Source: Methanothrix sp.
GTDB taxonomy: Archaea; Halobacteriota; Methanosarcinia; Methanotrichales; Methanotrichaceae
Assembly (NCBI RefSeq): GCF_026419855.1
Contig: NZ_JAOAKP010000014.1
Location: 1 to 37,329 of the forward strand
DNA length: 37,329 nt
Direction of reading: 5' to 3'
Both the position numbers and the translations under genes were made by a program. The number at the start of each line of letters is the position of its first letter. Position 1 is the first letter of the stretch. Under the pieces are notes generated by a model. It had not been told where the DNA came from. It saw nothing but the letters and a program-made list of their open reading frames with translations, and searched no databases. Shown piece after piece: positions 1 to 37,329 of the stretch.

Positions 1-78
1 CACAGTTATCTTCTAAGAAAAGCAGCATCATTCGCCACAGTTCCGTTTCACCTTGCCTAAATGATGAGGAGTTCAGGA
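1..78. repeat. Dispersed repeat (family V), copy at the window edge
   Basis: This stretch is nearly identical to 33319-33395, with some divergence in the middle (around 40-50). It ends in AATGATGAGGAGTTCAGG (60-77), a sequence also seen as one arm of the palindrome that houses the third 115-bp element near 28266. The left boundary lies outside the window. No coding potential is evident. It lies in the upstream region of mutS and looks like debris of a mobile element; the family is not recognised. Confidence 0.7.
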
Positions 79-200
79 TCATAGGATTATGCAGACCCAA
101 TCGAACAGCTGCAACAGAGAAATTTACAGTATCATTTGGACGCTGCTGCCTCTGTCAGGCATTCGAAAGTCATATTTAAGAGGCGGTCTACATGTGATTG

Positions 201-2768
201 ATGGCAAGGCTCTCGCCGCTCATGGAGCAGTACTTCCGCATAAAGGAGCAGTGTCCAGACGCCCTTCTCCTCTTCAGGATGGGCGATTTTTATGAGACCT
301 TCGGCGATGATGCAGTTACCACTTCCAGAACGTTGAATATAACACTCACGTCGAGGCAGAAGGATGACGAGGGGAACAGGATCCCGCTCGCAGGCATACC
401 ATATCACTCGCTGGACGTTTACCTCTCAAGGCTTGTTAACGCAGGCCACAAGGTGGCGATATGCGAGCAGGTCGAGGATCCTAAGCAGGCGAAGGGGATC
501 GTGAGGAGGGAGATCACCAGGATAGTCACCCCTGGGACCGTGATAGAGCCTGCACTGCTCCAGGAGAAGAGCAACAACTACCTCGCAGCTATTCTTCCGG
601 AGAACGGGCTCGCAGGGCTGGCGCTTCTCGATCTATCAACAGGCGATTTCATGGCATCGGAGGTTCCCGTGGAGCGGCTGAGATCAGAGCTGGCCAGGTT
701 TTCTCCGGCTGAGTGTCTGGCTCCGCCCGGCGTGTCTCTGGATGGCATGCTGGTGCAGTACGTCGATGGGGAGCTCTTTTCGTTGAACGGGGCATCATGG
801 GCTGGTGGGCTTCTTGTAGATCTGCCAGCGAAAAGCCCCCTGTGCGCCCGTGCTGCCTGCGCGATTCTCTCCTACCTGCAGGAAACCAGGATTCAGTCAG
901 TGGATCACATCAAGCCGATCCGGATGATGTCCTCATCTGAGTACATGCTTCTCGATGAGGTCACGCTCAGAAACCTGGAGATATTCAGAAACCTCAGGGA
1001 CGGGTCCAGAAGCGGCACGCTCATGGAGGTACTGGACGAGACGGTCACGCCGATGGGATCTAGGACTCTTTCGAGATGGCTCCAGATGCCGTCGATGTCC
1101 CTGGAGGTAATTCGGAGAAGACAGGATGCAGTTGAGGAGATGGTGCGAAAAGCTCTGATCAGAGAGGAGATCTCGGAGCTTCTCCAGGGTCTCGGCGACC
1201 TGGAGAGGATCATCGGGCGCGTCTCGCTCGGAAGCGCAGGGCCGAAGGATCTCGTGGCGCTGCGGGTATCGCTCCGCCGGATCCCTGAGATCGCACGGAT
1301 GATGGGCGGTCTGGAGTCAGAGTATCTTGCTGATATCAGGAAGAGGCTGGATGTGAACGAGCTTGATGATCTCGTGGAGCTGCTCGAGAGGGCGATCTCA
1401 GACGATCCTCCATCCTCGCCCAGGGATGGTGGAGTGATAAGGGATGGCTACAGCCCCGAGCTGGATGAGCTCCGCGCGGCGCTCAGAAGCGGAAGGAGCT
1501 GGATCGCGGAGCTGGAATCCTCCGAGCGGAAGAGGACTGGGATAAAGTCGCTTAAGGTCGGATACAACAACGTCTTCGGTTATTACATCGAGGTCACTAA
1601 GCCGAACCTTCCGATGGTGCCATCCGACTATATAAGAAAGCAGACGCTCTCCAATGCGGAGCGCTTCGTGACCCAGGAGCTGAAGGAGATGGAGAGCAGG
1701 GTGCTCTCAGCGCAAGAGCGGTCATCAGCGCTCGAGTACGATCTCTTTCTCGATCTGCGGCGACAGGTTGCATCAAGGACGAGAGCTGTGCAGGAGGTTG
1801 CAGCCGCTGCAGGGGAGCTGGACACGATTCTGGGCCTGACGAAGGCTGCCCTCCGCGGAGCGATGGTGAGGCCCCTGGTCGAGGCGGGCAGGGAGATAAT
1901 ACTCCGCGACTCCAGGCATCCGGTTCTTGACAGAGTCATGAAGGGCGGCTTTGTCCCGAACGATCTCACAATGGATGAGAGCAGCTGGTTCATGATACTG
2001 ACCGGCCCGAACATGGCCGGGAAGTCGACATTCATGCGCCAGGTTGCTCTGATAGTGATAATGGCACAGATCGGCTCGTTCGTTCCTGCATCATATGCAA
2101 AGATAGGGCTCATCGACAGGATCTTCACAAGGGTCGGCGCGAGGGACGATCTCGTCTCGGGAAGATCCACATTCATGGTGGAGATGAGCGAGCTTGCGAA
2201 CATTCTGGTATCAGCCACAAAAGACAGCCTGATACTGCTCGACGAGATCGGGAGGGGGACGAGCACATTCGACGGCCTGAGCATAGCATGGGCTGTATCA
2301 GAGTACATCCACTCCAGAATAAGGGCGAAGACGATCTTCGCGACGCATTACCACCAGCTAACACAGCTCAGTCTTCCTGGAATTGTGAACTGCAGCATGG
2401 CAGTGAAGGAGGAGGGGCGGTCGATAACGTTTCTCAGAACAGTTGTGCCCGGCGCGACAAACAAGAGCTACGGAATACATGTAGCCAGGCTCGCCGGAGT
2501 ACCAGAGCAGGTGATAAAGAGGGCGGAGGAGCTTCTTGGTATCATAGAGGAGCAGGCAGCCATAGAGATAAGGAAGTGTAAATCCAAGAGATCAAAGAGG
2601 TACACCCAGCTCATATTCTTCAATCAGCCGGAGACCCCGGATAACTCCATACTCGAGGAAATAAAGAACCTTGAGCCTGAGAAGATAACACCGCTTCAAG
2701 CTCTGAACCTGCTTGTGGAATACAGAAGAAGGCTCGGCTGTAAGGATGCCCAGGATACACATACTTGA
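201..2768 (+). CDS. mutS: DNA mismatch repair ATPase MutS
   Basis: MutS recognises base mismatches and small loops and recruits MutL in an ATP-dependent way. At 855 residues it has the normal length of bacterial MutS1. The N-terminal mismatch-binding Phe-x-Glu motif is present in GDFYETF (about residues 29-35). The C-terminal ABC-type ATPase shows Walker A GPNMAGKST (602-610), Walker B LLDEIGRG (about 679-686) and the STFDG and ATHYH motifs that follow. I chose ATG 201; an in-frame TTG lies immediately before it at 198, and AGAGGCGG at 179-186 is a weak, distant ribosome site. The stop overlaps the start of mutL by 23 nt, so the two are surely co-transcribed. A bacterial-type MutS/MutL pair in an archaeon implies ancient transfer, a known situation in Methanosarcinales; base composition here matches the neighbours. 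Confidence 0.97.
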   Translation: MARLSPLMEQYFRIKEQCPDALLLFRMGDFYETFGDDAVTTSRTLNITLTSRQKDDEGNRIPLAGIPYHSLDVYLSRLVNAGHKVAICEQVEDPKQAKGIVRREITRIVTPGTVIEPALLQEKSNNYLAAILPENGLAGLALLDLSTGDFMASEVPVERLRSELARFSPAECLAPPGVSLDGMLVQYVDGELFSLNGASWAGGLLVDLPAKSPLCARAACAILSYLQETRIQSVDHIKPIRMMSSSEYMLLDEVTLRNLEIFRNLRDGSRSGTLMEVLDETVTPMGSRTLSRWLQMPSMSLEVIRRRQDAVEEMVRKALIREEISELLQGLGDLERIIGRVSLGSAGPKDLVALRVSLRRIPEIARMMGGLESEYLADIRKRLDVNELDDLVELLERAISDDPPSSPRDGGVIRDGYSPELDELRAALRSGRSWIAELESSERKRTGIKSLKVGYNNVFGYYIEVTKPNLPMVPSDYIRKQTLSNAERFVTQELKEMESRVLSAQERSSALEYDLFLDLRRQVASRTRAVQEVAAAAGELDTILGLTKAALRGAMVRPLVEAGREIILRDSRHPVLDRVMKGGFVPNDLTMDESSWFMILTGPNMAGKSTFMRQVALIVIMAQIGSFVPASYAKIGLIDRIFTRVGARDDLVSGRSTFMVEMSELANILVSATKDSLILLDEIGRGTSTFDGLSIAWAVSEYIHSRIRAKTIFATHYHQLTQLSLPGIVNCSMAVKEEGRSITFLRTVVPGATNKSYGIHVARLAGVPEQVIKRAEELLGIIEEQAAIEIRKCKSKRSKRYTQLIFFNQPETPDNSILEEIKNLEPEKITPLQALNLLVEYRRRLGCKDAQDTHT

Positions 2769-4416
2769 TGAAGAGACTGTGAGCAGGATAGCCGCGGGGG
2801 AGGTGATAGAGCGGCCTGCATCTGTCGTCAAGGAGCTGATCGAGAACTCGATAGACGCTGGAGCCACAAGGATCTTCGTCGGGGTTGAGGACGGAGGGAT
2901 ATCGCTCATAAAGGTCGTCGACGACGGATGCGGGATGGAGCGCGATGATCTGCCGCTTGCATTCCAGCGGCATGCGACGAGCAAAATTTCAGGAGCAGAG
3001 GATTTATTCAGGCTTAAAACCCTTGGATTCCGCGGTGAGGCCCTCTCTGCGATAGCAAGCGTATCGAGATGCGTGGAGGTGCACACAAGAACCAGAAGCT
3101 CTGAGATGGGCACGTATCTTCGACTGGAGAACGGCAGGGTTGCTGAGATAAGAGATGATGGATGCCCTTACGGGACAGGCATAGAGGTCAGGGGGCTCTT
3201 CGAGAGCATCCCCGCGAGGCTCAAGCATCTCTCATCTCCCACCCAGGAGCTCGCGAGGATCGCAGAGACTGTTACACAGATGGCCATAATCCACCACAGG
3301 ATATCATTTGAGCTCTCCTCCGGCAGGAGGTCGCTCTTCAGATCGAGCGCCTCAGAGACATGGGATGATGCTCTGATCAGAGCATTTGGGCTGAGGACCG
3401 TGAAGGGCATGATCTCCATAACGGCGAAAGGAGATGGGTTCGATCTTCGCGGCATGATCTCATCTCCCGACGCCTCACGTCAGGGCCCTGAGTCTCTCCT
3501 GGTTTACGTAAACAAACGGCCTATATACTCCAAAGCTGTCGTTCAGGCGCTGAGGGAAGCATACAGGGGGTTCCTGCAGTCGGGCAGGAATCCTGTTGGT
3601 GTAATATCGATCGAGATCGATCCATACCTGGTGGATGTGAATGTGCATCCTGCTAAGAGAGAGGTCAGGTTTCTCAGGGAGGACGAGATCTACGATGCTG
3701 TGAGGGATGCAGCGCTCAGCGCGCTGAGATCCTCTGTGATGCCTGCAGCTCATCCTGCGAGAATCACAGAGCCGCAGCTCTTGATCCCAAAACCCCAGAT
3801 CCAGGAGACGCTCCCCCTGGAGGTGCAGGCCGAGCAAAGAATCTCAGAGCCGCTCATCAGAATCGTGGGTCAGGCTCTCGATCTGTACATCATCGTTGAG
3901 GATGATGATGGAATAATGCTCGTGGATCAGCATGCTGCAGCAGAGCGGATCCGATACGAGCATCTCCTCGAGAGATGCGAGAGCGGAAGCATCTCTCAGG
4001 AGCTGATACGGCCGGTCACCGTGGAGCTCTCTCCTGGGGAGGAGGCACTCCTCGATTCCTTCTCCACGAAGCTCAGGGAGATCGGCTTCGATATCGATCA
4101 TTTCGGAGGAAGGGCGTACAGCGTCAGGGCGGTGCCAGCAGCTGTGGGCCTTGAGAGCCCTGAGTCGATTCGCGATGTTCTGAGAGAGATCCTTCAGCTT
4201 GGAAGAGCGTCCAGGCTATCCTTCAGAGATGAGGCCCTGAAGCTTCTGGCATGCAGAGGCTCTATAAAATCAGGGGAAAAGCTGAGCGAGAGTGCGATGT
4301 TCAGGCTTCTCACAGACCTCTTCGCATGCGAGAACCCGAGGACATGCCCGCATGGAAGACCTGTAGTTGTTCGCATATCCTCTGAGAGCCTGGAGAAGAT
4401 GTTCGCGAGGAGATGA
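2746..4416 (+). CDS. mutL: DNA mismatch repair protein MutL
   Basis: MutL is the GHKL ATPase that couples mismatch recognition to strand incision. The N-terminal ATPase motifs are clear: AAGEVIERPASVVKEL near the start, DDGCGM, and the GFRGEAL box. The C-terminal domain carries the metal-dependent endonuclease motif DQHA-x2-E-x4-E (DQHAAAERIRYE, from about residue 394), plus ACRGSIKSGE and CPHGRP. It should therefore nick DNA itself, as expected in a lineage without MutH. Length is 556 residues. ATG 2746 gives the canonical MPRIHILDEETVSRIAAGE start; a GTG further upstream at 2713 is less likely. It overlaps mutS by 23 nt, with no good Shine-Dalgarno, which suggests coupled translation. Confidence 0.97.
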   Translation: MPRIHILDEETVSRIAAGEVIERPASVVKELIENSIDAGATRIFVGVEDGGISLIKVVDDGCGMERDDLPLAFQRHATSKISGAEDLFRLKTLGFRGEALSAIASVSRCVEVHTRTRSSEMGTYLRLENGRVAEIRDDGCPYGTGIEVRGLFESIPARLKHLSSPTQELARIAETVTQMAIIHHRISFELSSGRRSLFRSSASETWDDALIRAFGLRTVKGMISITAKGDGFDLRGMISSPDASRQGPESLLVYVNKRPIYSKAVVQALREAYRGFLQSGRNPVGVISIEIDPYLVDVNVHPAKREVRFLREDEIYDAVRDAALSALRSSVMPAAHPARITEPQLLIPKPQIQETLPLEVQAEQRISEPLIRIVGQALDLYIIVEDDDGIMLVDQHAAAERIRYEHLLERCESGSISQELIRPVTVELSPGEEALLDSFSTKLREIGFDIDHFGGRAYSVRAVPAAVGLESPESIRDVLREILQLGRASRLSFRDEALKLLACRGSIKSGEKLSESAMFRLLTDLFACENPRTCPHGRPVVVRISSESLEKMFARR

Positions 4417-4500
4417 TCTGCGAGAGGGCTGTGCGGTAAAGGTCTCATGGAAATGTTCGACCTGTGGCACTGGTGTTCGTGCTTCATTGCAGGAGAAGTC

Positions 4501-5052
4501 ATGTGTGCGAATGTTCTCGGGGAGCTTGCATGTGAGATCATGAGATGCGAGAGATGCGGGCTCTCGCAGACAAGAAGAAACGCCGTTCCAGGTGAGGGAC
4601 CAGAGGACGCGAGGATCATGATGATAGGCGAAGCGCCGGGCGGAGCAGAGGATCTTGCAGGAAGGCCGTTTGTGGGGAGGGCTGGTGCAATCCTGAACAG
4701 GGCTCTCCTTCTCGCGGGATTAAGTCGCGATGAGATATTCATAACAAACATCGTGAAGTGCAGGCCGCCCGGAAACAGGCGACCCAGCAGAGATGAGATC
4801 AGGGCATGCATGCCGTATCTGAGAAGACAGATCGAGATAATAAGACCATCAGCTATCTGCCTCCTCGGGAATGTCCCGGCAAAGGCTGTACTCGGGGTGC
4901 AGGGCGTGACAGCTCTCAGGGGAAGGATATTCGGAGATCTCTATTTGATCACATTCCACCCCGCGGCTGTTATGAGAAACATGGATCGCATGGAGCTTTT
5001 CGTATCTGATCTGGCGAAGCTGAGGAAGATGGTAAGCAACCATGCTTGCTGA
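4501..5052 (+). CDS. udg: Uracil-DNA glycosylase, family 4 (Fe-S)
   Basis: This enzyme removes uracil from DNA after cytosine deamination, the first step of base excision repair. The family-4 signature is present: GEAPGGAEDLAGRPFVGRAG in motif 1 and FHPAAVMRN in motif 2. Four cysteines in the right pattern for the [4Fe-4S] cluster can be seen: CxxC in CERCG near residue 15, one in NIVKCRPP, and one before MPYL. Length is 183 residues. An earlier in-frame start at 4447 exists, but ATG 4501 is preceded by AGGAG (4491-4495) at ideal spacing and matches the usual N-terminus. It follows mutL by 84 nt on the same strand, so the three repair genes may be co-transcribed. Confidence 0.93.
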   Translation: MCANVLGELACEIMRCERCGLSQTRRNAVPGEGPEDARIMMIGEAPGGAEDLAGRPFVGRAGAILNRALLLAGLSRDEIFITNIVKCRPPGNRRPSRDEIRACMPYLRRQIEIIRPSAICLLGNVPAKAVLGVQGVTALRGRIFGDLYLITFHPAAVMRNMDRMELFVSDLAKLRKMVSNHAC

Positions 5053-5099
5053 GCGCTGTGAACCATTCCAACAAGAGACTGCGCTGTCTCCCAATTCTG

Positions 5100-5132
5100 T
5101 AAAAATAGTTGTGTTGGGTCTTCAGACCCAGC
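5100..5132 (-). terminator. Hairpin and T-tract downstream of pstS
   Basis: On the minus strand, right after the pstS stop, an 8-bp stem (5113-5120 with 5125-5132, TGGGTC/GACCCA core, 4-nt loop) is followed by a T-rich run (complement of the A-run at 5101-5105). It resembles an intrinsic terminator. The convergent udg gene ends at 5052, so the hairpin sits between two converging transcripts. Confidence 0.6.
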
Positions 5133-5957
5133 TCAGATCGTTATATATCCTGCCTTCTCTGCAAGACCCTGCCCGCGCGAGCTCAGCACGAATTCTATGA
5201 ACGCCTTGGCGCCCGGGCTCGGCTCGCCGAGGGTGTAGAAGTACAACTTTCTCGCCAGTGGGTACTTCCCGGATTTGATGTTGTCCACAGTCGGCTCAAC
5301 GCCATCCAGAGCAACTCCCTTCACAGTGCCATCCGTGACGTAGCTGTACCCGAGGTAGCCGATCGCCTTATCGCTGCCCTTTATCGCGGTCTTCATCTCG
5401 GAGTTGTCCGCAACCTCTGTCGATACTCCAGGAGTCTCAGCCTCCTTGGAGCCCATTATGATCTCGTTAAAGGTGTCCCTAGTGCCGGATCCTGCCCTCC
5501 TTGCTATGGCGTATATCTGCCTGTCAGGACCGCCGAGCTCCTTCCAGTTGCTGATCTCTCCAGCATATATCATTTTGACCTGCTCTTTTGTGAGCGTCCT
5601 CACGCCTGCATCGTAAATTTCCGTGCTCACTGCCACGACTATACCGTCATATCCCACCAGTATCTCGTTGAACTTTCGGTCGGAGGTCTCATACTTGCTT
5701 CTCTCGGTATCTGTTACCTCCCTGGATGCCATGGCGATATCTGATCTCCCCTCTCCCAGATCGGTTATCCCCACGCCGGTGCCGCCGCCTGTGACAGTGA
5801 CCCTGTAATCGCTCTGCTCCGAGTTGAAGCTCTCAGCACACACAGATGCAAGAGGCAGCACAGTAGTCGATCCCGAGACGCGCACGTCCGTGGCACTCAG
5901 CGCCGGGCTGATAGCGCCCAATATAACCATCATGGCGATTAAGGCCAGCAATCTCAT
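5133..5957 (-). CDS. pstS: Phosphate-binding protein PstS-like, secreted
   Basis: This is a periplasmic-type substrate-binding protein of the phosphate ABC transporter family. A hydrophobic signal segment (MRLLALIAMMVILGAISPALSA) leads into the mature domain. The phosphate-binding motifs GSTTVLPL and the later AGSGTRDTF are intact, as is GGGTGVG. Length is 274 residues, normal for the family. I chose ATG 5957 because GGTGATC lies exactly 3 nt upstream; the start at 5984 would add nine residues before the signal peptide. No pstC, pstA, pstB or phoU is adjacent, so the permease genes must lie elsewhere, or the protein has another role such as anion sensing. A TATA-like element precedes it at about 5991-5998. 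Confidence 0.9.
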   Translation of the reverse strand: MRLLALIAMMVILGAISPALSATDVRVSGSTTVLPLASVCAESFNSEQSDYRVTVTGGGTGVGITDLGEGRSDIAMASREVTDTERSKYETSDRKFNEILVGYDGIVVAVSTEIYDAGVRTLTKEQVKMIYAGEISNWKELGGPDRQIYAIARRAGSGTRDTFNEIIMGSKEAETPGVSTEVADNSEMKTAIKGSDKAIGYLGYSYVTDGTVKGVALDGVEPTVDNIKSGKYPLARKLYFYTLGEPSPGAKAFIEFVLSSRGQGLAEKAGYITI

Positions 5958-5989
5958 TCTGATCACCGGTGGCAGAAACGGCAAGGTTT

Positions 5990-6000
5990 CATATATACTA
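5990..6000 (-). promoter_or_regulatory. Probable TATA box of pstS
   Basis: AGTATATAT on the minus strand lies about 35-40 nt before the pstS ATG, which would give a short leader containing the GGTGATC ribosome site. A similar GAGTATATAC stands about 60 bp further upstream (6051-6060) and could be a regulator site, though this is only inferred from the similarity of the two boxes. Confidence 0.45.
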
Positions 6001-6145
6001 TGTCGAAATAAAAAATATATCCTGACTTACGACTATATTCTGATTATAATGTATATACTCAAAGGTGCAAAGCGCGGAGGATCCCATGTGCGGGCTGGCA
6101 TCGTGTAATATCACATGATGTGAGTATCAGAAAGCTCCAAGTGAA

Positions 6146-6601
6146 TCACAGAGTTAACTGCGCAGCCATTCTCAGCGCGTTTTCCTTCACGAATATGCTC
6201 GGCGTGGATGTTACATTTATAAAAGTCCTGGTTACGCCCTCAGGGTAAACCACGGTGAACCTGGATACAGGAGCGCTCAGGGGTTTCGCGTCGTACAGGT
6301 AGTATCCATCAAGGTACGTGCCCGCGCTCTCGACGACGAGCGTTGCTGTGGATGGCTTGGCCTTTACGGTCTTCACCTTCTGATAGCTGGAGAACAGCCT
6401 GATCAGCTCTGGCTCGATATGCCTGCACCCCAGAGCAAGCACATACAGTTTCGCGAACGGCTCCAGCGTGTAATTCACCTGAAGCCTCAGATCTTCGCCA
6501 TCGGGGATCATGGTAACCTCCTTAACCTGTATGTAGCTCAGTCCAGCAGAGGCATAGGATAACAGAAACACCGATGCGATGATCAGTTCGAGATACCTCA
6601 C
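6146..6601 (-). CDS. Secreted or membrane-anchored protein of unknown function
   Basis: I do not recognise this 151-residue protein. It begins with an N-terminal hydrophobic segment (YLELIIASVFLLSYASAG) that looks like a signal peptide, followed by a mostly beta-type extracytoplasmic domain with several possible N-glycosylation sequons (NYT, NVT). The start is taken as GTG 6601 because GAGGTGGTT lies 3 nt before it; the ribosome site overlaps the stop codon of the upstream zinc-ribbon gene, so the two are a coupled pair. The longer reading from 6655 adds a low-complexity N-terminus that overlaps the neighbour in another frame. Confidence 0.7.
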   Translation of the reverse strand: MRYLELIIASVFLLSYASAGLSYIQVKEVTMIPDGEDLRLQVNYTLEPFAKLYVLALGCRHIEPELIRLFSSYQKVKTVKAKPSTATLVVESAGTYLDGYYLYDAKPLSAPVSRFTVVYPEGVTRTFINVTSTPSIFVKENALRMAAQLTL

Positions 6602-6611
6602 ATCAACCACC

Positions 6612-6854
6612 TCAGCCGGGCCTGCTCTGCCCGAAGAGCGCTGGCAGGATGCCAAGCAGGACGAATGTTGTAATCATGAGAAGAAGGAAGACCACAAAAA
6701 CAAGCTGCTGACGCCTCTGGGCAGACCGGTACTTCGATTCGCAGAGCTCATCACAGAACATGCTGTCAGCCTCAATGGCGTTGCCGCATATTATGCAGTG
6801 CTTGTGGGGTGAGAGCCTGTTCAACCACACCACCAGGGTATGTGCTCTAGTCAA
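6612..6854 (-). CDS. Small zinc-ribbon membrane protein (DUF2116-like)
   Basis: This short protein has a treble-clef or zinc-ribbon pair of Cys knuckles (CIICG and FCDELC, about residues 20-38) followed by a basic stretch and one strongly hydrophobic segment (LVFVVFLLLMITTFVLLGILPALF). That layout is typical of DUF2116-type archaeal proteins, whose function is unknown. The start is uncertain: TTG 6854 is the outermost, while GTG 6833, GTG 6830 or TTG 6824 would begin closer to the zinc motif. It immediately precedes, and is probably co-translated with, the secreted protein at 6146-6601. Confidence 0.7.
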   Translation of the reverse strand: MTRAHTLVVWLNRLSPHKHCIICGNAIEADSMFCDELCESKYRSAQRRQQLVFVVFLLLMITTFVLLGILPALFGQSRPG

Positions 6855-6896
6855 AACACAATATAGATAAGATTTGCGCGTGATTGCCTCCTGCCA

Positions 6897-7202
6897 GGTG
6901 GTCTACCTTCTTTGAGTTGATACTGGTGCACCGGCTCCCTGAGATGTGTTTATAGTCCTTCGCGTCACTTCATATAAGCTAATTTAAAATTTGCTGGACA
7001 TGTCGCACTTCATACACGATTTTATGTAATATGCAATATTATATCAACTTATGCAGAATACTATATTTTGAACGCTGTCAGCGTAAAAATCGACATCCAT
7101 GACCTGTAAATACTTGTCCGATGCCTTCCAGCGCGGTTGATGGCTATGAATTTCCTGCAGCTATTGCTTTTGCATTTATCCACACGTCATAGGTAGACCA
7201 CC
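6897..7202 (-). repeat. 193-bp repeat unit U, copy 1, interrupted by a 115-bp element
   Basis: The unit is bounded by 11-bp near-palindromic ends, GGTGGTCTACC (6897-6907) and GGTAGACCACC (7192-7202). Its reverse complement aligns along its length with 33122-33315. Subtracting the inserted element and its TA duplication (113 bp) leaves 193 bp, against 194 bp in the other copy. The end portion reads as a short peptide frame (DGYE.P.AIAFA.IHT then stop) that is similar in both copies, so it may derive from a gene. Confidence 0.75.
6951..7065 (+). mobile_element. 115-bp MITE-like element, copy 1
   Basis: An AT-rich non-coding element reading TATAGTCC to ATACTATA. Its ends form an imperfect terminal inverted repeat of about 28 bp (19 matches by eye). 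It interrupts repeat unit U: the paralogous unit at 33122-33315 has an uninterrupted GTGTTTATTTT (reverse complement, TA at 33260-33261), whereas here the same flanks are separated by the element with TA on both sides. By hand count it differs from copy 3 at 5 and from copy 2 at 8 of 115 positions. Confidence 0.85.
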
Positions 7203-7741
7203 TCCCCGCCAGGATGGCTGGGAACGAACATGCTCAATACGTTGAGGGAAATCGCATTCTTAGCAAGGTATCTGATGGCTGGACGATTTGGATGATGGCG
7301 GTTTCGTTTGATCAGTAATTTAGGGACCCTCACGGTATTGATCATATTCCTGGTAACAAATGTCATCTGCTGGATTGTATAATTTGTCTGGAAAATCGCC
7401 GTGCCCCGCGGGCCTGTATCACTGAATCTCTTTGTAACAGGAATCTGTCGCCCGATGCTAACTCCGGTGCATCATCCTGCGGTAACCTCTGTCTGACCGG
7501 CAACCCTCGCAACGGGCACATGTACCGCATCTGGGTTGTCTTGAGGTCATCGTCAGATCCTGTCAGTGATCTCCCACAAGGACCTATCAATGCGGCCTGT
7601 CGTCCCTCAATCGCACCGGCACTCAAAGCGACATCATGCCATGCTCATGCCAGCCCTCGTTAAAGGGACCATTTAATGTAGGATTTTTCATTTATAAATA
7701 TATCGTTGTCCGGGTCTGTCTATTATACAACGCTGCATGCG

Positions 7742-7847
7742 ACATTAGGGTATGCCAAATGGATGAAAACTTTGGGATGCGGGTTGGTTTTGTCCAAACA
7801 GGTCGACAGGGATGTTAATCCCTAATGTTTTCATGGTAACCCGCATC
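7742..7847. repeat. Three inverted-repeat pairs in parallel order
   Basis: ACATTAGGG (7742-7750), ATGAAAAC (7763-7770) and GATGCGGGTT (7776-7785) each have an exact reverse complement later, in the same order: 7820-7828, 7827-7834 and 7838-7847. Nested pairing is thus impossible for all three at once; an RNA would form a pseudoknot or alternative hairpins. Function unknown. Confidence 0.5.
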
Positions 7848-7934
7848 TTTCAACACATCCAGATTTACGGAATCTGTCCGGGTCTATCGATCCCGGCAGA
7901 AGCATTAATTGATGCCGGCTCACGAGCTGAACTC

Positions 7935-8153
7935 TCAGTCCTCCTCCTTCTCATACTTGAACGACAGCTTTACCTTTGCCCTGTACTCGACGATCTTGCC
8001 CTTGTCCAGCCTCACATCAAGCTCGGTGACCTCAGCCACCCTCAAATCTCTCAAAGTCTTTGAGGCTGTCTCCACAACAGTCTTCACAGCATCCTCCCAC
8101 CCAACCGTCGATGTGCCGACGAGCTCTATGAATTTATATACATCCCCGTTCAA
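7935..8153 (-). CDS. Dodecin, flavin-binding storage protein
   Basis: Dodecins are ~70-residue proteins that assemble into hollow dodecamers and bind flavin pairs, buffering free flavin. The typical sequence is seen: VYKFIELVGTS near the start, WEDAVK, ASKTLRDLR and the C-terminal VEYRAKVKLSFKYE. The Trp that stacks on flavin in archaeal dodecins is present in GWEDAV. The start is taken as TTG 8153 because GGTGATC lies 3 nt before it; the alternative GTG 8162 adds three residues. It is monocistronic and divergent from the UPF0280 gene. Confidence 0.92.
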   Translation of the reverse strand: MNGDVYKFIELVGTSTVGWEDAVKTVVETASKTLRDLRVAEVTELDVRLDKGKIVEYRAKVKLSFKYEKEED

Positions 8154-8363
8154 GCAGATCACCCCACGAATTAATTAATACATTGATACTATGTCTTAAT
8201 ATAACTTTCGAGATTGTGGCGATCGTGTGGAGTCCGGGTCCTTCCTCCAGCTGATACGTTTAGTCTGATTGTCCGCTCAACACCACGGTTTTGCTTCCCC
8301 TGACGAAATGCATCTGTCACAGAATCCTTAAAAGCTATACCGATGAAGTGAAACTGAGCTCTG

Positions 8364-9077
8364 ATGATACGTGAGCACTTTAAGCTTCATCAGACGATAG
8401 CCACGATCGTGGCCAGATCGCAGGATCACATAGAGATCGCAAAGAGCGCGATAATAGACAGCAGGATCCAGCTCGAGGAGTTCATAGCCTTTGACCCGAT
8501 CTTCCAGCTGACCCTCGAGCCGTACGATCGCCCTGTAGATGATGCTCCTCCTGTTGTGAAAAGAATGTGTAATGCATCATCACTCTTCCAGGTCGGACCG
8601 ATGGCAGCGGTCGCTGGAGCGATAGCTGCAGCTGCTGTCGAGGCCATGGTTGATGCAGGAGCCGATTATGCCGTTGTCGATAACGGTGGGGATATAGCGA
8701 TATGCTCAGATGAGCCTGTCCTGGTCGGGATATACGCCGGCATGTCTCCGATAAATAACCTGGCGCTTGAGATTCATCCTGCCGGAGGGTTTCTGGGGAT
8801 TTGCAGCAGCAGCGGGACCGTCGGGCCATCGATAAGCTTCGGATGCGCAGATGTCGCGACCGTGATATCCAGAGATCCGGCGATAGCAGATGCCGGCGCA
8901 ACAGCGCTCGGCAATGCGGTCACGCCGGATGCCAGCCTGGAGGAGTGCTTCAGTGTGGTAGATAAAAAAGAGGTGATCGCAGCTCTGGTTATAAGGGGGA
9001 ATGAGATGGCGATGTGGGGAGATGTGCCTCCAATCAGGAGAGCTCGGGTCGGGTACGATCTCATAACAAAGGGATAG
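8364..9077 (+). CDS. UPF0280 family protein (ApbE-related)
   Basis: This 237-residue protein matches the UPF0280 family of methanogens, distantly related to ApbE-type flavin transferases; its reaction is not established. Family-like segments include the VDNGGDIAI motif, ALEIHPAGG.LGICSSSGTVG and the SFGCADVATV region. Glycine-rich loops and the NGGD motif recall the FAD or metal site of ApbE. ATG 8364 follows an AAAAGCTATACC promoter-like stretch by about 30 nt, so the transcript may have a very short leader. It is not tightly linked to the gene downstream. Confidence 0.82.
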   Translation: MIREHFKLHQTIATIVARSQDHIEIAKSAIIDSRIQLEEFIAFDPIFQLTLEPYDRPVDDAPPVVKRMCNASSLFQVGPMAAVAGAIAAAAVEAMVDAGADYAVVDNGGDIAICSDEPVLVGIYAGMSPINNLALEIHPAGGFLGICSSSGTVGPSISFGCADVATVISRDPAIADAGATALGNAVTPDASLEECFSVVDKKEVIAALVIRGNEMAMWGDVPPIRRARVGYDLITKG

Positions 9078-9268
9078 CTACCTGATTGTTGAATCTGTTC
9101 TCTCATGCAGGCGACGGACAGACTCTTCTTGACCCAACTCAGGTCCAGCCTTGCCTCCAGCTGAAAGCAAAGTTTTATCTCCCACGCGATTTAACCCTGC
9201 GAACATGTCAGTAGAAACTTCTGCGTGGGATCGCTTTCTACCATCTTGAGCACCTTCGTGGCCAAGAG

Positions 9269-10768
9269 GTGAGGATATTCGACACGACCCTGAGGGATGG
9301 CGAGCAGACTCCGGGGGTCTCGCTCACCCCTGAGGAGAAGCTCATAATTGCCAGGCAGCTCGACAAGCTGGGGGTCAACGTCATAGAGGCCGGTTTTCCG
9401 ATATCGTCCAAGGGCGAGTTTGAATCCGTCAAGGCCATAGCAAATGAGGGGCTCACCGCCACGGTCTGCGGCCTCTCCAGGATCATCAGGAGCGATATCG
9501 ACAGGTGTCTGGATGCGGGTGTCGGCATGGTTCACGTCTTCGTATCGACATCTGACATACAGATAGCTCACACGATAAAGAAGAGCAGGGAGGAGATAGT
9601 TGCAGACTCGATAAAGGCGGTCGAGTACGTGAAGGACCATGGTGTTTTGTGCCTCTTCTCAGCCATGGACGCCACCAGGACACATCCTGCCTTCCTCAGG
9701 GAGATATTCAAGGCTGTTGAGGGAGCAGGGGCGGACATAATAAACATACCCGACACCGTGGGCGTCATGGCGCCGTCCGCGTTTCACCGGCTCGTGAAAG
9801 AGGTCTGCAGCTACATGAACATACTCGTGGATGTGCACTGTCATAACGACTTCGGGCTCGCGGTGGCGAACAGCCTGGCAGCCGTGGAGGCGGGCGCGAG
9901 AGAGGTCCAGGTCACAGTCAACGGCCTGGGCGAGCGAGCGGGCAATGCGAACCTCGCAGAGACAGTCATGAGCCTCCACTCGATATACGGGGCGAAGACC
10001 TCGATAAAGACGCAATACCTTGTTGAGACTGCAAGGCTTGTTGAAAGGCTCACAGAGACACGGATACCGATAAATGCGCCGATCGTCGGAGACAACGCAT
10101 TCTCCCACGAGAGCGGCATACACAGCCATGGGGTTATAGAGAGGAGCGACACCTTCGAGCCGGGGATAATGACTCCGGAGATGGTCGGCCACAGGCGCAG
10201 GATTGTACTTGGAAAGCACACCGGAAGGCATGCGGTGAAGAAGGTGCTCGAGGAGTCCGGCTATCATCCGACAGAGGATCAGCTCCAGGAGATCCTTCAG
10301 AGGATAAAGGAGCTTGGCGACAAGGGCAAGCAGGTCACAGACGCGGATCTCCAGACCATCGCGGAGGTCGTCCTGGGCGAGATCGCAAAGGGGGAGCAGG
10401 CGCTCGTCCTCAAGGAGGTGGCTGTGATGACCGGTAACACGATCACGCCCACAGCCACGGTCAGGGCCCTGTTCCGGGGAGAGGAGAAGGTGCTCGCAAA
10501 CATCGGTGTAGGTCCAGTGGATGCTGCGGTCAAGGCTGTGAGGGAGATACTCGGACAGGACAGCCTGATCAGGGTGAGGGATTTCAGGATAGAGGCTATC
10601 ACAGGGGGATCTGATGCCCTTGCAGAGGTGGTGATAGGGGTTGAGGATACAGAGGGTAGAAAGGTCTCTGCCCGGTCTGCGCGGGAGGACATAGTCATGG
10701 CATCGGTGGAGGCACTTGTCAGCGCCATAAACCGCCTTCTGCTCCTTGAGGAACGTGCATCCAAGTAA
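9269..10768 (+). CDS. leuA: 2-isopropylmalate/(R)-citramalate synthase family protein
   Basis: This enzyme condenses acetyl-CoA with a 2-oxoacid, the first step of leucine (or, with pyruvate, isoleucine) synthesis. The HMGL-like TIM barrel has FDTTLRDGEQTPG at the N-terminus, the metal-binding HCHNDFG motif, and NGLGERAGNA. The Leu-type GFP after EA favours isopropylmalate synthase over citramalate synthase, but paralogues are hard to separate by eye. A full C-terminal LeuA regulatory (allosteric) domain follows from about residue 365. Length is 499. GTG 9269 is the only usual start in frame; the frame stays open and protein-like upstream (…FYHLEHLRGQE) back to a TAG at 9212 without ATG, GTG or TTG. 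An out-of-frame ATG at 9205 suggests the true N-terminus may be frameshifted. Confidence 0.85.
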   Translation: MRIFDTTLRDGEQTPGVSLTPEEKLIIARQLDKLGVNVIEAGFPISSKGEFESVKAIANEGLTATVCGLSRIIRSDIDRCLDAGVGMVHVFVSTSDIQIAHTIKKSREEIVADSIKAVEYVKDHGVLCLFSAMDATRTHPAFLREIFKAVEGAGADIINIPDTVGVMAPSAFHRLVKEVCSYMNILVDVHCHNDFGLAVANSLAAVEAGAREVQVTVNGLGERAGNANLAETVMSLHSIYGAKTSIKTQYLVETARLVERLTETRIPINAPIVGDNAFSHESGIHSHGVIERSDTFEPGIMTPEMVGHRRRIVLGKHTGRHAVKKVLEESGYHPTEDQLQEILQRIKELGDKGKQVTDADLQTIAEVVLGEIAKGEQALVLKEVAVMTGNTITPTATVRALFRGEEKVLANIGVGPVDAAVKAVREILGQDSLIRVRDFRIEAITGGSDALAEVVIGVEDTEGRKVSARSAREDIVMASVEALVSAINRLLLLEERASK

Positions 10769-10799
10769 ACAAAAGAAATGAGCAGGGGATGTTTTATTG

Positions 10800-11552
10800 G
10801 TGGAAGTCATAGATGCACACTGCCATCTCGATTTCAAGCATTTCAATAAAGACAGGATGGATGTTATAGAGAGAGCGAGAGCTGCAGGCGTCGTGGAGAT
10901 GATCAACTCAGGAGTTGACCTTCAGACGAACAGAGAGACGCTGAAGCTTGCAAGGTCCCATGAATTCATCCACGCGACCCTGGGCCTCAGCCCTAACTCC
11001 CTCGACAGGATGAGGCCCGGGGATGTGGATCTTGTGCTTGATGAGATCCGGCAGAACTCCGGGGAGATAATCGGAGTTGGAGAGGCAGGGCTGGATTACT
11101 ACAGGTGCAGCGATCCGGCTCTGAGAAAGCAGCAGATCGATGTCTTCCGCAGGGTGATAGATCTCGCACAGGAACTCGACAAGCCGCTTGTGATACACGC
11201 CAGAGATACCGAGGATATCGCGTTCGATCTTGTGAAGGATTTGGATAAGGTGGTCTTCCACTGTTACAGCGGAAGCCTGGAGACCATGAGGAAGATCGTC
11301 GACAGGGGATTTTACGTATCAATTGCAACAGTTGTGTGCAGATCTGTGAAGCACCAGGCCCTGGCGAGGAACGTGCCGGTTGATCAGCTGCTCGTTGAGA
11401 CAGACAGCCCGTTTCTCTCTCCTAGGAGGGGCAGAAACGAGCCCTCTTTCATACTCGACTCGCTCAACCTCATAGCGCGGATGAGGGGCATGGATCCTGA
11501 GGATCTCGCCAGGGCGACGGTGAGAAACACCAGAAGGATCTACGGCATGTGA
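10800..11552 (+). CDS. TatD family metal-dependent hydrolase
   Basis: TatD proteins are metal-dependent DNases of the amidohydrolase superfamily, involved in DNA repair or turnover. The metal-binding residues are visible: HCHLDF at the N-terminus, GEAGLDYY, VIHAR, FHCYSG and ETDSPFL near residue 200. Length is 250, normal for the family. GTG 10800 gives MEVIDAHCHLDF; TTG 10797 just before it is equally possible. It begins 31 nt after the leuA stop and is probably in the same transcript, with GGGGAT (10785-10790) as a weak ribosome site. Confidence 0.9.
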   Translation: MEVIDAHCHLDFKHFNKDRMDVIERARAAGVVEMINSGVDLQTNRETLKLARSHEFIHATLGLSPNSLDRMRPGDVDLVLDEIRQNSGEIIGVGEAGLDYYRCSDPALRKQQIDVFRRVIDLAQELDKPLVIHARDTEDIAFDLVKDLDKVVFHCYSGSLETMRKIVDRGFYVSIATVVCRSVKHQALARNVPVDQLLVETDSPFLSPRRGRNEPSFILDSLNLIARMRGMDPEDLARATVRNTRRIYGM

Positions 11553-11914
11553 TCTTCAGCTCTGGGCCCTGGGCCGAGGTTGCCCACAGACTTATCTCAA
11601 ACCCCACAGCGATAAACGGCATGCTAAAGGGATGAGACAGCTTGAGATGGTGGTTGGTTTCAGCCAAAGCGAATGGACACAGGAGCTGGCCCCTTTCATG
11701 CTTTCATGGTACCATCATACTGCCCGACAGGTTGCATCGGGCTCGTGGAAATCGCATGCACTGCAGGATCATCATCCATTGCTGATTCATTTAGTTCCTC
11801 CAACAACCAGCCTTCCCCGACCTCTAAGTTGCTGAACGTACAAGAGCGAATTAGAAATGCAGGTTTGACCGCACAGGCAAACATTTTTCTCAGATCTCCG
11901 CATCAGAGCAAGAG
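11553..11914. other. Intergenic region without recognised gene
   Basis: No gene is supported here. A GC-rich inverted repeat lies just after the TatD stop (GGGCCCTGGGCC, about 11564-11577) and could act in termination. A short stretch at 11827-11850 resembles 26604-26627 (AAGTTGCT…GAGCG), which may be two decayed relatives of one sequence. Confidence 0.4.
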
Positions 11915-13654
11915 ATGCCGTTCAGAAATCCATATGCACTCCTCGGACTTCTCAGCATACTGCCGCTCATCGTGCTATACCTCATAAAACCGAAACCCCG
12001 TGACGTTCTCTTCCCAAGCATACGGTTCCTTGAGGCTGGAAAGGCCAGGAGGTCCGCAGCCCTGAGCAGAATGATAAAGGATCCGCTCTTCTGGTTGCAG
12101 CTCCTCATTCTCATTCTTCTATCCATCGCTGCTGCCGGGCCGTACACCCTCGAGAGGGGGAGCCCTGGATCTCATATCGTGCTGGTTCTGGATGTCTCTG
12201 CGAGCATGGAGAGCACATTTCAGAACGCGCTGAGCATAGCATCATCAGAGCTCTCCGGATACGACAGGGTTAGCATAGTTCTGGCGGAGAGCATACCGGT
12301 CGTGGCACTCAGAGAAGGCAGTGTCGATGAGGCGCGATCTCTTCTATATAAAATCGATGTGCTCGATCTTCCTGCTGACATATCGAGCGCGATGAACCTG
12401 GCATACACCCTGACAGGACCTGAGGGTGGTGATATCCTTGTCATCTCAGACTTCATAAGCTGGATCGGAGACGAACCAGGTGCAACAAGGGATTCTCTCA
12501 CCGCGACAGGCGCCAGCATAGTCTTCGCGGACACCGGTGGAGGAGGGGATAACGTCGGGATCGTAGGTGGGTGGCTGACAGAGACCTATGAGGGGATCAA
12601 TTACACATGCAGGATCCACAACTACGGATCCGCGAGGGATCTCACGATAAGGGTTACATCCCAGGGTGGCGTCTCGGAGCACAGAGCATTCGTGGATGCA
12701 GATGAGGATTATTATCTTTCACTCAGCCTCCCATCCGGCATCAGCACAGTATCTCTCGATGTCAGGGATGCGATATCTGCGGACAACACAGCATACATCT
12801 ACGTCCCGAGCCGGCGTGATACAAGAATTCTCTACATCGGGGAGAGCAGCCCCACCCTTGCAGCGCTCAGGGCAATTGGCAGCGTTGATACCAGTGGAGA
12901 GCCAAAGGGCTATGACCTGGTGGTCATCAGGAACAGCTCCATCGATGGAGATCTGAACAGGTACGTGGACTCTGGAGGGAATATTGTCTACATCCCCCAG
13001 GAGAACTCCCCGAGCCCTGAGTATCTGCCCGTAAGGATAACAGGCTTGGTCAACAGGACAGGCATCCCCTGGGCTAGAAATCCCATCTTCGGAGACGGGA
13101 TACACTTCGAGGAGATCGGGATAAGGTCATACATCGAGGCACTGCCGAGGCGCGGAGCGACGACCATGGTTGAGGTCAACAGCGTCCCCCTGCTTGCATA
13201 CTGGCAGCTCGGCAGGGGGACTGTCGTATACAATGCGCTCGATTACGGCAGCGATTTCCATCTCCGGCCTGAGTACCCGGTCTTCTGGTACGAATTGATC
13301 AGATGGCTGACAGGCGCCCCATCGCTGGATGATCTCAACAGGAAGACCGGAGAGGTGGTGCCGCTGGATAGACCGGCGACCATACGCACGCCCGGAGGCA
13401 CGGTTACCTCACAGCTACTGCTTCTCGACAGGGTGGGTCTCTACACTTTTGATGGAATGAGACTAGCTGCGAACCTCTATGATCCTGCCGAGTCTGATCT
13501 GAGAAATGGCAGATCCTACGATCCCGGAAGCTTCAGATCCAGCGTCAGCACGGAGAGGCTTGTGGAGAGGGATCTCTCAGGCTGGATCATCCTGGCGGCT
13601 CTGATGCTCCTCATGGCTGAGCTCGGGGTAATAAGATGGAGGAGAGAGCTTTGA
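11915..13654 (+). CDS. Membrane-anchored vWA protein with BatA-type N-terminus
   Basis: This 579-residue protein starts with a BatA-like double membrane segment (NPYALLGLLSILPLIVLYLI and, near residue 55, DPLFWLQLLILILLSIAAAGP) and carries a von Willebrand factor A domain with an intact MIDAS start DVSAS (93-97). A central beta-rich region follows, then a region like the lid-less glutamine-amidotransferase fold seen in such proteins, and a C-terminal membrane segment. vWA proteins of this type mediate metal-dependent protein contacts at the cell surface or assist complex assembly with MoxR ATPases. Here no MoxR gene is adjacent. The stop overlaps the following gene (TTGA), so the pair is translationally coupled. 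Confidence 0.82.
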   Translation: MPFRNPYALLGLLSILPLIVLYLIKPKPRDVLFPSIRFLEAGKARRSAALSRMIKDPLFWLQLLILILLSIAAAGPYTLERGSPGSHIVLVLDVSASMESTFQNALSIASSELSGYDRVSIVLAESIPVVALREGSVDEARSLLYKIDVLDLPADISSAMNLAYTLTGPEGGDILVISDFISWIGDEPGATRDSLTATGASIVFADTGGGGDNVGIVGGWLTETYEGINYTCRIHNYGSARDLTIRVTSQGGVSEHRAFVDADEDYYLSLSLPSGISTVSLDVRDAISADNTAYIYVPSRRDTRILYIGESSPTLAALRAIGSVDTSGEPKGYDLVVIRNSSIDGDLNRYVDSGGNIVYIPQENSPSPEYLPVRITGLVNRTGIPWARNPIFGDGIHFEEIGIRSYIEALPRRGATTMVEVNSVPLLAYWQLGRGTVVYNALDYGSDFHLRPEYPVFWYELIRWLTGAPSLDDLNRKTGEVVPLDRPATIRTPGGTVTSQLLLLDRVGLYTFDGMRLAANLYDPAESDLRNGRSYDPGSFRSSVSTERLVERDLSGWIILAALMLLMAELGVIRWRREL

Positions 13655-16005
13655 GTGAGATATACCTCCAGAGGCCTGAGCTGCTCTGGCTCGTTCCCTT
13701 AGTTCTCGCAGGGGGGATTCTCTACATAAAGCGCACACACCGGAAGCTTCTGATTCTCGCCAGATCCCTGGTGGTGTGCCTGATCATAATCGCACTGGCA
13801 AATCCGTATACAGTAACAACACACACAAAGGACGTGAGCAGGCCGAGGATACTGATACTTTCGGATCAGACAACATCCATGGAGATCTTCGACATGAAGG
13901 TCGCGGAGCGTTTGAGCGAGAGGATCCCGGACTCGCAGCTAAGGTACTTCTCCGGCGAGAGCACGCCGCTTGGAGACAGGATCATACAGTACATGCCACA
14001 GGCGGATGCTATTCTGCTTGTGAGTGATGGATACAGCAACAGCGGTCGCCCGCTCAGGGATGCCCTCTTCCTCGCCAGAAGCTCGAACGTCTCGGTCTTC
14101 GCGATTGAGATTAACCCTATAGAGAAAGAGGCGGGCGTCGAGATATCCGGAAGCAATATTGCAGTTCTGGATGGCGACTATCCATTCAAGATATCGGTTA
14201 GAAAAACCGGAAGCATCAGCGGAGATGTTGTGGTATACGCGGATGAGCTGGAGATCTTCAGGGGCTCTCTGGAGAGCATAAACGATTCCTTCAGGATATC
14301 ACACAGATTCCGCAGCACAGGAACACATCTTCTGAGAGCTGAGATACACCCGGAGGAGGACCACTTCGAGAGGAACAACATGTACACAAAAGCCGTGTAC
14401 GTTGTGCCGAAGCCGCGGGTTCTTCTCCTGGGCAGACCCTCTCCCCTGACGGATGTACTCAGGGATACAGTCGATCTGAGCACTGCTGATGCACTTCCTC
14501 AGTCACTGAGCGGTTACAAGGCGGTCATCCTGGACAACATCGAGTATGAGCCGGATCTCGACCGGCTGAAGGACTACGTTGCAAGCGGCGGCGGACTGGT
14601 CGTCGTTGGAGGCCCTGATGCATATGAGCTGGGCGGCTATCACGGCACAGAGTTTGAGAGCGCACTCCCTGTGATCTCATCCCCAAGCCTCTTCGAGGGA
14701 GGGAAGGTTCTGATCATGGTCATAGACATCTCAGGAAGCACCATGGCGCCGATGAGGATCGGGGAGAGCACAACATACCTCGATTACGAGAAGTCCCTCG
14801 CGATGGAGCTCCTCAGATCGCCGGAGCTCAGGGACGCCAGAGTCGGCATTGTGGTATTCGGCACGAAGCCCTATGTTGTATCGCAGCCGGTGCCGATCAG
14901 AAACAGGGGTGTCATAGAGGAGAGCATAAAGAGCCTGCAGACGCCCCTCGGAAAGGACGAGACGAACCTGGATGAGGGGCTCCGTCTGGCGTGGAGGATC
15001 ATCAACGAGAGCAGGGCCGAGGCGGATCTTGTGATCATCTCCGATGGCAGGATAGAGCCTGACAAGGTCAAGGGCGATAGTGTGTTCCTCAACTCTGTTG
15101 ATATTCTGAGGAAAATGAACGCGACGGTCACACTGATACAGGTTCAGAGCTACGCGGGGTCTGCGGGCAGGTTCCAGGAGATGGCCTCGCTCACAGGCGC
15201 TACGTTCCGACCTGCGGTTTATCCGAGCTCCCTGACGGTGAGAACTCCCGAGATCGAAGGGGAGCATGAGGTCGCGGAGAACATCTCCGGATACACGCTC
15301 GTGGTGACGGATGAGAACCACTACATAACAGAGGAGATAGAGATCAATGCCACGATCAGCGGCTTCAACGACGTAACCCCGAAGCCCGGCGCCCAGAGGC
15401 TCGTGGCGCTGACGGACGGAAAGCCGATAGTGACAGCAATGCGCTACGGACTCGGCCGGAGCGTCTCCCTGGCCACGGACGATGGTAATGCCTGGGCTCA
15501 ATCGCTTTACGCTGCGGAGAATTCAATGCTCATATCCTCCATGGTGAACTGGGCTGTCGGCGATCCAAGGCCTGAGAAGGAGCGGGTTGAGGCGGGAGAC
15601 GGATGGGCTGGGAGCCCCCTGGAGATATACGTCTCAAGCGAGAACCCACCAAAGATCGGGGAGGGGGCGAGGATCGAGAGCACCGCTCCTGGCAGGTACA
15701 CAGCGACGATCGTCCCGGAGTCAGAGGGTGTGTATTACATTAACGACTACGGGATTGCTGTGAACTACCCCCTGGAGTACAGGGAGTTCGGATTCAACCC
15801 GGAGCTGAGGGGTATGATAGAGGCAGCGGGTGGAAAGATCTTCACAGAGGACGAGGCGGGAAGAAGCATTGTGGAGGAGGCGAGAAAGGCGAGCGAGCGT
15901 CTCGTTCAGGAGAGGCTGAGCATCAGCTGGCAGCTGCTTCTGGCCGCGCTGGTTCTGTTCCTCTGTGAAGTCACGATCAGGCGCCTGAGGGAGATAAGGG
16001 GCTGA
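13651..16005 (+). CDS. Large membrane vWA protein with amidotransferase-like domain
   Basis: A second, larger member of the pair (784 residues). It has two N-terminal membrane segments (ELLWLVPLVLAGGILYI and LARSLVVCLIIIALANPY), a degenerate first vWA-like region (DQTTS at 72-76), a class-I glutamine-amidotransferase-like region (about 255-345, DYVASGGGLVVVGG) lacking an obvious catalytic Cys, and a second vWA domain with canonical MIDAS DISGS (359-363). The C-terminus has one more membrane segment. TTG 13651 is preferred: it forms a TTGA overlap with the upstream stop and lies 8 nt after GGAGG. ATG 13636 would add five residues. It probably forms a surface complex with its neighbour; the substrate is unknown. 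Confidence 0.82.
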   Translation: MSEIYLQRPELLWLVPLVLAGGILYIKRTHRKLLILARSLVVCLIIIALANPYTVTTHTKDVSRPRILILSDQTTSMEIFDMKVAERLSERIPDSQLRYFSGESTPLGDRIIQYMPQADAILLVSDGYSNSGRPLRDALFLARSSNVSVFAIEINPIEKEAGVEISGSNIAVLDGDYPFKISVRKTGSISGDVVVYADELEIFRGSLESINDSFRISHRFRSTGTHLLRAEIHPEEDHFERNNMYTKAVYVVPKPRVLLLGRPSPLTDVLRDTVDLSTADALPQSLSGYKAVILDNIEYEPDLDRLKDYVASGGGLVVVGGPDAYELGGYHGTEFESALPVISSPSLFEGGKVLIMVIDISGSTMAPMRIGESTTYLDYEKSLAMELLRSPELRDARVGIVVFGTKPYVVSQPVPIRNRGVIEESIKSLQTPLGKDETNLDEGLRLAWRIINESRAEADLVIISDGRIEPDKVKGDSVFLNSVDILRKMNATVTLIQVQSYAGSAGRFQEMASLTGATFRPAVYPSSLTVRTPEIEGEHEVAENISGYTLVVTDENHYITEEIEINATISGFNDVTPKPGAQRLVALTDGKPIVTAMRYGLGRSVSLATDDGNAWAQSLYAAENSMLISSMVNWAVGDPRPEKERVEAGDGWAGSPLEIYVSSENPPKIGEGARIESTAPGRYTATIVPESEGVYYINDYGIAVNYPLEYREFGFNPELRGMIEAAGGKIFTEDEAGRSIVEEARKASERLVQERLSISWQLLLAALVLFLCEVTIRRLREIRG

Positions 16006-16140
16006 GATTATTCATACTTGAAGATGTGCACATCCTCCTCGCAAATTCAGCAAACCTGCTGCTGGCGAGCGAGCTGGGAGAGCACAGCTCGGTGCAGCAT
16101 ATATCGTTGAGGGCTGGCCGCTGGGCAGAGATGCGAAGCC

Positions 16141-16272
16141 TTATCTTTTCTCCCTCTCAAGCTCGCGTCTAAGAAGCTCTATGATCTCCAGCAGCTCCTC
16201 CCTTCTCGCGGCGCAGATGTGGCGACCTGCGATCGCCTCAAGCCTCCTTATAGCCTCCTCGATCCCGGACAT
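16141..16272 (-). CDS. Small coiled-coil protein of unknown function
   Basis: A 43-residue, highly charged peptide (IEEAIRRLEAIAG … ELLEIIELLRRELEREKR) that would form an amphipathic coiled coil. The start at 16272 is supported by TGTGATC just upstream; the frame is open back to 16359, but that extension is Cys-rich and unconvincing. It lies downstream of lysS on the same strand. No function can be assigned. Confidence 0.5.
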   Translation of the reverse strand: MSGIEEAIRRLEAIAGRHICAARREELLEIIELLRRELEREKR

Positions 16273-16447
16273 TCGATCACACCGACAGAATGGTTCCGGT
16301 TTGATGATATGCCTCTCCGAATATGTGTCTGTTATGATGCAGGTTACCTGCGAACCCATTCCAGGGTCCTGCCAGCCAATACATCAGATACACAGATCGA
16401 TGTGACTTCTGCAGCATGGAGAGGCATATCCAGAAGGAGCCATCCAC

Positions 16448-17941
16448 TCACGCGAGAGATGCCTCGAGCAGCCTCTGCTTGACGAAATCCCTATCCAGGC
16501 TTGCGAGGAACCAGCCGGCCTTTGGCCCCTGGCGCTCTCCGAGAAACGCAAGGTAGACCGCCTGGAAGAACTTCTTCGGATCCAGGCCGAGCTCGTTCGC
16601 CACTGCATATATCTCGTCGTGGATCTCCTGCGCGCTCTTTCCATCTATCCTCTCAGCAAGCAATCCAAGACCCCTGCGCTCCTCCGGGGTGATGTTTCTG
16701 ACCGCCTGGGGAAGGGTCTCCTTAACCTCGAACTTCACGAACGGCGGTGCGTACCGCTCCAGCCATATCCTCACGTTCCGGGCGCGCGCGAGTATCTCGT
16801 CCCTGCGCGATGTCTCGTAGCCACTCCTCTCCAGCACTTTGAGAAGCAGATCTTCGTCATCACGTGCGATCTGGACAGCTGTCACCATATGCCTGAACGG
16901 TATGGTGAACGGCTCACTGTGTCTTATTGAGGACAGCTCCAGCGCCCTTGCATCACCCCTTCTCTGGTCGTACTCATCCACAAGGGTGAGGAGCGGAAGA
17001 CCTGGATCGAACTCTATGTGCTTCTCCGGCTTCGTCCTGATTATCAGGTAACGCAGGACCTCTGGCGGCACGACATCGAGCATCTCCTGGACCGTCACAA
17101 CAAGCCCTGTGGAGCTGTGCATCGCGCCCTTACCCTTGAGATGGATCCACTCGTAGACAATCGGATATGGAGCAGGGTAGCTGTAAACATCCTCGCTGAT
17201 CCTCTTGCCGGTATCGTAAGATCCTCCAGCGGTCGCATGATCCTTTCCGAAGGGCTCGACTGTCACTTTGAAGATGTGCCAGCGTGCAGGCCAGTCGACC
17301 CTCCAGACTAGCTTGCCACCGCCACGCATGCTCACGCTTCCAGACGAGCCGCACTCGCAGACGTAATCGACACTCTCTGAATCAAGATCGAATCCTGTCA
17401 CCCTGGTTGTGTTCATGCGGCCGCAGTCCCTGCAGATCGGATCAAAGGGACTCCAGGTCGGCGCAACATCCCTGCCGGAGATCTCCTTCAGTATCCTTGC
17501 GATCTCATCCCTCTTTTTCAGCGCGATCTTTATGGCATCCAGATAAACGCCCTCTTTGTAGAGCTGATCCGCCCTGTACACCTCCGGCTTTATGTCCAGG
17601 GTATCCATGGATCTGAGGAACGGCTGCAGGAAGTGCTCTGAGTAGCTGCTGCAGCATCCCTCCGGGCACGGTATCTCAGATAAAGGCTTGCCGACATGCT
17701 CCCTGAAGCTCTCGTCCAGAAATGGGTAGAGCCTCCGCAGGCGATCATATGTATCAGCTATGTAAATCAGTCTCGCCTCAACACCTCTGTCTACAAGAGC
17801 TCTGTAAACAGCATCGGCTGTCATGACCTCGCGCAGGTTTCCTATATGCACAGGCCCTGATGGCGTTATGCCTGTGGCCAGTGTGTGCGGGCCACCGTCC
17901 TTGAGCCTCTCTGCAATCACATCTGCCCAGTGGATGATCAT
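16448..17941 (-). CDS. lysS: Lysyl-tRNA synthetase, class I
   Basis: This enzyme charges tRNA-Lys and belongs to the class I (Rossmann) form found in most archaea. The HIGH motif appears as PSGPVHIGN (about 28-36) and the KMSKS equivalent as GKGAMHSS. A zinc-ribbon-like insertion with CRDCG and VCECG is seen near residues 175-200. The C-terminal helical anticodon-binding region is complete. Length is 497, normal. The ATG 17941 start gives [13 protein letters not shown], as expected. Monocistronic on the minus strand, apart from the small ORF downstream. Confidence 0.96.
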
Positions 17942-18458
17942 AAGCCGAGATCGATGCAGAGCGGGATATTAAGCTTCCGGCCACGACAAACAAAATGAGT
18001 CACAATGCGCCTACGAGGATAGGTGCAAAACCCAATGGTTTGTAAAACGATATCTCTCGCCATGTTTTATGGTCCTTTGCGTCACTTCATATAAGCCAAT
18101 TTAAAATTTGCTAGACATGTCGCACTTCATACACAATTTTATGTAATATTCAATATTATATAAACTTATGCGGAATACTATAATCTCCTCATGACCAACA
18201 GCATGCCTCGAAACATCCAGCCGCCCCGGTGCGTCTCATGTGCTCCCTAACCAGAAGGCACAGTCCCCGACGCTGCCAATGGCTGGCATAGTCCCGAGAT
18301 GATCTCTTCTCTCAGCGGAGTGATAGCGAGGGCCACCCTCCGGTAATACAATACTGCAAGTGTACATCTTAACATTGTTACTGAAAAAGCTATATATCGC
18401 AAATCAAGTTATTTTCATGAATTTGATAATACCAAGTCAGATCAATAAGGTGATTGTA
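17942..18458. other. Intergenic region with a 115-bp element
   Basis: The divergent upstream region of lysS and the FmdE-like gene. It contains copy 2 of the 115-bp element (18068-18182). The remainder, including 18190-18360, has no recognised gene. A TATA-like GCTATATATCGC at about 18388-18399 could drive the downstream operon. Confidence 0.5.
18068..18182 (+). mobile_element. 115-bp MITE-like element, copy 2
   Basis: Same orientation as the copy at 6951 and differing from it at 8 of 115 positions by hand count. It starts TATGGTCC and ends ATACTATA. It lies between lysS and the FmdE/ABC operon. No open frame of note is inside. Confidence 0.85.
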
Positions 18459-18890
18459 TTGAAGATGCACACGATAGATCCATATAATGTATCTCTTGAT
18501 AACATGATCGAGCGCGGCAGCGAGTTTCACGGCCATCTGGGTCCGTTTCTCGTTCTGGGCATACGGATGGGGCTTGCTGCTCTCAGGGAGCTCGGCTCTC
18601 ATGGTCACAGGGATATCAGCGCTGTCGTGCGTTCAGGGAGCATGCCTCCGGTATCGTGTATGGCAGATGGCATCCAGATATCCACCGGATGCACACTCGG
18701 GAAGGGAAACATCTCTGTCGTTCAGGATGGTGTTCCTGAGGTCACGTTCCACTCAAATGGGAGAAGTGTGAGCTTCAGAGTCAGGAGATCCATTGTTGAG
18801 AGGATTTCAGAGCTGTCGCATGATGAGCTGGAGGATTTCTCCTGGGAGCTGTCCAGGATGCCGCTGAACTCGATTATCGAGAGGCTCTGA
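18459..18890 (+). CDS. FmdE-domain protein
   Basis: This 143-residue protein is an FmdE domain, first known as a polypeptide co-encoded with molybdenum formylmethanofuran dehydrogenase and thought to bind a metal. The diagnostic EFHGHLGPFLVLGIRMG (about 19-35) and QISTGCTLGKGN, with its conserved Cys, are intact. The C-terminal zinc ribbon found in longer FmdE proteins is absent. TTG 18459 is preferred because GGTGATT lies 3 nt before it; ATG 18465 is the next option. It precedes the metal-type ABC ATPase by 8 nt, so the three genes form an operon and the FmdE protein may serve metal delivery or sensing. Confidence 0.85.
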   Translation: MKMHTIDPYNVSLDNMIERGSEFHGHLGPFLVLGIRMGLAALRELGSHGHRDISAVVRSGSMPPVSCMADGIQISTGCTLGKGNISVVQDGVPEVTFHSNGRSVSFRVRRSIVERISELSHDELEDFSWELSRMPLNSIIERL

Positions 18891-18898
18891 GGTGGTTT

Positions 18899-19624
18899 AT
18901 GCTGATCCGGCTCGAGAACGTGCACACATTCTACGATGGCGAGAGAAACTCCACGCTGAAGGATATCACGCTCTCAATCGGCACAGGAGAGATGGTATGC
19001 GTCATGGGCCCGAACGGCGCTGGCAAAACCACGCTTCTCGAGACGATAAATGGAATACTCCCATCGACCGGCAGGGTCGAGGTATTCGGAAGGGACGCCC
19101 GGAAGCACGGCCATGATATCAGAAAGTATATCGGCTATATGCTTCAGGCCAAGACGTTCCCTGAGGACACACCGTATCTTGTGAGAGATGTCGTGCTGAT
19201 GGGAAGATTCGGGAAGATCGGCATTCTGCGAAGACCAGGGAGGGATGACTGGAATGCAGCAAGGGAGGCTGCAAGATTCATGGAGGTCGATCATCTATGG
19301 GACAGGCCGATAGGAAAGCTGTCAGGAGGGCAGACGCAGAGGGTGCTTCTGGCCAGGCTGCTCGCAAAGAGGCCCAGGATACTGCTTCTGGATGAGCCCT
19401 ACTCCAACCTGGACTGCAGAGCTGTTGAGGAGGTGTCGAAGAAAATCTGCACCCTTCATACTAGGAACGAGCTGACAACTATCATGGTCATACACGACAC
19501 AGCTCATGTGCCCGAGATCTGCGACAGGATAATCCTGCTGAAGGACGGGCGGCTCATCGGAGATGCGCATCCAGATGACATGCTCTTCTCAAGAACGTTC
19601 CGAGATGCATTCGCTGAGGCTTAG
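18899..19624 (+). CDS. Metal-type ABC transporter ATPase
   Basis: ATP-binding subunit of an ABC transporter of the zinc/manganese (ZnuC/MntB) class. Walker A GPNGAGKT (about 37-44), signature LSGGQTQR, Walker B RILLLDEP and the switch His in VIHDT are all intact. Length is 241. ATG 18899 sits just after GAGGTGGTT. The permease gene follows after 3 nt. The substrate cannot be fixed from the ATPase; the permease family points to a divalent metal. Confidence 0.9.
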   Translation: MLIRLENVHTFYDGERNSTLKDITLSIGTGEMVCVMGPNGAGKTTLLETINGILPSTGRVEVFGRDARKHGHDIRKYIGYMLQAKTFPEDTPYLVRDVVLMGRFGKIGILRRPGRDDWNAAREAARFMEVDHLWDRPIGKLSGGQTQRVLLARLLAKRPRILLLDEPYSNLDCRAVEEVSKKICTLHTRNELTTIMVIHDTAHVPEICDRIILLKDGRLIGDAHPDDMLFSRTFRDAFAEA

Positions 19625-19627
19625 CTC

Positions 19628-20446
19628 ATGATGCTGCCGCCGAGCATGGTGATGAACACGATCATTGGGGCATCGCTCGCCGCTGTGGTTTGCTCGATGA
19701 TAGGTGTATTCATCGTGCGAATGAACCTCTCATCGATGGGGTTCTGCATGTCGCATGCTGCCTTCGCAGGTGCTGCGCTCGGTCTGGCCATATCCAGAGA
19801 CCCATTCGTTCTGGCATTAGGTATGGCAACAGCTGTTGCACTGGTCCTCGGACCGGTTGCTGATAAAGCCAGGCTGCAGGCTGACGTCGTGCTGGGGACG
19901 ATGTTCTCCCTCACAATGGCGCTGGCACTTCTGTTTCTCAGCATCGTCCCAGGATCTGTGGTGAGCAGCACCGCTCTTTCAGTTCTCTGGGGAAGCGTTC
20001 TGGGAATAACAACCACAGATCTCATCAGGCTTCTTGTTCTCATGCTGGCACTTCTGGTGGTGATATTCCTATTTTACAAGGAATTCTTCGCGATAATGCT
20101 CGACAGAAAGCTTGCTGAGGAGTCGGGCATCAACACAAAGCCATTCTACTACGCGATACTCTTTCTCTGCGGCGTCACTGTCTCGGTCTCGCTCAAGCTC
20201 ATCGGCGGGCTGCTCATATTCGCTCTTATGGTCAATCCTGTGTCGGCTGCATACCAGTTCTCTCACGACATGAAATGTATCATGCTGATATCCCCCATCA
20301 TAGGGCTGGCATCAAGCATCTCCGGAATAGCTGCGTCCCTGTACTTCGATATCCCCGTGGGCAGCTCGATCGCGATAATGAGCGTTGCGATATTTCTGGT
20401 ATCTGTATCACTCTCCCCTAAGAGGCGGCGCGGGCAGAGGTGCTGA
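19628..20446 (+). CDS. Metal-type ABC transporter permease (ABC-3 family)
   Basis: A polytopic membrane protein of 272 residues with about eight hydrophobic segments, of the ZnuB/MntC (ABC-3) family. The family-typical MGFCMSHAAFAGAALG stretch near residue 37 and LKLIGGLLIFALMVNP near 190 are visible. It is the last gene of the FmdE-ATPase-permease operon. No solute-binding protein gene is found upstream or downstream, which is unusual for an importer of this type. The C-terminus is short and basic. Confidence 0.9.
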   Translation: MMLPPSMVMNTIIGASLAAVVCSMIGVFIVRMNLSSMGFCMSHAAFAGAALGLAISRDPFVLALGMATAVALVLGPVADKARLQADVVLGTMFSLTMALALLFLSIVPGSVVSSTALSVLWGSVLGITTTDLIRLLVLMLALLVVIFLFYKEFFAIMLDRKLAEESGINTKPFYYAILFLCGVTVSVSLKLIGGLLIFALMVNPVSAAYQFSHDMKCIMLISPIIGLASSISGIAASLYFDIPVGSSIAIMSVAIFLVSVSLSPKRRRGQRC

Positions 20447-20582
20447 TGCTATAGCCAATGATAACCTGCCTGCAGAATCCACGCGCTCTGAGAGAGCATC
20501 CAGGAGCAGGCTGCACAACCTCCTGAACACCAAGGGAAGAGCATCACATGAAATCACCGGGGAGACCCTTTAGGGAATGGGC

Positions 20583-21707
20583 TTACACCTTCTTCCAGCG
20601 GATCGTATCTCCCTTTATCTTCACCACCCCATTTTTCTCAAGGATCTTTGCGAGGTCCTCTGCCACACCATATGCATCGATATTAAAAATGCCGCTCTCC
20701 ATCTCCATGTAGACTCCACACATGCGCACAAAGCTCTCCATGTCAACTTTGCCTGATGGTGGCACATCTGTCAGATTGCGCAGTATGGCGTTGATCGCGA
20801 GGATCTCGATCGCCTCATTCTGAAACTCATCGAAGAAATCCTTGTCAGGATCCTCGCATGTGAAAGCAGACCATTCATCTATGTAGAGATCATAGGCTTT
20901 CTCCAGATTCACATGTATATTTGTTCGCCGCATCGGATGCTCTGAATAATCATCTGCCATGACCGGTATTGCAATGATTGGATCGTTCAGCTTATCCCCT
21001 GGATCTTCATCTATTTCCAGCTTGTTCAGTGAGAAAACCCACTCCAGGAATTCTGCTGCAGCTTTGTTATCAATAAGGATATCGTAATCCACATCCTCAA
21101 CTTCATCAGACGTGCCGGCAGCTTCAGGCGAGGTCTCTTCGTGTGCAGACTCATCAGGCGATGGTTTCTCAGGTGGTCCTTGAGCAGCCTCATGAGGTGA
21201 GACCTCTGAGGATGTCTCCTTTGTGGCCGCCTCTGCACGGCGTATTTCTGTCATCAGTGCCTCTATCCTCTCGGCGATCTTGACCCATTGTGGAACCGCA
21301 TAAGTCTGATATCTTTTGTAAAATTCCTCTGGCGCAGGCTTCTCAGCGAATGTCTTCCGGAGAGCTTCCAGATAGTGCTCATACTTTTTTAATGTCCTCT
21401 CGTCCTCGATCTCGTTTTTCAGCTCGCTGAAGCGCCCCTGAAGCACGGGTCTGATCTTCAGATCTGCCACGATCGATGGTCGTATATCGACCCGGATCTT
21501 CATCTCCCTGAGACGGTCTGCAAGATCTTTTGCCGTCAGCTCGTCATATTCTCCAAGCTTGAACATAACAGCAGCAGCATCGTTACCCATGTTATAGTTT
21601 GCGATGTATCTAAAGAGTGCGCACAGATGATTCTGCGGGAGATCTCCTGATGCGTGGGGCAGGCTTTTGAGCACCGGAATAGGACCAGGTCTCCATGCGG
21701 GATGCAT
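20583..21707 (-). CDS. Protein of unknown function with charged linker
   Basis: I do not recognise a family. The protein appears soluble: a helical, charged N-terminal half (KLGEYDELTAKDLADRLRE …), an Ala/Glu/Pro/Ser-rich linker (about residues 165-205), then an acidic C-terminal domain ending in KGDTIRWKKV. No signal peptide or membrane segment. The N-terminus is uncertain: ATG 21590 gives a 335-residue form starting MGNDAAAVMFKLG, but the stretch before it (LCALFRYIANYN) also reads like protein, back to ATG 21707 and a TGA a few codons earlier. The gene may have lost its original 5' end. It converges on the ABC permease gene. Confidence 0.65.
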   Translation of the reverse strand: MHPAWRPGPIPVLKSLPHASGDLPQNHLCALFRYIANYNMGNDAAAVMFKLGEYDELTAKDLADRLREMKIRVDIRPSIVADLKIRPVLQGRFSELKNEIEDERTLKKYEHYLEALRKTFAEKPAPEEFYKRYQTYAVPQWVKIAERIEALMTEIRRAEAATKETSSEVSPHEAAQGPPEKPSPDESAHEETSPEAAGTSDEVEDVDYDILIDNKAAAEFLEWVFSLNKLEIDEDPGDKLNDPIIAIPVMADDYSEHPMRRTNIHVNLEKAYDLYIDEWSAFTCEDPDKDFFDEFQNEAIEILAINAILRNLTDVPPSGKVDMESFVRMCGVYMEMESGIFNIDAYGVAEDLAKILEKNGVVKIKGDTIRWKKV

Positions 21708-22110
21708 GAACCACTGAAGCTGTGACGCTCAGGCAGGGAGATTTGAGGTATCCTGCGCTCCTGTATGCTTGATTGTGTACCCATTATCCTGCGGGCAATA
21801 CAGTTGCTTGAAGGGATGAATGCGACAGCCTGTTCAAGACTGCCGATTCTGTGTATCATAGGCATTTCAATTCCCTTCCGCTCCATCCTGCGCAAATGCA
21901 AAAGTAAGTCGCGAATCATCTAAAAGTGCAGAAATCCTGCTTCAGTGGAGATCAGCACTGCCGATGGTGAATTTATTTTTGGATATTTTCTGATATTTTT
22001 ATAAACAATCTGATGATAAGATAATAATATTAAATCTGTAACAATCTTAGAAAAGATTTAAATCTTAATTAAGATGAATGCGTTCTGATTAAAAAGCAAG
22101 GAGGTATTAT
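21708..22110. other. Intergenic region, AT-rich toward the right
   Basis: The left part (to about 21920) holds a minus-strand open frame that overlaps the preceding gene in another phase and looks like decayed or shadow sequence. The right part is very AT-rich and forms the promoter of the AENVT-repeat protein. Confidence 0.5.
22053..22073 (+). promoter_or_regulatory. Palindromic promoter element of the AENVT protein gene
   Basis: AAGATTTAAATCTT is a perfect 14-bp palindrome (22053-22066) overlapping a second palindrome CTTAATTAAG (22064-22073). The TTTAAATC core is a plausible TATA box, placing transcription start about 20-25 nt before the ATG. The symmetry could also bind a dimeric regulator. 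Confidence 0.4.
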
Positions 22111-22566
22111 ATGAAGATCGTAGCATACACGCTTATGCTTGCTCTGCTTGTATTCGGAGCAGCATACGCGGAGAATACTGCTGAGAATGTCACAGCCGAG
22201 AATGTCACCGCAGAGAACGTCACAGCCGAGAACGTAACCGCAGAGAATGTCACTGCAGAGGTTGCGGCACTCTACATCGCTGATGTCAACATCGAGGAGG
22301 CCTATGTGGAGATCGCCAACGATGGCGATGCGGCCCAGAGCCTGGAGAACTACACGCTCAAGGTAGATGAGAACGAGCCGATAACACTGGGCGCTATCGA
22401 GGTCCAGCCAGCCAGCTCTGTAAAGCTCTTCCTGGGCGCTGGCGAGAATACAGAGACAGAAATATACCTGAACACAACGATTGAGTTCGCTGAGGCCGGC
22501 AACGTCACCCTCATGGATCCAGAGGGCAATGAGGTCTCCACAGTTGAGTACCCCATGACCGAGTGA
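22111..22566 (+). CDS. Secreted protein with AENVT repeats and lamin-tail-like domain
   Basis: A 151-residue secreted protein. A 20-residue signal peptide ends in AYA. It is followed by five perfect AENVT pentapeptides (24-48), each an N-glycosylation sequon, and then a beta domain (about 54-148) whose AYVEIAN, SLENYTL, GNVTLMD and VSTVEY strands resemble the lamin-tail (LTD) fold. At least three further sequons lie in that domain (NYT, NTT, NVT). There is no C-terminal anchor, so it is released or bound non-covalently. GGAGGT six to seven nt before ATG 22111 is the strongest ribosome site in the window, suggesting high expression. The protein is very acidic. Possible roles are a surface-layer or sheath-associated glycoprotein. 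Confidence 0.8.
   Translation: MKIVAYTLMLALLVFGAAYAENTAENVTAENVTAENVTAENVTAENVTAEVAALYIADVNIEEAYVEIANDGDAAQSLENYTLKVDENEPITLGAIEVQPASSVKLFLGAGENTETEIYLNTTIEFAEAGNVTLMDPEGNEVSTVEYPMTE
22180..22254 (+). repeat. Five tandem 15-bp repeats coding AENVT
   Basis: Five in-frame 15-bp units of the form GC(T/C/A)GAGAA(T/C)GT(C/A)AC(A/C/T) encode AENVT each time. The differences between units are synonymous, which argues for selection on the peptide rather than very recent slippage. Confidence 0.9.
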
Positions 22567-22578
22567 AACGGTGCAGGA

Positions 22579-22595
22579 TTTTTTCTTTTTATTTT
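22579..22595 (+). terminator. T-rich terminator of the AENVT protein gene
   Basis: A run TTTTTTCTTTTTATTTT starts 13 nt after the stop codon. Oligo-T tracts of this kind terminate archaeal transcription without needing a hairpin. Confidence 0.6.
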
Positions 22596-22814
22596 GGCTT
22601 CTTATTGATATATCTCTGTTTACGTGCATTTGCTCCGAAGACCGCGGTATGCGGACTCGCAGGATCTTGGTTTTATAGGGTGAACACAGAGGTTGTGTAC
22701 TTGTATCGATGAGAACCAAAAGACGCCTAGATTACATGTGAACGACGCGCTGCGGCAATCCTGGTGTGAAACAGTTAAATACATGCTCAGGATAGTCTGC
22801 ATAAGGGATTTTTT

Positions 22815-23609
22815 TTGAAATGCGGAGATCTGGTGCGCTCATCAGCATATGCAGTGTATGAGAGGATGCTAAAGCGCCAGCTCGCCAGAGGCCCGAGAGT
22901 GGAGCACATCGCAGTTATCCAGGATGGAAACAGGAGGTATGCGAACAGGCACAACATGCCTGTATCGAACGGCCACAGGCTCGGCGCGAAGACTACAGAG
23001 AAGATATCAGACTGGTGTCTGGAGCTCGGGATAAAGCATCTAACAGTCTATGCATTCTCGACGGAGAACTTCAGCAGGAGCGAGCCTGAGAAGAGGTACA
23101 TCTTCAACCTGATCACAGAGAAGCTGCTGGAGCTCTGCAGATCTGAGAAGATCCATAAAAACAAGGTTCGCGTCAGGGCCATCGGCAGGATCGATATGCT
23201 CCCTGAGTACCTGCAGGATGCCATACGAGAGGTGGAGGCAGCAACCGATGGATACAGCCAGATGTACCTAAACGTGGCGCTCGCATACGGAGGGCAGTAC
23301 GAGCTGGTCGACGCAGCCAGAGCCATGGCGAGAGACCTGCGCAGTGGGGCGATCAGGATAGATGATGTCGATGAGGATCTGGTGAGCAGGTACCTCTATC
23401 CCATCGCAGAAACGCCAGTGCCGAAGGTCGATCTAATAATAAGAACGGGCGGCGAGCTCAGGACGTCCAACTTCCTTCCCTGGCAGGCCAACGGAAGCGA
23501 GTGCGCTGCATACTTCTGTGCGCCGTACTGGCCCGAGTTCCGAAAGATAGACTTCCTCAGAGCAATCCGGACAGCACAGTCGTATGCCTCCAGATCAACA
23601 GGCTTATAA
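22815..23609 (+). CDS. uppS: Polyprenyl (cis) diphosphate synthase UppS
   Basis: Makes the long cis-polyprenyl diphosphate that becomes the dolichol-type lipid carrier for protein glycosylation. The catalytic Asp motif appears as IQDGNRRYA (about residues 35-43, canonical MDGNGRWA), followed by GHRLGAK, the VYAFSTEN stretch and RTGGELRTSNFLPWQ near the C-terminus. Length is 264, normal. The TTG 22815 start follows AAGGGA; GTG 22833 is an alternative that would remove six residues. It directly precedes tRNA-Arg, and its stop codon overlaps the presumed tRNA promoter. Confidence 0.94.
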   Translation: MKCGDLVRSSAYAVYERMLKRQLARGPRVEHIAVIQDGNRRYANRHNMPVSNGHRLGAKTTEKISDWCLELGIKHLTVYAFSTENFSRSEPEKRYIFNLITEKLLELCRSEKIHKNKVRVRAIGRIDMLPEYLQDAIREVEAATDGYSQMYLNVALAYGGQYELVDAARAMARDLRSGAIRIDDVDEDLVSRYLYPIAETPVPKVDLIIRTGGELRTSNFLPWQANGSECAAYFCAPYWPEFRKIDFLRAIRTAQSYASRSTGL

Positions 23610-23610
23610 C
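23603..23610 (+). promoter_or_regulatory. Probable TATA box of tRNA-Arg
   Basis: CTTATAAC centred about 31 nt upstream of the tRNA 5' end is in the right place for an archaeal box A. It includes the TAA stop codon of uppS. Confidence 0.45.
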
Positions 23611-23637
23611 CAGGAAGGGATTCATGACTCACTCGTT

Positions 23638-23723
23638 GTCCCGATGGGGTAGCGGATATCCCGGAGGCCTGCGGAGATACTCGCAGACAGCCTTCAACCC
23701 GGGTTCGAATCCCGGTCGGGACG
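23638..23723 (+). tRNA. tRNA-Arg (anticodon GCG) with a 14-nt intron
   Basis: The acceptor stem GTCCCGA/TCGGGAC pairs perfectly, followed by G73. The D loop AGCGGATA has G18G19 and A20 (an arginine identity element), and the T arm is CCGGG-TTCGAAT-CCCGG. The anticodon stem GAGGC/GCCTT encloses a 21-nt loop. Removing 23675-23688 leaves CTGCGGA, anticodon GCG (23671-23673). CTGC pairs with GCAG inside the loop, with 3-nt bulges GGA and ACA: a bulge-helix-bulge motif that places the intron at the standard 37/38 position. Mature length is 72 nt. CCA is not encoded. Confidence 0.9.
23675..23688 (+). other. tRNA-Arg intron (14 nt)
   Basis: AGATACTCGCAGAC, bounded by 3-nt bulges at both splice sites and a 4-bp CTGC/GCAG helix between them. 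The inner helix is only GA/TC with a 3-nt loop, so this is close to a minimal substrate for the archaeal splicing endonuclease. Confidence 0.75.
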
Positions 23724-23852
23724 TTCGAATTTTGACGCCGTGCTGTCCAATACGGATCGGCTGTACGACACTGTACAGCGATGATTTTTTTCTCATGCGC
23801 TTCTACCAGGTACTACCTGCAGCCGGCTTTTTGTAAGTTCTGGTTCGTGGCT

Positions 23853-23969
23853 GCTGTGTTGGATAAGTCTTTAAAATCCGCAAGCAGAAGATGATTCCAG
23901 GAACGAGTGGAGAATAGATCGGAATCGATATCTTTAGACGTTATCTAAAAAAAGTTATCCAACACAGCA
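23853..23969. mobile_element. 117-bp MITE-like element with TIRs and 10-bp target duplication
   Basis: The ends are GCTGTGTTGGATAA (23853-23866) and TTATCCAACACAGCA (23955-23969), a near-perfect terminal inverted repeat. GTTCGTGGCT stands directly outside both ends (23843-23852 and 23970-23979), an exact 10-bp target-site duplication. The interior is non-coding. A related copy begins at 37253. It lies between tRNA-Arg and the nac promoter. Confidence 0.85.
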
Positions 23970-24038
23970 GTTCGTGGCTAGCAGCCATCCTTGGATAAGG
24001 ATAAATCCAACCATATCCATCTGGCCAGAGGTGGTATT

Positions 24039-24389
24039 ATGTTCCCAGGACTCGGCGGACGGGGGATGAGCCCGAAGAAGATGAAGGGCATGCTGAAGAG
24101 CATGGGCATAAACATCGATGAGATCGAGGGCGTGGAGGAGGTCGTAATACGAACCACGGACAGAGAGATAGTAATCAAGAACGCATCCGTGGCGGTAATG
24201 GAGGCGCAGGGAAACAGGAGTTATCAGATATCCGGAGATGTCACAGAGCTTCCAAGAATCTCGCCCTCGGATATCGAGCTGGTCGTATCTCAGACAGGAG
24301 CAAGCCCTGAGGAGGCCAAAGCCGCGCTGGTGGAGTGTGGGGGTGACCTTGCTGAGGCGATAATAAAGCTGGGCTCAAAGGCTTCATGA
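24039..24389 (+). CDS. nac: Nascent polypeptide-associated complex protein
   Basis: Archaeal NAC binds nascent chains at the ribosome tunnel exit as a homodimer. The NAC domain begins right after MFPGLGGRGMSPKKMKGMLK, with VEEVVIRT and YQISGD in the barrel, and a UBA domain (IELVVSQTGASPEEAKAAL … GDLAEAIIKL) closes the protein. Length is 116. ATG 24039 is preceded by GAGGTGGT, which fixes the start; an earlier ATG at 23991 would add 16 unconvincing residues and begins close to the inserted element. Confidence 0.95.
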   Translation: MFPGLGGRGMSPKKMKGMLKSMGINIDEIEGVEEVVIRTTDREIVIKNASVAVMEAQGNRSYQISGDVTELPRISPSDIELVVSQTGASPEEAKAALVECGGDLAEAIIKLGSKAS

Positions 24390-24557
24390 AGGATGCAAAA
24401 CGTAAAATAGAGATCAAAAACCGGTTATCGAACCCACATCCTCAGTTGAGCGGCAGCGAAGATGCAGTACAAAGAATAACCATGCTTAATAGAGATGCAT
24501 CTCAGCTCTGGTACCCTCCCCAAGCGATCTTTCTGCTTCACATGTGACATATGACGA

Positions 24558-25271
24558 TCATGGATCGTAGATGACCGGTATGCCATGCGAGGCTGCGATC
24601 TTCCCGACCGTATCCTTCAGTCTGAGATGCTTCATGGCGCTCCTGCTCGCCTCAACCAGGATAACGAGATCGCTATCGTGAAGGGCCCTGCCGATCTGTG
24701 ATGCCTTGTTTCCCAGCCGCGGATCCGGCCTTCTCACCAGAAGAACACGCGCATCGCCCATCACGAACGCGCCATCCTCTGACATATGACCGAGCTGGAT
24801 CGTAACTCTGTCTGAATCCTGTGAGAGCTCAAAGGCTATAGGATAGTTCGCGAACTCATTGTGGTCGTAGATTTTCATGTTCCGCAAAGCAGATCTAAGC
24901 TCCTCCATGAGCCTCTTCGCCAGATCTGCCAGCTCCATCTGGGCTTTTCTCGAGAAATCCCTGCATTTCGCTATTGATAGGAACGTCAGATGGTGCAGTG
25001 GCTGGCCTTTCTTGTGGCAGTACGCGTGTGTATCGATGACATCGTAATCATCCTCCAGCGGGAAGAAGCAGGGCGCATAGTTATCGCAGTTTTTGCACTT
25101 GAGCTCTATCACCTTGGTTTTGTCAAGAAATGGCGCCAGACCTTCGAGTATCTCGAGCATATCGATGATCTGGGCGCTGGAGCTGTTCGTGCTCTGGAGT
25201 CCCTTGACCATGAACATGAGCTCCTCCGTATCACGCCCGGATTCCTTCGACTTCTGAACCGACTCACTCAT
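24558..25271 (-). CDS. Cys-rich protein of unknown function
   Basis: A soluble 237-residue protein I cannot assign. A central metal-binding-like set of cysteines is seen (KCKNCDNYAPC about 58-68, then YCHKKG and KCRDF further on). The C-terminal third (ARVLLVRRPDPRLGNKASQ … GIPVIYDP) has an alternating helix-strand pattern with a hydrophobic DLVILVEASRS strand, which recalls a Rossmann-like or Toprim-like fold; this is only an impression. The N-terminal 40 residues look helical. The gene stands alone and diverges from scpB. Confidence 0.65.
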   Translation of the reverse strand: MSESVQKSKESGRDTEELMFMVKGLQSTNSSSAQIIDMLEILEGLAPFLDKTKVIELKCKNCDNYAPCFFPLEDDYDVIDTHAYCHKKGQPLHHLTFLSIAKCRDFSRKAQMELADLAKRLMEELRSALRNMKIYDHNEFANYPIAFELSQDSDRVTIQLGHMSEDGAFVMGDARVLLVRRPDPRLGNKASQIGRALHDSDLVILVEASRSAMKHLRLKDTVGKIAASHGIPVIYDP

Positions 25272-25382
25272 TCAAACCCCATGAGACCCGGAGCGAATTT
25301 AAATATATCTCACGCCCAGATAGAGAGGCTGCCTTCTGATTCTTAAAGTACACCGAATAGAGCTTAGGAGAGGATAACATCA

Positions 25383-26441
25383 TTGCTTAGAGGAGGTCCA
25401 AGAACGACGAAGGTGGATGCCAGAGCTCTTGTGGAGGCGATGCTGTTTGCAGCGGGTCGGCCTCTCTCTGTGGAGGAGATGACAGGCCTCACAGGACTCG
25501 ATGCCAAGGAGGTGCTTGATGCCGCAGAATCACTTTTGAGGGAGTATTCATCCCGCTGTGGCGGCATTGAGGTCAGAGCAGTCGAGGGGTCCTTTGTGAT
25601 GCAGGTGAGAGGGGATCTCGCTCAGGCTGTAGCGATGGTCGCGCCAAGGGAGCTTGAATCCTCTGTGATACGCACGCTAGCTGTCATCGCATACAGGCAA
25701 CCGATAACGCAGAGCGATCTCGCAAGGATCCGCGGTAACAAGTGCTACGAGCACGTCAGGATCCTGGAGCGTATGGGCCTGATAAGCGCGAGCAAGAAGG
25801 GCAGAACCAGGGAGCTCAGGACGACCAGAGGGTTTGCGGAGTACTTCGGCCTGCAGTCTGCGAACCCTGAGTTTCTTAGGGAGATGATCTCCAGGAAGCG
25901 TGAGATGATTGGCATCACCCCGATATATGAGAGCCTGGCCAGGCGGCTTGGGATCGATTACGTGGTGGTAAACCCGTACAGGCCTGACGAGAATGATACT
26001 GCCAGGCTGAGGGAGATCCAGCTCCTTGTAGCATCCCCAGGGTATGCAGAGAGGATAAGGGAGCACTACTCGGGGGAGATCCTCGAGATCGGCACGTCGA
26101 CATTCTCAAAGCTGAAGGAGGGCGTGGAGAGGCTGGCACTTAAGCTGAATGATCTGCCTAATGCAGAGACTCTGATCAGAGAGATCGACGCTGCCATGCG
26201 GGAGTACAGGGAGAGGGCACGGGGCCTGGGTCCGGTGAAGCCCCTGACGCCGATCGCGAGGGAGATCGCCCTGGATATGCGTCTGGAAATAGGGGAGGGC
26301 GTGACTGCAGCAGCCGATTACACGGGAACTGGAGCTGAGATCATCATACCCACACATCAGGAGAGCAATATCGATATAATTGAACGGATCAGACAGAGAT
26401 ACGATGCGATGCTCGAGGGGCTCATGCAGCGGCGCAGGTGA
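25383..26441 (+). CDS. scpB: Segregation and condensation protein ScpB, extended
   Basis: ScpB is the winged-helix kite subunit of SMC-ScpAB condensin. The first ~180 residues match ScpB: LVEAMLFAAGRPLSVEEMTGL, the PRELESSVIRTLAVIAYRQPITQSDLARIRG core and TRGFAEYFGL. The family normally ends near 180-220 residues; here a further ~170 residues follow, rich in charge and helices, of unknown function. No scpA or smc is adjacent. TTG 25383 is chosen because GGAGAGG lies about 9 nt upstream; GTG 25413 has poor spacing to the AGGAGGT at 25391. Confidence 0.85.
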   Translation: MLRGGPRTTKVDARALVEAMLFAAGRPLSVEEMTGLTGLDAKEVLDAAESLLREYSSRCGGIEVRAVEGSFVMQVRGDLAQAVAMVAPRELESSVIRTLAVIAYRQPITQSDLARIRGNKCYEHVRILERMGLISASKKGRTRELRTTRGFAEYFGLQSANPEFLREMISRKREMIGITPIYESLARRLGIDYVVVNPYRPDENDTARLREIQLLVASPGYAERIREHYSGEILEIGTSTFSKLKEGVERLALKLNDLPNAETLIREIDAAMREYRERARGLGPVKPLTPIAREIALDMRLEIGEGVTAAADYTGTGAEIIIPTHQESNIDIIERIRQRYDAMLEGLMQRRR

Positions 26442-26714
26442 AGGCTCAGATTTTACATGCATTGGGGTTAAGGAGAGACCATCCAGGTGAGTTTATGAAA
26501 AGGCGCTCTCGGCCATATGATAGCTTGCCCGCAGATAAATTGGTCTGGCTATGCGCTCCTGGCGAGAGAATACGTGCCTTCAGCAACCGGTTTGCATGAT
26601 TATCCAAGTTGCTAAGCACATATGAGCGTGAAAAGTTGCCTATTCCACAAAAGTTGGGCCCAGTTGAAGTCCCCGGTAAATGGAATAGTGAACCTCAAGA
26701 GCAGCTGCTGACAG

Positions 26715-27212
26715 TTATGGTACAGGACGCACATCACCTTCAAGAGAGAACCCGCGCTGCACGTTCTCCCTTGCTGTCCCGACGCACCGCGCACACAGAG
26801 CGAAGGGGCGCCTCTCGATCTCTTCTCGACTCATGGCCGGCTGCATGAGGCACCGCCATGTGCAGTGATCCAGCCCCAGGATGTGGCCGATCTCATGCAT
26901 CGCCACATTCATCCAGGCTGTTCCTGGCAAACCACATGTTGTGGCGATGGCACATCGCCCGGCAGCGCATCCGAATATCGGGCCTGTGCCTGGAAGATAT
27001 ACCTCGCCATCGACCACCCAGATGGATGGATACGCTCCTGTTTTTTTCAAAAGCACGCTCAGTATATCTGCGGCGTCATTCCTGCCATGCAGGTGCTCAG
27101 GTGGATCTGAGAACTCCAGGGACAGCTCAAGATCGCGAAAGGAGCTCTCAAAGAGAGATACGAGCATCTCCCTGCTCAGATCATCCCCGCTGAAGAGGAC
27201 TCTCACTCTCAT
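26715..27212 (-). CDS. amzA: Archaemetzincin, zinc metalloprotease
   Basis: A small metzincin-type peptidase. The zinc-binding HEIGHILGLDH (106-116) is followed by Cys117, Cys121, the Met-turn Met123, and a CxxC at 140-143, matching the archaemetzincin signature with its second zinc site. The spacings are each one residue shorter than the consensus as I recall it. Length is 165. ATG 27212 is supported by TTGATC three nt upstream; ATG 27227 would add five residues. It overlaps the 3' end of the upstream Mrp gene by 32 nt, so the two are co-transcribed. Physiological substrate unknown. Confidence 0.9.
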   Translation of the reverse strand: MRVRVLFSGDDLSREMLVSLFESSFRDLELSLEFSDPPEHLHGRNDAADILSVLLKKTGAYPSIWVVDGEVYLPGTGPIFGCAAGRCAIATTCGLPGTAWMNVAMHEIGHILGLDHCTWRCLMQPAMSREEIERRPFALCARCVGTARENVQRGFSLEGDVRPVP

Positions 27213-28038
27213 CTGGATCAAGCGCACGGACTATCTTGGATGCGATCAAATCCATCGATCCGAACCCAGGGGAGTGCATCTCAGTCCCGTCAAGATACCT
27301 GTACAGCATGCTCAGCTCCGGGTCCACAGGAACAGATCCCAGGAACTTCACACTCATATCTCGCGCCGATACCTCACCATTCCCGGATCCGAATGCATCA
27401 ATCATCTTCCCGCAGTGAGGGCATACGAGGCCGCTCATGTTCTCGACCATGCCGATTATGCGCACATTCATCTTCCTGAACATATCGATCGATTTCTTCG
27501 TATCGAGTATGGCGACATCTTGAGGTGTTGTGACGACCACAACGCCATCCAGATCTGGTATCAGCTGGACCAGGCTTATGGGCTCGTCGCTGGTTCCAGG
27601 CGGAAGATCCACGATCAGGTAGTCGAGATCCCCCCAGCAGACAGCAGATATGAACTGCTTTATTGCAGCCATCTTCATCGGGCCGCGCCACACAACCGAG
27701 GTCCCGGATGTCGGAAGTATCAGAGCCATCGACACGACCTTGATGTTGCCAACAGTCGCAGGATGTATGCCGTCAGGTCCCACTGTGAGGCGCTCCTCCT
27801 CTATTCCGAGCAGTTTTGGTATATTCGGTCCCGTTATATCCGCATCAAGCAATCCGACAGTGTAGCCCCTCTTCGCCAGCCAGATCGCGAGATACGCTGC
27901 CACGGTGCTTTTGCCCACGCCTCCCTTGCCGCTTCCCACAAGCATCTTTCTTCTTATCCTCGTCATGCGCTTCACTTCAGCCGTACAGGACCCGCGCGCA
28001 TCACACCTGTCGCATGCCTTATCGCATTTATCTTGCAT
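27181..28038 (-). CDS. Mrp/NBP35 family Fe-S scaffold ATPase
   Basis: A P-loop ATPase of the Mrp/NBP35/ApbC group that assembles and transfers iron-sulfur clusters. An N-terminal Cys cluster (C5, C9, C12, C18), as in NBP35, precedes the deviant Walker A GSGKGGVGKST (35-45). The family motifs LDADITGPNIPKLLG, VDLPPGTSDE and the bridging CPHC (about 205) are intact. Length is 285. ATG 28038 gives MQDKCDKACDRC. It is the first gene of a two-gene unit with archaemetzincin; a physical link between a metal-cluster carrier and a zinc protease is suggestive only. Confidence 0.93.
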   Translation of the reverse strand: MQDKCDKACDRCDARGSCTAEVKRMTRIRRKMLVGSGKGGVGKSTVAAYLAIWLAKRGYTVGLLDADITGPNIPKLLGIEEERLTVGPDGIHPATVGNIKVVSMALILPTSGTSVVWRGPMKMAAIKQFISAVCWGDLDYLIVDLPPGTSDEPISLVQLIPDLDGVVVVTTPQDVAILDTKKSIDMFRKMNVRIIGMVENMSGLVCPHCGKMIDAFGSGNGEVSARDMSVKFLGSVPVDPELSMLYRYLDGTEMHSPGFGSMDLIASKIVRALDPDESESPLQRG

Positions 28039-28132
28039 GTCTCAGCCCTCTCAGCGGTGCTTCAAATACAGATGGGATCTGGATAAATCCATTTGGATCA
28101 TCTGTGCGCCCAGCGGAGGAGCGCTATCTATT

Positions 28133-28283
28133 CCTGAGCTCCTCATCATTTATAGTATTCCGCATAAGTTGATATAATATTGCATATTACATAAAATCGT
28201 GTATGAAGTGTGACATGTCCATCAAATTTTAAATTAGCTTATATGAAGTGATGCAAAGGACTATAAATGATTAGGAGCTCAGG
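28133..28283. repeat. Palindrome split by the 115-bp element
   Basis: The arms CCTGAGCTCCTCATCATT (28133-28150) and AATGATTAGGAGCTCAGG (28266-28283) are reverse complements at 17 of 18 positions. Without the inserted element they would form one ~38-bp palindrome centred on TA. Related arm sequences occur at 60-77 and 33377-33394. Confidence 0.75.
28151..28265 (-). mobile_element. 115-bp MITE-like element, copy 3
   Basis: Reverse orientation relative to copies 1 and 2; 5 of 115 positions differ from copy 1 by hand count. It starts TATAGTATTCCGC and ends GGACTATA on the plus strand. It is inserted in the exact centre of a palindrome, again at TA. Confidence 0.85.
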
Positions 28284-28430
28284 ATCGACTCTATCTCCTT
28301 CTGCAGGGTTACCGATTAGCTGAACCACAGGGATGAGCGAAGGCGGAGCGGATACCAGCACTCAAGATCTGGGCCGAGGCCCAAAACCGTTTAAAGCCAT
28401 GCGCGCTACGGTGCATGGAGGCGTTTGACT

Positions 28431-29003
28431 TTGCTCGAGATACTGAAGAGGTCGCTCTACGACGCGCCTGTGTTCAAGAGAGGGGACTACAACTACTTCA
28501 TTCATCCTATAACAGATGGTGTTCCGGAGACGAGACCTGAGCTGATAAGAGAGGTCGTCTGTCACATAATCAGAATCGCAGATCTGGATGTCGACAAGAT
28601 AGTTACCGTTGAGGCGATGGGAATACCAATTGGCGGGGCGCTCTCACTTGTGACAGACATACCGCTCGTGATAATTCGCAAGAAGATGTATGGACTGCCC
28701 GGAGAGATAGAGGTCAGCCAGGTCACTGGCTACTCCAAATCGAAGATATACCTCAACGGAATAAAAAAAGGAGATCGTGTGATATTTGTGGATGACGTTG
28801 TGAGCACCGGAGGCACAGCCCTCGCGGTGATGAAGGCTCTGGAGGCTGCAGGTGCTGTGATCAGGGATGCTGTTGTTGTGATCGAAAGGGGCGATGGAGC
28901 TGAGCGTGTGAGATCCGCCGGTTACCCACTCAAAACCATGGTGAGGGTGGATGTGGATGAGAGGCGTGTATTCAGGGTGGAGGAGGTCTCGTTCAGGTCT
29001 TGA
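28431..29003 (+). CDS. hpt: Hypoxanthine/guanine phosphoribosyltransferase
   Basis: Purine salvage: converts hypoxanthine or guanine with PRPP to IMP or GMP. The archaeal Hpt N-terminus [22 protein letters not shown] and the PRPP-binding loop [14 protein letters not shown] (about 119-132) are clear. Length is 190. TTG 28431 is preferred: GGAGG at 28417-28421 then has 9 nt spacing and the N-terminus matches relatives; TTG 28425 is too close. The stop overlaps the DUF357 start (TTGA). Confidence 0.92.
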
Positions 29004-29236
29004 CCGGAGATCTTGCATCTGAGCTCAGAGCCGAGACCGAGAAGTGGCTCAAGAGGGCTGATGAGAGGCTCTCGAGATGCGCGGGGGATGAGAGGTTTCT
29101 GAGCAACATAAAGGCATACATCAGCGACTCGAGGTACTTTCTTGAAATAGGAGATCCCATCCGGGCATTCGAGGCGGTTATCTGGGCCTGGGCGTGGCTC
29201 GAGATCGGCGAGGAGCTGGAAAGGATAAAAGGCTGA
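29000..29236 (+). CDS. DUF357 protein
   Basis: A 78-residue helical protein matching DUF357, with the typical [13 protein letters not shown] and [14 protein letters not shown] segments. Function unknown; the family forms small helical bundles. TTG 29000 overlaps the hpt stop as TTGA, so it is translationally coupled to hpt, a linkage that may point to a nucleotide-related role. Confidence 0.85.
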
Positions 29237-29467
29237 CACGGCTCTCAGCATGTGAAGGCTGATCGCCGATACTGAACGCAGGAACCGATGCTAAGGGATG
29301 TGCCTGCTTTATCGGATGCTCCAGCTCGATGCAGGTACACGACCCGAAAAATGGCTCGCTGCCATGTCCTCCATGCATCTCTCAAAGCCTGCAAACGGCG
29401 CAAGCTTTTTATCCTGAGTTACGATGATCATTCTGCCTTCGCACTTATTGTATGATGAGGATTTGAA

Positions 29468-29980
29468 ATGGCCAGAATGCATAGTCGTAAGAAGGGTTCA
29501 TCGAGATCGAGACCACCGCTGGTGGACAAGCTGCCTGAGTGGTGTGATGTGAGCAAGGAGGAGCTCGAGAAGACCATAATGACCCTCCATGAGCGAGGAA
29601 TGTCGACTGCGATGATCGGGCTCACGCTCAGAGATCAGTATGGCGTGCCGAACGTCAAGATGATCCTCGGAAAGAGCCTGAGCAGCTTCCTCAGGGAGAG
29701 AAATGCGCTACCGGAGATACCTGAGGATCTGAGCAACCTGATGAGAAAGGCGCTCGGACTGAGGCGACACCTCCTCAGAGCTCTCCCGAAGGGTGCTGTT
29801 AGCGATACGAGCGGGGGCAGGCTTCCAAAGACAAAGGACATACACAACAAGAGGGCCCTCCAGCTCGTTGAGAGCAAGATCCGCAGGCTTGTGAAGTACT
29901 ACAAGCGGGTTGGCAGGCTGCCGGCCACATGGGATTACAGGCCTGAGGCGGCTGAGATTCAGATATCTTCAAAGCAGTGA
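29468..29980 (+). CDS. rps15: 30S ribosomal protein S15
   Basis: Archaeal/eukaryotic-type S15 with an N-terminal extension (MARMHSRKKGSSRS) ahead of the S15 core; HNKRALQLVESKIRRLVKYYKR near the C-terminus is diagnostic. Length is 170, slightly longer than usual because of a short C-terminal tail. A TATA-like CTTTTTATCC lies at about 29404-29413. It leads an rps15-recJ-pcc1-serS gene string; the S15-RecJ-Pcc1 order is widely kept in archaea. Confidence 0.96.
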   Translation: MARMHSRKKGSSRSRPPLVDKLPEWCDVSKEELEKTIMTLHERGMSTAMIGLTLRDQYGVPNVKMILGKSLSSFLRERNALPEIPEDLSNLMRKALGLRRHLLRALPKGAVSDTSGGRLPKTKDIHNKRALQLVESKIRRLVKYYKRVGRLPATWDYRPEAAEIQISSKQ

Positions 29981-29982
29981 TC

Positions 29983-31266
29983 ATGAAGGCGTTCGAGAAA
30001 GCCGCAGAGTCCGTAGCGAGGGCCGTTCTCCAGTGCGATAGGGTTGTCGTGGTCTCACATGACGATGCAGACGGCATATCGTCAGCAGGCCTGATCTGCA
30101 ACGCTCTCGCTCGCGCCGGGATTCCCTTCCAGGCCAGGCTGACGCAGCGTCTGACTGTGGATGCCATTGAGGGCCTGGAGCCTCCGATCATCTTCTGCGA
30201 CATGGGCAGCGGCCAGCCTGATGTGGTATCGGGAATAAAGGGCGATGTCTTTGTGCTTGACCATCACAGACCTGTCGGCTCTCTTGACTGCATGTCTCTC
30301 AACCCCCATAACTTCGGCATTGACGGGGCCTTTGAGATGAGCGCGTCAGGTGTCGTTTACTCTGTCGTGAGAAAGATGGGGGATAACAGGGACCTCGCAG
30401 GGCTTGCGCTTGTTGGCGCGATAGGCGACAGGCAGGCGATGACAGGGGCAAACAGGCTAATACTGGAGGAGGGGCTTGCGACGGGAGCGGTCGTGGTGCG
30501 CCCCGGGCTCAAGATGGCAGAGGATGGCGAGATCTCGAAGGTCTTCGAGCGATCCATCGAGCCACTGCTTGACTTCACCGGAGATCCGGAGAAGGTGCAG
30601 GCGTTCCTGAGAGAGGTCGGAGTTGATGGCAGGGTGGAGGATCTCAGCGGCGAATCGCTTACGAGGCTATCAACAGCGCTGGTCCTGAAGCTTCTCATGC
30701 AGGGAAGCTTTGCGGCGGATTCTGTTATAGGCGAGGCGATACGGCTAAAGAGAGAGGTGGTCGAGAACGCCTTCGAACTTGTTCTCCTTCTGAACGCATG
30801 CGGTCGTCTTGAGAAGCCTGGAGTAGGGCTGATGCTGTGTCTGCGGGACAAATCTGCGCTACATGAGGCGAGAAGGATCGCTGATGATTACAGAAGGGAG
30901 ATTCTCGCAGGCATCGATCTGCTCCGCAGGAACAACAAGGAGATGGAGAACATAAGGTACTTGATAGCAGAGAACCTGCACGGCGGCGGGGTCATAGCAG
31001 GTCTTGGCATAAGGTATCTGTACACCGACAAACCGCTCATAGTTCTGAATAACAGGGACGGCACCATCAGGGTCTCTGCGAGAGGCAACAGGCCACTCGT
31101 AAGAAGAGGTCTGGATTTGTCAGTAGCTTTGAGGCAGGCCGCGGAGAGCGTTGGCGGAAAGGGCGGCGGGCACAGCATAGCAAGCGGCGCCTCGATACCG
31201 CCAGGCACTGAGGAGCAGTTTTTACTGAAGCTGAATGAGATCATCGGTGATCAGCTTAAGCGATGA
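29983..31266 (+). CDS. Archaeal RecJ-like DHH nuclease (GAN-type)
   Basis: A DHH-DHHA1 phosphoesterase. In archaea such proteins bind GINS at the replication fork (GAN) or act as RecJ-like exonucleases. The motifs SHDDADGISSAG (27-31 metal ligands), FCDMG, LDHHRP (DHH at 93-95) and the C-terminal GGKGGGHSIASGA of DHHA1 are intact. Length is 427. ATG 29983 follows the S15 stop by two nt; GTG 29977 overlapping that stop is also possible. The pcc1 gene overlaps its 3' end. Confidence 0.9.
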   Translation: MKAFEKAAESVARAVLQCDRVVVVSHDDADGISSAGLICNALARAGIPFQARLTQRLTVDAIEGLEPPIIFCDMGSGQPDVVSGIKGDVFVLDHHRPVGSLDCMSLNPHNFGIDGAFEMSASGVVYSVVRKMGDNRDLAGLALVGAIGDRQAMTGANRLILEEGLATGAVVVRPGLKMAEDGEISKVFERSIEPLLDFTGDPEKVQAFLREVGVDGRVEDLSGESLTRLSTALVLKLLMQGSFAADSVIGEAIRLKREVVENAFELVLLLNACGRLEKPGVGLMLCLRDKSALHEARRIADDYRREILAGIDLLRRNNKEMENIRYLIAENLHGGGVIAGLGIRYLYTDKPLIVLNNRDGTIRVSARGNRPLVRRGLDLSVALRQAAESVGGKGGGHSIASGASIPPGTEEQFLLKLNEIIGDQLKR

Positions 31267-31499
31267 TATCGATGATACCGATGATATCAGTAAAGCTCAT
31301 ATTTTCAGGAGGGGATGTGCGGGAGATATCAAATGCACTGGAGCCAGACAACCTTCCCAGCATGAGGGTCTCTGTGCATGACGATGAGATGACCATAGAG
31401 CTAAGCGCTGAGAGGATCGGCACAGTGCTGTCCACGGTCGATGATCTGCTTATGAACATCAAGGTGGCTGAGGAGGCCATTGGGTCCTCGGAGGTTTGA
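31263..31499 (+). CDS. pcc1: KEOPS complex subunit Pcc1
   Basis: Pcc1 dimerises in the KEOPS complex that makes the t6A modification of tRNA. The small Pcc1 fold is seen in VKLIFSGG … [13 protein letters not shown] … [21 protein letters not shown]. Length is up to 78. Three in-frame ATGs occur at 31263, 31272 and 31281 because of a 9-bp repeat (GATGATAYC); the first overlaps the RecJ stop as ATGA, the third gives the usual N-terminus. The next gene starts 2 nt after the stop. Confidence 0.88.
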
Positions 31500-31500
31500 G

Positions 31501-33003
31501 ATGAGATTTCATTTAGAGGCGAGCCTGAGACTCAGCGGCGATGCTGCAAATGCTGAGGGCGATCTTGCTGAGTTCTTCGAAAAGCAGGCTGCGGACCTTC
31601 TGAAGAAGGGCGCGCCTGAAGGCATGGGCGCGAGAATTGCTGGCTGGAGGATCGCAGGTGACCGGCTGGAGATAACAATAGAGAGCGACAGGTACGTGAG
31701 GGCGCATGATGCCCTTCTCAGGCTCAGAAAACCGCTGGCAGATGTCCTCGGAAGAAAACACCGGCTGGGCATCAGGGGCATAGATGTCAGCAGATTCGAG
31801 ATACAGATCGAGTCCGATCGCCCGATAACCCACAGGATTCCATATGTAAAGGAGGCGAGATACGAGGGTGGACGCCTCACGCTCCTCCTGGGCGTCGAGG
31901 ACCCAAAGCGCGGATGGACATGGATGCTCGAGAACCGCATCCCAGACAGAATTGTCAATCTGCTTGAGGAGAAGCTCCAGAGCTATGGAGGAAAGGCCGA
32001 GCACTGGGAGCTGCTGTGGGAGAGCCCGCCGAGGGAGATCAAATTCAATGCCGATCCCACGCAGGAGATGCTAAAGCGGGGATGGATAAAGCACGGATCC
32101 GCGAGAGGCCAGTGGATACATGGCCCGCAGTCGACGCATCTCTTCAGGACGTTCGAGAGGATCGTGCTTGAGGAGATCCTTGTGCCCCTTGGATACAGGG
32201 AGATGATATTCCCAAAGCTCGACACATGGGATGTGTGGAAGAGAAGCGGGCATGCCCAGGGAGTTTACCCTGAGATCTACTATGTGTGCCCTCCGAAGAG
32301 CAGGGATCCGGCGTTCTGGGAGGAGGTCATCGATTACTACAAGGTTACACATGAGGTCCCGCTCGATCTGATAAAGGAGAAGATTGACTACCCGATCGGC
32401 GGGATGTGCTATGCGCAGTGCCCCACATTCTGGGTCTTCCTACAGGGCGCCACGCTTCCGAACGATGAGCTCCCCATAAAGGTGTTCGACAGATCTGGAA
32501 CGAGCCACAGGTACGAGTCCGGAGGCATTCATGGTATAGAGCGCGTCGATGAGTTCCATAGGATAGAGATCGTATGGCTTGGCACGAAGCAGCAGGTCCT
32601 GGAGGAAGCAGAGCGGCTCAAGGAGAGGTACAGGCGTATCTTCGAGGATATCCTGGAGCTGCGCTGGCGCATGGCCTGGGTCACTCCATGGTTCATGGCA
32701 CAGGAGGGCAGGACAGGCCTCGCCGAGATGGAGGGGGCCGGCACCATAGACTACGAGGCACTACTTCCATACAGCGGCAACTGGATCGAGTTCCAGAACC
32801 TCTCGGTGAACGGCGAGAAGTACCCAAAGGGGTTCTCTGTGAAGGCTCAGAGCGGCGAGAGCCTGTGGAGCGGGTGCAGCGGAGTGGGCCTGGAGAGATG
32901 GACGAGCGTATTTCTCGGACAGAAAGGGCTGGACCCGGAGAACTGGCCGGAGGAGTTCCGGAAGAGGTTCGGGGAGATGCCAAGAGGCTTCAGATTCCTC
33001 TGA
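31501..33003 (+). CDS. serS: Seryl-tRNA synthetase, type 2 (methanogen type)
   Basis: Charges tRNA-Ser. This is the rare methanogenic SerRS with an active-site zinc: [10 protein letters not shown] contributes one zinc Cys, [11 protein letters not shown] the Glu and [11 protein letters not shown] the second Cys. The N-terminal tRNA-binding domain is the unusual mixed form, not the coiled coil of ordinary SerRS. Length is 500, as in Methanosarcina. ATG 31501 follows GGAGGTTTGAG. It is the last gene of the string and is followed by a T-rich terminator. Its presence is strong evidence for a methanogen. Confidence 0.95.
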
Positions 33004-33005
33004 TT

Positions 33006-33045
33006 CTTCTGTTGGTTATTTTTATTTATGTTAATTTTATTTTAA
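33006..33045 (+). terminator. T-rich terminator after serS
   Basis: Several T runs (TTATTTTTATTTATG, TTAATTTTATTTT) begin directly after the serS stop, fitting archaeal oligo-T termination. Confidence 0.55.
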
Positions 33046-33053
33046 ATTGAATA

Positions 33054-33073
33054 CCCTGCAGCTTGCTGCGGGG
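33054..33073. other. GC-rich hairpin with CTTG tetraloop
   Basis: CCCTGCAG-CTTG-CTGCGGGG folds into an 8-bp stem with one G-T wobble and a C(TTG)G-type loop, known to be very stable in RNA. It lies in non-coding DNA after the serS terminator. Purpose unknown. Confidence 0.5.
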
Positions 33074-33121
33074 TGCACAGCCGCAATTTGACTTACGCTC
33101 ATAATGCTTCATACAATTGAG

Positions 33122-33315
33122 GGTAGTCTACCTATGGCGTGTGGATAAGCGCAAAAGCAATAGCTTCAGGCGATTCGTAGCCATCAGCCACGCTGGAGAA
33201 CGTCATACAGAGATGAACATACCTCTGGGTTTCGATTTCGAGGCTGATATCGTCCAAAATAAACACGTTTGGGGAAGCCAGCACATTGGGATCAACTCAA
33301 CAAAGGTAGACTACC
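33122..33315 (+). repeat. 194-bp repeat unit U, copy 2 (uninterrupted)
   Basis: Bounded by palindromic GGTAGTCTACC (33122-33132) and GGTAGACTACC (33305-33315). Its reverse complement matches 6897-7202 once the 115-bp element there is removed. It retains the empty insertion site (TA at 33260-33261). It abuts repeat V at 33319. A minus-strand frame here reads VFILDDISLEIETQ … EAIAFALIHTP then stop, a possible gene remnant. Confidence 0.75.
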
Positions 33316-33318
33316 TGG

Positions 33319-33395
33319 CACAGTTATCTTCTAAGAAAAGCAGCATCATTCGCCACATCTTCATCTCACCTTGCCTAAAGATGAGGCGCTCAGGT
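33319..33395. repeat. Dispersed repeat (family V), second copy
   Basis: Matches positions 1-78 of the window closely, beginning CACAGTTATCTTCTAAG and ending GATGAGGCGCTCAGG. It follows repeat unit U after 3 nt. No gene is present in the surrounding 33004-33565 region. Confidence 0.7.
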
Positions 33396-33583
33396 TCCGC
33401 ATTCCTCCTTTTTAAGCTCAAAAAGAGCCTATTCTAAAAAACCATTCATAGTTAATAATAGTATTTAAAATATATAAATATTTCTATGAATGATTTACAG
33501 GAATCCCAATTGTTTGTGCTGCAGAGGCATGATACTCCCACCAGCTCACAAGATTTTAATCTGATATGCGTCAATCCCTATTT

Positions 33584-34192
33584 ATGCTCACACTGGAGGA
33601 AGGAAGGAGGGCGGTCAGGCTGGCCAGGGAGGCGCTGACAGCTTACGTCAAAAAAAAGGAGATCATAAACCCGCACGATCTCCCTGGTGTCTTCAACGAG
33701 AGGCGGGGCGTTTTCGTGACCCTGGAGAAGAACGGAGAGCTGCGCGGTTGCATAGGCTACCCCAGAGCAGTTCTACCTCTCGGGAGGGCGATTGTTGATT
33801 CCGCGATAAACGCAGGCACTAGAGATCCGAGGTTTCCGCGGGTCCGTCCTGAAGAGCTTGATGAAATAACAATAGAGGTTACGGTTCTCACCGAGCCTCA
33901 GGTGATCGATGGCGATAAAAGAACGATGCCTGAGCGGGTCCAGATCGGGAGGCACGGTCTGATCGTCACCAAGGGCATGTGCTCCGGTTTGCTCCTTCCA
34001 CAGGTCGCAACAGAGTACGGCTTCGATTCCGTGGACTTTTTGTGCCAGACGTGCCTCAAGGCTGGACTTCCCGTTGACGCTTGGCTCGATGATGATACAG
34101 TGATCGAGTGCTTCGAGGCACAGATCTTCTCTGAAACAAGCCCTAAGGGCGATGTGATAGAGAAAAAGCTGCCCGCATGCGATAAACTATGA
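33584..34192 (+). CDS. AMMECR1 domain protein
   Basis: A conserved archaeal and eukaryotic domain protein of uncertain function, probably an enzyme or RNA-associated factor. The invariant LRGCIGYP (family LRGCIG) is seen about residues 52-59, with FPRVRPEELDEITIEVTVLT and LLLPQVATEYG following. Length is 202 from ATG 33584, which gives the usual MLTLEEGRRAVRLAREAL start; ATG 33566 would add six residues. A TTTTAATC element about 30 nt upstream suggests a nearly leaderless transcript. Confidence 0.9.
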   Translation: MLTLEEGRRAVRLAREALTAYVKKKEIINPHDLPGVFNERRGVFVTLEKNGELRGCIGYPRAVLPLGRAIVDSAINAGTRDPRFPRVRPEELDEITIEVTVLTEPQVIDGDKRTMPERVQIGRHGLIVTKGMCSGLLLPQVATEYGFDSVDFLCQTCLKAGLPVDAWLDDDTVIECFEAQIFSETSPKGDVIEKKLPACDKL

Positions 34193-34202
34193 GTGATAAG
34201 CA

Positions 34203-34967
34203 ATGCTCGAGCTGATGATCCCCTTCTTCCTCCTCCTTGTGATCCTGCTGCTGGCTCTCCCGCTGATATTCATATACCTCTTCATACGCATCACAGAGGA
34301 GGCATTCGAGCAGATCGGATTCGGCCACTGGCACGCGAGCCTGATGGTATTCGGCTCAATAATCGGGAGCATGATAGATATCCCGCTCCACACCGGAGTT
34401 ATAACGACCTATCCGGCGTTCATGATCGAGATTATGAACGCGATTCCTTCTGATATCCCTGTGAGCTTCCATCCTGTGCGTCTCCTGGTAAACGTCGGGG
34501 GATGCATTGTGCCTGTTCTCATAAGCATCGATCTGCTCAGGCGGGGTAGAGCGCCTGTCTCTACAGCTCTCCTCGGTGCAGTGGTCGTAGCATTCATCAC
34601 GTACACGATGGCAGAGCCTGTCCCGAATGTGGGCATAACCCTGCCTGTGTATGTCCCTCCGGTATCAGCTGCACTCGTCTCGGTCATCCTCTGCAGGGGA
34701 TACAGAACCGCGCCGGCGATTGCATACATCAGCGGCTCGATCGGCACGCTTCTCGGCGCGGATGTGCTGAACCTGCTCACACCAGGAGTCCTGCCCGCGC
34801 TTGCCCCTCCCTCCGCGTACCCCCGCCCCCTCGCACTTTCGATCGGCGGCGCCGGCATATTCGATGGCATATTCCTGACGGGAGTGATGGCTGTGCTCCT
34901 CGCATCTCTGGTCGTGTGTTTGCTGGGAGGCGGTAGCTGCAGATCCAGGAGGGTACCGATATCATAG
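34203..34967 (+). CDS. DUF1614 family membrane protein
   Basis: A 254-residue polytopic membrane protein with about seven hydrophobic segments, matching DUF1614. Family-like stretches are GSIIGSMIDIPL near residue 57, NVGGCIVPVLIS, and the SIGGAGIFDGIFLTG segment near the end. Function unknown. It follows the AMMECR1 gene by 10 nt on the same strand with GAGTGAT upstream of ATG 34203, so the two are likely one transcript. Confidence 0.82.
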   Translation: MLELMIPFFLLLVILLLALPLIFIYLFIRITEEAFEQIGFGHWHASLMVFGSIIGSMIDIPLHTGVITTYPAFMIEIMNAIPSDIPVSFHPVRLLVNVGGCIVPVLISIDLLRRGRAPVSTALLGAVVVAFITYTMAEPVPNVGITLPVYVPPVSAALVSVILCRGYRTAPAIAYISGSIGTLLGADVLNLLTPGVLPALAPPSAYPRPLALSIGGAGIFDGIFLTGVMAVLLASLVVCLLGGGSCRSRRVPIS

Positions 34968-35228
34968 AACCTGGATCAGAACATCAGGCTGCCCTCGACA
35001 AGCAGCCCCGGATCCAGGAACCCAGAGGCACTGCATGATCGCCCATCGCATTGAGTTTTGAGGCGAGTTCGTGGATGGAAGGGGTGCGAATCGCAAACAC
35101 GGATGCTGGAAGGGCCGCAGCACATCGCAGGCAATGGGTGGACATGTGCACGAATGCGGGTCTCGAGTCAGTTTCTCTCGAATTCGTGCGAAGTAAGATT
35201 AATATCATCCATATCCAAGACTCGCCCG

Positions 35229-35903
35229 ATGAATTACATCGATCAGGTTTACCTGCTTGTCGGGAAAGCATTCGTGCTCGCTATTATAATCTCACTTCTC
35301 CTCTCGCTCATCATCGCACTGCTCGTCGGCATATCCTTCAAGACCGGGCGGTATTTCCTGGCCAGGCCTATGCTCATAGGCATAAGCCTCCTGGAGAGCT
35401 TTGTCAAGGCGATATTCTGGCTAGCCCGTGCGGACGATAAGATCGTGGATGATGTCGGGATATCGCTGATGAACTACATCAACAGGGGCAAGTTCTATGC
35501 AACTCCTCTGGGGGAGAGGTTCGTCTTCATGCCCCAGTGCCTGCGATCCATCGATTGCCCTGCAAAGCTCACGCCTGAAGGGATAACATGCGTGGGATGC
35601 GGCAGATGTGGGATAGGGGAAGCGAAAAAGCTCGCCGAGTCAAAAGGGTACAGGTTTTTTGTTGTTCCGGGATCGAGTTTTATAAAGCGCATCATTCAGA
35701 GGTACCATCCGAAGGGCATAGTCGGCGTTGGATGCGAGATGGAGATAAAGGAGGGCCTCATCCTGTGCCACAGCCATGGCATACCGGCCATAGGTGTTCC
35801 TCTGACCACAGCGGGCTGTGTAGCGACGACACTCAACTGGGAGAGGCTCTACGATGTGCTCCTGCAGAGATCCAGCAGGGAGCCTGAGAGGCCTCAGGCG
35901 TGA
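35229..35903 (+). CDS. DUF116 family protein
   Basis: A 224-residue protein with two N-terminal membrane segments (about 8-35 and 45-66) and a cytoplasmic domain with a Cys cluster (C104, C110, C121, C124, C127; motif TCVGCGRCGIGE) that probably binds an Fe-S cluster or zinc. This matches DUF116, whose role is not known. ATG 35229 (MNYIDQVYLL) is chosen; the frame is open back to 35058, but that part has no hydrophobic pattern and reads as non-coding. Confidence 0.85.
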   Translation: MNYIDQVYLLVGKAFVLAIIISLLLSLIIALLVGISFKTGRYFLARPMLIGISLLESFVKAIFWLARADDKIVDDVGISLMNYINRGKFYATPLGERFVFMPQCLRSIDCPAKLTPEGITCVGCGRCGIGEAKKLAESKGYRFFVVPGSSFIKRIIQRYHPKGIVGVGCEMEIKEGLILCHSHGIPAIGVPLTTAGCVATTLNWERLYDVLLQRSSREPERPQA

Positions 35904-36045
35904 TCCTGCCAACCAGTACAAAAATCCGCTCCTATTACATTGTGCTCATGCAGGCGCGTTCCGGAACGTCCCATCTGTTCGCCCAATCATATGGTTAACC
36001 GAGGCAGATCGTCAACTCGATGAAAGCGAGATGCCTTCTCCGACA

Positions 36046-37170
36046 TCAGCACTTCGTCTGCACACCTTCCTTCATGATCTCCCTTCCAGCCCCATTTCTC
36101 TTGGCTATGTAGCTCTTGAGCTTTATTCCGAGGAGGGCGGTGGCCATGGCCCCCATGGCACATACCGCAAAGTACTGTATCGAGCTGAGTGGCGACATGC
36201 TGAAATCCTGGGTGAAGTTCGCGAGAATCACTATGCTTGCGCCCCAGAATATTAGACCTGTTGCGAAGAGGAAGAATGGGTATGAGTATGTCCTTGGATC
36301 CTTTATGCCCTCTAGGTGCATATCTATGAGCTTCCCCACGTTGGCGCAGATGCCCGCTGCAACGTACCACCATACGCTGGCGTTTATGAAGAGCATCAGC
36401 AGCGTGAGGTAGCCATACCATATTGGTCCTTTGTATGAGTACCAGACGTTCGCCACGCCCTGGATCGTGGCTATTATAATCAGCATCCCGGCAAGTATGT
36501 ATGTGACGAATGATATCTTGCCGGCGTACAGCGATCCTCTGAGCGTCTTCTTCGTCTCGTCCAGGAAGTCGTCCAGCCCGAGACCTCTGAACAGGAGGTA
36601 CAGCCCGACAGATCCTGTTATTGCTATGATCGCCCCGTTCGGATAGTTCAGCAGGTAGAATATGGAGAACATCAGCAGCGCGAGGCCGGGTGGAATGAAT
36701 ATCGTGTGGCTTATCTTCGGGTCTGTGAAGACCTGCTTCAGCAGGTAGTACGTGCTCTCGATGCTCGGATTCTGCTTAACCAGTATACGCCTCACGCCAT
36801 CGACCTTTATCCTGGACTGTATTATAGGAAGTATTGCCTCATCCTCAGCGCCGTCCGATACTACAATCACAGACTTCGGGTCCAGACGCTCTATGAGCTG
36901 CTCGAGCTGCTCTGCAAGCTTCCTGTCCGCGCTGAGCCCGACCTTCTCGTCGCCTGTGATCGTTGCTATCTCAACAGATCTCTCGGCGCTCAGCTCATCG
37001 TAAATCTTCAGCCCACCGAAGATCGTGTTGGTGTCGGACTCCTCCGGATCAGCAAGCCCGAGTGCAAGAGCCGCGTTCAGATTCTCCTCCCTTCCAACCA
37101 CAGGGCTCTTGATGCCGGCCTTCCGACCCAGATCGTCATCGCGGTCGATGCAGAGCACCAGTACGTCCAT
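36046..37170 (-). CDS. DUF373 family membrane protein
   Basis: A 374-residue protein with a cytoplasmic N-terminal domain (MDVLVLCIDRDDDLG … VIVVSDGAEDEAILPIIQSR) and six or so membrane segments in the C-terminal two thirds. This layout is the archaeal DUF373 family; the conserved CIDRDDD and SDGAEDE acidic motifs suggest a metal or phosphate site. Function unknown. ATG 37170 is preceded on the minus strand by AATTTAAGTAG (about 37190-37200), a likely TATA box. It converges with DUF116. Confidence 0.88.
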   Translation of the reverse strand: MDVLVLCIDRDDDLGRKAGIKSPVVGREENLNAALALGLADPEESDTNTIFGGLKIYDELSAERSVEIATITGDEKVGLSADRKLAEQLEQLIERLDPKSVIVVSDGAEDEAILPIIQSRIKVDGVRRILVKQNPSIESTYYLLKQVFTDPKISHTIFIPPGLALLMFSIFYLLNYPNGAIIAITGSVGLYLLFRGLGLDDFLDETKKTLRGSLYAGKISFVTYILAGMLIIIATIQGVANVWYSYKGPIWYGYLTLLMLFINASVWWYVAAGICANVGKLIDMHLEGIKDPRTYSYPFFLFATGLIFWGASIVILANFTQDFSMSPLSSIQYFAVCAMGAMATALLGIKLKSYIAKRNGAGREIMKEGVQTKC

Positions 37171-37252
37171 GAATCCACGTTGGGTAGAAATCTACTTAAA
37201 TTATTCTATGTTCTTGGAGCAGCTTTCTCATCACATTCCCGGGATCAATGCG

Positions 37253-37329
37253 GTGTTGGATAAGTCTTTAAAATTCGCAAGCAGAAGACGATTCCAGGAA
37301 TGCGTGGAGAGTAGATCAGAATCAATAGC
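37253..37329 (+). mobile_element. Second copy of the 117-bp MITE-like element, cut by window end
   Basis: GTGTTGGATAAGTCTTTAAA begins here and continues to the last base; it matches 23856-23932 with 8 differences in 77 by hand count. Whether it is a miniature copy or the left end of a full insertion sequence cannot be seen. Confidence 0.75.

Follow-up and report, generated by a model that had tools for sequence, protein, structure and literature searches.

A genus-restricted MITE of the IS630 kind in the archaeon Methanothrix, flanked by TA and in one case nested within another MITE-like element

A stretch of 37,329 nucleotides from Methanothrix sp. (contig NZ_JAOAKP010000014.1 of assembly GCF_026419855.1), referred to here as the window, contains the same short sequence three times, and one of the copies interrupts another repeat. 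This raises the question of what kind of element this sequence is, and of what could have moved it. The preliminary description of this DNA reported three copies of 115 bp (6951-7065 and 18068-18182 on the forward strand, and 28151-28265 on the reverse strand). All three are present at these places and share 93-96% identity, but the length of 115 bp counts both flanking TA dinucleotides, and the mobile part has a size of 111 bp. As determined by sequence comparison, copy 1 (TAGTCC...ATACTA) occupies positions 6953..7063 (+), between TAs at 6951..6952 and 7064..7065. Copy 2 is located at 18070..18180 (+), with TAs at 18068-18069 and 18181-18182, and adjoins a gene for a class I lysyl-tRNA synthetase (16448-17941, reverse strand); copy 3 is located at 28153..28263 (-), with TAs at 28151-28152 and 28264-28265. 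The unit between the TAs measures 111 bp in 33 of the 40 full copies of this genome and 110 bp in the rest. Because the 115 bp consist of the 111-bp unit plus a TA on each side, the net insertion amounts to 113 bp. The element is too short to contain a transposase gene, and it is bounded by terminal inverted repeats of 25 bp, located in copy 1 at 6953..6977 (+) and 7039..7063 (-). These repeats are imperfect: in the family consensus, the left and right ends match at 17 of 25 positions.

A genome-wide search showed that the element is dispersed. The genome (1.9 Mb, 147 contigs) contains 42 matches, 41 of them with E-values between 4e-57 and 7e-25, which excludes chance, and the copies have unrelated flanks. 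Matches were also present in four of the five other genomes of the genus, many in G004 and G005, a few in G001 and one in G002; no match was found in the fifth, G003, nor in the 35 more distant genomes among the 40 other genomes compared. When the exact pattern of the left end was searched for in the GTDB genome collection, it was found in one assembly only, G005, and in no further genus. In addition, the literature searched yielded no MITE described for this genus. The element is a new, genus-restricted MITE of the IS630/TA type, and is ordinary in kind.

Evidence that copy 1 was inserted comes from the repeat that it interrupts. This host unit extends from 6897 to 7202 on the forward strand, a total of 306 bp with the insert, and the window contains an uninterrupted paralogue of 194 bp at 33122..33315 on the reverse strand, which represents the empty site. 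It had been claimed that comparison with the paralogue shows an exact duplication of TA, and that the two units are of equal length once the element is subtracted, and both observations were borne out. Removal of the 113 bp leaves 193 bp, versus 194 bp in the paralogue, and the two sequences align without a gap across the junction, where both read GTGTTTATTTTG with one TA; the counterpart of the duplicated TA of copy 1 is located at 33260..33261. The score of this alignment is 199, and the best of 200 shuffles scored 39. Furthermore, an identical empty junction is present in the paralogues L012 (contig C136), L056 (C117) and L058 (C61) of the same genome, and also in several host-type units of another species, G001. 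At the G001 locus that is orthologous to the locus of copy 1, the entire host unit is absent.

What the preliminary description overlooked is that the interrupted repeat is a MITE-like element in its own right, with target duplications of 8-9 bp in several copies elsewhere. It starts with GGTGGTCTACCTT and terminates with a near-inverse of this sequence, TAGGTAGACCACC. Complete copies of its family in G001 have sizes of 192-206 bp, and in that species exact direct repeats of 8 bp bound the host-type units L211, L212 and L213, and a repeat of 9 bp bounds L214; the repeats around L208 match at seven of eight positions, L210 has none, and the copies of the host unit in the window show no clear target duplication (4/8 and 2/8 matches). 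Thus, based on the inverted ends and on the duplications in several copies elsewhere, the host unit belongs to a different family of MITE-like elements, which makes copy 1 a nested insertion, a MITE within a MITE. The family of the host unit, whose ends read GGTAGTCTACCTT / TAGGTAGACTACC, has many copies in G001. Several copies of the 111-bp element also interrupt further dispersed intergenic repeats, which are present at many loci, including positions 1-61 and 33319-33379 of the window (CACAGTTATCTTCTAAGAAAAGCAGCATC...; ...ATCATATGGATAAGAGC...). The window also contains a direct repeat of 79 bp with 90% identity (23852-23930 and 37249-37327), a relative of which adjoins a copy of the element on G000:C89.

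Flanking TAs are the rule throughout the family, as the earlier claim of a TA duplication implied. They are present on both sides of 38 of the 40 full copies of this genome and of 32 of the 38 copies of its relatives, and the other copies, two and six, respectively, lack TA on at least one side. Single-TA paralogous empty sites were also identified for the copies L027, L053, L058 and L073, and for others. Some inferred empty sites do not have a TA now (L007 when compared with L053; the locus of copy 2 in G001), which mutation would explain. The orthologous locus of copy 2 in G001 has the same flanks and lacks the element: the matched flanks are separated by 50 bp, versus 163 bp in the window, a difference of 113 bp, and a finer alignment places the gap at 113 or 114 bp. 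In 51 of 74 copies a T precedes the TA, and in 49 of 74 an A follows it, versus 17% and 23%, respectively, of all TA sites of the window. This over-representation indicates that TTAA-like sites are preferred. Four of 27 insertions are located inside ORFs of at least 100 aa and 23 outside them. The flanks of copy 3 (28136-28281) are almost perfectly palindromic about the TA, with 14 of 15 pairs (GAGCTCCTAATCATTTA / TAAATGATGAGGAGCTC), which is atypical of the element family. The idea that hairpins or palindromes are targeted, which these flanks prompted, was rejected, as the family mean is 4.0 of 15 pairs, versus 3.8 for TA controls.

The window was reported to contain no transposase, and indeed no IS630-type (DDE_3) match was found on its contig; the DDE_3 search identified two IS630-type genes in the genome, one on contig C122 and the other on contig C55. 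The search for a full-length insertion sequence with similar ends, proposed in the preliminary description, thus led to another contig of the same genome. The intact IS630-family element on C55 (G000:C55:25407-26516) has a size of 1,110 bp, is flanked by TA and encodes a transposase of 351 aa. This protein scores 192.3 bits with the NCBIfam model transpos_IS630 (NF033545), whose cut-off is 100 bits, contains the Pfam domains DDE_3 and HTH, and has the triad D182, D259 and E294, in which 34 residues separate D259 from E294 (DD34E). The left border of the element reads TTTA followed by TAGTCTTACGCTAAACTTAATATAA, and the right border GAGTTATGCGGATAACTA followed by TATT (TTTA/TAGTC...AACTA/TATTC); the insertion at TA is seen in one complete copy. 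Like those of the MITE, its own ends match each other at 17 of 25 positions. Moreover, the 25-bp ends of the MITE consensus match those of the C55 element at 18 of 25 positions on the left and 19 of 25 on the right, and the left end of the MITE matches the right end of the C55 element at 17 of 25; among unrelated 25-mers of the window that begin with TA and are preceded by TA, the highest match was 14 of 25. A transposase with 62% identity in another genus of the family (G054) has one border, TAGTCATCCGCATAAGTTTTTATAA, with the same type of end, and such ends therefore appear to belong to this subgroup of insertion sequences. Inside the 25-bp ends, no similarity between the MITE and the C55 element was detectable, which argues against an origin of the MITE by simple internal deletion from the copy now present. 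An internally deleted copy of the insertion sequence itself is found in G001 (L156), which retains 191 bp of the 5' part followed directly by 79 bp of the 3' end. A probable third MITE family is inserted in IS630 remnants at this locus (G001:C5, about 43800) and at L158 (G004:C2, about 97200); its ends read about GAGAATCCCTAAAA.../...AACAGGAATACTC or GAGGATTCCTAAAA.../...AATAGGAATCATC.

The dispersal of the element, its TA flanks and the presence of an IS630 element with matching ends support the earlier proposal of a TA-duplicating MITE that is moved by a transposase of the IS630/Tc1 type. In our view, the element is very probably a non-autonomous MITE of the IS630 (Tc1/mariner-like) kind, moved by an IS630 transposase from elsewhere in the genome. 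We infer that it transposes in trans: the DD34E transposase of the C55 element, or a close relative that is now lost, would recognise the imperfect ends of about 25 bp, move the element and insert it at a TA, preferably at TTAA-like sites outside genes, after which TA would stand on both sides. Copy 1 would have landed in this way within the older MITE-like element of 193 bp.

The identity of the acting IS630 element deserves separate consideration. A single intact copy of the insertion sequence was assembled; a second, partial piece is 100% identical and is split over two contig ends (C139/C64), and G004 and G005, which are rich in MITEs, hold only remnants of it. The real partner may therefore be another member of the IS630 subgroup, lost or, in an assembly of 147 contigs, unassembled, and the lack of similarity inside the ends would agree with this. 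We nevertheless consider it unlikely, though worth keeping in mind, that such an element and not the one on C55 has driven this TA-targeting MITE, because the C55 element is intact and matches both ends of the MITE, and because the second gene of this type, on C122, is disrupted, with its coding sequence divided over two frames, and was rejected as a partner; the ends of its relative in G002 are visibly different (CTAGTGCTCCATAAC...). A full-length parent in G001:C7, where a gap of 1.4 kb separates two pieces of the element, was also rejected: this copy of 111 bp (L046, G001:C7:47666-49089) is split by an insert with a TnpB-like gene (IS605-type as read from the sequence), not an IS630 gene.

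The copies of this genome diverge by 0.9-13.5% from their consensus, with one outlier, and for 32 of 33 copies the nearest relative is found in the same genome. Several pairs of copies show one mismatch or none, although their surroundings are unrelated. Such near-identical copies point to repeated transposition, some of it recent. They also argue against the view that larger duplicated segments, or recombination between repeats, spread the copies, the TA being merely part of a unit of 115 or 117 bp; several copies do lie inside larger dispersed repeats, but several distinct host repeats have empty paralogues, all of which break exactly at the element and keep one TA, and this makes the view highly improbable. 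We attach equally little probability to the element being a conserved functional sequence (a regulatory RNA or DNA site) held in place by selection: its mostly intergenic position (23/27) and fairly uniform length would fit this, but the copies are near-identical in unrelated flanks, copy 2 is missing from the orthologous G001 locus, and no orthologous site is common to the species. Indeed, a comparison of the 300-bp flanks of the 40 own copies and 38 copies of relatives revealed no insertion site shared between species, with two one-sided short matches only. Thus, neither fixed orthologous sites nor a general lack of TA flanks, which the preliminary description had named as evidence against an insertion, were observed. 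A structured RNA was likewise rejected, as Rfam has no family at the element and the predicted folds are no better than those of shuffled sequences (z from -1.17 to +0.42).

Identical copies of 111 bp are also present at unrelated sites of different species (L031, L038, L041 and L044 between G005 and G004; L033 and L051 between G002 and G004), which suggests either recent transfer between species or contamination of the assemblies (binning). It is possible, though we put this forward tentatively, that both the MITE and its IS630 partner are currently active and move across species borders.

The best comparison is perhaps provided by RUP, the repeat unit of pneumococcus, which has a size of 107 bp and about 110 copies, and for which IS630-Spn1 is the proposed mover (PMC2229807, PMC3049150). 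RUP and our element are of similar size, have ends that resemble the ends of an IS630 element resident in the genome, target TA and are intergenic. The likeness concerns these features; by analogy, our element would work as RUP does with IS630-Spn1, and we do not claim that it belongs to RUP. Whereas RUP is bacterial, the present element is archaeal and genus-restricted, and its ends are longer and imperfect (17/25). Kamoun et al. (2013) reported that archaeal MITEs and their partners have only the terminal repeats in common (PMC3852290). An IS630-type MITE of Methanosarcina mazei, with 89 bp, five copies and inverted repeats of 16 bp (PMC3852290, Table 4), likewise resides in a methanogen and shares similarity with its IS630 partner in the terminal repeats only; it differs in genus, length and copy number, and that table gives no target duplication. 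The Correia/NEMIS elements of Neisseria (PMC2229807, PMC10969869) are also short, with terminal inverted repeats, TA at the termini and many copies, but they occur in another organism and some contain promoters and an IHF site. Finally, the MITE shares its ends and TA target with the autonomous IS630 family, as represented by the C55 element, but lacks a transposase.

The element is thus a well-documented archaeal MITE, for which an IS630 candidate partner has been identified, and which offers nested insertions as well as numerous exact empty sites. The pair of MITE and IS630 element could be used for studies of MITE mobilisation in methanogens, and for ordering insertions by their nesting.
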